From positions 1 through 39,338 of the IMG/VR virus record IMGVR_UViG_3300047586_000160: 39,338 nt of DNA; one strand, 5' to 3'. Of this stretch, positions 1 through 39,338 are shown piece after piece. Positions within the stretch are counted from its first letter, which is position 1, and each line of letters starts with the position of its first letter. A model generated the notes under the pieces. That model was not told the DNA's origin. It saw nothing but the letters and a program-made list of their open reading frames with translations, and searched no databases. The translations under genes were made by a program, and so were the position numbers. The DNA comes from a virus.

Positions 1-81
1 GAGCGACACCACCGCGTCGCGCAGGTTGGAAAGCCCCTTCGCGTCGTCGATGCCGAGGATCTCGCGCTCGTCTGCGTTCAT
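1..81 (-). CDS. N-terminal fragment of coiled-coil membrane protein (second copy at the circle junction)
   Basis: These are the first 27 codons of the gene annotated in full at 38798-39247, repeated here because the contig ends overlap. Translation starts at the ATG at 81-79, which overlaps the TGA of the tail-tip gene in an ATGA arrangement. This copy encodes Ile at residue 11 where the other copy encodes Val, because of the single mismatch in the terminal repeat. It is not a separate gene. Confidence 0.9.
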   Translation of the reverse strand, partial: MNADEREILGIDDAKGLSNLRDAVVSL

Positions 82-172
82 TCCCACACCTTCCAGCTCG
101 TCTTGACCTTCTTGCCGTGTACCGTCTTCCAGCCGTGCTTGGTGACCTGGTGCACGCTCGGCGCCGGCAGCC
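1..172. repeat. Left copy of 172-bp terminal direct repeat
   Basis: Bases 1-172 match 39167-39338 at 171 of 172 positions. The only difference is T at 51 against C at 39217. The repeat begins inside one gene and ends inside the next, which is what overlap at the break of a circular or circularly permuted assembly looks like. It is not placed at a gene boundary as packaging-generated ends usually are. The one mismatch suggests strain variation in the sampled population or an assembly error. Confidence 0.95.
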
Positions 173-2519
173 TGAACGGCAAGAACAGCTGCCTGTCTTC
201 CGGAGATCCGACCGATAGCGTCATGCGATCGCCGTCGAGATCGGCGTCGATGCCGGTGATGTAGATGGGCGGCTCGCCGACCACATAGGTGCGGCGCAGG
301 AACACATTGGCCGCGGTCAGCAGGAGCGGGTCGATAGTGCGCCCGTCCTCGGTGCGCAGCATCGATGAGAGCCGCACGACGACGCTGTTGCGGTAGGCGT
401 TGGCGCTGCGCAGCAGGTACTCGCGCGTGGCGATGTCGAGCGCCTGTTGCGGACTCATGATGTCGCCTGAGTAGTCCAACGTCTCGACACGGTCTTCGAC
501 GGCGGCCGTGCTGCCGTAGAGGGCGTAGCGCATCGTCCCGCGCGGGTAGGCGGCATCGGCGCCGGTCGCGTCGGTGCCGTAGGTGACCATGACACCGTCG
601 AGCGCGTTCTCGTAGTCGCCCACGATGGTGTCCGAGGTCTCATCGGCCAGGTCGCCCTTCTGCAGTGCGATCGTGGTCGCCGGCGTCGGCCACGGTCGAT
701 AGTGATCGTAGAGTCGTGGTCCGTAGATTGCCCAGTCGATGAGCGCCGGCGAGCGCGTGGCCAGGTCGCCGCAGATGGCCGCGATGCTCTGCAGGTCGCG
801 ATAGGCGCAGTGGTTGAGGGCGTCCAGCGTTTCGAGGTCGCTCTCCGTGATGAGCCCGCTGGCGGTCAGGATGTCGAGCATCGCGGAGTCGATGGTCGGC
901 GCCGTGGTCTGCGTCCACACCCGCATCTTGAGAAACTCGATATAGCGTGTGGCAGTGACACCGGTCGTGTCCGCGAGGGCATAGAGCGACACCATCGCCG
1001 CTCTCGCGGCTGAAGCGGGCTGCTTATCTTGGTCTGTCGAGGAGCCGCTGCCGTTGGTCCAGGAGACATCGCCGCCGCTCGCGTAACCGCCGTAGGAGTA
1101 CGGGATGTCTGACCAGCCGAGCTGCGCAATCCAGTTGGAGGAGGCCAGCGCCCAGCTCACGTCGTAAGTCACCTTGTAGATCTGGCGCGCGGTCGGCAAG
1201 CCCTCGTCCACGTAGTAAACCCAGTCTCCCACGTTGCCCGGGCCAGTCTCTGCCGCCTTTGTGGGTGAGCCCTTATTTACGTACAACAGCAGGTGCCCTT
1301 GATTGTCGCCGCCGATCTGCCCGTTGTTGTTCGGAGACTGCCACCAGTGCGACATGTCGGCGTCGACGACGGTCAGCGTTTGGGATTTGTTGCGCATCAA
1401 GCGCGCGAGCGTCCCTTCGAACTGAGCGTCGATGGTGCCGCCCTGCGCGCCGATCGTCGTCTCTTTCGGCAGCGCCCAGCCCTGCCAGATCGTGAACGGT
1501 CCCACCTTCAGCCACACCTTGGCGTTCGCTGCCAGCGCATTGAGCAAGGGCAGCTCCGGTCGAGCCGCGTCGATGGCAAAGCTCATGCTCGCGTTGCCAC
1601 CCGGCATGACGTTCGACCAAGCGAGGCCGGAGATGGCCAGGCCGGCTGCCTGCAGCACTTCGTTCTCGGGCGCCTGGCCGCCGATGTAGAGGCGCAGGCG
1701 GTCGCTGGGGGTCTGAAGGCGGGCGTAGACGGGCGGCGGAGGCGGTCCCAGGACGCTCCATTTGACTTGGCGCGTTAGATCAGCGAGGCCAGCGACCGTC
1801 CACTTCGCCGCGCGGGTCACGCTGACGAGGCTGTTGACGCTCCACTTAACCGCTCGCGTCTGCGACACCAGACTGGCGACGCTCCATTTGACAGCGCGCG
1901 TCTGATTAACGCGAGCCGCGACACTCCACTTGGCTTGCCGGGTCACGCTCCTGGGGTTGGCCACCGACCACTTCGCGGCGCGCACGACGGCGACGAGGCC
2001 GTTGACTCCCCATTTGACCTGTCGGGTCTTGTTCACGAGCGTGGCGACAGCCCATTTCACGGCGCGCGTTTTATTGACCAGTGAGGCGACTGACCACTTC
2101 GTCGCGCGGGTGAGACTGACCGCGCCGTTGACGCCCCATTTGACTTGGCGCGTCTTGTTCACCAGAGCCGCGACACTCCACTTGGCTTGCCGGGTCACGC
2201 TCCTGGGGTTGGCCACCGACCACTTCACCACTCGCGTCTGAGCGACGGTGGAACTCCCGCCACCGCCTTCGTAAGTGAAGGTGACAGGATCGGATTCGCC
2301 ATCGTCGTTGAAGACGACAACATCTACGTCGCCAGCGGCGTGGGCTGGTGTCGTGAAATTAAGGTTACCACGGTCGTAGGAGAAGTCAGCGCTCTCCCCA
2401 TCAATCTGTACATCGGTGACTTCCGGGTCGTTGAAGTTGCCGCCATAGATTTCAACGGAATCGCCGCCAAGGTATGTCCCGTTAGCTGGGTCAAGATAGT
2501 CGATATACGGAGCGGTCAT
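78..2519 (-). CDS. Tail-tip/baseplate protein with TIG domain and 14-residue repeats
   Basis: This 813-residue protein is the last of the tail block. Residues about 4-84 look like an IPT/TIG immunoglobulin-like domain. After a glycine linker, residues 95-258 hold twelve tandem 14-residue units of the form TRxxKWSVxxLVxx, then a run of five prolines. The remaining 550 residues resemble siphovirus tail-tip proteins: beta-rich, with a segment reading out phi-x-x-G-D-Y-E-N and a C-terminal beta domain. By position after the tape measure and distal tail genes it should sit at the tail tip and contact the host. The TIG domain and repeat stalk fit an adhesin role, which is inference. The ATG at 2519 is the only good start. 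Its TGA overlaps the ATG of the next gene across the circle junction. Confidence 0.8.
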   Translation of the reverse strand: MTAPYIDYLDPANGTYLGGDSVEIYGGNFNDPEVTDVQIDGESADFSYDRGNLNFTTPAHAAGDVDVVVFNDDGESDPVTFTYEGGGGSSTVAQTRVVKWSVANPRSVTRQAKWSVAALVNKTRQVKWGVNGAVSLTRATKWSVASLVNKTRAVKWAVATLVNKTRQVKWGVNGLVAVVRAAKWSVANPRSVTRQAKWSVAARVNQTRAVKWSVASLVSQTRAVKWSVNSLVSVTRAAKWTVAGLADLTRQVKWSVLGPPPPPVYARLQTPSDRLRLYIGGQAPENEVLQAAGLAISGLAWSNVMPGGNASMSFAIDAARPELPLLNALAANAKVWLKVGPFTIWQGWALPKETTIGAQGGTIDAQFEGTLARLMRNKSQTLTVVDADMSHWWQSPNNNGQIGGDNQGHLLLYVNKGSPTKAAETGPGNVGDWVYYVDEGLPTARQIYKVTYDVSWALASSNWIAQLGWSDIPYSYGGYASGGDVSWTNGSGSSTDQDKQPASAARAAMVSLYALADTTGVTATRYIEFLKMRVWTQTTAPTIDSAMLDILTASGLITESDLETLDALNHCAYRDLQSIAAICGDLATRSPALIDWAIYGPRLYDHYRPWPTPATTIALQKGDLADETSDTIVGDYENALDGVMVTYGTDATGADAAYPRGTMRYALYGSTAAVEDRVETLDYSGDIMSPQQALDIATREYLLRSANAYRNSVVVRLSSMLRTEDGRTIDPLLLTAANVFLRRTYVVGEPPIYITGIDADLDGDRMTLSVGSPEDRQLFLPFRLPAPSVHQVTKHGWKTVHGKKVKTSWKVWE
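1746..2237 (-). repeat. 42-bp tandem repeats inside the tail-tip gene (12 units)
   Basis: Eleven full 42-bp units and one partial unit encode the TRxxKWSV repeats. A higher-order copy is visible: a segment of nearly 60 bases around 1917-1974 recurs almost exactly 252 bp (six units) away around 2169-2226. That suggests expansion by duplication of a block of units as well as single units. Such repeats are prone to length change by slippage or recombination. Confidence 0.9.
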
Positions 2520-2561
2520 TGAGTCACCGTGTTCTCACCATGGGAATGGGGCTGCTTACTA

Positions 2562-3083
2562 TCAGGGAACCGTGTCGCCTTCCCACTTGAGGTCGGCTTC
2601 GATGCTGGCGATAGCCACGGTGTTCGCGGGCACCACGCGCTTGAGCGCGATTCCCTGGTAATCGTTCTGTGACAGCGGCGTCGCCAGAGCCAGCCCACCT
2701 GCCTTCGTGGTCGGGCCAGAAAAGGAGCCGATGCCGGTCGGCACGGTGAACTGGTCGGCACCGGCTGTGATGGCCGCATTCTTGGCGGTGGCGAGGGCGA
2801 TGGTGAACAGCTCAGCCGGACTATCTGCCGGCACCGCGGTCAGCCACGCCATGACGTTCTGCCAGCCGTTTGCGTTGGCATCGGTGTTCTTGAGGTAGAT
2901 CACACGGTACTGCGTGACGCCGGCTACAGCCTGGTCGCCTGTTACCAGCGGGAACAGGTCGTTGACGGTGCCTCCAGACCACTCGGCGCTGGATATCGCG
3001 CCGCCGATCGAGAGCAGCGGGTTCGAGTTGCTTCCCCCGCCTGAGAAGTACGTCTTCAAGTTGCCTGATGCTATGGCTGTCAT
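2562..3083 (-). CDS. Tail-associated virion protein, 173 aa
   Basis: The product is 173 residues, glycine-, serine- and threonine-rich with alternating hydrophobic stretches, which suggests a beta-sandwich virion protein. It has no signal peptide, membrane segment or catalytic motif that I can recognise. It lies between the distal tail gene (10 bases upstream in the transcript) and the tail-tip gene, so a baseplate or tail-tip role is likely. The ATG at 3083 has a clear GGAGA ribosome binding site four bases away. A minor tail protein or a small virion decoration protein are both possible. Confidence 0.6.
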   Translation of the reverse strand: MTAIASGNLKTYFSGGGSNSNPLLSIGGAISSAEWSGGTVNDLFPLVTGDQAVAGVTQYRVIYLKNTDANANGWQNVMAWLTAVPADSPAELFTIALATAKNAAITAGADQFTVPTGIGSFSGPTTKAGGLALATPLSQNDYQGIALKRVVPANTVAIASIEADLKWEGDTVP

Positions 3084-3092
3084 GTGTTCTCC

Positions 3093-4328
3093 TTAGATGC
3101 TCGCGTAACGGGGGTAATACTTGATGGTCGCGGTCACGTTGCAGCTCGCGCCGCCCGCCGGACTCTCGACGAAGAGCGGGAGCTTGGTCGCCCCGACAGC
3201 GTCGATCGTGCCGGCGATCGCTCCGGCGTAGCTCTCGATGTCGTCAGCCCAGATCTTGCCGTCACCGGCGAAGTTGAGGATCGAGCAGTTGCCCGCCTTG
3301 TCAGGATGATGCCAGCCGAGGAAGGGCGCCGGCAGCAGAAAGAGGAAGTCCAGGCCCACACCGGCGTCGCCGGCTCCGCAGGCCATGTAGACCGCGTAGG
3401 TGCTGGCCGCGGCGTTGCGGACCGAGAGCGCCGGCGCCCAGGCGCTCCCGAGCACGGCGATGTGCCAGCCGGTCTGCGCGTCCGTGTAGACATTGGGTAG
3501 CGCTCCGAAGCGCGCGTAACTCGTCGCCACCCCGCTCCAGGAGGCGATCTTCGCGAGCACCAGGAAGGGTCCCGCCTCGAGTGCCAGGGCGGCATCCGAG
3601 AAGACGCCCGTGGCCTCGGCACCGGTGTTCTTCTCGCAGTCGTGCGCGGCGTCGGTGCCGTGACGGCCCGTGCCCTCGTGCACTTTCGTGCACGTGCCGC
3701 CGCTCCAGGAGCCGTCTTCTCCCTCGCGGATGTAGTCGGTCAGGCCCAGCAGCGAGTTCTTGGCCTGGAGTCCGACGTACACGGCGTGGAGCTGGCCGGC
3801 GGTGATGCTGGCCAGGGTGATGTCAAGCGGCGTCGGGAGATCGCCAAGGATGACGCCGCAGTCGAGCAGGGCCGGGCAGCTTAGCGGCCAGGGAATAGTC
3901 ACACTCCTCTGGATCCCGTAAGCGTACGGCTCGGCGACGAGCGGGATATCGAGATCGACGGAGTGCAGCGCTTCGCGCTTGACATTGACCGGGATCGGCA
4001 TGGCGGCCTGTTGCACGAGGATGACCGTGCGGATCTCCGTGTCGTCCGACAGCTGCGCAGACAGCGTGTTCGAGGGTTTCTGGTACTCGTCTTGCAGCGC
4101 CTGGATCTTGGCGCGCAGGTCAGTGGCCGATGAGGCGTAGATGCGGAGCTTGAGCGTATCCGTCCAGAAGCCGGTGACCGCACGCGGGAGCTGCCGGGGT
4201 ACGCTCCACTGTGAGACGAGCGCGGCGCCGCCGGCATCGACCGGTGGAGAAGAGAACGGGAACGGCTCGAGCACGCTGTAACCGTTTGCCCGGCTGAGAG
4301 TCGTCGCTCCCCAGACGGGTGGTTGCAT
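3093..4328 (-). CDS. Distal tail (Dit-like) protein
   Basis: This 411-residue protein follows the tape measure gene with an ATGA overlap at 4328. In siphoviruses that slot is normally the distal tail protein, the hub that joins the tail tube to the tip. Residues about 1-150 match the style of that family: an N-terminal beta domain, then a helix rich in charged residues and a segment on numerical tilings of tail rings. The C-terminal half is a longer beta-rich region with several cysteines, consistent with a carbohydrate-binding or galectin-like insertion. The assignment rests mainly on gene order. Confidence 0.6.
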   Translation of the reverse strand: MQPPVWGATTLSRANGYSVLEPFPFSSPPVDAGGAALVSQWSVPRQLPRAVTGFWTDTLKLRIYASSATDLRAKIQALQDEYQKPSNTLSAQLSDDTEIRTVILVQQAAMPIPVNVKREALHSVDLDIPLVAEPYAYGIQRSVTIPWPLSCPALLDCGVILGDLPTPLDITLASITAGQLHAVYVGLQAKNSLLGLTDYIREGEDGSWSGGTCTKVHEGTGRHGTDAAHDCEKNTGAEATGVFSDAALALEAGPFLVLAKIASWSGVATSYARFGALPNVYTDAQTGWHIAVLGSAWAPALSVRNAAASTYAVYMACGAGDAGVGLDFLFLLPAPFLGWHHPDKAGNCSILNFAGDGKIWADDIESYAGAIAGTIDAVGATKLPLFVESPAGGASCNVTATIKYYPRYASI

Positions 4329-6388
4329 CAGACGTACGCCCGCGCCAGCTCACGGCCGCGGCGCTGGAAGAGGGCCGCCACCTCTATGGCTACCTGCTTG
4401 GGGTCAGCCTTGTCGCTGTGGACCTCGACGGTGACGTACACATCGCCGGCACCCGCAAGCCCCGAGCGTGCGCTCACCGCGGCCCCGGACCTTGATACGC
4501 CTGCCTGCCGCAGCAACTCCGCCATGCGTCTCGGCTTGCTGAGAGGCAGCAGCAGTTCCGGCCCCTCGTCTCCCATGACGCCGAGCGTGGGCTTGGTGAA
4601 GAGGCCGCCCCGAGCCCAGAAGCCGATGTAGTTGTTGTGCGAGTCGTAATGAGCCGTGCCGGAGCTCTTGGCGCCCACATGCATCCAGACGGTGGAAGGA
4701 ATGCTCTTCACTAGCTTGTTGATGGCCGTCTGCGCCGCGCTTGTGTCGGCGCTGATGTGGATGGCCGGCGGCTTGATGCCGGCCACCACGGCGAGGAACT
4801 TGGCAGCTCCCTGCTGACCGGCCTTGGTGAACGCCGGCGGCATCGAACTCGTGTCGGGAGACGGCACCTTGTGGCCCTTGAGGTTCTGGTCGACCTGGAA
4901 GAGCGCCTGTTGGATCTGCGCCTTGTCGGTCTGCAGTTTGGCGATGATGGCCGCCTTGGCCGCGGTCGGCCCACCGCCCTGAGACTGCACGGCCGCGATC
5001 TGCTTGTTGATGTCGGCGATTTGCCCCGTCAGGGTCGCTTTGTCGATCGTCAGTTTGGCGCGCAGTACCACCGACGCAGATGGCTGCGGTGGCAGAGCCG
5101 CGGCGCCCCTAGCTCCGAAGCGCACCGGCAACGCTCCCGGCCGGTTTGGGCCGGTATGCACCCCAGCCAGGAAGGGGGCCGAGACAACAGTGGTTACCAT
5201 GGCCGCGCCGATAGCCGTCCCGATTGCGACAGCCGCGGCGCTCATGGTCGCGGCCGCGGCGCCGCCAACAGTAGCGCCACTGGCAGCTGCTCCCGTCGTC
5301 GTGCCGGTGAGTACCGAACCCCAAGCGGCCGCTCCCGCTCCGCCGGCGGCACCAGCGACTCGTGCCCCGATGGCACCAGCGACTCGTGCCCCTCCACTCA
5401 GCAGCGACATCACGCCCCTGCTGACCTTCCAGGTGGCGAAGGCGACACCGATGGCGCGCGCGTGTTTGGCGATGAAGGCCAGAACCTTCTCCATCGTCGA
5501 AAGGACGCCGACGATAGTGGTCAGGATCTTCGCACCGTGCTTCCCGAGCCAATCGAACACTCCCTTGATGGCATTCAGGACCGCCGGCTCGTGCTTCGTC
5601 CAGAACTGCTGGATGGCCGGGAAGACGCGGTTCATCAGCGTCTGGGCCATCAGCCCGGCCTTGACCTTGAGCATGTCCCACCAGAAGCTCATCAGGCGCT
5701 GGTTGCCGATGAACTTCTGGTAGGTCGCCATGTCCTTGCCGGTGAACATGCCGAACTGCTGGATCTGCTTGTTGTAGCCGGCCATCGCGCTCTGCGACTT
5801 CAACAGCCAGGGCAACAGTTCGCGGCCGCCGCGCCCGAACAGCGCCGTCGCGAGGTAGGAGCGCTTGGCCGAGTCCGTCATCGCCGAGAGCCGGTCGCGC
5901 ACCTGCTGCAGTACGTCGGCGCTGGAGAGCCACCGGCCGTTGACGTCTTTGAGGGTGACGCCCAGCTGCTGGAAGGTCACGATCTTGGCCTTCATGCCCA
6001 GGTGCGCCGCGCCGAGGTTCTTCTCGAAGAAGCCGATGCCGGTAGCGGCCGCGGTCGCCTCCACGCCCGACAATCGGAACTGCCCGGCCAGCAGCGCGAC
6101 CTGTGGTGTCGTCATGCCGGTCAAGCGATGCAGCTTGAGTAAACCGCCCATCCACGTGCTGGCGGCGCCCACGATGCTCTTGAGGGCTCGCCACACGGCG
6201 TAGACGCCGATCATTAGGACGCCGAACGCAGCGGCGGCCAGCAGAGCGCCCATACGCAGCATGTGCCCGAAGCGCGAGCCGGTCTGGCCGGCCCCGGTGA
6301 GTCCCCTGTTGAGCTGGCGTAGCGCGCTGACGGCCCCAGCACTGTTGCCGTTGATGCTCAGGCGCAGGGACTGTGTGAGGCCGCCCAC
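4328..6388 (-). CDS. Tape measure protein
   Basis: The 686-residue product has the usual tape measure features: an N-terminal amphipathic helical segment, a hydrophobic stretch at about residues 45-70, a long alanine/glycine-rich central region with possible membrane-active helices (about 330-420), a charged coiled coil near 440-500, and a C-terminal block with the common motif GLFTKPTLGVMGDEGPE. Tape measure length sets tail length. At roughly 0.15 nm per residue this predicts a tail near 100 nm, short for a siphovirus. The GTG start at 6388 has a GGGGT ribosome binding site and follows the preceding stop by three bases. Its stop overlaps the distal tail start. Confidence 0.9.
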   Translation of the reverse strand: MGGLTQSLRLSINGNSAGAVSALRQLNRGLTGAGQTGSRFGHMLRMGALLAAAAFGVLMIGVYAVWRALKSIVGAASTWMGGLLKLHRLTGMTTPQVALLAGQFRLSGVEATAAATGIGFFEKNLGAAHLGMKAKIVTFQQLGVTLKDVNGRWLSSADVLQQVRDRLSAMTDSAKRSYLATALFGRGGRELLPWLLKSQSAMAGYNKQIQQFGMFTGKDMATYQKFIGNQRLMSFWWDMLKVKAGLMAQTLMNRVFPAIQQFWTKHEPAVLNAIKGVFDWLGKHGAKILTTIVGVLSTMEKVLAFIAKHARAIGVAFATWKVSRGVMSLLSGGARVAGAIGARVAGAAGGAGAAAWGSVLTGTTTGAAASGATVGGAAAATMSAAAVAIGTAIGAAMVTTVVSAPFLAGVHTGPNRPGALPVRFGARGAAALPPQPSASVVLRAKLTIDKATLTGQIADINKQIAAVQSQGGGPTAAKAAIIAKLQTDKAQIQQALFQVDQNLKGHKVPSPDTSSMPPAFTKAGQQGAAKFLAVVAGIKPPAIHISADTSAAQTAINKLVKSIPSTVWMHVGAKSSGTAHYDSHNNYIGFWARGGLFTKPTLGVMGDEGPELLLPLSKPRRMAELLRQAGVSRSGAAVSARSGLAGAGDVYVTVEVHSDKADPKQVAIEVAALFQRRGRELARAYV

Positions 6389-6391
6389 GTC

Positions 6392-6784
6392 TTACCCCAG
6401 GCCGATGCCGAGCATGGTGGTCAGGAAGTTCTTGTCGACATCGTCGATGTCGTCGATGCAGAGGCAGCCCTCTTTGGGCATGAGACTCACCGGCGGATCG
6501 ACGATGCACTTGGCGATCTGCCACTCGACGGCCGCGGTACGCTCCTCCAGCGTCACGTCGCCGTTATCGGTTGCACGCCGCAGCGCGGAGAGAATGTCGT
6601 CGGGAAGCTGGCCGGTCTTCACCCAGACGAACAGGTTAGCCCGCAGGGCCTTGACCAGGGCTCCGCTCGGGAGTTCGTATTCCTGCGGGCCGCGTGGCCA
6701 GTTGGCCGGCGTGGATGGCTTTTTGGCTTTCCGTATGGGTGTGACTTTCGCCGCCGGAGCGGGCTCGGTCTCGTCGTCGGGCAT
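6392..6784 (-). CDS. Tail assembly chaperone-like protein (second of two)
   Basis: The product has 130 residues. The motif ELPSGALVKALRANLFVWVKTGQLP is typical in style of tail assembly chaperones of Gram-positive phages, and the gene lies between the first chaperone-like gene and the tape measure gene. These chaperones coat the tape measure during tail assembly and are not in the virion. I chose the ATG at 6784, which has AAGGAG upstream, over the in-frame GTG at 6811. The upstream reading frame is open back into the preceding gene, so a programmed frameshift cannot be excluded (see findings). Confidence 0.65.
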   Translation of the reverse strand: MPDDETEPAPAAKVTPIRKAKKPSTPANWPRGPQEYELPSGALVKALRANLFVWVKTGQLPDDILSALRRATDNGDVTLEERTAAVEWQIAKCIVDPPVSLMPKEGCLCIDDIDDVDKNFLTTMLGIGLG

Positions 6785-6788
6785 GTCT

Positions 6789-7145
6789 TTAGTTCTCCTT
6801 CTGCGCTTCACGCAGCGCGCTCAACAGGTTCAGGTCGCATTCGTAGGCCAGCACCGGGTCGGCGATGCGCAGACGAACGCTGGGGGCCACGGAGAAGGAC
6901 TCACACAGAGCGGCGAGGCCGACACCGTCCTCGTCTGCCCCCAAGCGCTCCAGCGCCCAGCAGGCGACGAAGAAGGCGTCGTCCTCGCAGAGGTCGTAAG
7001 CCGAGTCCTCGCAACCTTCCAGGCAGACGTTGGCCAGCATGTCGGCGTTGAGGGGACCGTGGCTCGCCAGGTCGAGCAGCCGCCGGACCTTAGGAGGCTC
7101 CAGCTCGAGTTCCAGCCTGCTCGGCAGTGTGACCGTCTCGGGCAT
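6789..7145 (-). CDS. Tail assembly chaperone-like protein (first of two)
   Basis: This 118-residue, leucine-rich acidic protein starts at the ATG at 7145, which overlaps the major tail protein stop (ATGA). It lies exactly where lambda gpG-type chaperones lie: after the major tail protein and before the tape measure. No domain is recognisable by eye. Five cysteines are present but not in a zinc-like arrangement. It ends two codons after an AAGGAG that serves the next gene. Confidence 0.5.
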   Translation of the reverse strand: MPETVTLPSRLELELEPPKVRRLLDLASHGPLNADMLANVCLEGCEDSAYDLCEDDAFFVACWALERLGADEDGVGLAALCESFSVAPSVRLRIADPVLAYECDLNLLSALREAQKEN

Positions 7146-8182
7146 CAGGCATAGGTCTCGTAGGCCGTGGTGGCGTTGACCAGCGTGATCGTGGCGATGG
7201 TGTTGGTCGTGGGGTCGAGCATGGCCTTGTAGTCGAAGCTGGCCCCGTGGGCGGGCAGGTTGCTTATCTCGTCCGGCTTGCCCGCTTTGTACATGCAGCA
7301 CGGGAACTGCAGCCAGAGCGCGTGCTTGTAGGCGCCCGTGGCTGCCACCGTGTTGAGGAACTTGATCTTGGCCGCGAACGTCGTGCCGCCGATGAAGGCG
7401 TTCCAGTCGACGCTCTCCAGGCTGCGCTTGACGATGGTGCCGCCGAACTGCGGATGGGCACTGCGTTCGAGGATGTTGTAGAAGAGGCTGGCGACTGAGA
7501 AGTCGTGCCCGAAGGCGAGGCCGTTATCGATCTTGGTGGTGAATTCCTTGGTGCTGGCGCTGTTGGCGAGCCAGGAGAGCGTCATCATGCCCTCGTAGAA
7601 GGGGGGCGGCGTCTCGTAGGCCAGCACGAGCGTCGGGTCGGCGATCAGCGCCCAGTAGAGCGCCTTGTAGGCGATGGCGGCTCCCCAGACGCTGCCGTCC
7701 GGCTTGAGCTCGAGGCTGTCGATGCCGAACCCGGAGAGCTGGTAGAACTTGCCGCTCGGCGGCGCCGTCAGCACCTTGGCCGTCTTCGCCAGGACAGTCG
7801 CGGGTGTGGTGCCGCCGACCGTCCAGACGAAGCGGTGTGCGTTGGTCGGGATGGTCGCCCCGTCGGGGTCGGTGATGACGCCGTTTCCGGCGGTGTGCAC
7901 CGCAGAGACCTGCGAGGCCAGCGTCATCAGCACGCCGAGGTTGCCGGGCCGGGGACGGAGGCTCATGTTGGCGCTGGGTTCGTAGCCGGCAGCGCCCGGG
8001 CCCGGTGGGTCGCCCAGTCCGCCGGCCATCTCGTCGTCGGTGTTCGCCGGCTGCACGCCGGGGTCCGGGTCCAGCGTCTGGGCTTTGACGTCGAAGGTGT
8101 TGGAGGAGACGGCGTTGGCCGTGCCCTCCGTGTTCTGGTTCTGCTCAAGCGCCATGCGCACGTAGCCGCCGGGAGCACTCAC
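7145..8182 (-). CDS. Major tail tube protein
   Basis: A 345-residue protein in the position of the major tail protein, just before the chaperone pair and tape measure. The sequence has the alternating beta pattern of tail tube proteins with a typical opening in which an early segment reads EGTANAVSSNTFDVKAQ. It also has internal domains that could be exposed loops. The GTG start at 8182 overlaps the preceding TGA (GTGA). It is larger than minimal tube proteins of about 150-200 residues, so it probably carries an extra surface domain. Confidence 0.75.
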   Translation of the reverse strand: MSAPGGYVRMALEQNQNTEGTANAVSSNTFDVKAQTLDPDPGVQPANTDDEMAGGLGDPPGPGAAGYEPSANMSLRPRPGNLGVLMTLASQVSAVHTAGNGVITDPDGATIPTNAHRFVWTVGGTTPATVLAKTAKVLTAPPSGKFYQLSGFGIDSLELKPDGSVWGAAIAYKALYWALIADPTLVLAYETPPPFYEGMMTLSWLANSASTKEFTTKIDNGLAFGHDFSVASLFYNILERSAHPQFGGTIVKRSLESVDWNAFIGGTTFAAKIKFLNTVAATGAYKHALWLQFPCCMYKAGKPDEISNLPAHGASFDYKAMLDPTTNTIATITLVNATTAYETYA

Positions 8183-8472
8183 GACCCACCGCCTTTCTTC
8201 TTCGCAGCCGGCGGGGCATCGTGTGGCTCTGCCGCGTCCGATGGCTCGGACTCGTCGGCTTTCTGGTCTTCCTGCTGGGGCTCGTCGACGTCCGCTTCAT
8301 CGACGTCGACGATGACAAACGGCAGAGGCAGCTCGTCGATGAGCGACTGCGCCTGCTCTTCTGTGAGGCCGAGCTCTGAGAGCGGCGTCACCGTGCCCGG
8401 GCCGTGCTCACCCGGGAAGCCGATGAACTGCCGCCTCTCGTAGGCATCCGGCCAGGTGATGGCCTTGGGCAT
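8179..8472 (-). CDS. Small acidic protein of the head-tail region
   Basis: This 97-residue protein ends in a low-complexity tail of acidic residues, alanine, proline and a final KKKGGG. The N-terminal half carries a short folded segment with WPDAYERRQ and GLTEEQAQSLIDELP. I do not recognise a family. I chose the ATG at 8472 because AAAGGAG lies eight bases upstream; the in-frame GTG at 8490 has no such site. It is placed between a tail terminator-like gene and the tail tube gene, so a connector or assembly role is plausible. Confidence 0.55.
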   Translation of the reverse strand: MPKAITWPDAYERRQFIGFPGEHGPGTVTPLSELGLTEEQAQSLIDELPLPFVIVDVDEADVDEPQQEDQKADESEPSDAAEPHDAPPAAKKKGGGS

Positions 8473-8486
8473 GGCGGTGGCTCCTT

Positions 8487-8999
8487 TCACAGTTGGTCGT
8501 AGAGAGTGACGGTGAAGCCCACGAGGGCGCTCTGGAAGGTGTAGTCGGCCTTGTCGGGGGTGAGGTCACGCTGCCGCCAGTCGGTGCCCACCCAGTCGCA
8601 CGTGCCGATCACCAGCACGCCGGGTAGGCAGAGGACCTCTTTCACGGCGCGCACATAGCGGGCGATGGCTCGGGTGCTCTCGTTCTGCGTCGCGGCCCGC
8701 AGCACGATGCCGACGAAGATCCCATGTTTGCTGTCGTACTCGCCCGGCACGTTGCGTTCGCCGGGCTCCTCAGTGAGCGGCCAGATGCAGATGGTGGGCT
8801 GGGTGAAGGCGCCGAAGTCCTCTGCCTTCTTGGTGTCTGGCGGACGCATCTCGCACCAGTAGCCGGTGGTGGTGCTGGGCGCCGACAGCGGGATGGTGTT
8901 GCCGTAGGCCGATTGCAGCATGGCGCACTTGGTGGCCATGCCGGCTTTCAGCCTCGCCAGCACCGCGTCCATCACCTCTTCCACTCCGAGGAAGCTCAC
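8487..8999 (-). CDS. Tail terminator-like / head-tail completion protein
   Basis: The 170-residue product begins with an amphipathic helix (VEEVMDAVLARLKAGM) followed by alternating beta strands, the layout of tail terminator proteins that cap the tail tube. The position between a virion morphogenesis gene and the tail tube gene supports this. The GTG start at 8999 overlaps the preceding TGA. Longer forms reaching further upstream would overlap the neighbouring gene and have no ribosome binding site. Confidence 0.55.
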   Translation of the reverse strand: MSFLGVEEVMDAVLARLKAGMATKCAMLQSAYGNTIPLSAPSTTTGYWCEMRPPDTKKAEDFGAFTQPTICIWPLTEEPGERNVPGEYDSKHGIFVGIVLRAATQNESTRAIARYVRAVKEVLCLPGVLVIGTCDWVGTDWRQRDLTPDKADYTFQSALVGFTVTLYDQL

Positions 9000-9496
9000 A
9001 GGCCCCACCCGCTCTTGACGGCGGTCTCGTAAGCCCACTCTTCGACCAGACGGCGCCACGTAGCCCGCTCGCCGGCGCCGAAGGCGATCACCTTGCGCGC
9101 CGGCATCCCTCGTGTGTTGCCGCCGTCGAAGTAGCCGCCGTAAGCAAGCGCCGGTCCGCCACCGAGCCCGTAGTCGGCCGAGGTCTTGTGGACGTGCTGG
9201 GTGTAGCCGGCGCCGCCCGTCATGCCGGATCTAAGGAAGCCATGCAAGACGCCGATCATGCCTGGGAAGCCGTGCTCGGCTTTCCAGGCCGCGTAGGCCG
9301 GCGAGAGCGCCGCCCAGCCGCCGGACGCGCCGCCCTCGCTGGCGAACTGCTTCTGCATGGCGGCCTTGAACAGCTCGCCAAAGCCGGTGAACAAGCCGCG
9401 CATATCGCTGATGCCGGTGATGAGGCCGCGCACGCGGAACTTGAGCACCTCGGTGCTCGGGTCGGTGCGCAGGGTGAACTTGACGAACTCGGGCAT
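8996..9496 (-). CDS. Mu gpG-like virion morphogenesis protein
   Basis: The 166-residue protein contains the pattern GWAALSPAYAAWKA followed by GVLHGFLRSGM. This matches the phage virion morphogenesis family (Mu gpG, PF05069), where a tryptophan-rich LSPxYxxWK segment precedes a glycine turn and LR. Members act in joining head and tail. The ATG at 9496 overlaps the preceding stop. The neighbouring head genes (Mu-like portal and protease) also have Mu-type relatives, which fits. Confidence 0.7.
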   Translation of the reverse strand: MPEFVKFTLRTDPSTEVLKFRVRGLITGISDMRGLFTGFGELFKAAMQKQFASEGGASGGWAALSPAYAAWKAEHGFPGMIGVLHGFLRSGMTGGAGYTQHVHKTSADYGLGGGPALAYGGYFDGGNTRGMPARKVIAFGAGERATWRRLVEEWAYETAVKSGWGL

Positions 9497-9906
9497 CAGA
9501 ACCGCATCCCGTGTCTCGGGCGATCGCGACGGTCGTGGGCGTGATCCGTGAAGCCCTCGCCAAGATGTGGTGCGGCTACACCTGCTGGTGACTCCTCACG
9601 ACTGCGAAGTGTGTCCAACCCCTCGGAATATCGCTTCCAGTAGCGTGCAGTTTCCTCGTCCTTACCGAACTTGGCTTGTAGCGCAAGGGCGGCCACGCCG
9701 TAGCGGCAGGTGCTCTTGAGCCCAGCAAGCAGTACGGGATCCGTGATGGGAAGCTTGTAACCGAGACCTTGCAGGAGCGCGTCGATCTCGGCACTGATCT
9801 GTCTCGGGTAAGTGCCAGCCACTGTTTCGGTAGGCACCGTGGACGCGCCGAGCACAAGGCTCGGTGCCAGCGTGTTCGCCTCAGACCATGTGCAGTAGTC
9901 GGTCAC
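9496..9906 (-). CDS. Head-tail connector (gp6-like) protein
   Basis: This 136-residue, mainly helical protein follows the capsid genes in the slot of gp6-like head-tail adaptors. The first residues MTDYCTWSEANTLAP resemble the start of such adaptors, where an early segment reads (T/A)SVEDLKxYL. The last 30 residues are basic and probably disordered. The start is a GTG at 9906, four bases after the previous stop. The assignment is mostly from position. Confidence 0.5.
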   Translation of the reverse strand: MTDYCTWSEANTLAPSLVLGASTVPTETVAGTYPRQISAEIDALLQGLGYKLPITDPVLLAGLKSTCRYGVAALALQAKFGKDEETARYWKRYSEGLDTLRSREESPAGVAAPHLGEGFTDHAHDRRDRPRHGMRF

Positions 9907-9909
9907 GGC

Positions 9910-10251
9910 TCAGTCGACCTTGTCGCCCTCGCCGTCTGCGTCATCGTCACCGGCGGCGCGCGCGGCATCATCGGCCTCCAGCAGTTCGGTCAGGGCGAGC
10001 TTGCCGAGTAGGATCGTCGCGGGCAGTCCACGCTCCTTGCAGAGCGCGAACAGGTCACGCTTGCTCATGCCGGCGTACTGGCCAGCATCCTCCGGCTCGC
10101 CCTTGTCAGGCCGAAACTCGACGGCGCCGACGGCCACCAGGGGATCGTTCTCCTTCTTGCCGCCGGCAACGCGCTCGCCCAGGCCCCAGACGATGGCCTT
10201 GCCGTCTTTGTCCCGGCCCTCCACCTTGCCTCTGATCACGTAGTAGCCCAT
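9910..10251 (-). CDS. Small head-region protein with SAP/Rho-N-like C-terminal segment
   Basis: The 113-residue protein starts at the ATG at 10251 with a strong AAGGAGAG site. The N-terminal part is a small beta domain. Residues about 68-95 (GMSKRDLFALCKERGLPATI) look like a helix-extended-loop-helix of the SAP/Rho-N/HeH type found in phage head proteins. The C-terminus is an acidic tail. It is separated from the major capsid gene by a strong hairpin, so its expression may be set at that point. Confidence 0.5.
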   Translation of the reverse strand: MGYYVIRGKVEGRDKDGKAIVWGLGERVAGGKKENDPLVAVGAVEFRPDKGEPEDAGQYAGMSKRDLFALCKERGLPATILLGKLALTELLEADDAARAAGDDDADGEGDKVD

Positions 10252-10271
10252 GTCACTCTCCTTCGATTCCG

Positions 10272-10304
10272 GGGGGCCGGGGCGTCTTGCATGCCCCGGC
10301 CCCC
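10272..10304 (-). terminator. GC hairpin between major capsid gene and next gene
   Basis: A perfect 12-bp stem (10272-10283 with 10293-10304) encloses a nine-base loop just after the major capsid stop. There is no T-run after it on the minus strand, and the AAGGAG of the next gene follows shortly. It may attenuate read-through or protect the abundant capsid mRNA end. It shares the core CCCCGGCCCCCT with the hairpin at 24786-24828. Confidence 0.7.
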
Positions 10305-10319
10305 TCGTTCTGTCCGCGC

Positions 10320-11264
10320 TTACGGCGTGTAGACGGCCGTGAAGAGGTAGCCGGCTGCGGCGCAGACTGCCTTCTCGTCGGTGTAGTCGTCGACGTAGTG
10401 CACCCAGCTCTTGCGGCTCTGCACCCACTCGGGAGCGGAGACCTGGAAGCGGGCGACGCCGTCCACGTTCCAGACGAACGTGCGCATGGGCACGATGACG
10501 TGGCCGGCGTTGGCGTCGACGGACTCGGGGTAGTAGGCCCAGAGGGCGCTGTTGCCCCAGATGGGCACGAATGCCTGCGTGGCATCGTCCCAGTAGGAGC
10601 CGGTGCCGATCCAGATGCGCTTGATGCCCAGCACGGCCGCCACCTGCTCGGGTGTCGGGACCGCGTAGGGGCCCTGGGTGCCGAAGATCGCGACCTTGAT
10701 CGCCGTCATGGCGCGCAGAAGCTCCCACGCCGTGTCGCTGATGATCAGCGTGTTGACCTTCTGGCCGGTGGCGGGCTGCACGGCCGCGTTGGCCGTGAGG
10801 CGGTTGCCCCACGGGTCGGGGGTCGTGTCATCCCAGGGCGCCGGACTCTGCAGCGCGCTGGTCTGGGTGAAGGTGCCGGGATCGAACGCCGTGGCGGCGA
10901 TGCGCACCTCGGCCTGACGCATGATCGTGCCGGTGACGGCCGCGATGGCGTCGGCGGAGGGGTCCACCTGCGGGTCGGCGTTGGCGATGTCCTCCTTGGG
11001 CACGACGGCCTTGAGGCCATAGCCCTTGCAGTGGAACGGCTCGTGCGAGTAGCCCCACTCGATGCGGGCGTACTCATCGCCCGGCAAGCGGTCGATGTTG
11101 GCCAGGCGCATGGCCTTCTTGTCCGCCACCCAGTAGCGATTGCTCTGCTTGGTCGAGTTCAGGACCGGGGCCACCAGCTGCCCGATGGTCTCCAGCCCCA
11201 TGGCGTAGTCGAGCGCGAAACCCGAGAGGGCTGCGTCGATATGGAGGTCTTCAGGACGCGGCAT
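10320..11264 (-). CDS. Major capsid protein
   Basis: The 314-residue product occupies the major capsid position: after protease/scaffold and decoration genes, and followed by connectors. The N-terminal 35 residues are helical (the arm region in HK97-fold capsids), and the rest is mixed alpha/beta with a conserved-style C-terminal segment ending in YLFTAVYTP. There is no separate delta domain, since the scaffold is a different protein. The ATG at 11264 follows GAGAGGGGTG. The HK97 fold is assumed from phage class and cannot be seen directly. Confidence 0.75.
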   Translation of the reverse strand: MPRPEDLHIDAALSGFALDYAMGLETIGQLVAPVLNSTKQSNRYWVADKKAMRLANIDRLPGDEYARIEWGYSHEPFHCKGYGLKAVVPKEDIANADPQVDPSADAIAAVTGTIMRQAEVRIAATAFDPGTFTQTSALQSPAPWDDTTPDPWGNRLTANAAVQPATGQKVNTLIISDTAWELLRAMTAIKVAIFGTQGPYAVPTPEQVAAVLGIKRIWIGTGSYWDDATQAFVPIWGNSALWAYYPESVDANAGHVIVPMRTFVWNVDGVARFQVSAPEWVQSRKSWVHYVDDYTDEKAVCAAAGYLFTAVYTP

Positions 11265-11279
11265 TATCGCTCACCCCTC

Positions 11280-11696
11280 TCAGCTGCCGAAGATGCTGGG
11301 CGAGGCGTAGACGCCAGGCTGCACATCCACGATGATCACGCCTGTGCCACTGGCCAGGCCTTCTTGGGCGATGCCGAGGAACTCGACACCACCCGCGTCG
11401 CCGCCCTTCGTCTCGGCGACCTTGACGCCGACACCGTTGGCCGCGGACTTGATGCGGTCGCCGGCCGCGATGGCGGAACTCGCGTCGACGTAGACGGAGC
11501 ACTCGCCGCGCGTTACCACGGACGCCTGGTCGCCGTCGTGGGCCCTGTTCTTCAGGACACCGAGACAACGCTGGCCGGCGCCACAGATGGCGACCACACC
11601 GGCCGCCGAGAGCTTGACGATGCGGTACTGGTAGTGGTGCAGGCTGCCGCTCGCCCGGTAGGTCTTGTCGCTCGTCTCACCGCGTGGAAGGAACAC
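11280..11696 (-). CDS. Capsid decoration protein (DUF2190-like)
   Basis: A 138-residue small-residue-rich protein with a beta-barrel look: VAICGAGQRCLGVLKN, then an alternating V/T pattern and AAGDRIKSAANGVGVKV. These segments are typical in style of DUF2190 capsid cement or decoration proteins, which lie next to the major capsid gene in many siphoviruses. The start is a GTG at 11696, three bases after the protease stop. It probably binds the outer capsid surface. Confidence 0.6.
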   Translation of the reverse strand: MFLPRGETSDKTYRASGSLHHYQYRIVKLSAAGVVAICGAGQRCLGVLKNRAHDGDQASVVTRGECSVYVDASSAIAAGDRIKSAANGVGVKVAETKGGDAGGVEFLGIAQEGLASGTGVIIVDVQPGVYASPSIFGS

Positions 11697-11699
11697 GGA

Positions 11700-12182
11700 T
11701 CAGCCCTCCTTGCCCTCGCGGAACGCGAGGTAGCGCTCGGCGAGATCGGGGTCTTCGGAGAGCACGAGGCGACGGGCCGTGGTGTGGTCGACGCCATCCT
11801 TGGCCTTGCGTGCCTCGATCTTCTCCGCCAGCTCGACGCTGGCGTTCTTGCCGGTGTCCTCCGGGAGGTCCGGCTTCTGGCTCTTGCCCCGCTCGGCGAG
11901 GTCGATGACCTTGGACTTGCGCCCGTCGATCATCTCGGTCGCGCGCTGTGCGTCGACTTCGGCCAGACCCAGGTAGCCGTCGCGCTCCGATGGAGCGATG
12001 CGGCCTTCCTTGATGGCCTCGTCGAGCTTGAGCGTCACTGCGCCGACCACCGTCTTGTGCTCGTTCTCGGCGAGCTTGGTGACGGCGTCGTCGCGCTCCT
12101 TGGCGACCTTGCGGACCTCGGCGAGGATCAGGGCATCGTCGGAGCCCTCGCTGAGCTTCAACAGCTCGGTGAGTTCAGACAT
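11700..12182 (-). CDS. Nested scaffold protein from an internal start
   Basis: Inside the protease gene and in the same frame, an ATG at 12182 is preceded by AAGGAG with nine bases between them. It would give a 160-residue coiled-coil protein identical to the C-terminal part of the longer product. Lambda C/Nu3 and Mu I/Z make scaffold in just this way. The site is seen; its use is inference from the related systems. Confidence 0.55.
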   Translation of the reverse strand: MSELTELLKLSEGSDDALILAEVRKVAKERDDAVTKLAENEHKTVVGAVTLKLDEAIKEGRIAPSERDGYLGLAEVDAQRATEMIDGRKSKVIDLAERGKSQKPDLPEDTGKNASVELAEKIEARKAKDGVDHTTARRLVLSEDPDLAERYLAFREGKEG

Positions 12183-13223
12183 GCGCTTCTTCTCCTTGCC
12201 TTGTGTGGACTGTCCGTCGACTCCCGCGTGGGAAGCGCCGTCGGCGAGCTGCTCGCCACTCGCGCCGCCTGTCGGGCTCGGCTCTGACAGGGATGGACTG
12301 ACGGGGATATAGCTCGTCTCCCGCTTGACCTCGACCGGCTGGCCGAAGGTGATGCCGGATGCGTCTCGCACGTAGCTGACGCGGTAGGTACGGGTGGGCG
12401 AATCCATCGGCGATGAGACGCTGTAGACGGCCCAGTCGTCACCGAAGTCCTCTGCCCAGCAAGCAGAGCCGACAAGATCGCCGAGAGCCTGCTCGAGTTC
12501 GGCGCGGAGGTCGTTGTAGGAGTCCTCGGCCAGCGTGTGCGCGGAGGCCTTGGCCTTGACCTCGCGCATCATCGTGCGGATGGCCGCGATACCGGTCTTG
12601 CCCTTCAACTGCTCGGAGAGCTTGGCCAGCAGGCCGTCGATCTCGTCGATGAGGGAAGCGGCGGGGTCGTCGGCGGCCGCGAGCGCGATCTCGGATAGGG
12701 CGATCTCGGCCAGGGGTGTGCGTTCGGCCGCGGCGATCGCCTTGGTCGCATCCAGTACCGGCGGCATGATCTTCATGACCGGCTTGTTGGTCAGCACGCC
12801 GCCCTGGAGGACCCAGTCATATGTCTGGCCGGTGTTGGTCTTCAGTTCTCCGGCCTCGATGGACACGTAGCGGAAGGCGCCGGTATTGACGGCCTCAGCA
12901 CCGGGTTCGGTCCAGTCAGCGTCTGCCCAGAGTGCGTCGCCCTCGTGGCCTTGCCAGGAGTAGGGACCGATGTGCAGCCCGCGCACCCAGAAGCCGGCGG
13001 CCGCCGCGACGTTGTGCGTGCCGGCGACGGAGAACTGCACGTCGGTCCCCAGCACACCAGCGTCGAAGTTAGCCACCAGTTCATCCGCCAGCTCGCGTGT
13101 GAGCGGCAGCTTCGGGTAGCGCGGGTCGTTGCTCGTCCAGTTGCCGATCGGGAAGAGCATCACGGTCGTGGTCTCGCCGGCCTTGACGGACTCGGCGAGC
13201 CGATAGAGGTCGGCGGGCTTCAT
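11700..13223 (-). CDS. Mu I-like prohead protease fused to scaffold
   Basis: The 507-residue protein has two parts. Residues 1-165 resemble Mu protein I-like prohead proteases, with the typical segment NWTSNDPRYPKLPLTRELADEL, the conserved THNVAAAAGFWVRGL and a later VEAGELKTNTG-like stretch. A middle linker rich in serine, proline and glycine (about 305-345) joins a charged coiled-coil tail (348-507) of scaffold type. The ATG at 13223 overlaps the previous stop (ATGA). An internal start before the coiled-coil part is annotated separately. The portal, this protein and the gpG-like protein all point to a Mu-type head module. Confidence 0.75.
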   Translation of the reverse strand: MKPADLYRLAESVKAGETTTVMLFPIGNWTSNDPRYPKLPLTRELADELVANFDAGVLGTDVQFSVAGTHNVAAAAGFWVRGLHIGPYSWQGHEGDALWADADWTEPGAEAVNTGAFRYVSIEAGELKTNTGQTYDWVLQGGVLTNKPVMKIMPPVLDATKAIAAAERTPLAEIALSEIALAAADDPAASLIDEIDGLLAKLSEQLKGKTGIAAIRTMMREVKAKASAHTLAEDSYNDLRAELEQALGDLVGSACWAEDFGDDWAVYSVSSPMDSPTRTYRVSYVRDASGITFGQPVEVKRETSYIPVSPSLSEPSPTGGASGEQLADGASHAGVDGQSTQGKEKKRMSELTELLKLSEGSDDALILAEVRKVAKERDDAVTKLAENEHKTVVGAVTLKLDEAIKEGRIAPSERDGYLGLAEVDAQRATEMIDGRKSKVIDLAERGKSQKPDLPEDTGKNASVELAEKIEARKAKDGVDHTTARRLVLSEDPDLAERYLAFREGKEG

Positions 13224-13387
13224 TGCTTACCTCTCTTCTTAGCCTTGACCTTGAAGCCGCCGTCCTTGCGACGACGGACGATCACTCTCCGATAGCCCAA
13301 GGCGAGGGCTTCGAGCACGGCGATACCAACACCCTCGATGGCATCGACGACCGGCTTCTTGCCGACCTTCCACCCACTCGTGCTCAT
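13220..13387 (-). CDS. Small basic protein between portal and protease genes
   Basis: A 55-residue lysine- and arginine-rich protein that starts at the ATG at 13387 (overlapping the portal stop) and ends overlapping the protease start. It holds one hydrophobic helix (GIAVLEALALGY) and a basic tail. It is coupled on both sides, so it is likely translated, but I recognise no family. Confidence 0.55.
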   Translation of the reverse strand: MSTSGWKVGKKPVVDAIEGVGIAVLEALALGYRRVIVRRRKDGGFKVKAKKRGKQ

Positions 13388-15681
13388 GCGCCTTCCTTCA
13401 GCTCGAAGAACCACTCGCAGCGGCAGTTGCCGCCGCCCTCGCAGTCCGGGTTGTTGATGACCGAGGCCGCGTAATCCAGGTCGGTCGTCTCGGTGCCGTC
13501 GTCGTCCTCGCAGACCTGGCAGGTGTTGTCGTCGAGGATGGCCGAGAGGAAGGCAACGGAGATCTGGTCGCGATTGGCGAGCGCGTAGTCGGCGCGGCCG
13601 AGGGCCATGATGTGGCTGACGGTGAGGCCGGCGCGCAGAGCAGCGGCATCGCTGGCGCGGGTGACCATCTCGATCAGCGCTTCCTGGCTGAGCTTGGTGG
13701 CTAGCGCCCGCATGGCCTCAGCGGCGATCGCGGCCTGCGTCGCGGAGGCGATCTGGCGAGCTGTGACGGCGGCCTGGGCGTCGATGTAGGCCGGCAGATC
13801 GCCATACCAGGTGGGCGGTGCAGTTTCGCCGGATGCGGGACGCAGACGAGGCGATTTCGGGGCGGCCAGCGTTGTGGCGTTTGCGTGCTGGGCGACCTGC
13901 GTGGCGACTGGAGTGCCGGACTTCTGGCGCGCGAGCTCGTCGCGGACCTGCTGCTGGCCCGCAGTGGAGGCCTCCGCGTAGACGCCCCTGATGTCGGCCG
14001 CGAGCTTGTCGACCATCGGTGACTTCTGCTGCGCGAGCGCCGCGACCTTGGTCACATCACCCGTCGCGATCGCGGTCTGGGCCCGACGCACCAATTCCGC
14101 CACCATGGCGTTGCGGGTGGCCTGGGTCGCCGTGCGTAGCGTCGTGGGCCCCTCGTCGATGCGCTGGGCGATCTCGGCGAGATTCGCGTAGCACTCGAGC
14201 GGGGTGAGCGGCCGCCAGTAGTCGTCTGCCAGGTCAAGGTGCTCGGCCGCAGCTATGGGCGCCGGCTCGCCTCCTTGCGGCTGGGAGGCATCAGCCGGCG
14301 CCGGCTCTGCCGGAGGAGACGCTTTGCCGGCGCCCGTCTTTGGCCCGGCCTGGCTATCGTCCCGCTCGGGCATGTCGAGCTCTTCACGTATCCAGGCCCA
14401 GTCGCGCTCGCCGAAGGGCATGCCAGCCTGGTTGAGCTGATAGAGGGCAAGCGCGAAGACCTTGAGGTCCATCTTCGCGAGGGGAGCAAAGCGGAGCTTG
14501 GGCACGTAGTCGTCGGCGCCGGCGAAGTTGTAGTCCACCATCTGGTGGATAAGGCCCTCGGGAGCGTTGAGGGTGTCCTCGAGGTCTGTGGCGATGCCGT
14601 TGAGTGAGTCGGTGAACTCGTCGGCGAGCGTGCGCGAGAGCGCATACGAGCCGCTGGATGTCTTGCCTAGGTCGCGGAACTCAGCGATCGCCACGCTCGT
14701 GAGGTCCAGGTCGAAGCTGGTCTTGACGTCTATCAACTCCTTGACCGAGACCTGCGGATACATGATCTCGACCTTGGCTCCTGGCGGAAGGTTGAAGTAG
14801 CTCTTCTCCGAGAGGCAGAAGGCCTCGAGGGCGGCGTCCATCTCGTCGGCCTGGCTCACGCCGGTTTCCGCGTCTACCGGCCAGCCAGTCTCCGGTGCGG
14901 TCGCGATCGGTGTGCCATTGCCGCGGTCGGAGGCGATCAGCAGCTGGACCTCGAGGTGCTCCTTGCCGAACCAGGGCTTGAACATCGGCCGCAGCAGTGA
15001 GTGGCCGCACCAGTCGTCGCCCTCGCGCTCGTGGACGAACCAGACCAACTTCTCGCTGGAGATCGGGTCTACCGCCGTACCGCTGACCATCGTCTGCTGG
15101 ATGTGGTCGATGCGGCCCTTGAGGACGTAGATGTCGTCCGCGCGAATCGTGGCCGGCGGGCGGTAGGCGAGTCGATCGACCCAGGCCTTACCGTCGCGGA
15201 TCTCCCAGCAGATCTCGAACGGTGCGAAGCCGTGAGCGAGGTAGAGCAGCCACATGTATGCGTTGGCCCGCCAGCCACCGAAGAGGCCATCGAACAGGTT
15301 GCCTTCGACCGCCTTGGCGATCTCGACGGCGCGCGGGTCCTTCTTGCCGGTCTTCGGATCGGCCTCGCCGGCCGCTTCGATGCGGGGCTCAGCGCTGATG
15401 ATCGGCAGCCGCATGGCTCGCAGCAGGCCGGCCACCTTGGGGTCCGAGTAGCGCATGCGGTCGTAGAGCTCGTAGCCGCGGCGCTCGTAGAGCTCCCAGT
15501 TCCGCTCCAGGCTGTGCAGCCGCTTGGCAAGCGCCTTGTTCTTGACGCTGCCCCCGACGGTGTAGCCCTGGCCGGTGTCACCACGCTCTTGGGTGTCGGG
15601 CTGCGCGGGGGTCGGCTGCTCCGCCAGCTCGAGCGCCGGCGGCCTGCGGAAGATGCGGCCGAATGGTGAGAAGAAGCTCAC
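13384..15681 (-). CDS. Portal protein (DUF935/Mu gp29-like) fused to MuF minor head domain
   Basis: The 765-residue protein is long for a portal. Residues about 45-420 resemble Mu-type portals: RYSDPKVAGLLRAMRLPI, then GFAPFEICWE, RPPATI, and EKLVWFVHEREGDDWCGHSLLRP. Residues about 420-480 are a proline-rich linker. The last 300 residues are helical and end in the MuF-type block LDDNTCQVCEDDDGTE with the terminal NCRCEWFFEL, as in SPP1 gp7/Mu gpF. Portals form the DNA gate; MuF proteins are minor head proteins. They are usually separate genes, so this is a natural fusion or one that arose here. The start is GTG at 15681. Confidence 0.8.
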   Translation of the reverse strand: MSFFSPFGRIFRRPPALELAEQPTPAQPDTQERGDTGQGYTVGGSVKNKALAKRLHSLERNWELYERRGYELYDRMRYSDPKVAGLLRAMRLPIISAEPRIEAAGEADPKTGKKDPRAVEIAKAVEGNLFDGLFGGWRANAYMWLLYLAHGFAPFEICWEIRDGKAWVDRLAYRPPATIRADDIYVLKGRIDHIQQTMVSGTAVDPISSEKLVWFVHEREGDDWCGHSLLRPMFKPWFGKEHLEVQLLIASDRGNGTPIATAPETGWPVDAETGVSQADEMDAALEAFCLSEKSYFNLPPGAKVEIMYPQVSVKELIDVKTSFDLDLTSVAIAEFRDLGKTSSGSYALSRTLADEFTDSLNGIATDLEDTLNAPEGLIHQMVDYNFAGADDYVPKLRFAPLAKMDLKVFALALYQLNQAGMPFGERDWAWIREELDMPERDDSQAGPKTGAGKASPPAEPAPADASQPQGGEPAPIAAAEHLDLADDYWRPLTPLECYANLAEIAQRIDEGPTTLRTATQATRNAMVAELVRRAQTAIATGDVTKVAALAQQKSPMVDKLAADIRGVYAEASTAGQQQVRDELARQKSGTPVATQVAQHANATTLAAPKSPRLRPASGETAPPTWYGDLPAYIDAQAAVTARQIASATQAAIAAEAMRALATKLSQEALIEMVTRASDAAALRAGLTVSHIMALGRADYALANRDQISVAFLSAILDDNTCQVCEDDDGTETTDLDYAASVINNPDCEGGGNCRCEWFFELKEGA

Positions 15682-15731
15682 GCGATGAGCCTACGGGAGG
15701 AGCTGTTCCCCTCTTTTCGAGCGTGGCTCGA

Positions 15732-17204
15732 TTAGAACTGGCGTCCGATGAGGCCTGCACTGCGGGGCCGGCCGCCAGCGATGCGGGTGTGCGTTGTTGC
15801 CGGCCGCCGGTTGTTCACGTACCAATAGCGCAGCGCATCCAGCGGATGCGAGAAGACGGGGTGCTTCTGTGCATAGACGTTAGGATCGTTCTTGTCAGGA
15901 GGCATCTGGGAGAGTGCCCGGATGAGCTTCACACAGCGCGGGTGCACGACGAGTGGTATGTCGGGGTCGGCGATCGAGTTCTTCATTAGGTCGCAGCCGT
16001 CGCGCACGCTGGACACGTTGCCGAGCGGCTGAAACCCAGCTGCGCGCATCACCTCGAACTCGCTGCGTGATGTCTGTGAATTGCGGCTCTTGCCGGCAGG
16101 ATCGCAGTATGCCGTGTGAGTGTGACGCACCAGTTCGACACCCTCAGCGGTCAGCAGTTCGGCCTCCGTGCGCCGGATTCCCTGGGCGAACTCTGGCGTC
16201 GGAAGATCCTCGGGCCCGTACTCGGCAAAGACGAACGGCTGGCCTGCCGGCGAGACCTGGAGCCACAGACAGAACGGATGCACCAAGCCGAAGTCCACGC
16301 CGTTCGATGTCGACCAGTTGGGCACGATGTCGAACTTGCGTACGTTGCGCTCACGGGTGAACCGCTTGAAGTAGTTGCCCTCCACCGGCCGGAAGACGTC
16401 CTCAACGGTTCGCGCGAGCTCGCGTCTGGCGAGATCCGGATCTGGGGCCTCATCCACATTGACACGGAACCACTCGGCATCACGCCGTGGGTCGGCAGAG
16501 GCCGGCGTGAAGTGAGGTCTCCATTTGCCGCGGCCGGCCAGCGCCGAACTGTAGAGCTCGTGGAAGTCGTCCTCGTCAGATTCCCCTGTGCTGACCACCG
16601 TCACCCTCGAGGCCCCATGCTCGAGCGCCGCGAGTTGCTTCTTCGGCCAGGGCCAGAAGGCGTACTCGTCCGCCAAGGACCAGTAGGCCGCCTCACCGCG
16701 GGCAATCGACTGCGTCGCCGTCAGCGCCTGGTAGTGGCTGCCGTTGGCCAGAGTAAGGCTCTTGAGCGTCTTGCTGGCGATAGCAGGACGCCACTGCTCC
16801 GGCATCGGCGATTCGGGCAACACGCTCATGTGCGGCGGGTCGCTCTCTGGATCATAGCCCCAGAGGTAGAGCAGCCGGCGGATAGCGTCCTTGGCGTAGT
16901 CCTCGTTCTGGCGGGCGATGGGAAAGAGGCGGTGGCCCCAGAAGGTGCCGGCGTGTGCCATCGCCGCGAGCACGACCCACGTGGCGCCGATCTGCCGTCC
17001 CTTGGGCCAGACGACGAACGGGTCGCGCAGGATGGCCGCCAACGCCACTTCTTGGCCGGGCCAGAGTTCAAAGGGGATGAGATTCCCCGTCTCCTTCTCG
17101 ACGATCAGGCAGTGGCGCGTGAAATACGCCGCTTCACGGCGGGCGTGTTCGCAGTTGCTGGCCGCCAGAATAGGGGGAAGGCTATCCGTTCGTGAGCTTG
17201 ACAC
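15732..17204 (-). CDS. terL: Terminase large subunit
   Basis: The 490-residue protein is the packaging motor. The ATPase P-loop is the deviant KGRQIGAT at residues 68-75, where the lysine sits at the start of the loop and not after the last glycine, as in KARQxGxS-type terminases. Walker B is SLADEYA (about 176-182). The nuclease domain shows the RNase H-fold acids D304 (GVDFG), D368 (YCDPAG) and D456 (HPLDALRYW). I chose the GTG at 17204, which overlaps the small-subunit gene by 23 bases. The frame is open further upstream, but that part is out-of-frame small-subunit sequence. Confidence 0.9.
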   Translation of the reverse strand: MSSSRTDSLPPILAASNCEHARREAAYFTRHCLIVEKETGNLIPFELWPGQEVALAAILRDPFVVWPKGRQIGATWVVLAAMAHAGTFWGHRLFPIARQNEDYAKDAIRRLLYLWGYDPESDPPHMSVLPESPMPEQWRPAIASKTLKSLTLANGSHYQALTATQSIARGEAAYWSLADEYAFWPWPKKQLAALEHGASRVTVVSTGESDEDDFHELYSSALAGRGKWRPHFTPASADPRRDAEWFRVNVDEAPDPDLARRELARTVEDVFRPVEGNYFKRFTRERNVRKFDIVPNWSTSNGVDFGLVHPFCLWLQVSPAGQPFVFAEYGPEDLPTPEFAQGIRRTEAELLTAEGVELVRHTHTAYCDPAGKSRNSQTSRSEFEVMRAAGFQPLGNVSSVRDGCDLMKNSIADPDIPLVVHPRCVKLIRALSQMPPDKNDPNVYAQKHPVFSHPLDALRYWYVNNRRPATTHTRIAGGRPRSAGLIGRQF

Positions 17205-17649
17205 GGATGGCCTCAAGCGCCGCCAGTTCCTCGTCGGTGAGCATCGAGAGATCGAGCGGCACTTCCTGGATCTGGATGGGCTTCCCGCCGGGCCCGCTGC
17301 TCTCGACTCGCGTCGGTGCGTATAGGCCGAAGAGCTTGTTGAACTCGCGCTGGACATCAAGAGCCAAGCGCAGGTCCTTCTTGACGAGTGACCGACCGTA
17401 GATACTGTGCAGTCGCGCTTTGGCCCTGCCGAGTTCTAGCAGCCTCTCTTCGGCGCTTTCGGCTTCGAGCAGCTTGCGAGCCTCGACGACGTAGGTATCA
17501 ATCGTGCGACTGGAAACGTCCCACCCAAGTTGCTCCGCAGCGATGACAATCCCTCGGACGTCCACGCCATCGACGAGCATCTTGTAGACCTTGTGGACAC
17601 TGCGGGCCTTCTCGGCCTTGGTGCCACGCTGCCCATTGCCCCGGCTCAT
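17182..17649 (-). CDS. terS: Terminase small subunit
   Basis: The 155-residue protein precedes the large subunit and overlaps it. The N-terminal third is basic with a helix-turn-helix-like segment (GIVIAAEQLGWDVSSRTIDTYVVEA), followed by a helical oligomerisation region and a C-terminal tail with ELAALEAIRVKL. Small subunits recognise the pac or cos site and load the large subunit. The ATG at 17649 overlaps the TGA of the methyltransferase-like remnant (ATGA). Confidence 0.8.
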   Translation of the reverse strand: MSRGNGQRGTKAEKARSVHKVYKMLVDGVDVRGIVIAAEQLGWDVSSRTIDTYVVEARKLLEAESAEERLLELGRAKARLHSIYGRSLVKKDLRLALDVQREFNKLFGLYAPTRVESSGPGGKPIQIQEVPLDLSMLTDEELAALEAIRVKLTNG

Positions 17650-17741
17650 GGCAGCCGCTCAGCCGCCACCTCTTCGAAGGTCCGCCCGTCGCCATCGAGA
17701 GTGGCTTGCTTGCCCGTGAACGACTGCCAACGCAGAATCAC
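17646..17741 (-). pseudogene. C-terminal remnant of a phage DNA methyltransferase
   Basis: A 31-codon frame starts at a GTG at 17741 that overlaps the HNH stop (GTGA) and ends in a TGA overlapping the terminase small-subunit ATG. It reads ILRWQSFTGKQATLDGDG followed by RTFEEVAAER. That closely resembles the conserved C-terminal end of phage N6-adenine/N4-cytosine methyltransferases (RWQxFTGKxAxLxGDGxTFxE). No other methyltransferase part is found next to it. It looks like what is left after the HNH gene displaced the front of the gene, or a retained 31-residue coupling peptide. The resemblance is from memory of the family. Confidence 0.55.
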
Positions 17742-18277
17742 GGCCCGGCCTTCCAGCTTCTCCCGCGCGCCGCCCTGCGAATTGTGGTCGGGTCAACGTC
17801 GTGCTGCTTGGCCAGGGCCACGACCTCGCCGGGAGCGAACTTCTTTCCACGCAACTGAGACACGAGGTCTGCACTGAGCTTGGCGCGTCCGTGGGCAGCG
17901 CCGCGAAGGTGTGGCGTGTGGAGCGTCCCGTGACGGCGTTGGTCGTCAACGTTCTGGCGGTGCAGCGCCCAACGCAGGTTGCCGGGGACGTTGTTCGTCG
18001 AGTCACCGTCCAGGTGGCATACCTCGTGTGACGGTGAAGGGCGAGCGCCAAGAAACGCCTCAGCAACAAGAACATGGACGCCAGCGCGTCGGTGAGTGCC
18101 AAGGCAGACGTAGAGGTACTGCCGGGCTGTCCCGGCTCGCCAGGGCTTCAGGATGTTCCCCCGAAGGCCACGGATGCGACCCCGTGAGGAAGCCGCGTAG
18201 GGCGAGTGGCCAGGGATGACTCGCCACTCTTCGATGACCAGGGGGAAACAAGGTGGGATGCTACAATCGGCGCGCAT
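17738..18277 (-). CDS. NUMOD4/HNH homing endonuclease
   Basis: The 179-residue protein has a NUMOD4-type DNA-binding segment (EEWRVIPGHSPYAASSRGRI, about 16-38) and an HNH_3 nuclease core with VLVAEAFLG, H88 and D90 (CHLDGD), N95, N96 and N100. The C-terminal region (about 132-175) looks like a helix-turn-helix, with a segment DPTTIRRAARGRSWK typical of NUMOD/IENR repeats. Such enzymes are free-standing homing endonucleases. The ATG at 18277 has GGAGG four bases upstream, inside the leader hairpin. Its 3' end runs into a methyltransferase remnant, which marks a likely insertion point. Confidence 0.85.
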   Translation of the reverse strand: MRADCSIPPCFPLVIEEWRVIPGHSPYAASSRGRIRGLRGNILKPWRAGTARQYLYVCLGTHRRAGVHVLVAEAFLGARPSPSHEVCHLDGDSTNNVPGNLRWALHRQNVDDQRRHGTLHTPHLRGAAHGRAKLSADLVSQLRGKKFAPGEVVALAKQHDVDPTTIRRAARGRSWKAGP

Positions 18278-18340
18278 CGGACCTCCAATGTCCGTTGCCA
18301 TGCCCCCGGCTGTTGACCGCAGCGCGGGGGCGCTTACGTT
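18278..18340 (-). ncRNA. Structured leader element A (copy 1 of a repeated RNA motif)
   Basis: Read on the minus strand: AACGTAAG (18340-18333), a stem of 7 bp (18331-18325 with 18308-18302), an inner stem of 4 bp (18323-18320 with 18312-18309), TGGCA, and a second hairpin of 5 bp (18294-18290 with 18282-18278) whose loop holds TGGAG, the ribosome binding site of the HNH gene. Copy 2 is at 29214-29275. Four base pairs differ between copies in a compensated way. Conservation continues about 19 bases into each coding region. On the plus strand the same block follows an extended -10 motif (TG-C-TACAAT, 18262-18267), so an antisense RNA is also possible. Confidence 0.65.
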
Positions 18341-18434
18341 GACGACCCTACCACATGCCGGTGACGGCCAAGCGTAGGGGATCGGCCGCTCGGTGGGCCA
18401 TGGTTCGACGGGTAGTGCGCCGTCGCTCGATGCC

Positions 18435-18454
18435 TGTCGCACTGACATGCGACA
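18435..18454 (-). terminator. Short hairpin upstream of the HNH leader
   Basis: A 7-bp perfect stem TGTCGCA/TGCGACA with a six-base loop lies just after the small gene at 18458. No T-run follows on the minus strand. It could end or attenuate transcripts from the integrase side, or be an operator. The intervening 18341-18434 holds nothing else I can identify. Confidence 0.4.
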
Positions 18455-18457
18455 AGC

Positions 18458-18667
18458 CTATTGAGGCTGCTGTTCCCCCTCGATCGTGATGCCTAGAGCG
18501 TGCGCTCGTACGGTCAGAGCGCTGTAGAGGTCGCAGAGGAGCTTCGGGTCATTGCTCGTCTCGTCCATGACCTCGCGCAGGTCGAGATCCATCATGTCAC
18601 AGGCGGTAGGGAGACTGGTGCCGCGCACGATCATGCCGCAAAGGATGGTGAACTGTTCGTCGGTCAT
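18458..18667 (-). CDS. Small acidic protein, unknown
   Basis: The 69-residue product is helical and acidic, with TACDMMDLDLREVMDETSND in the middle, which resembles the first helix-turn-helix of terminase small subunits only weakly. A TAGAAT -10 motif ends six bases before the ATG, so the mRNA is probably leaderless. The gene stands alone between the winged-helix gene and the HNH leader. I do not recognise the family. Confidence 0.55.
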   Translation of the reverse strand: MTDEQFTILCGMIVRGTSLPTACDMMDLDLREVMDETSNDPKLLCDLYSALTVRAHALGITIEGEQQPQ

Positions 18668-18673
18668 GACGGC

Positions 18674-18679
18674 ATTCTA
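18674..18679 (-). promoter_or_regulatory. Leaderless promoter -10 (TAGAAT)
   Basis: TAGAAT on the minus strand lies six bases before the ATG at 18667. Transcription from it would begin at or next to the start codon. Leaderless mRNAs are frequent in actinobacteria. The -35 region is poor. The same hexamer precedes other genes here (35235-35240, 37677-37682). Confidence 0.45.
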
Positions 18680-18703
18680 CCGCTGCCAGAAGGCAAAGCA
18701 GGG

Positions 18704-19084
18704 TCAGTGCAGCTCATACCCCGACCCACGCACACCGACGATCGGCCACCCGGCCTTCCTCAGTCTTCGGACCGAGCGCCAGATCCTCTTCCGGTCTTTC
18801 GTCCCAAACATCCGGGCGACGTTGACCGGCCGGCCGCCATGCACGGCCTCGATCAACACCGAAAGCACGCGCTCGTCGAGGTAGCGGTCGAACTGGAGCT
18901 CATACTGCTCATCACCACCGGGGTGGCATGAGCAGGCGATTGCCGTGATGGGCCGGTCACGTCCGAGGAAGCCTCCGCAAATGCGACAGCGCCGCCGCCA
19001 GCCTTCGATGGCTGCCGGCGGTTCATACCGAAGCTTTTCGAAGCTTCTTGCCTCGGCTCTGCCGGGCGATGGTGCTCTCGTCAC
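18704..19084 (-). CDS. Zinc-finger/winged-helix-like regulatory protein
   Basis: The 126-residue protein carries a cysteine cluster (CRICGG and CSCHPGG) that could bind zinc, and then a winged-helix-like C-terminal half: LDERVLSVLIEAVHGG, KDRKRIWRSVRRLRKAGWPI and a wing ending GSGYELH. It resembles biotin-repressor-type HTH domains. The protein at 21054-21569 has the same layout and a similar KSGYEL ending. It lies 33 bases after the 14-bp palindrome at 19117, between integrase and late genes, a natural place for a lysogeny regulator. That role is inference. The start is a GTG at 19084. Confidence 0.55.
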   Translation of the reverse strand: MTRAPSPGRAEARSFEKLRYEPPAAIEGWRRRCRICGGFLGRDRPITAIACSCHPGGDEQYELQFDRYLDERVLSVLIEAVHGGRPVNVARMFGTKDRKRIWRSVRRLRKAGWPIVGVRGSGYELH

Positions 19085-19116
19085 GCGCCGAGGCTACGGT
19101 GCGCGTGAGGCTGAGG

Positions 19117-19130
19117 CTAAGACGTCTTAG
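19117..19130. promoter_or_regulatory. 14-bp perfect palindrome, copy 1
   Basis: CTAAGACGTCTTAG overlaps the last codons and stop of the integrase gene and lies 33 bp upstream of the winged-helix gene start. The identical 14-mer occurs once more at 34817-34830. A dyad of this size fits a dimeric HTH operator. Confidence 0.6.
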
Positions 19131-20283
19131 GCCTCATCACTCGTCCGAGGATGACGTCCGTCGCCTTGGCGGCGTCGTCCTGCATGTCGGGCAGCACGTG
19201 AGCGTAGATGTTGAGCGTCGTCGACACCGAGGCATGCCCGAGCCGCTCGCTGACGACCTTCACCGGCACGCCGGCGCGCAGGAGCTCGGTGGCATGCGTG
19301 TGGCGCAGACAGTGGAAGTGGACGCCCTCGATCTTGACACCGTCACAAAGGCGGGCAAAGGCGCGGGTGACGGTGCTCGGGCGACGTGCCTCGCCGTTCG
19401 TGCAGGGGAACACCAGGCCGCGATCGCGGTAGGTCGAGACCGCTTTGCGTAGTTCGTCCTGGGTTGCCTTGTGTGCCTCGAGGAAGGCAACGACGCTGTC
19501 CGGGATGCGCACCTGGCGCGTGGCCATGTCGGTCTTCGTCTCGCCGAGATCGACGCCGGCCGTCGACTCCTCCATCGATGCGCGCACACCGACCACACCG
19601 GCCTTGAGGTCGACGTCGGACCACTTCAGCGCGATGACCTCGCCGCGGCGCATGCCGGTCGCCAGCGCGAGCAGCACGGGCCCGTACATCCAGCCGACCG
19701 TGCCGTCGTCTGGGAGATCCTTCTTCTTCTTGCGTGTGCTCCTACGCGCCGCCTCGAGGAGCGCGGCCTGCTCTTCGACGTTGAGCGCGCGGATCTGCGC
19801 CTTGACCAGCGCCGGCTTCTCGACGCGGTCGGCCGGGTTGGTGGCCAGCTTGCCCCAGGAGACGGCTCGATCGAGCGCCTTGTGCAGCGTCCAGTAGTGC
19901 TTGGCGATCGTCGCCGGCGCGAGGCCTTGCTTGTGCTGGGTGGTCATGAAGCGCTCGACGTGCAGCGGGCGTAGGTCGCACAGGCGGGTTCGACCCAGCG
20001 CCGGCTTGAGGTGCCGCTCGACGGTGATCTTGTAGTGGTCACGGGTGCGCTGGCGCTTCTCGCGCGAGACGTGCAGCAGCCATTCGTCGAGGTACTCGGA
20101 CAGACTCTCGGTCGAGGCCTGGACATAGCCGCCTTTGGCGACCTCGCCACCCAGCATCGCCGCCTGTCGCTTGGCTTCGCCCTCGGTATCGCAGGTGAGG
20201 CACTTGCGTCGGCGGATGCCCTGCTCGTCCTCTCCGAGCTCCACCGTGACGAGCCACTTCTTGCCTCGCTTGCGGATCCCCAC
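19117..20283 (-). CDS. int: Tyrosine integrase
   Basis: The 388-residue recombinase has an N-terminal arm-binding-like domain (1-50), a SAM-like core-binding domain (about 58-150) and a catalytic domain with R212 (TGMRRGE), K250 (GETKT), H324 and R327 (HCLRH), H350 (LGH) and the nucleophile Y360 (LNIYAH). It integrates the phage genome at attB, here predicted to be a tRNA-Ile gene. I chose the GTG at 20283 because AGGGGAG lies five bases upstream and the predicted promoter starts at about 20310; an upstream TTG at 20346 would precede the promoter. It lies directly beside attP. Confidence 0.95.
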   Translation of the reverse strand: MGIRKRGKKWLVTVELGEDEQGIRRRKCLTCDTEGEAKRQAAMLGGEVAKGGYVQASTESLSEYLDEWLLHVSREKRQRTRDHYKITVERHLKPALGRTRLCDLRPLHVERFMTTQHKQGLAPATIAKHYWTLHKALDRAVSWGKLATNPADRVEKPALVKAQIRALNVEEQAALLEAARRSTRKKKKDLPDDGTVGWMYGPVLLALATGMRRGEVIALKWSDVDLKAGVVGVRASMEESTAGVDLGETKTDMATRQVRIPDSVVAFLEAHKATQDELRKAVSTYRDRGLVFPCTNGEARRPSTVTRAFARLCDGVKIEGVHFHCLRHTHATELLRAGVPVKVVSERLGHASVSTTLNIYAHVLPDMQDDAAKATDVILGRVMRPKTS

Positions 20284-20316
20284 GCACACTCCCCTAGATG
20301 CCGGCTGCGAGGCTCC

Positions 20317-20346
20317 AGTATCGTCCGTTGACGGGACGTTTGGCAA
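20317..20346 (-). promoter_or_regulatory. Integrase promoter overlapping arm sites
   Basis: TTGCCA (20346-20341) and GATACT (20322-20317) are separated by 18 bases, five and four matches to consensus. The -35 hexamer is part of the GGCAACA arm repeat, so integrase bound at its arm sites would block its own promoter. The predicted start is about 25 bases before the GTG. Confidence 0.5.
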
Positions 20347-20587
20347 CAGTCGGCAACAAAGCCGCCGGGTGACGATCTTGGGGAGGGACGAAACTGCCTG
20401 GAAATGATGGTGGGCGCACGTGGATTCGAACCACGGACCTCTTCCTTATCAGAGCAACGAGTCGATTCTCGCTGGTTGTCGCACGCTCCGAAAAGGCCCT
20501 TTCAGCATGACCGACTCAGGCTCTCGGTGACGACCACCGGCCGGCAACTAGCGTCTGTCGCTGTCGTCTCCGGCAACAGCGGGCAAC
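20341..20587. other. attP: attP region: tRNA-Ile core with flanking arm repeats
   Basis: The core at 20408-20452, read on the minus strand, is the 3' part of a tRNA-Ile from the anticodon loop to CCA: loop CTGATAA with anticodon GAT, stem strand GGAAG, variable AGGTC, T-arm CGTGG-TTCGAAT-CCACG, acceptor strand TGCGCCC, A, CCA. Upstream of the loop the pairing partner of GGAAG is absent, so no full tRNA is present. Copies of GGCAAC flank it: 20342 and 20352 on one side, 20543, 20572 and 20582 on the other, with pairs 10 bp apart. This fits a tyrosine-integrase attP: crossover in the anticodon loop, arms outside. Confidence 0.85.
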
Positions 20588-21057
20588 GATGGCTCCGACC
20601 ACTCCCACAGCCGCTGATGGCCACGGCATGGGATGGGCACACCAAACTGCACCGGATTGGTGAGCATCCAGCCGAAGCGGCCGGGAGTGAAGTCACCAAG
20701 GGAGAGTTCAAGGTCGGTAAGACCACGAAGCAGGCCGTCATTGACCTTGAGTATCGGACGAGTTCTGTTGTCAGAGGAAATGGCGAACGATTCGACCCGG
20801 TAGCAGCCCACCAATTCCGCCGTGCCAAGGATGACGCCGCGCGGCACGTCCATGATGTTAGGCAGGCCCGCGTCGCGTAGGGGAGCGTGAAGATAGCTCG
20901 TAGGGCCGACGATGGACACAAGTTCCATGTAGCTCAGTTTCGCCGCATGTATCGCCAGCGGCCCGCGATAGTCGGTCGCCCAGGAGCGCGTCTCGATAGT
21001 CTTGACGCCGGCCACGACGAGACTAGCCCAGGGCTGCCAGAGGCTTAGGGACTTCAT
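20548..21057 (-). CDS. ASCH-domain protein
   Basis: The 169-residue protein begins with SLWQPWASLVVAGVKTIETR and then YRGPLAIHAAK, the hallmark of the ASCH domain, an RNA-binding beta-barrel related to PUA. Later segments VILGTAELVGCYR and FGWMLTNP also fit. ASCH proteins in phages are thought to bind RNA or modified nucleotides; the role here is unknown. The ATG at 21057 has GGAGG upstream and overlaps the preceding stop. The 3' end runs into the attP arm repeats. Confidence 0.85.
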   Translation of the reverse strand: MKSLSLWQPWASLVVAGVKTIETRSWATDYRGPLAIHAAKLSYMELVSIVGPTSYLHAPLRDAGLPNIMDVPRGVILGTAELVGCYRVESFAISSDNRTRPILKVNDGLLRGLTDLELSLGDFTPGRFGWMLTNPVQFGVPIPCRGHQRLWEWSEPSLPAVAGDDSDRR

Positions 21058-21569
21058 GATTCCTCCACTTCGAACACAGTCAGTTGTCCAGGAAGCCGGA
21101 CGCAGCTCCTGCGATGCCGTCGGCGCCGGAAGCGGTACCGCCAGCGGACGAGCTCGTAGCCCGACTTCCCAGGAGTGCTCGAGATCTCGAACCCTCGCCT
21201 GCGCAGCCAGCGCATGAGCGGCACCAGGTCGACCGCGGTCAGTTCGACCCCGTAGGCCGCCAGCGCCTTGCCCAGGTCGAGCGACTCTCCTGGATGCAGG
21301 TTGCGTTGTAGCAAGAGCAGTGCCGCCGCGAGCTCGTGATGATCGGCGGACGATGTCGCGATGCCAGCAAACGGCTGCAGCGTACTCTTGCCATTGCGCT
21401 GACACGGAGAGCAGAGCTGCAACGGGTTGTCACGCGAATCGCGGTTGTCGTTGGCAAGCACCGCACCACAAGAGTGGCAGCGCGGTTCGGTGGGATCGGT
21501 GTCGCCGGCGAACGGTGGGTGTTCCACCGGCAGCGCACACGAGAGCGGGACGTCACGAGTCGCCAGCAC
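21054..21569 (-). CDS. Zinc-ribbon and winged-helix-like protein
   Basis: The 171-residue protein has a zinc ribbon (CHSCG and CSPCQ, about residues 31-57) that resembles an HNH-like or DksA-like metal site without the nuclease residues. A helical region follows, then a winged-helix-like segment with LVPLMRWLRRRGFEI and GKSGYEL. The C-terminal 35 residues are very basic. It shares layout with 18704-19084, so the two may be distant paralogues. The start is GTG at 21569, with AGGAC close by. Confidence 0.5.
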   Translation of the reverse strand: MLATRDVPLSCALPVEHPPFAGDTDPTEPRCHSCGAVLANDNRDSRDNPLQLCSPCQRNGKSTLQPFAGIATSSADHHELAAALLLLQRNLHPGESLDLGKALAAYGVELTAVDLVPLMRWLRRRGFEISSTPGKSGYELVRWRYRFRRRRHRRSCVRLPGQLTVFEVEES

Positions 21570-21819
21570 GTCCTACCCTGGCAAGCAGTTCTCTCGTCGG
21601 CATGTAGCGCGCACCCTTGCGTAGCGCCGAGCGGCGCTTGGCCGGCGTGAGGTCATAGTGCGTGTAGCGGTGGCCGGCCGCCCTGGTCTGCTTGTACTCG
21701 GCCTTCAGGCCAAGCTTGCAGATGGCGAAGTAGTCGAGCTCCTTCTCGTTGGTACCCAGCAGGTGACACCATTGCTTGCCGCCCGGGTGGACCTTCGGAT
21801 CGTCGACGAAGACCGTCAC
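21553..21819 (-). CDS. DUF4031 protein
   Basis: An 88-residue protein with the DUF4031 pattern: TVFVDDPKVHPGGKQWCHLL at the start, a middle segment with KxxH-like basics and HYDLTPAKRRSALRKGA near the end. DUF4031 is common in actinophages and actinobacteria but has no known role. The GTG start at 21819 overlaps the previous TGA (GTGA). Confidence 0.75.
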   Translation of the reverse strand: MTVFVDDPKVHPGGKQWCHLLGTNEKELDYFAICKLGLKAEYKQTRAAGHRYTHYDLTPAKRRSALRKGARYMPTRELLARVGRAGDS

Positions 21820-22004
21820 GTCTGGGCCGCCTCGCAGCCCTCGTCGTACCCCTCGCTCTTGGCTCGCTCTATGCACTTCGGACAGGCCTCGACGGTGATG
21901 GACGGCCCCCTATGGTAGCGGTCGTCGTCCGATGTCTTCGTGAGGTGGCACAGACCCTCGCCGCACGAGCAGTAGACCTCGAACTCAAGCGTCAGGGCTG
22001 GCAT
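21816..22004 (-). CDS. Small zinc-binding protein
   Basis: This 62-residue protein has two cysteine pairs (CSCGEGLC and CPKC) separated by about 25 residues, as in a zinc ribbon. It starts at the ATG at 22004 with GAGGAGG upstream and overlaps the resolvase stop. The C-terminus is acidic. It may bind nucleic acid or a partner; the function is unknown. Confidence 0.6.
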   Translation of the reverse strand: MPALTLEFEVYCSCGEGLCHLTKTSDDDRYHRGPSITVEACPKCIERAKSEGYDEGCEAAQT

Positions 22005-22420
22005 CGGGAACCTCCTCTCCAGATCCGGTAGAACCCGTGCAGCTCCGCGTCGCGCGCATGCTCGCCGGCGCCGTGCGACGCCAGCTCGATCGCGCGACGC
22101 TTCACCATCGCTGTCGTCGCGCGCTTGATGCTCGCCGGCTGGAGGATGAACGGTACCTTGGCTCTACTGCACAGCCAGCGCAGCACGCCGATGACCTCGA
22201 CGGTGCGCAGGTCGTCGTAGGCCAGCATCGAAGCCGCCTTGGGGTAGAGCCGGAACTCTTCGCAGACGATCTCGCTGACCGCGCAATCCTCGAGGGCCTT
22301 CTCGACGACGCTCAGCAGGTCTGACGGGGTGTACTCCTGCGCCCAATCACAGTGCTCGTCGTGGAAGAGCGCTAGACCGCAGTGGACGGTGCCGGGATCG
22401 ATGGACAGAAAGGCGGTCAT
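21992..22420 (-). CDS. RuvC-like Holliday junction resolvase
   Basis: The 142-residue protein has an RNase H fold with D8 (SIDPGTVHCGLALF), E54/E55 (VCEEFRL), and D124 near the end (HARDAELHGF), the acidic set of RuvC-type nucleases. It probably resolves branched DNA before packaging. The ATG at 22420 begins the domain; longer frames reach into the iteron region. It lies after the replication helicase gene and a candidate origin. Confidence 0.8.
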   Translation of the reverse strand: MTAFLSIDPGTVHCGLALFHDEHCDWAQEYTPSDLLSVVEKALEDCAVSEIVCEEFRLYPKAASMLAYDDLRTVEVIGVLRWLCSRAKVPFILQPASIKRATTAMVKRRAIELASHGAGEHARDAELHGFYRIWRGGSRCQP

Positions 22421-22431
22421 CGCGACACCTG

Positions 22432-22707
22432 GGCACTTGTGGCACTTGCTGCAGACATTGGGCCCACGTATGTGCATGCGCGCGTCATGCGCGCGCATAT
22501 AGGCGTTATGTCTGTACTAAGTGCCACAAGTGCCACAAAAGGTACTTTCTTGCTGCAAATAGGCTGTGGCACTTGCCTGGGCACTTGTGTGGCACTGTGG
22601 CACTTCATATCAGCTCACCGCCCTGAAAGAGAGCGCCCATCCGAACTAAACTGTAGCGACGCAACCTTGAGGTGTGGCTCCCTGGGGCATCGTGAGTAAG
22701 TGCCACA
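22432..22707. repeat. Iteron cluster (nine GTGGCACTT-type copies), candidate origin
   Basis: GTGGCACTT or its complement AAGTGCCAC occurs at 22432 (GGCACTT), 22439-22447, 22519-22527, 22528-22536, 22566-22574, 22579-22586 (one mismatch), 22589-22596 (GTGGCACT), 22597-22605 and 22699-22707. They are in both orientations around a short AT-richer stretch (about 22537-22563). The cluster lies between the SF3 helicase and resolvase genes, a usual place for a replication origin. An operator array is the alternative. Confidence 0.75.
22476..22498. repeat. 8-bp inverted repeat upstream of the resolvase gene
   Basis: ATGCGCGC (22476-22483) and GCGCGCAT (22491-22498) form an 8-bp stem with a seven-base loop, inside the iteron region and upstream of the resolvase start. 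It could be an origin structure or a transcript hairpin. Confidence 0.5.
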
Positions 22708-24770
22708 CCGTGTTCGCGCAGCCGGTTGCCCAGCTGCTGAGTGCTCATCTTCTGGTAGCCGTTCTCCGCCGCCCACATCTGATAGCGGCTGTAGACGTCT
22801 GAGAGCAGCACCCAGTCGATCTCGTCACCGGGTGTCAGGCATTGCTCGATGAAGCGCCCGACGAAGTCGGACTCCTGCCGATACTCCGCGGTCGCCAGCT
22901 GCACGCCCACCGGCGGCTCGATGCCGTCGCATTGCCACATGAGGCAGCCGGTGATCAGCCAGTTGAGGATCCCAGGCAGCTCGCCACGCAGCTTGCGGGT
23001 CAGCTGTGGGTCCTGCTCGTCCTCCTCGATTGTGACCTCGAAGGGCACCAGCAGGATGCGCCGCCAGAGGCCCTTATCGACGCCCTCGATGTTCGGGCGA
23101 TGGTTGGTCGAGAGGAAGACGCAGAACTGCGGATGGTAGGTGAAGTACTCGCGGTGCAGGAAGCGCGCCGTGATCGGCTCACCGCCGGTGACCTGCTTGA
23201 TCACGGACTCATCGAGCCATTGCCGGCTGGAGGTCTCGGAGGCCGTCACGAAGCGCGCGCCGGCCAGGCGGGCGAGGTCGTTTCTCGGGCCACTCGAGCG
23301 GTTGACCGAGAACGTCTTGAAGTCGGTCGTCTCGGCGTAGCCTCCCAGCACGGTGCGCAGCGTCTCGATCGTGACGCTCTTGCCGTTGGCGCCGTAGCCG
23401 TGCAGGATGGCCAGCTTCTGCTCGCCGCTGTCGCCGGTGATCGCGTAGCCGCAGAGCCGCTGGAAGAACTCGGTCATCATGCGATCGCCAGCGAAGATGC
23501 GCTCCAGGTGGGCCGCCCAGATGGGTGCCTGTGCGCCGGCGTCGTAGGAGCTGCCGGCGATCTTGGTCATACGGTACTCGGGCCCGTGCTCGCAGAGGTC
23601 GCCCGTGCGCAGATCGACGACACCGTCGACGACGTTGAGCAGCAGCGGGTCGGCGTCGAAGTCATCGACCTCGGCGGCCAGGCGGGGATCCGTCTTGGCC
23701 AGCTCGAGCGCCGCCTTCACGCCGCGCGCGCTGCTTGCGTAGTCGCCCCACTTGGAGATCTTCGTGCGCGTCTTTGCGTCCTCGGCTTCGCGCGCCTCGC
23801 CGTAGATCTTCTTGGTCATCCGCAGGGCCCTCTGCACCACCGGCGCCTCCGAGGCGACGTAGCGACCCTCCTTGGACGCATAGCAGCGCCAGCCGTGGCC
23901 GTCGAGGTAGAGCAGCTGGCCAGCGCAGGAATCGGCGAAGCGGCGCGCGTTGCCGGCATCGGTGTAGAGATCCGGCACCCAGGTGCGCGGCGGCTCATCG
24001 CTGGTGCGATGCTCTGCCCGCCAGACCGAGCCCGTGATCTTCGCCAGCTCGGCCGGCTCGAGCGGCGGGCGCAGGGTCAAGTTCGCCAGCCGGACACTCT
24101 CCGAGTAGCCATCCCGGAAGGCGATCTGCTTGGCGTAGTGGCCGGCTACCTTGGTCAGCCACTCGTTGCGGCCGCCCTCGATCGCCGGTGTGGCCAGCAG
24201 GGCCGCGAGCGTGCTGCGCGCGGCTGCTGGTACCAGCGGCTCGTCCGTGGCCGCAGCGGCGCCCCCGTGCGCCCGTAGCGCCTCAGGAACGGGCTGCCAG
24301 CCCTGCTCGGGCGTGCGCAGCCACTTGTAGACGAGGCCACTCTTGTGGATCGACGGCGGAGCGATCACGCCACCGCCGTCTGAGCGCACATCCAGCGAGA
24401 CGCCGTCCTTCTCGTGCAGGTTCCACTGCTCGAGCCGATCGCCGTTCTCGAGGCGGAAGTAGTAGTGGACGCCCTTGGCTGTCTTGACGGCTGGCGTCGC
24501 CTCCAGGATGGCAAGGCCGATCTTCTCCTCCGCCCAGAGCATCGCCGCCTGGTTGTCGCAATCGAGCACCACCAGGTGGGAGGCCTTGCCGCAAAGGATC
24601 CAGTAGCCCGCCAGCGCGCTCGAGTCGAACCACTCCTGCAGCTCGGCATCACTAGGCAGCTCCGTGCGATCCTTCCAGGGCACGCTCGGCGCCTTGGCCT
24701 GGAACGGCGCCGGCAGAACGCAGAACCCCCAGTCACGCAGCTGGCGGGCGGCATCGAGAGGCTTGATCAA
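22605..24770 (-). CDS. Prim-pol primase fused to SF3 (D5-type) helicase
   Basis: The 721-residue replication protein begins with a bifunctional primase/polymerase domain (about 1-165): LRDWGFCVLPAP, VVLDCDN with D70 and D72, GVHYYFR and GGVIAPPSIH. A D5_N-type linker follows (about 300-440). The SF3 helicase has Walker A GYGANGKS (458-465), Walker B-like FVTASETS (507-514) and the motif C asparagine in FLSTNHRPN. A final winged-helix-like segment reads MSTQQLGNRL. I chose the TTG at 24770 because AAGGAG lies about seven bases upstream and the domain starts there; the upstream open frame crosses a strong hairpin. It should act at the iteron cluster just downstream. Confidence 0.9.
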   Translation of the reverse strand: MIKPLDAARQLRDWGFCVLPAPFQAKAPSVPWKDRTELPSDAELQEWFDSSALAGYWILCGKASHLVVLDCDNQAAMLWAEEKIGLAILEATPAVKTAKGVHYYFRLENGDRLEQWNLHEKDGVSLDVRSDGGGVIAPPSIHKSGLVYKWLRTPEQGWQPVPEALRAHGGAAAATDEPLVPAAARSTLAALLATPAIEGGRNEWLTKVAGHYAKQIAFRDGYSESVRLANLTLRPPLEPAELAKITGSVWRAEHRTSDEPPRTWVPDLYTDAGNARRFADSCAGQLLYLDGHGWRCYASKEGRYVASEAPVVQRALRMTKKIYGEAREAEDAKTRTKISKWGDYASSARGVKAALELAKTDPRLAAEVDDFDADPLLLNVVDGVVDLRTGDLCEHGPEYRMTKIAGSSYDAGAQAPIWAAHLERIFAGDRMMTEFFQRLCGYAITGDSGEQKLAILHGYGANGKSVTIETLRTVLGGYAETTDFKTFSVNRSSGPRNDLARLAGARFVTASETSSRQWLDESVIKQVTGGEPITARFLHREYFTYHPQFCVFLSTNHRPNIEGVDKGLWRRILLVPFEVTIEEDEQDPQLTRKLRGELPGILNWLITGCLMWQCDGIEPPVGVQLATAEYRQESDFVGRFIEQCLTPGDEIDWVLLSDVYSRYQMWAAENGYQKMSTQQLGNRLREHGVALTHDAPGSHTSRLRRYSLVRMGALFQGGELI

Positions 24771-24785
24771 GCTAGGCTCCTTCCC

Positions 24786-24828
24786 CCAGGGGGCCGAGGC
24801 TCTGAAAGCTCGAGCCCCGGCCCCCTGG
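24786..24828 (-). terminator. GC hairpin between SSB-like and primase genes
   Basis: A stem of 11 bp plus 5 bp with one mismatch (24786-24802 with 24812-24828) lies between the stop of the SSB-like gene and the ribosome binding site of the primase gene. There is no T-run on the minus strand. It may lower primase expression relative to upstream genes. The core CCCCGGCCCCCT is also in the hairpin at 10272-10304. Confidence 0.65.
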
Positions 24829-24840
24829 CCTCTCGATGGG

Positions 24841-25299
24841 TCAGACCAGCTCGTCGCCGTTGTCGGACGGTCCGAACTCGGCTGGAATGCCCGCATCGAA
24901 GCTGCTGGGCTCCTCCGGCAGCGGAGGACCGTCGTAGGGGAAGACCTGCTTGACCTTGTTGGCGGGCTCGCCGGTGTCGGTGCGCGCCTCGACGGTTACG
25001 CGGATCTTGCAGGGCGTGCCGGCGATGTCATCGGGGTCGGCGTCGAGGCTGAACCCGAGCGCGGCGAGGTAGGTCTTCGTGAAGCCGATCGTCTCCGCCT
25101 TGATGCCCGTCCAGGCCCAGAACTCCTTGCCGGCGTACCTCTGGCCGTGGGCGACCTTGAAGATCCAGCGCAGCGAGGTGCCAGTGCTCCAGCGCTCGAC
25201 CTCTTTCACGCGGCAGATGTAGATGCCCTCGGGCGCCAGGGCGCGCTCGGGCGCCTTCTCCGCCGCTTCCTGCTCGTCGGCTGTCAACAGTGAGCTCAT
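24841..25299 (-). CDS. SSB-like (DUF669-type) protein
   Basis: The 152-residue protein has a beta-rich core with a segment GIYICRVKEVERWSTGTSLRWIFKV, resembling DUF669 proteins that accompany Sak-type recombinases, and a disordered acidic C-terminus ending DNGDELV, like the tail of SSB proteins. It overlaps the Sak4-like gene (ATGA). It probably binds single-stranded DNA during recombination; that is inference. Confidence 0.55.
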   Translation of the reverse strand: MSSLLTADEQEAAEKAPERALAPEGIYICRVKEVERWSTGTSLRWIFKVAHGQRYAGKEFWAWTGIKAETIGFTKTYLAALGFSLDADPDDIAGTPCKIRVTVEARTDTGEPANKVKQVFPYDGPPLPEEPSSFDAGIPAEFGPSDNGDELV

Positions 25300-26162
25300 G
25301 CTGCCTGCTCCTTCTGGGCGGTTTGCTGCTTGCGGGCGGCCGCCACGCGCTGGCGGTAGGCGTACTGCTCCATGTCGAGGCCGTCCGGGACGGCGTCCCC
25401 GGTGTCGGCCTCCTTCTGGGCCTCGCGGCGGAAGCCGCCGTCGACGTAGGCGGCGATGCGGTCGAAGGTGGGGTTGATCAGCCGCGGCGGCAGGACGCCG
25501 AAGCGATCCTTGGCGCGGTACTTACCGGCGCTCCGGAAGAGCCCCAGATAGTCGGAGTCCTCGCCGCCGGCCTGCGCCACCTCGAGGGTGTAGCAGGCCA
25601 CGTCGACGTAGCCCATCAGCGTGCCGCTCACCTTGGGCGTCACGCTTGGCCGGTAGACGACCGCCTTGTCGTCGTCCTCGTCGCGCTTGGTGTGCGCCGT
25701 GTAGACGACGTGGCAGGGGAGGTCGGTGAAGTGGCGCAGCAGGAGCGTCATCTCCTGTGTGTTGACGCCGTACTCCTGCTGGCTGATCAGCAGGCCCTTG
25801 GCCTTGGCCTCCAGCAGCTTGCCCTGCAGCTCCGAGAAGGTGTCGAAGACGACGCCCACGTAGGCGTCGGGGTCGGCGTCGAGCGTCTCGCGCAGCTCGG
25901 CGCAGAGGGTGTTGAGGGCGTCGTAGGTGATCTCGCGGTGCAGCTCGATGTTCTCGAGCGGCACGCCCAGCTTGCGCAGGGGGCCGGCCTTGATGCCCGG
26001 CTCGGCGCTCACCCAGACGACGCGGCCCAGCTTGGCCATGTGCGCGGCGGCCGTGGTCTTGCCCGACCCCGGCTCGCCCTGGTAGAGCATCTTCAGGTAG
26101 TCGCGCTCATCCTCGAGCGTTGCTCGCCGCACGTTGGCGGGAGCGGTCTCGGTGGTACTCAC
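25296..26162 (-). CDS. Sak4-like RecA-family ATPase
   Basis: The 288-residue protein has Walker A GEPGSGKT (29-36), a Walker B-like VGVVFDTFSEL, and a glutamine-rich motif followed by VVYTAHTKRDEDDD, as in Sak4/AAA_24 phage recombinases. It should promote single-strand annealing with the SSB-like protein encoded next to it. The GTG at 26162 overlaps the nuclease stop and has GAGGA upstream. The C-terminal 40 residues are a glutamine/alanine-rich helix. Confidence 0.85.
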   Translation of the reverse strand: MSTTETAPANVRRATLEDERDYLKMLYQGEPGSGKTTAAAHMAKLGRVVWVSAEPGIKAGPLRKLGVPLENIELHREITYDALNTLCAELRETLDADPDAYVGVVFDTFSELQGKLLEAKAKGLLISQQEYGVNTQEMTLLLRHFTDLPCHVVYTAHTKRDEDDDKAVVYRPSVTPKVSGTLMGYVDVACYTLEVAQAGGEDSDYLGLFRSAGKYRAKDRFGVLPPRLINPTFDRIAAYVDGGFRREAQKEADTGDAVPDGLDMEQYAYRQRVAAARKQQTAQKEQAA

Positions 26163-27007
26163 GATTCCTCGCTTTCGCCGGCACGGTCGTTGCCGTTGCC
26201 GTTCGTCCACTGTCGGTAGCCACTGGAGAGCAGGAAGTCATGCTCATCGCCTCCTTTGCGGCCGTGCAGACAGGGCTCGGTGAACGAGCAGCCCCAGGTG
26301 CAGCGGTCGCTGTTGGTCGTGCGCTCGCAGGCCTTGGACATGCGGCGTGCCGTCCGCCAGGCGTCGATCGCGGTGTTCTGCAGCTGCTCCGGCGTGCGGT
26401 AGAGCATCACGCGCCGGAAACGCTGCTCGAGGGTCATCGGGGTCTTGTTGCGCCGTGTGCGAGCGCAGTTGTAGATCACGCCGTGGACCGGTACCCCGCA
26501 GCGCTCCAGGGCCCACTGGTAGAGGCTGAACTGGTCGTCGAGGTCGAGCCCCAGTTCGCTGGCGAAGTCGCCGGCCGTCTTGTGGTCGACCAGCCAGGTG
26601 CGCCCGACCTCGTCGCGGATGAGCAGGTCGATCTTGACCTTGAGGCGGAAACCGGAGCGGCCCCCGCGCTCGGTCGGGAGCCAGATCTCGCGCGTGCTCT
26701 CGACCTCGAGGATCTCCCAGTCTGGGTCGAGGCCGTAGGCGTCGAGGTAGCCCACGTACATCCAGGAGACGAGTTCGGTCAGCTCTTCATCAGGGCAGCC
26801 GACTAGGACGTTGGTTACTCCCGAGCTCGGGCTGAGTCCGTCCCTGGTGGCCAAGTAGTGAGCAGCCAGCACGTCGTGGAAGAGCCGGCCCTTGGAGAGC
26901 GCTGGAGCCTCCTTCTCCGGCTCCCAGCGCTCGCGGTAGGCGAGCTGGTGCTTGTGCGGGCACATCCGAAACGCGGACAGCTCCGAGTAACTGACGTGGC
27001 GTGCCAT
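26159..27007 (-). CDS. Cas4/RecB-like PD-(D/E)XK exonuclease
   Basis: The 282-residue nuclease has H44 (GRLFHDVL), D127 (VKIDLLI), D141 and K143 (LVDHKTAG) and an iron-sulfur-type cysteine set: C16 (MCPHKHQL) with three more near the C-terminus (CERTTNSDRCTWGC and EPC). That is the AddB/Cas4 arrangement. In phages it trims DNA ends for the annealing recombinase encoded beside it. The ATG at 27007 has AGGAGGGG upstream and overlaps the preceding stop. Confidence 0.85.
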   Translation of the reverse strand: MARHVSYSELSAFRMCPHKHQLAYRERWEPEKEAPALSKGRLFHDVLAAHYLATRDGLSPSSGVTNVLVGCPDEELTELVSWMYVGYLDAYGLDPDWEILEVESTREIWLPTERGGRSGFRLKVKIDLLIRDEVGRTWLVDHKTAGDFASELGLDLDDQFSLYQWALERCGVPVHGVIYNCARTRRNKTPMTLEQRFRRVMLYRTPEQLQNTAIDAWRTARRMSKACERTTNSDRCTWGCSFTEPCLHGRKGGDEHDFLLSSGYRQWTNGNGNDRAGESEES

Positions 27008-27642
27008 CACCCCTCCTGTCCAAACAGCACGACCGTCCCCAGCTCGACCGTGCCCTCGACCCGCAGCGCGCGGATGATGCGGTCTTCGGGGTTGACGGCG
27101 CGCCATGTGACGACGCCGGCATAGATGCCGAAGCGAGCGCGAAGCACCTTCTTGCAGACAATGCCCAAGCCGGCCTCGATGCCCGAGCCGGCCTCGATGC
27201 CCAAGCCGGCCTCGATGCCCTCGCCGGCCTTGATGCCCCAGCCGGCCTTGATGCCCAAGCCGGCCTCGATGCCCCAGCCGGCCTTGATGCCCAAGCCGGC
27301 CTCGATGCCCTCGCCGGCCTTGATGCCCCAGCCGGCCTCGATGCTCGAGCCGGCCTCGATGCTCGAGCCGGCCTCGATGCTCGAGCCGGCCTTGATGCTC
27401 GAGCCGGCCTCGATGCCCTCGCCGGCCTTGATGCCCAAGCCGGCCTCGATGCCCAAGCCGGCCTCGATGCTCGAGCCGGCCTCGATGCCCAAGCTCGCGG
27501 TGACGCGTACGAAGCCGCGGAAGCGGACCCGCCCGAGGTTGGCGGCGATCTCCACGCTGCCGTCGAAGTCGAGTGAGGCGGAGACGGCGTAGTAGTTCTC
27601 GCCGTCGAGATCGGCGGCGGTGATGTGCAGGATGTCAGTCAA
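27007..27642 (-). CDS. Hexapeptide-repeat solenoid protein
   Basis: The 211-residue protein has short flanking domains (1-51 and 162-211) around 18 tandem six-residue units GI(E/K)AGx (52-159). Isoleucine every six residues with small neighbours fits a left-handed beta-helix like hexapeptide-repeat proteins, though an elongated beta-solenoid of another kind is possible. There are no acetyltransferase residues. It lies between the SNF2 helicase and the Cas4-like nuclease, so a link to recombination is likely but the function is unknown. The start is a TTG at 27642, with GAGGAG eight bases upstream. Confidence 0.7.
   Translation of the reverse strand: MTDILHITAADLDGENYYAVSASLDFDGSVEIAANLGRVRFRGFVRVTASLGIEAGSSIEAGLGIEAGLGIKAGEGIEAGSSIKAGSSIEAGSSIEAGSSIEAGWGIKAGEGIEAGLGIKAGWGIEAGLGIKAGWGIKAGEGIEAGLGIEAGSGIEAGLGIVCKKVLRARFGIYAGVVTWRAVNPEDRIIRALRVEGTVELGTVVLFGQEG
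27166..27489 (-). repeat. 18-bp tandem repeats (18 units) in the solenoid gene
   Basis: Eighteen consecutive 18-bp units encode the GI(E/K)AGx repeats. The units differ mainly at the sixth codon and at one Glu/Lys codon. It is coding throughout. The uniformity suggests recent expansion or gene conversion. Confidence 0.95.
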
Positions 27643-27654
27643 TTCCCAACTCCT

Positions 27655-29028
27655 CTAAAGAAGCCGCGCGAACTCGGCAGCGCGCAGAGCGGAGACCTGC
27701 TGGTCGTTCTTGGCGGACAGCAGGGCGCTCATGCGCGTGTCGAGTGAGTCGGCGGCGATGATGTAGATGACGGTGACCGGCGCCGTCTGACCGATGCGGT
27801 GCAGCCGGCGCATGGCTTGCTCGTTGCGCGAGGGGCGCCACGAGCGCTCCAGGAAGATGGCTGTGGAGCTGCGCGTGAGGGTGATGCCCTCGCCGAGTGT
27901 GTCGAGGGTCCCCACGAGCAGGTCGATCTCGCCGTCCTGGAACTCGACCAGAACGCGATCGCGCTCTGTTTGGGGGACGCCGCCCATGATCAAGGCGACC
28001 TTCCGGCCCAGCTTGCGGCCGAGGCGCTCCGCGGCCAGGGCGCTGGAGCGGAAGTGGCAGAAGACCACCACCGGTGCGCCCTCGCGCTCCTCGAGGAGCT
28101 CGCGCAGCGCGTCGAGCTTGCACGAGCCCTCGATGTCGGGGTCGTCGGCGAGTGTCGGCAGACCAGTGGTCGCCTTGGCGAGCTTGATGTGGAGGCCTCC
28201 GTCGGAAAACGCGGCGACCTCGGTGCTCGCCTCGGCGATGAACGTGTAGTACTGCTCCTTGAGTTCGCGGTACGCCCGACGCTGCGCGTCGCTCATGCAG
28301 ACCTCGATCGTGGTCTCGGTGAGCGGCGGCAGGTCGGCGAGCACGTCCTCGCGCCGGCGCCGGAGCATCAGCGCGTTGAGGTCGTTGCCGAAGGCGAACT
28401 GCTCCCAGCTGGTGCCGTCTTTGAGTCCAAGGATCTCGCGGTGGCCTGTCGCTCCGTAGGGCGGGGTCCACCACGCGAACCAGCGCTCGATCCAGCGCCA
28501 GTAGCTGCGGTACTCGGTATCGCCCGGGTGCATGATGCGCAGCGGCATGTAGAGCTCGTGGGCCCAGTTAGGCACGGGCGTGCCGGTGAGCATGAAGACG
28601 CGCTTGGCCTTGCCCACCAGGAGCAAGGCCGCCTGCGTCCACTTCGCCTTGCGGTTCTTGAGGTAGTGCGCCTCGTCGAAGATGACGGTCGGCCAGGGTC
28701 GCAAGTACTCCTCGCGCGGAGAAGCGAAGGCCATGTGGCCCACGCGCCGGCAGAGCGAGGAGTAGGAGACCCACTGCCAGTCGTTCTCGGTCCACTCCGG
28801 CCGCCACTTGGCGACCTCAGTGGCCCAGGTACCGGCCAGCATCGCCGGCGCCACCACCAGCACCGGCGGCACCGCGGCGAGCAGGGCCTGGGCGGTCTTG
28901 CCCAGGCCCGGATCGTCGGCAAGCAAGGCACGTGGCGTCTCGGACAGCCATGCCACGCCAGCCTGCTGGTGGTGCATCAGCTGCAGGCTGACGGGGATCT
29001 CGGCAAGGCTGGCGAGCGACCGACCCAT
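27655..29028 (-). CDS. SNF2-family helicase
   Basis: The 457-residue protein has Walker A GLGKT (41-45), DEAH (118-121, in IFDEAHYLKN), LTGTPVPN, and motif VI RRLHRIGQT: all marks of SNF2/Swi2 superfamily 2 ATPases. It has no extra DNA-binding domain, so it is a minimal phage form that would remodel or unwind DNA during replication or recombination. The ATG at 29028 overlaps the preceding stop. Confidence 0.9.
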   Translation of the reverse strand: MGRSLASLAEIPVSLQLMHHQQAGVAWLSETPRALLADDPGLGKTAQALLAAVPPVLVVAPAMLAGTWATEVAKWRPEWTENDWQWVSYSSLCRRVGHMAFASPREEYLRPWPTVIFDEAHYLKNRKAKWTQAALLLVGKAKRVFMLTGTPVPNWAHELYMPLRIMHPGDTEYRSYWRWIERWFAWWTPPYGATGHREILGLKDGTSWEQFAFGNDLNALMLRRRREDVLADLPPLTETTIEVCMSDAQRRAYRELKEQYYTFIAEASTEVAAFSDGGLHIKLAKATTGLPTLADDPDIEGSCKLDALRELLEEREGAPVVVFCHFRSSALAAERLGRKLGRKVALIMGGVPQTERDRVLVEFQDGEIDLLVGTLDTLGEGITLTRSSTAIFLERSWRPSRNEQAMRRLHRIGQTAPVTVIYIIAADSLDTRMSALLSAKNDQQVSALRAAEFARLL

Positions 29029-29213
29029 CAGTCGCGCGGGTCTTCGCCGAGCTGGGTCTGCAGCTGCTGGAGCAGCCCACGCGCCTCGCTGCGCGCGAGC
29101 GTCGCGGTGACCAGGTGCCCGATCGTCTCCTCGTTGACGCTCGCGGAGAGCGCGAGCACCTCGAGGTAGATGGCCGGCTGCGCCTGCGGATGGTTGCTAG
29201 AATCGCCTCGCAT
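29028..29213 (-). CDS. Small early protein behind leader element B
   Basis: The 61-residue helical protein (MRGDSSNHPQAQ at the start, then a helix with LARSEARGLLQQLQTQL) has no recognisable family. It starts at the ATG at 29213, whose ribosome binding site lies in the loop of leader element B. Its first codons resemble those of the HNH gene behind element A (MRAD-CS against MRGD-SS). It overlaps the SNF2 gene start. Confidence 0.6.
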   Translation of the reverse strand: MRGDSSNHPQAQPAIYLEVLALSASVNEETIGHLVTATLARSEARGLLQQLQTQLGEDPRD

Positions 29214-29275
29214 GGGTACCTCCAGTACCTGTGCCACGCCGGCGGCTGTTAGCGCAGCGCGCCGGCACTTACGTT
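29214..29275 (-). ncRNA. Structured leader element B (copy 2 of a repeated RNA motif)
   Basis: Minus strand: AACGTAAG (29275-29268), a 7-bp stem (29266-29260 with 29244-29238), an inner 4-bp stem (29258-29255 with 29248-29245), TGGCA (29236-29232) and a 5-bp hairpin (29229-29225 with 29219-29215) with the ribosome binding site in its loop. The order and loops match element A at 18278-18340, and four pairs differ in a compensated way. The plus-strand motif TG-C-TAGAAT (29195-29203) abuts it. Confidence 0.65.
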
Positions 29276-29296
29276 CGGTGATGGATATGACGAGAG

Positions 29297-29449
29297 TCAC
29301 TCCGCCGCCTCGGTGGCAAGCGGCGTGTTGAGCCACACCATGCCGCAGACGGCGCACTGCAGGGCTGGGAAGGTCACGCCCTCGTAGATGACCTTCCACG
29401 GGTAGCAGAGCCGGGCTCCGCAGCGGGGACAGGCCTTGTTCTCGCTCAT
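29297..29449 (-). CDS. Small zinc-ribbon protein
   Basis: A 50-residue protein with CPRCGARLC and CAVCG pairs about 25 residues apart, a zinc-ribbon layout. It starts at the ATG at 29449, overlapping the preceding TGA (ATGA). It may bind DNA, RNA or a host protein; the function is unknown. Confidence 0.65.
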   Translation of the reverse strand: MSENKACPRCGARLCYPWKVIYEGVTFPALQCAVCGMVWLNTPLATEAAE

Positions 29450-29574
29450 CCCCGCCCCCTGCTGTGCCGCACCCAGTGCCGGCGCTGGCGGTGCCACTCG
29501 TCGAGGGTGATGTAGACCCAGCCGAGGGCGTAGACGACCAGCAGGCCGACGACGAAGAGCGCGAGGGTGCTCAC
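29446..29574 (-). CDS. Very small membrane protein, 42 aa
   Basis: The frame runs from a GTG at 29574 (overlapping the previous TGA as GTGA) to a TGA that overlaps the next ATG. The product has one N-terminal membrane segment, STLALFVVGLLVVYALGWVY, then a basic tail rich in H, R and W. It shares ALGWVY with the membrane protein at 30465. Its size is below usual gene-finding limits. Coupling on both sides supports translation. Confidence 0.6.
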   Translation of the reverse strand: MSTLALFVVGLLVVYALGWVYITLDEWHRQRRHWVRHSRGRG

Positions 29575-29885
29575 GACCCCACCGCCGCTTCGCCGTAGAG
29601 CTCGCGCACGAGCTCATCCGAGAGCCCGGCGTTGGTATAGAAGGCGACGAAGGCTGCCCGCGGGATCACATAGCGAGACAGCCCCGGCTTGATGCATGGG
29701 ATGGCGTCACGCATGCCGGCGACATCGCCGCGCGCCTTGCAGGCCACGAAGCGATGGCACATGGCGTAGGCCGTCGAGAGCGCGACGCCCAGGACCTGGG
29801 CTGCCACGTGGACCGGTACCGGGTCCGGAAGGGTCGCCTCGAGGCGCTCCGCCGAGCCCGCCAGAAGCGGGAGGGTGGCGTTCAT
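29571..29885 (-). CDS. Helix-turn-helix (excisionase/MerR-like) protein
   Basis: The 104-residue protein holds a segment VHVAAQVLGVALSTAYAMC, a helix-turn-helix like that of excisionase-type domains, followed by a wing-like stretch ending in SRYVIPRAAFVAFY. It could be a recombination directionality factor or regulator. The ATG at 29885 has AAGGTGG upstream and overlaps the preceding stop. Confidence 0.6.
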   Translation of the reverse strand: MNATLPLLAGSAERLEATLPDPVPVHVAAQVLGVALSTAYAMCHRFVACKARGDVAGMRDAIPCIKPGLSRYVIPRAAFVAFYTNAGLSDELVRELYGEAAVGS

Positions 29886-30169
29886 GCGGCCACCTTCTCT
29901 CGGCACCCACATGCCGCCAGGAAGTCCTTGCGGTCGAACCAGTCGGCCGGCAAGACGTCCGGCCAGGCGTCGGCGTTGGCCTCGGCCATGTAGTGCCGCT
30001 TCTTCTCGTCGTGGATGCGGGAGATCAGCGCAGCGGTCTGCCAGGCGATGCCCAGCAGCTCGTTGCCACGGCGCAGGGCCTCGCAGCCGATGAGGCTGTC
30101 GTCGCACTCGATGCGGGCATGACAGCGATCGCAGAAGGGTGCGTTGCCGGCCTCATACTCGCCGATCAT
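29882..30169 (-). CDS. Small early protein with a possible zinc site
   Basis: The 95-residue protein has CDRCHARIECDDSLIGC near the N-terminus, a possible metal site, a helical middle and a C-terminal KDFLAACGCREK. I do not recognise the family. The ATG at 30169 overlaps the preceding stop (ATGA). Confidence 0.55.
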   Translation of the reverse strand: MIGEYEAGNAPFCDRCHARIECDDSLIGCEALRRGNELLGIAWQTAALISRIHDEKKRHYMAEANADAWPDVLPADWFDRKDFLAACGCREKVAA

Positions 30170-30468
30170 GACGCCACCGTCGAGACTTCGAACGCGCTGA
30201 GCAGCTCCGCCGTTGGGGCGACCTCGACGATGAAGCCGCCGACGAGGCTGTAGTCCATCCCGTAGCACGGGCGGGTGACGAAGTAGGTGTCGAAGTCGGC
30301 CTCGTGCAAGAGCGAGTACTTCTCGACGTGCGCCAGGCAGGTGTACTCCGACTCCAGTCGCCTTGCCTCGCCGAGCGACAGGGTGCGCCACGCGGTCTTG
30401 CCGCCGTCGCGGACGCGTGCGTTGGTGTCCTGCACACGCGCCTCGCTGATGATTGCATGGAGTGTCAT
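30166..30468 (-). CDS. Small early protein, unknown
   Basis: The 100-residue protein is mixed alpha/beta. The N-terminal half is charged (ISEARVQDTNARVRDGGKTAW) and the C-terminal half has CYGMDYSLVGGFIVEV. No known domain is seen. It is coupled by ATGA overlaps on both sides within the early operon. Confidence 0.6.
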   Translation of the reverse strand: MTLHAIISEARVQDTNARVRDGGKTAWRTLSLGEARRLESEYTCLAHVEKYSLLHEADFDTYFVTRPCYGMDYSLVGGFIVEVAPTAELLSAFEVSTVAS

Positions 30469-30734
30469 GACGCCACGACGATCATCACGCTGTAGACCCA
30501 GCCGAGCGCCAGCACGAAGACGGTGAGGATGACGATGAAGCCCGCGAGCGCCAGCCAGTCGGCCGGCCCGCTCAGGAGCTCCCGGAGGGATTCAGGGCTT
30601 GAAAAGCTTGAATCCCTGCAAATAGCCGAAGCGGTGCTAGAATGCAGGCGCGGACCTGTCTTGGTGATGCTCGATGGGCTCGTGCTGGGCGCCTGACTCT
30701 TGCGGGGAGGGCGCCCTTCTTCTCGGGTTTTCAT
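30465..30734 (-). CDS. Small membrane protein, start uncertain
   Basis: The C-terminal third has a membrane segment (DWLALAGFIVILTVFVLALG). The frame opens at the ATG at 30734 with AGGGGGA upstream, but the first 50 codons are low-complexity and hold two inverted repeats, so they may be leader and not coding. A CTG near 30560 after GGGAG is another possible start. The gene is the first of the early operon after the promoter at 30824. Confidence 0.5.
   Translation of the reverse strand: MKTREEGRPPRKSQAPSTSPSSITKTGPRLHSSTASAICRDSSFSSPESLRELLSGPADWLALAGFIVILTVFVLALGWVYSVMIVVAS
30586..30617. repeat. 9-bp inverted repeat near the start of the early operon
   Basis: AGGGATTCA (30586-30594) and TGAATCCCT (30609-30617) form a stem of 9 bp, extendable inward with a bulge to a three-base loop. 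It is AT-richer than its surroundings and lies in the doubtful part of the membrane protein gene. It may be a leader hairpin or a protein-binding site. Confidence 0.5.
30636..30722 (+). ncRNA. Possible plus-strand small RNA
   Basis: On the plus strand an extended -10 (TG-C-TAGAAT, 30635-30643) is followed about 45 bases later by GGGCGCC (30687-30693), which can pair with GGCGCCC (30710-30716), and then TTCTTCT. That would give a transcript of about 70-75 nt ending at a terminator, antisense to the leader of the early operon. The loop is long (16) and no -35 is seen, so confidence is low. Confidence 0.25.
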
Positions 30735-30823
30735 TGTCCCCCTAGTGTTCGATCTGCCGGTCTAGATCGTCAGATAGGCGCCTCCTCCTCGTGTCGTCTG
30801 TTGCCGTGTGTTCCGGTCGCTGA

Positions 30824-30853
30824 AGCCTACTCCGCGGCCGTCGAGTGTGTCAA
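30824..30853 (-). promoter_or_regulatory. Early promoter
   Basis: A perfect TTGACA (30853-30848) and TAGGCT (30829-30824) are separated by 18 bases. It points into the early operon and would start a leader of about 80 bases before the ATG at 30734. It is the best promoter I see in the window. Confidence 0.7.
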
Positions 30854-30873
30854 GTGTCATAGCTAACTCGCTA

Positions 30874-30891
30874 CAGTTTGCACCAGTTTGC
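30874..30891. promoter_or_regulatory. Tandem CAGTTTGC repeats upstream of the early promoter
   Basis: CAGTTTGC occurs at 30874-30881 and 30884-30891, spaced ten bases, one helical turn, just upstream of the early promoter -35. A regulator binding here could activate or repress early transcription. The HTH protein at 30908-31123 is encoded next to it and is a candidate. Confidence 0.5.
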
Positions 30892-30907
30892 CACACTTCT
30901 GAGCCTG

Positions 30908-31123
30908 CTAGCTCGCGCGAATCCGCGTGAACCCGCGCTTCTCGGCGTATTCGGCCAGGCGCTCGCGGGTGAAGTAATACCAGCTCCCCTCGCCCCGCCT
31001 GTGCGGCTTGATCTTGCCGGCCTTGGCTTCCCGCCGGAGCGTGTGCGGCTCCATCGGACAGTCGTAGTTCTCCTGGAGCCACGCGGCCGCCTCGTTCGTC
31101 GTCAGGTAGCGCTTCTCAGTCAT
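30908..31123 (-). CDS. Small helix-turn-helix (MerR/excisionase-like) protein
   Basis: The 71-residue protein is one HTH domain: RYLTTNEAAAWLQENYDCP, then HTLRREAKAGKIKPHRRG and a wing with SWYYFTRERLAEYA. Such proteins are phage excisionases or small regulators. It lies between its own promoter (31148) and the early promoter. No larger repressor is recognised, so it could control the early operon or direct excision. Confidence 0.75.
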   Translation of the reverse strand: MTEKRYLTTNEAAAWLQENYDCPMEPHTLRREAKAGKIKPHRRGEGSWYYFTRERLAEYAEKRGFTRIRAS

Positions 31124-31307
31124 CCGGTCCCCCCCATGGCTGGAACGAATCTAGCACTTCGGGGGGTTGGTTGTGAACGGGCCGCGCGGTAGACAAAACT
31201 CTACTCAGGGGCACGGACGGACCGCTCACAGTCTCGCCGAATGGATGCAGGGCGATGTTGAAGTTGTTGAGGAAGTCGTCGTCCTGTGGGTGACGGAAGG
31301 GCTTCAC
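31116..31307 (-). CDS. Possible small protein, doubtful
   Basis: A 63-residue frame starts at a GTG overlapping the lipoprotein TGA (GTGA) and ends overlapping the HTH start. The sequence MKPFRHPQDDDFLNNF looks protein-like at the start, but the rest is proline-rich and the promoter at 31148 lies inside it. The coupling favours translation; the content does not show a domain. Confidence 0.3.
   Translation of the reverse strand: MKPFRHPQDDDFLNNFNIALHPFGETVSGPSVPLSRVLSTARPVHNQPPEVLDSFQPWGGPDD
31148..31177 (-). promoter_or_regulatory. Promoter of the small HTH gene
   Basis: TTCACA (31177-31172) and TAGATT (31153-31148) are 18 bases apart, and the -10 has the extended TG-C. It would transcribe the HTH gene with a leader of about 20 bases. 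Confidence 0.5.
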
Positions 31308-31741
31308 TGCGGCCGGCGTTCGTAGATCGTTACGCGCCAGGACGCCACGTTGCCGCAGACCATCTGGAGGTAGAACTGTCCGCCTTCGGCGTGGGCCAGC
31401 GCCGATCCCCGGAAGCCGTTGGCCTCGACCGCGTCGCCGATCTGGTCCGAGTGCACCCCAGCTATGCCCATAGCCGCCCCGACCATGTTGGGCGGCGCTC
31501 CGGAGACGCCGCGCAGTTTCCAGACGAGCTTCTGCTCGCCGCCACGAAGGCGGAACGCGGTCGTCTGTCTGTCGCTCGTACCGGAGAAGGTCGCCACCTT
31601 TACCCAGTGTGTTGGTGCCGCCGCGGGTGCGGTGTCCGTCGTCCCCGAGTCGGTGCCCCCGCCTGCCGTCGTGTCGAGTTGACAGCCGGCGATGAGCAGG
31701 CCAAGAGCCACAGCTAGTAGCAAGGCCAGGTAGCGGCGCAT
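31304..31741 (-). CDS. Predicted lipoprotein
   Basis: The 145-residue protein starts at the ATG at 31741 (GAGGAGG upstream). It has a signal peptide, RRYLALLLAVALGLLIAGC, with the lipobox LIAGC, then a threonine/glycine linker and a beta-rich domain of about 100 residues. It should be exported and lipid-anchored. Lipoproteins expressed from prophages often block superinfection by related phages, as in Gram-positive Siphoviridae; that role is inference. It lies between the lysis region and the early control region. Confidence 0.75.
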   Translation of the reverse strand: MRRYLALLLAVALGLLIAGCQLDTTAGGGTDSGTTDTAPAAAPTHWVKVATFSGTSDRQTTAFRLRGGEQKLVWKLRGVSGAPPNMVGAAMGIAGVHSDQIGDAVEANGFRGSALAHAEGGQFYLQMVCGNVASWRVTIYERRPQ

Positions 31742-31831
31742 CCTCCCCCTCCTCATGCCGGTGATGATCGCAAGCACCATAGTACTGCGCAGCACCTTTC
31801 TAAGACACGCGGCGTGATGCCACAAAGATCA

Positions 31832-31863
31832 GCGCCCCGCCGCGCTGAAGCACGACGGGGCGC
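31832..31863 (-). terminator. Hairpin ending the lysis operon
   Basis: GCGCCCCG (31832-31839) pairs with CGGGGCGC (31856-31863), 8 bp, extendable by 2 bp past a mismatch. It lies 30 bases after the holin stop. Only a weak T-rich stretch (TGATCTTTG) follows on the minus strand. Confidence 0.6.
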
Positions 31864-31894
31864 CCGAGGCCGTTCCGGGAAAGGGCGGACGGTC

Positions 31895-32233
31895 TCACTT
31901 CTTGGGTGACGCGGCCGGCCACTTCGCCAGCTTCGCCATCCACGGTACGTCAGTGAAGTAGGTGTGATACCAGATCTGTGAGAATCCCCAGACGGTGCCG
32001 ACCTGGGCCGCGAGTTCCACGGCCTTGATGGCTCCCCAGTTGTCGATGAGTGCTGGCAGGGAACCGTTGGCCCAGCATTGCGCCAGGCCGACCAGCACGC
32101 CCACCGCGGTCGCGAACACGAACGTCCAGCGGTGGTTCCATCCGCATCGGCGCAGCAGCTGCACGACCAGCATGGCGAACAGCGGGCTGATGAGGATGAG
32201 GACGATCAGGTTGATGATCTCGGACGTCTTCAT
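31895..32233 (-). CDS. Holin-like membrane protein
   Basis: The 112-residue protein has three likely membrane segments (about 6-26, 36-55 and 72-95) and a C-terminal basic tail ending in PAASPKK. That fits a class I holin, which opens the membrane at lysis. AAGGAG lies just before the ATG at 32233, which overlaps the preceding stop. It closes the lysis operon. Confidence 0.65.
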   Translation of the reverse strand: MKTSEIINLIVLILISPLFAMLVVQLLRRCGWNHRWTFVFATAVGVLVGLAQCWANGSLPALIDNWGAIKAVELAAQVGTVWGFSQIWYHTYFTDVPWMAKLAKWPAASPKK

Positions 32234-32424
32234 GGTTCTCCTTGGTTGTGCTTGACGTAGTCCTCGAGGGCTTCCGCCCACGTGTACCAACGGCCTCCGA
32301 CCTTGGCGGCCTTGAGGTTGCCGGTCCTGTAGGCGTAGGTGAGACGATCTGCCGGCACCTCAAGGCCGAGCAGGTTCTTCAGGTACACAACAGCTTTCGG
32401 AGTGCTCAGTAGGTCACTCAACAC
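32230..32424 (-). CDS. Small HTH-like DNA-binding protein
   Basis: The 64-residue protein reads TPKAVVYLKNLLGLEVPADR and later TGNLKAAKVGGRWYTWAEAL, the pattern of excisionase/MerR-type helix-turn-helix proteins. It starts at GTG 32424 (or TTG 32421) and overlaps the holin ATG. Its place in the lysis region is unusual for a regulator. Confidence 0.55.
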   Translation of the reverse strand: MLSDLLSTPKAVVYLKNLLGLEVPADRLTYAYRTGNLKAAKVGGRWYTWAEALEDYVKHNQGEP

Positions 32425-32657
32425 ATCACCCCGGCGAAGTCCATCGGGTGTTTGGCTCCCTTGCTCTGATTGCAGTGGGAGCAGGCGAGGACGATGTTCT
32501 CTGGTCCATCGCTGCCTTCAAGCGCAAGCGGCGTGACGTGGTCGACGTGATAGCCGCTGGTGCTTCTCCGCCATGTACTCTGGATGGGCCTGGTAGTACC
32601 GCCCGGCTTCTCATGCCCGCACTTTGTGCAGACCTTGGTGCGGCCTTCGCCGGTCAT
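32418..32657 (-). CDS. HNH endonuclease
   Basis: The 79-residue protein has a zinc-binding pair CTKCG and a second pair CSHCN, and the HNH core YHVDHVTPLA with two histidines and NIVLACSHCN. It is a minimal phage HNH nuclease. In many phages such a protein assists the terminase, where it is encoded next to terS; here it is far from the terminase genes, in the lysis region. The ATG at 32657 overlaps the preceding stop. Confidence 0.85.
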   Translation of the reverse strand: MTGEGRTKVCTKCGHEKPGGTTRPIQSTWRRSTSGYHVDHVTPLALEGSDGPENIVLACSHCNQSKGAKHPMDFAGVMC

Positions 32658-32914
32658 CTGCCATCCTTGCGCTGGAGGTAGACCTTGCCTTGTCGCTGGC
32701 AGACGAGGATCAGGTGGCCGGCCTTGGCTGTCTTGATCGCGTAGGCGAAGCCGTTGACGACGCGGCCGGGCGTGCGTATCCCGACGTCGACGCACACGCA
32801 ATCGACGCCGGTCTTTAGGAACTCGGACAGCGTGGTGGCGTACAGAGATGGACGTCCGCGTCGACCGTGCGGCGGCGGCTCCTTGACCACCTCCCACTCG
32901 AAGCCGTGCGTCAT
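32654..32914 (-). CDS. Small protein, unknown
   Basis: The 86-residue protein starts MTHGFEWEVVKEPPPHGRRG and has a beta-rich second half (FAYAIKTAKAGHLILVC). Coupled on both sides. No recognised family; a nucleic-acid-related fold is possible. Confidence 0.55.
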   Translation of the reverse strand: MTHGFEWEVVKEPPPHGRRGRPSLYATTLSEFLKTGVDCVCVDVGIRTPGRVVNGFAYAIKTAKAGHLILVCQRQGKVYLQRKDGR

Positions 32915-33132
32915 GGCGTCTTGATGCTGGCCAGCATCTTCCGGCCCTCGGCGATGAGACGGTCAGCATCGGCATGGAAGTCGCTGCGACGCCTCTCGAT
33001 GTCCGCCGTCGTCGTCTCGAGGAGCTGGTCGAGCTCCGCGTCCCAAGCGGTCCGCAGCTCCTCACCCTTGCTGATGAGCCCGTGCGCCTTGATGCGCAGG
33101 CGGCTCTCTCTGCTCAGTGAGACGGCCATCAT
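32911..33132 (-). CDS. Small coiled-coil protein
   Basis: A 73-residue, highly charged helical protein (LRIKAHGLISKGEELRTAW, then LIAEGRKMLASI). It lies directly after the endolysin with an overlapping start. No membrane segment, so not a holin. Function unknown. Confidence 0.55.
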   Translation of the reverse strand: MMAVSLSRESRLRIKAHGLISKGEELRTAWDAELDQLLETTTADIERRRSDFHADADRLIAEGRKMLASIKTP

Positions 33133-33974
33133 GCCGCCTTCCGGATGACGCCCACCGTGCCGGTGATCACGTCAGCGTCGTAGTCAAGGCCGATGCCGGG
33201 AAGGGAGCCGTACGGATGGCCCAGATGCTGCTGGGCACAGGCGCCCTTGACCCAGACGCCGTAGCTCCAGGCCGTGCACTGGAGCGGCGCCGGGAAGCCC
33301 CAGGCGATCAGCCAGCGGCAGAAGGTGGCGTCGCCGTAGCCCGAGACCCACTCCTTGCCGCCGAGCTCCTTGGCCGCGGCGAACATGGCGCGCTTGATCG
33401 CCGGCTTATGCCAGAGCCGGACCTCGAAGTCGGCGCAGAGCAGGATGGTGAACGTGGCGCCTTTGCCGGCGAACGCGTGCACCGCGTCGCGCACCCGCAG
33501 CGCGGCCCGTATGCCGAACGGGGCTCCGTCGAGCATGGAGCTGGCGCCCTCTTCGTAGAGAGGCGCCACACAGATGCCGGCCGAGTCGAGCCCCTGCCAC
33601 TCGCTCTTCGTGATCGACTTCCACGCCGAGTAGGCGAAGTAGCGGAAGCACGTCAGGATCCTCTTCGCCTTCAACTGTGCCGGCAGGGCGGAGGCATAGC
33701 CCCCGGCGTAGTCGATGCCGTTGGGCGACGTGGCTGGCTGGGGGCCATAGCGCGCCAGCGCCTTGATCGTCTGGGCGTCCCACTTGTTGGTCGCCGGCCA
33801 GCCGTGGGCCAGCTTGAACTGGCGGCGCACGAAGCGCGCGGGCGGCCCCATGATGAGCAGCTGCGGCTTGATGCGCTTAGCCTGTGTCTTCGTGGTTGCG
33901 CCCCGCTCTGGTAGCAGGCCCCATGCCTGCAGGGCTGCCTTCAAGAACCGGAGCTTCTGTGGAGATACCTTCAC
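33129..33974 (-). CDS. Endolysin with DUF1906-type glycoside-hydrolase-like domain
   Basis: The 281-residue protein has an N-terminal peptidoglycan-binding-like segment (about 30-75, ARFVRRQFKLAHGWPATNKW) and then a TIM-barrel-like domain starting GIDYAGGYASALPAQLKAKR with ICVAPLYEEGASS and FTILLCADFE, as in DUF1906/Rv2525c-like proteins. These are common lysins of actinophages, although muralytic activity is not proved for the fold. There is no signal peptide, so it would depend on the holin. The GTG at 33974 has GGAGG upstream. Confidence 0.75.
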   Translation of the reverse strand: MKVSPQKLRFLKAALQAWGLLPERGATTKTQAKRIKPQLLIMGPPARFVRRQFKLAHGWPATNKWDAQTIKALARYGPQPATSPNGIDYAGGYASALPAQLKAKRILTCFRYFAYSAWKSITKSEWQGLDSAGICVAPLYEEGASSMLDGAPFGIRAALRVRDAVHAFAGKGATFTILLCADFEVRLWHKPAIKRAMFAAAKELGGKEWVSGYGDATFCRWLIAWGFPAPLQCTAWSYGVWVKGACAQQHLGHPYGSLPGIGLDYDADVITGTVGVIRKAA

Positions 33975-34126
33975 TTCGCGCCTCCGTGTCGGACGTTGTG
34001 ACGTTGTGGATGCCGGATGTGTGGCATGCGCTCATCCGGCTGTCGCAGGCCGCGGAACCAAGAGACCACGAGCACCATGAGCAGCAACACCACGATGCCG
34101 ATCTGGACGATGGTCCCGGTGCTCAT
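33971..34126 (-). CDS. Small membrane protein in the lysis region, 51 aa
   Basis: From the ATG at 34126 (overlapping the upstream stop) to a TGA overlapping the endolysin GTG. One N-terminal membrane segment (IVQIGIVVLLLMVLVVSWF) is followed by a histidine- and arginine-rich tail. The topology suits a small holin or spanin-like accessory protein. The frame is coupled on both sides, which supports it. Confidence 0.6.
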   Translation of the reverse strand: MSTGTIVQIGIVVLLLMVLVVSWFRGLRQPDERMPHIRHPQRHNVRHGGAK

Positions 34127-34665
34127 GGCGAGTACCCCGGGACGTGGATATGGCGCCAGGAGAGAGGCAGCCAGCCGTGGTACCAGGGCCAGGGCCGGTA
34201 CTGCCAGCGATGATGCCGCTCGTTACGTGCCGTGGCCTTGCAGAAGAGGCTGACGTTGGTCAGCGGGCTGAAAAGGTTCAAGCCTCGCCCCCAGGTGTAG
34301 GCATCGAACTGGTAGAGCCCCCAGAAGCGCCCGGTGACGCAGAGCGGGTTCCCGGACGACTCGCGGTACATGATGTAGAGACCCGTCTGCAGGTCACGGA
34401 GGGTAGGGCGCAGTCCGAAGCGCCGATGCCAGACCGTGAGCCGCTGCCAGAGCAGGAGCCGCCAGCGAAGGACCGCGCGCGTCGGGCCCGCAGTCGCTCC
34501 TCGATCGAGAGCGGCACCGGGTACGGCCGCGGCGGCAGCTGGCGCACCGGAGGCCGATGATAGCGCGACACCGCGTAGTGGCGCCGGCGACGCGCCTGCG
34601 CACGCAGCATCAAGAAGCAGGAAAGCCAGAACAAGCAACGCGAGAGCCAGCGCACGTCTCACCAT
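34123..34665 (-). CDS. Secreted SLT-like muralytic protein
   Basis: The 180-residue protein has a signal peptide (VRRALALALLVLAFLLLDAA, cleavage near ACAGA) and an arginine/alanine-rich region. The C-terminal half is SLT-like: a helix with ESSGNP (the usual catalytic Glu in a RESSGNP setting), then GLYQFDAYTWG. It would act as a lytic transglycosylase or related muramidase outside the membrane. The ATG at 34665 has GGAAGG nearby. Export makes this enzyme independent of the holin. Confidence 0.7.
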   Translation of the reverse strand: MVRRALALALLVLAFLLLDAACAGASPAPLRGVALSSASGAPAAAAAVPGAALDRGATAGPTRAVLRWRLLLWQRLTVWHRRFGLRPTLRDLQTGLYIMYRESSGNPLCVTGRFWGLYQFDAYTWGRGLNLFSPLTNVSLFCKATARNERHHRWQYRPWPWYHGWLPLSWRHIHVPGYSP

Positions 34666-34689
34666 CCATCCTTCCGTCGCCTACGGGCC

Positions 34690-34777
34690 CGGACTGCGGG
34701 CCGCCCAGGACCGGCCTGGGGGCACCGGGCGAGGCTAGGGGGAGACTCGCACGATCTCCCGGACGGCCCGCAGTCCG
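34690..34777. ncRNA. 88-nt three-way-junction structure in the lysis leader
   Basis: A 14-bp outer stem (CGGACTGCGGGCCG at 34690-34703 with its exact complement at 34764-34777) encloses two hairpins: CCCAGG/CCTGGG (34704-34709 with 34715-34720) and GGGAGA/TCTCCC (34740-34745 with 34755-34760). It lies about 25 bp upstream of the muralytic gene start. Read on the minus strand it would be the leader of that gene; a separate small RNA on either strand is possible. Confidence 0.6.
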
Positions 34778-34816
34778 TCGTCAGGCTCTCAAGCTAGTGG
34801 AGGGAATCGAGGGAAG

Positions 34817-34830
34817 CTAAGACGTCTTAG
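34817..34830. promoter_or_regulatory. 14-bp perfect palindrome, copy 2
   Basis: CTAAGACGTCTTAG, identical to 19117-19130, lies between the terminator at 34836 and the structured lysis leader. This is where a promoter or operator for the lysis operon would be expected. Confidence 0.6.
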
Positions 34831-34835
34831 AGAAC

Positions 34836-34864
34836 GCAAAAGGCCCGCCGGAGCGGGCCTTTGC
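34836..34864. terminator. Bidirectional terminator
   Basis: AAAGGCCCGC (34839-34848) and GCGGGCCTTT (34853-34862) form a 10-bp stem with loop CGGA, with a T-run on both strands (TTTTGC on minus). It ends the methyltransferase region before the lysis operon. The rest of 34666-34964 holds the structure and palindrome described, with nothing else recognisable. Confidence 0.85.
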
Positions 34865-34964
34865 GGGTCGGAGCAGTCAGCTCCGGGAAGGTGCGTGTGA
34901 ACTAGGGTCTCAGGATGTCAAGTCGCCGCATGCAAACAGTGAGCAGGCGGCTGACTCTCTTCGG

Positions 34965-35159
34965 TCAGAGTCGAGCACGCATACGGGCAGCTCGCTCTGC
35001 AGCAACATGGTCCGCTGCAATGGCCTCATCGGCGATGGCGCGGAGGTCGATGTCTTCCAGCTGGCGAAGTCGCTCGTCGAAAGACTTGAGCACTTTGATC
35101 AGAGCCTCTGCGGCGTCTGGCGGCAACGCATCTCTGATCTTGGAGATATCAGTGTCCAT
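34965..35159 (-). CDS. Small coiled-coil protein
   Basis: A 64-residue acidic helical protein (EALIKVLKSFDERLRQLEDI, then alanine-rich). The ATG at 35159 has GGAGCGAGGT upstream. It follows the methyltransferase gene by 118 bases and a TAGAAT motif and is the last gene before the terminator. It could be a small accessory or regulator of the methyltransferase region, but nothing shows this. Confidence 0.55.
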   Translation of the reverse strand: MDTDISKIRDALPPDAAEALIKVLKSFDERLRQLEDIDLRAIADEAIAADHVAAERAARMRARL

Positions 35160-35234
35160 ACCTCGCTCCTGTTCCTGAGGCCGGAGGCTGGAATCCAGTC
35201 GCCCGGCAGTGGATCTGGACCGCTCCTTGATCTG

Positions 35235-35240
35235 ATTCTA
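35235..35240 (-). promoter_or_regulatory. Possible -10 (TAGAAT)
   Basis: TAGAAT lies in the 118-base gap between the methyltransferase and the coiled-coil gene, about 75 bases before its ATG. The -35 region is not convincing. It may give that gene its own transcript. Confidence 0.35.
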
Positions 35241-35277
35241 CAGGGGCAGTGTGACGTGACGGCTTCCTGTGAGCGGT

Positions 35278-36951
35278 CTACGTGTCGAGATCCAACTCCA
35301 GCGCCTCGTGCTCAGCCTGCGACCGCGGCGCCTTCTTGAATGTCTGCCCGACCTGCCCCATCGGCGGCGCGTCGATACGCTTGCCAGCCAGGAGTTCGGG
35401 CACTGTGAGTAGCTGAAGGCGAGGGTGATTGCCCCAGGGCGATTGGTAGAAGCCCGCCGAAGCGGCCTCCTCACGCATCGGCTTCGTGGGGTTCTCCATA
35501 GTGATGAGCACGCCGATTGCCGCGCCCTCGCGTGTCACGACTCCGCCTAACTCGTGGACGAAGTTGCGATGGAGGTTCGCTCCCGCCTTCACTGACAGGA
35601 TGATGTGCTTGACGTCGGTGGGGTTGCCCTCGTGGAAGAGGATGCGGCCGTCGATGCCTTTGTCCGCGCCCTTTTTTTGCTCCACCGGCCGCGCGCCGAC
35701 TAGGCCGAGCGCCCACCACTGAAACTGGTACGGGTCGTCCGCCGCGAGCTGGCGGGCGCCCTCGATGTCGGTCGGCTCGCCAATCACTTCATACTCGGCC
35801 TTCACGCCTTCCCCGAACGCGGTTAGTAGCCGGTGCTTCATGAGGTTGATGGCAAGGTGAGTGATGTCGATACCGACCCAGCGGCGCTTGAGACGCTGAG
35901 CGACGGCGATCGCCGTGCCGCAGCCGCAGAAGGGATCAAGCACCACGTCGCCCTCGTCACTGCTGGCCAGGATGATGCGCTCCAGCAGGGCCTCGGGCTT
36001 CTGGGTGGGGTAGCCTAGGCGCTCGGCAGCCCGAGCGTTGATGGGCGGGATGTCGGTCCACACATCTTGGCCTGGCATGCCCGGCATCTCATCGAGGTAC
36101 CTGATGTACTCGGCAGTACCATTGCGGGTGTAGCGGATGCGCCCTTCGGCGTCCCACTCAGCCATCCGCTCCGGCGGGCATCGCCATATGCGCGTGACGC
36201 TCTTCCACTCATAGGTGTATCCGCCGCCGCTCAGGCCTCCGGCCGTGAGGTCGCTCGTTCGGAAGCGCCGACCCTTCTCATCGACGAAGCGGTAGTGCGA
36301 CTCCACATATTCGTCGTCGTAAGGCTGGAACAGCTTGTTGTGGACAAAGCCCAGGCCCTTCGAGTAGTACAGCAGCACGTCGTGGGCCTTGCCAAGCACC
36401 TTGGAGTCGCTGTGCGCCGACGTCCGCTTCCACGCGACCTCGTTGCGGAAGTTCACAGGGGCGAATACCGCATCCATGAGCAGCTTCAGGTAGTGGCTGG
36501 CCGTGGGGTCGCAGTGAAGCCAGATGCTGCCGGTGGGCTTCAGGACGCGATGCAGCTCCACGAAGCGCGGAGCCATCATGGCGAGGTACGCCATCATGTT
36601 CGACTCGCCCAGGAGCGTGAAGAACGCCTGGAGGGCGTTGCCAACCGCGCCGCCGGCCTGCACGGTTTCGAAGTAGGCGCGGGCCGCTTGCTCGTCCCAC
36701 GTCCACGTGTCCTCGAAGGCTTGTATCTGACTGGCGGCCTTCTCCCCGGAGTGCTCGGCGAACAGCACGTTGTACGTGGCGTTGGAGTTGAAGGGCGGGT
36801 CCAGGTAGACAAGGTCGACCGTCTCGTCCTTCACGTAGCGGCGCAGGACGTCGAGGTTGTCGCCGTAGTAGAGGGTGTTGGGGGGCACGACGGGCAGGTT
36901 ATCATGCACCCCCCGTGTGGCGGAAGGAGGCCGCCGAATCAGTTCTTCCAA
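35278..36951 (-). CDS. Adenine/cytosine-N DNA methyltransferase fused to Mrr-like nuclease domain
   Basis: The 557-residue protein has the beta-class amino-methyltransferase order: catalytic DPPF (51-54, in YLDPPFNSN) first, then the SAM motif DPFCGCGT (339-346, VVLDPFCGCG). Residues about 405-500 form a separate domain resembling Mrr-type PD-(D/E)XK nucleases: GADKGIDGR with D434, then ILSVKAG with K455 and a valine where E or Q is usual. If active it would be a single-chain restriction-modification enzyme; it could also be a methyltransferase with an inactive nuclease-like specificity domain. The start is TTG at 36951 overlapping the preceding stop; GTG 36909 is the alternative. Confidence 0.8.
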   Translation of the reverse strand: MEELIRRPPSATRGVHDNLPVVPPNTLYYGDNLDVLRRYVKDETVDLVYLDPPFNSNATYNVLFAEHSGEKAASQIQAFEDTWTWDEQAARAYFETVQAGGAVGNALQAFFTLLGESNMMAYLAMMAPRFVELHRVLKPTGSIWLHCDPTASHYLKLLMDAVFAPVNFRNEVAWKRTSAHSDSKVLGKAHDVLLYYSKGLGFVHNKLFQPYDDEYVESHYRFVDEKGRRFRTSDLTAGGLSGGGYTYEWKSVTRIWRCPPERMAEWDAEGRIRYTRNGTAEYIRYLDEMPGMPGQDVWTDIPPINARAAERLGYPTQKPEALLERIILASSDEGDVVLDPFCGCGTAIAVAQRLKRRWVGIDITHLAINLMKHRLLTAFGEGVKAEYEVIGEPTDIEGARQLAADDPYQFQWWALGLVGARPVEQKKGADKGIDGRILFHEGNPTDVKHIILSVKAGANLHRNFVHELGGVVTREGAAIGVLITMENPTKPMREEAASAGFYQSPWGNHPRLQLLTVPELLAGKRIDAPPMGQVGQTFKKAPRSQAEHEALELDLDT

Positions 36952-37634
36952 GTCTTTCTTGGGCCGCCAATCGCGATAGTCTCACGCGAGTAGACCGACC
37001 CATACTCATCAGCCGATGACTCAAGTGGCTGATCTATCTGGAAACTGAGCGCGATCTCAATGTTGGGGCTACCTTGATGGACGGCAAGCGTAACGACGTT
37101 CGGGGCTTCGTCGTGAACGAAGAGCCGCAGGGGCTCGCCACGACCCCCCATCGCATAGACCCCCTGGATATCTTCCGGTGTAGGCCGTCTCTTCTCTGGC
37201 CAGAACCTGAAGTCGAAATGCAGGCCGTCTTGAATGGCGGACGCAGCGATGGTCCAACGGTATTTGACCCCGGAAAGCGCCCGCTTGTTGTAACCAGGCA
37301 GGAAGAGATGCTTCGGGAGATTGAACAGCGACTCCATTGGGTTGTCGCGGTCATTCAAGGGCTTCAGAAGCGGTGTGTGGCCCAGATCACTAGAGGGACT
37401 GCTGCGAAAGGCTACGATGTCTCCGTGTCCGCTGAAGTGAGGGTCAGCACCCAACCCGGTCCCGTCCGTTTGGACGTTCAGGATGTTGACAAAGAACTCG
37501 GGGTACCCTCGGCCGTACTGCAGGTTGACCCCCACGATCGGCGAGAAAGCCCTCTTGTTGCCTACGAGGTCCTTCACCACGACAACCGCTATGTAGCGGT
37601 CGAGCTTTAGCGATGACAGGAGCTTGTTATTCAT
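36939..37634 (-). CDS. Unknown protein coupled to the methyltransferase gene
   Basis: The 231-residue protein has no family I recognise. It is mixed beta/alpha, with FSPIVGVNLQYGRGYPEFFV and GLHFDFRFWPEKRRPTPEDI. Its codon use is less GC-rich than its neighbours, with more A/T at third positions, which suggests recent transfer. It is co-transcribed and overlaps the methyltransferase gene by 13 bases, so it may be a partner: specificity, nuclease or effector. The ATG at 37634 has GGAGGAAG upstream and a TAGAAT -10 is about 40 bases away. Confidence 0.65.
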   Translation of the reverse strand: MNNKLLSSLKLDRYIAVVVVKDLVGNKRAFSPIVGVNLQYGRGYPEFFVNILNVQTDGTGLGADPHFSGHGDIVAFRSSPSSDLGHTPLLKPLNDRDNPMESLFNLPKHLFLPGYNKRALSGVKYRWTIAASAIQDGLHFDFRFWPEKRRPTPEDIQGVYAMGGRGEPLRLFVHDEAPNVVTLAVHQGSPNIEIALSFQIDQPLESSADEYGSVYSRETIAIGGPRKTWKN

Positions 37635-37676
37635 CGCTTCCTCCAGAGACCTCTCGTCCGCGTGCCGGACGGCCCG

Positions 37677-37682
37677 ATTCTA
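37677..37682 (-). promoter_or_regulatory. Promoter -10 (TAGAAT) of the methyltransferase operon
   Basis: TAGAAT sits about 43 bases upstream of the ATG at 37634, with a ribosome binding site between. The -35 is poor (GTGCGC at 17 bases). The gap 37635-37803 otherwise holds only GC-rich sequence with no gene. Confidence 0.4.
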
Positions 37683-37803
37683 GTACTCCTGGCGGGGGCG
37701 CGCACGGGGGGCGTGGGGCCCGCGGATCTCGTCGTCGCGTCGGCGTCGTAGTCGGGCCTACCGAAGGTTCACCACTGCCCCACATCGGCCGCGAGCCTAT
37801 CGG

Positions 37804-38787
37804 TCACTTGATCACCAGCGAGAGCAGCGACGCAAGCTTGGGCAGGTCGCCATCGATCACCTCGGCGCGTCGCACGCTCTCGTCGATCGCCGGCAGGTCT
37901 TCCTCGCGCAGGTCGGCGAGCTCCTTCGCCCCGTCGAGCACGATGCCCCAGCGGCCCTCGTAGATCGAGCAGGACTCGAAGCCGGGGTTGGTCCCGACGG
38001 TGGGGATGCCGGCGCTCAGGTAGAGCCAGCACTTGTTCGGCCACGCAAGCCGCGAGTAGCGCAGCGAAGACGGCGGGGCATCGTCAGTGTTGAAGATCTG
38101 CAGGCCGGCCGTGTACTGCGAGAGCTCCTGCGGCAGGAAGCGCTCGGGCACGGGCTTGTGTATCACGCAGCCGAGCTCCCGCAGCTGCTGCCATGCCTCC
38201 GGGTGCTCGACCGACGGATAGATGTGCATCTGCCAGCCACCATGAACGGCGGCGGCGAAGGCCGAGTGGTTTACTCGGTATGCCCATGGGCTACCGGCCA
38301 CGTCGAGCCCGAGGGCGCCGCCGGCGAACACGAGGCTGTGCGGGATCCTCGGCAGCGGCTCGAAGTCGAGGTCACGTGCCAGAGGCCGCAACGCGATGAT
38401 CTCGTGCGCCGGCACGGTGTAGTGCTCGGACGCGTAATCGTGCAGGCCTCGGGCGATGAAGACCACCGCGGCAGCAGCCTCGATCGTCTCGCGCTCCTGG
38501 TCGTCGAGACCGCACTCGGGGTCGCGCATGCAGGCAAGATCGTGGGCGATCAGCAAGTACGGCAGTTCGTGGTTGAGCGCCAGGCGCTGATGTGCCCAAC
38601 GGTCGGCGCGCACGACGACGGCATCCGCATAGCGCAGGGCCCCGTCGAGCTCATATGAGTCGGCCGGTATCACCATCAGGTCGCAGATCCGGCGCAAGAG
38701 CTCGGCGAACTTGTAGCCCGAGCCGCAATTCGGCAGCGTCTTGGCCTTGGAGTCTGGGGCGACCATGACGACGCGCGGGAGTCTCAC
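37804..38787 (-). CDS. Glycosyltransferase-like protein
   Basis: The 327-residue protein looks like a GT-B glycosyltransferase: an N-terminal PRVVMVAPDSKAKTLPNCGSG, IAHDL in the middle, and in the C-terminal half SRLAWPNKCWLYLSAGIPTVGTN, typical of the donor-nucleotide site (P-K-x-x-x-x-x-x-x-G-x-P). It could glycosylate a virion protein or host surface. The GTG at 38787 has AGGAGGG upstream. It lies between the tail genes and the methyltransferase region. Confidence 0.7.
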   Translation of the reverse strand: MRLPRVVMVAPDSKAKTLPNCGSGYKFAELLRRICDLMVIPADSYELDGALRYADAVVVRADRWAHQRLALNHELPYLLIAHDLACMRDPECGLDDQERETIEAAAAVVFIARGLHDYASEHYTVPAHEIIALRPLARDLDFEPLPRIPHSLVFAGGALGLDVAGSPWAYRVNHSAFAAAVHGGWQMHIYPSVEHPEAWQQLRELGCVIHKPVPERFLPQELSQYTAGLQIFNTDDAPPSSLRYSRLAWPNKCWLYLSAGIPTVGTNPGFESCSIYEGRWGIVLDGAKELADLREEDLPAIDESVRRAEVIDGDLPKLASLLSLVIK

Positions 38788-38797
38788 GGTCGCCCTC

Positions 38798-39247
38798 CTA
38801 GTCGCGACGACTGATGAACCAGCCGCCGAGTGTGATAACGGGCATGAGCACGATTAGTACGACGCCGGCGATCTCCTCGTGATCCACGAACTCGAGGGTG
38901 ACGGCGATGGCGAGCGCCAGCAGAATGCCGAAGATGATGAGCACAGTGATCTTGGACTTGCCGGCGCTCTTGGTGCGCTCCTGGTGTGCCGCGATGCCGG
39001 CGTTGGTGCGCTCGTCGACGAGGGTCGGCACGCGCTCGACGGCGGTGCGTAGGGCGTCGATGACCTCGTACTGTCGGTCGGTCTTCTCCTCCATGCGCTG
39101 GCGCCAGTGGTCGTCTGCCGCGCGCAGTTCCTTGCGAGTCTTCTCGCGCTCGTCGTCGCGGACCAGGAGCGACACCACCGCGTCGCGCAGGTTGGAAAGC
39201 CCCTTCGCGTCGTCGACGCCGAGGATCTCGCGCTCGTCTGCGTTCAT
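38798..39247 (-). CDS. Coiled-coil protein with two C-terminal membrane segments
   Basis: The 149-residue protein has a charged coiled coil (about 20-95) and two membrane segments near the C-terminus (TVLIIFGILLALAIAVTLEF and AGVVLIVLMPVITLGGWFIS). It starts at the ATG at 39247 (ATGA overlap with the tail-tip gene across the junction). This could be a holin-like or tail-associated membrane protein. The N-terminal part is repeated at 1-81. Confidence 0.7.
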   Translation of the reverse strand: MNADEREILGVDDAKGLSNLRDAVVSLLVRDDEREKTRKELRAADDHWRQRMEEKTDRQYEVIDALRTAVERVPTLVDERTNAGIAAHQERTKSAGKSKITVLIIFGILLALAIAVTLEFVDHEEIAGVVLIVLMPVITLGGWFISRRD

Positions 39248-39338
39248 TCCCACACCTTCCAGCTCGTCTTGACCTTCTTGCCGTGTACCGTCTTCCAGCC
39301 GTGCTTGGTGACCTGGTGCACGCTCGGCGCCGGCAGCC
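39167..39338. repeat. Right copy of 172-bp terminal direct repeat
   Basis: Same as 1-172 apart from C at 39217 in place of T at 51. It includes the start of the coiled-coil membrane protein gene and the last 31 codons of the tail-tip gene. Confidence 0.95.

Follow-up and report, generated by a model that had tools for sequence, protein, structure and literature searches.

The lysis-gene leader

The DNA analysed here, called the window below, is IMG/VR record IMGVR_UViG_3300047586_000160 at its full length of 39,338 bases, from an uncultivated virus. Integrase, terminase, portal, head protease and tape-measure genes identify it as a temperate tailed phage. The minus strand carries its clear genes, among them those around the element described here, and we therefore considered this strand to be the relevant RNA. 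In a hand-made gene model of the window, the largest gap between genes (299 nt; 34666-34964) contains a long helix. On the minus strand, a methyltransferase gene and a 64-aa gene precede the gap and a 180-aa gene, probably the first lysis gene, follows it. The features of the leader and of the genes behind it are, in the order of transcription:

34839-34862, minus strand: U-tailed terminator-like hairpin of the preceding genes, AAAGGCCCGC....GCGGGCCTTTT
34817-34830, no strand assigned: perfect 14-nt palindrome CTAAGACGTCTTAG, between terminator and helix
34799-34816, minus strand: CU-rich element CTTCCCTCGATTCCCTCC, able to pair with the Shine-Dalgarno sequence
34690-34777, minus strand: the leader helix as a whole, a 21-bp closing stem around 46 nt
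34757-34777, minus strand: 5' arm of the 21-bp stem, CGGACTGCGGGCCGTCCGGGA; the perfect repeat arm corresponds to its outer 14 nt (34764-34777)
34711-34750, minus strand: two small hairpins within the stem (34729-34750 and 34711-34728), tentatively predicted from the minimum-free-energy fold
34690-34710, minus strand: 3' arm of the 21-bp stem, TCCTGGGCGGCCCGCAGTCCG; foot 25 nt upstream of the start codon
34670-34675, minus strand: Shine-Dalgarno-like GGAAGG of the first lysis gene, recognized by its sequence
34123-34665, minus strand: first lysis gene, 180 aa, start codon at 34665; the protein has a hydrophobic segment at its N-terminus and contains the motif ESSG...GLYQF
33971-34126, minus strand: membrane protein, 51 aa
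33129-33974, minus strand: probable endolysin, 281 aa (PHROG 13480 endolysin, E 1.8e-4; weak match to Rv2525c-like glycoside hydrolases)
31895-32290, minus strand: holin-like membrane protein, 27% identical to the correspondingly placed protein of the related phage G023

The product of 31895-32290 is termed holin-like for its hydrophobicity and place only. Behind this gene, a 15-bp hairpin with a modest T-rich tail (31831-31864; GATCTTTGTG) is a possible terminator of the lysis unit. Upstream of the gap, the methyltransferase (35278-36951; N6_N4_Mtase) carries an Mrr-like restriction-endonuclease-type domain at its C-terminus and has relatives of 41-65% identity in many unrelated phages.

The helix thus lies between the U-tailed terminator-like hairpin, 61 nt away, and the probable first lysis gene, where a sequence-only reading had correctly placed it. 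The hairpin at 34839-34862 was not in the list of the pattern scanner, and a sigma-70 scan found no promoter. The palindrome may possibly be an operator or part of a promoter region.

Repeat, fold and stability of the helix

The arms CGGACTGCGGGCCG (34690-34703) and CGGCCCGCAGTCCG (34764-34777) form an exact 14-bp inverted repeat with 60 nt between them. The sequence-only reading had described this closing stem and judged a chance origin unlikely. Both points were borne out: dinucleotide-shuffled versions of the whole window contained on average 0.07 perfect 14-bp inverted repeats with a spacer of up to 80 nt. The window has one further cluster of such repeats, at 22432-22534. It is part of a group of direct and inverted GTGCCAC/GTGGCAC repeats (22432-22605) that adjoins the primase gene and looks like an iteron-type replication origin or an operator.

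On the minus strand the stem extends to 21 contiguous pairs, two of them G-U (34690-34710 with 34757-34777), with sampled pair probabilities of 0.81-1.0. The best fold of the 88 nt reached -61.6 kcal/mol on the minus strand and -59.1 kcal/mol on the plus strand, and on both strands it lay 5 standard deviations below that of shuffled sequences. The 21-bp helix, wholly intergenic, is the most stable of the window on the transcribed strand (-47.2 kcal/mol). The interior drawn by the sequence-only reading, a three-way junction with two 6-bp hairpins (CCCAGG/CCTGGG and GGGAGA/TCTCCC), did not appear in the predicted fold, which has different small hairpins instead; the 14-bp stem with those two hairpins gave -48.4 versus -61.6 kcal/mol on the minus strand and -50.4 versus -59.1 kcal/mol on the plus strand.

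The 3' foot of the helix is followed by GGCCCGTAGG, which contains no U-run, and the pattern scanner listed no intrinsic terminator there. At gathering score, Rfam 15 had no match in the window. In a relaxed search of 34600-34900, only microRNA models at chance level (E 1.3-1.4) fell over the helix, the other matches being terminators. With neither an Rfam family nor a terminator just after the helix, the suggestion of a separate small RNA has so far found no support. As a marker in viral contigs the 14-mer was discarded, since it matched at least 120 stretches, which we took as chance in GC-rich DNA.

Other strong helices also occur in gaps of the window: gaps account for 5.6% of its sequence and contain four of the five strongest helices on the transcribed strand. 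A 17-bp hairpin (24786-24828; -40 kcal/mol), the second strongest helix of the window, lies in the gap immediately ahead of the primase gene, and a probable TTG start (24764) follows it at a distance of ~20 nt. A 12-bp GC hairpin without U-run (GGGGGCCGGGGC/GCCCCGGCCCCC; 10272-10304) separates the gene at 10320-11264, capsid-like by its place, from the next start. It recurs nearly identically at the same place in the related phages G009 and G023, and in a third, G022, it is changed with most pairs kept, including one two-sided change. The integrase gene has the 3' half of a tRNA gene (GGTTCGAATCC...CCCACCA; 20400-20450) a short way upstream, an arrangement that an attP site would show and that recurs with another tRNA in G023.

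Related phages

The first lysis gene and the endolysin had no direct relatives among viral contigs and phages, the primase as bait yielded only distant partial matches, and neither the terminase nor an alignment of the lysis gene found relatives in bacterial genomes. Relatives were reached only through the terminase and the neighbouring methyltransferase: G023 (42 kb), G022 (24 kb) and G008/G009 (40 and 28 kb), the last two being one phage (99.995-100% identical over 27 kb). As tblastx over all frames was too noisy, genomes were compared protein-to-protein; portal, terminase or capsid-region proteins of the relatives are ~30-65% identical to those of the window. All of them have, in the corresponding place, an SLT-like gene whose product has a hydrophobic segment at the N-terminus; the first lysis gene of the window is remotely similar to it (profile comparison; E 5e-4, probability 32%). 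A scan with an alignment of these SLT-like genes added five more distant loci (L244-L248).

Helices in the leaders of the relatives

The leaders of the window, G009, G022 and G023 could not be aligned, and close homologues were not found. We searched the 160 nt before each start codon for the most stable uninterrupted helix with its 3' foot 18-50 nt upstream of the start, a foot window that was chosen after inspecting the leaders. The helices, with the number of dinucleotide shuffles that reached the same stability and the share of genome positions that did so, were:

Window: 21 bp, foot at -25; 0 of 10,000 shuffles; 0.05% of positions
G009: 13 bp, foot at -29; 2 of 10,000 shuffles; 0.51% of positions
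G022: 13 bp, foot at -37; 13 of 10,000 shuffles; 0.58% of positions
G023: 13 bp, foot at -29; 10 of 10,000 shuffles; 0.24% of positions

Combined by Fisher's method and taken as independent, the four genome figures give ~1e-7, the true value being weaker because the foot window is post hoc. In all four phages the helix stops shortly before the position that a ribosome would occupy at initiation, and in none is it followed by a U-run. Folding of the whole leader (163 nt) gave z values of -2.5 to -3.1 for these four and of -1.4 to 0.6 for the five others; 4-7% of 120-nt windows in these genomes lie below z -2.5.

The helix was absent from the five distant loci. In four of them (L244, L245, L247 and L248) the gene lies within ~42 nt of the preceding gene or overlaps it, and L246, a more distant phage with a long gap, is a real exception. 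Flanking genes without stems, the finding named beforehand as speaking against the structure, were not seen in the four long-leader phages of this layout, although L246 and the four close-spaced loci lack the helix. The broader proposal of a structured leader before the lysis genes is supported: three relatives have a comparable helix, about equally far from the syntenic gene. Our data support such a leader as real, above chance and recurrent in related phages.

The arms of the four helices are unrelated in sequence, and their lengths and loops also differ, so that a conserved three-way junction is unsupported so far. What is kept is the strength of the helix and its place. Three of the helices enclose 46-76 nt, that of G009 is a hairpin of 13 bp and a 14-nt loop, and the in-context fold of G022 is a long imperfect helix around the 13-bp core. 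Since three relatives have a comparably exceptional but differently spelled helix in the same place, the structure is probably kept by selection. The opposite view, that the element has no RNA function and is a chance or DNA-level inverted repeat at a gene-cassette junction, would fit the other gap hairpins of the window, the equally good folding of the plus and minus strands, and the 5-12 equally strong helices that these GC-rich genomes hold per contig. Near-constant distances from the start codon with unrelated arms in four phages are hard to explain without selection on the RNA, and we regard this view as very unlikely.

The length of the stem in the window recalls RNase III, whose substrates are known to include long uninterrupted RNA duplexes (PMC3997798). 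Cutting of the helix would then determine where the lysis mRNA begins and how abundant it is. Against a criterion of ~20 or more uninterrupted pairs, the window has 21 on the transcribed strand and the three relatives have 13 each. The long imperfect helix of G022 would suit the enzyme, but the 13-bp hairpin of G009 is short for it, and we give an RNase III site little chance.

Termination is another function to be weighed. In phage lambda, an untranslated structured leader transcribed from pR' also directly precedes the lysis genes; it contains tR', a U-tailed intrinsic terminator, which is overcome by Q antitermination. The helix of the window might similarly be an attenuator, a terminator without U-run between the promoter and the lysis genes that a late antitermination factor overcomes. 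The window repeatedly has very strong GC hairpins with no U-run in its gaps, and such hairpins also stand behind the capsid-like gene in four phages. An RNA-seq study of 13 genomes reports that poly-U trails are not necessary for hairpin-linked transcript ends (PMC8355165), a point in favour of this reading. However, the same phage has a U-tailed terminator next door at 34839-34862, the stretch enclosed in three of the four leaders sets them apart from compact terminator hairpins, and a gene for an antiterminator was not identified in the phage. We consider an attenuator unlikely.

Possible pairing of the Shine-Dalgarno sequence

The best folds of the window, G009, G023 and L246 paired the CU-rich element with the Shine-Dalgarno region, and 15 of its 18 positions are common to the window and G023, at -151 and -158 from the start. 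This raises the possibility of a translational lock, in which the helix would juxtapose the Shine-Dalgarno sequence and the CU-rich element on its 5' side, the two would pair, and expression would follow on opening or bypass of the lock, as for gene e (lysozyme) of phage T4. In T4, a leader helix containing the Shine-Dalgarno sequence and/or the start codon represses the gene; late promoters give transcripts in which the 5' part of this helix is missing (PMC3014915). In both cases the leader of a phage lysis gene contains an RNA helix that is kept in close relatives and absent in distant ones. In contrast to T4, where the late promoters lie in the 5' strand of the helix, the stem of the window (34690-34777) stops 24 nt short of the start codon (34665) and leaves out both this codon and the Shine-Dalgarno sequence (34670-34675), so that it does not itself sequester them.

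The CU-rich motif is only suggestive, its similarity having a p value of 0.15 against shuffles. Distal pairing onto the Shine-Dalgarno sequence gave p values of 0.13, 0.75, 0.01, 0.22 and 0.08, and a duplex test of the pairing showed no excess over shuffles. Moreover, a CCUCC-type sequence pairs with any Shine-Dalgarno sequence, and masking thus arises easily by chance in C-rich leaders. A lock of this kind appears rather unlikely.

Discussion

Our preferred, still tentative, reading is that the helix belongs to the 5' untranslated leader of the lysis operon mRNA, where it is selected for strength and position and acts as an mRNA stabilizer and/or insulator. The terminator of the window 61 nt before the helix and, in G022, a divergently oriented ORF ending 202 nt upstream of the start suggest that the promoter probably lies in the gap and that the helix is near the 5' end of the mRNA. 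The RNA of the lysis genes would then probably begin with a very strong hairpin. If it forms in the cell, a long and GC-rich helix, free to vary in sequence, would stand directly upstream of the ribosome footprint on the first lysis gene. As a generic structure it could protect the lysis mRNA against decay in its 5' part, and it might also, or instead, insulate the ribosome-binding site from upstream RNA while leaving the Shine-Dalgarno sequence itself outside. Protection of the 5' end, already offered by the sequence-only reading, is one of the likelier readings; its suggestion that the leader times lysis has so far found no support. The conservation of position and strength without sequence fits a stabilizer or insulator better than a switch that recognizes a ligand or a protein. 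The further strong gap hairpins of the window count against our preferred reading, since they indicate that such a helix is not special to lysis.

In E. coli, 5' stem-loops stabilize mRNAs such as those of ompA and papA, as cited in PMC3997798. These stem-loops and the element of the window are alike in being a strong helix near the 5' end, presumed in our case, and outside the ribosome-binding site, with the helix mattering more than its sequence. The element of the window differs in being longer and more stable.

Lysis-gene leaders are natural control points, of which few are known outside model phages, and we found no paper on structured lysis-gene leaders in such phages in the open-licence literature. 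A more far-reaching proposal, which we consider quite unlikely as it stands, is that a group of uncultivated temperate phages keeps a lysis leader in which nothing is conserved but a very strong helix, almost equally far from the first lysis gene in each phage and possibly accompanied by a CU-rich element able to mask the ribosome-binding site, as a sequence-free device that would set the timing or amount of lysis enzyme. Place and strength kept without sequence would be missed by homology and covariance searches, and similar leaders may therefore be common but unlisted.
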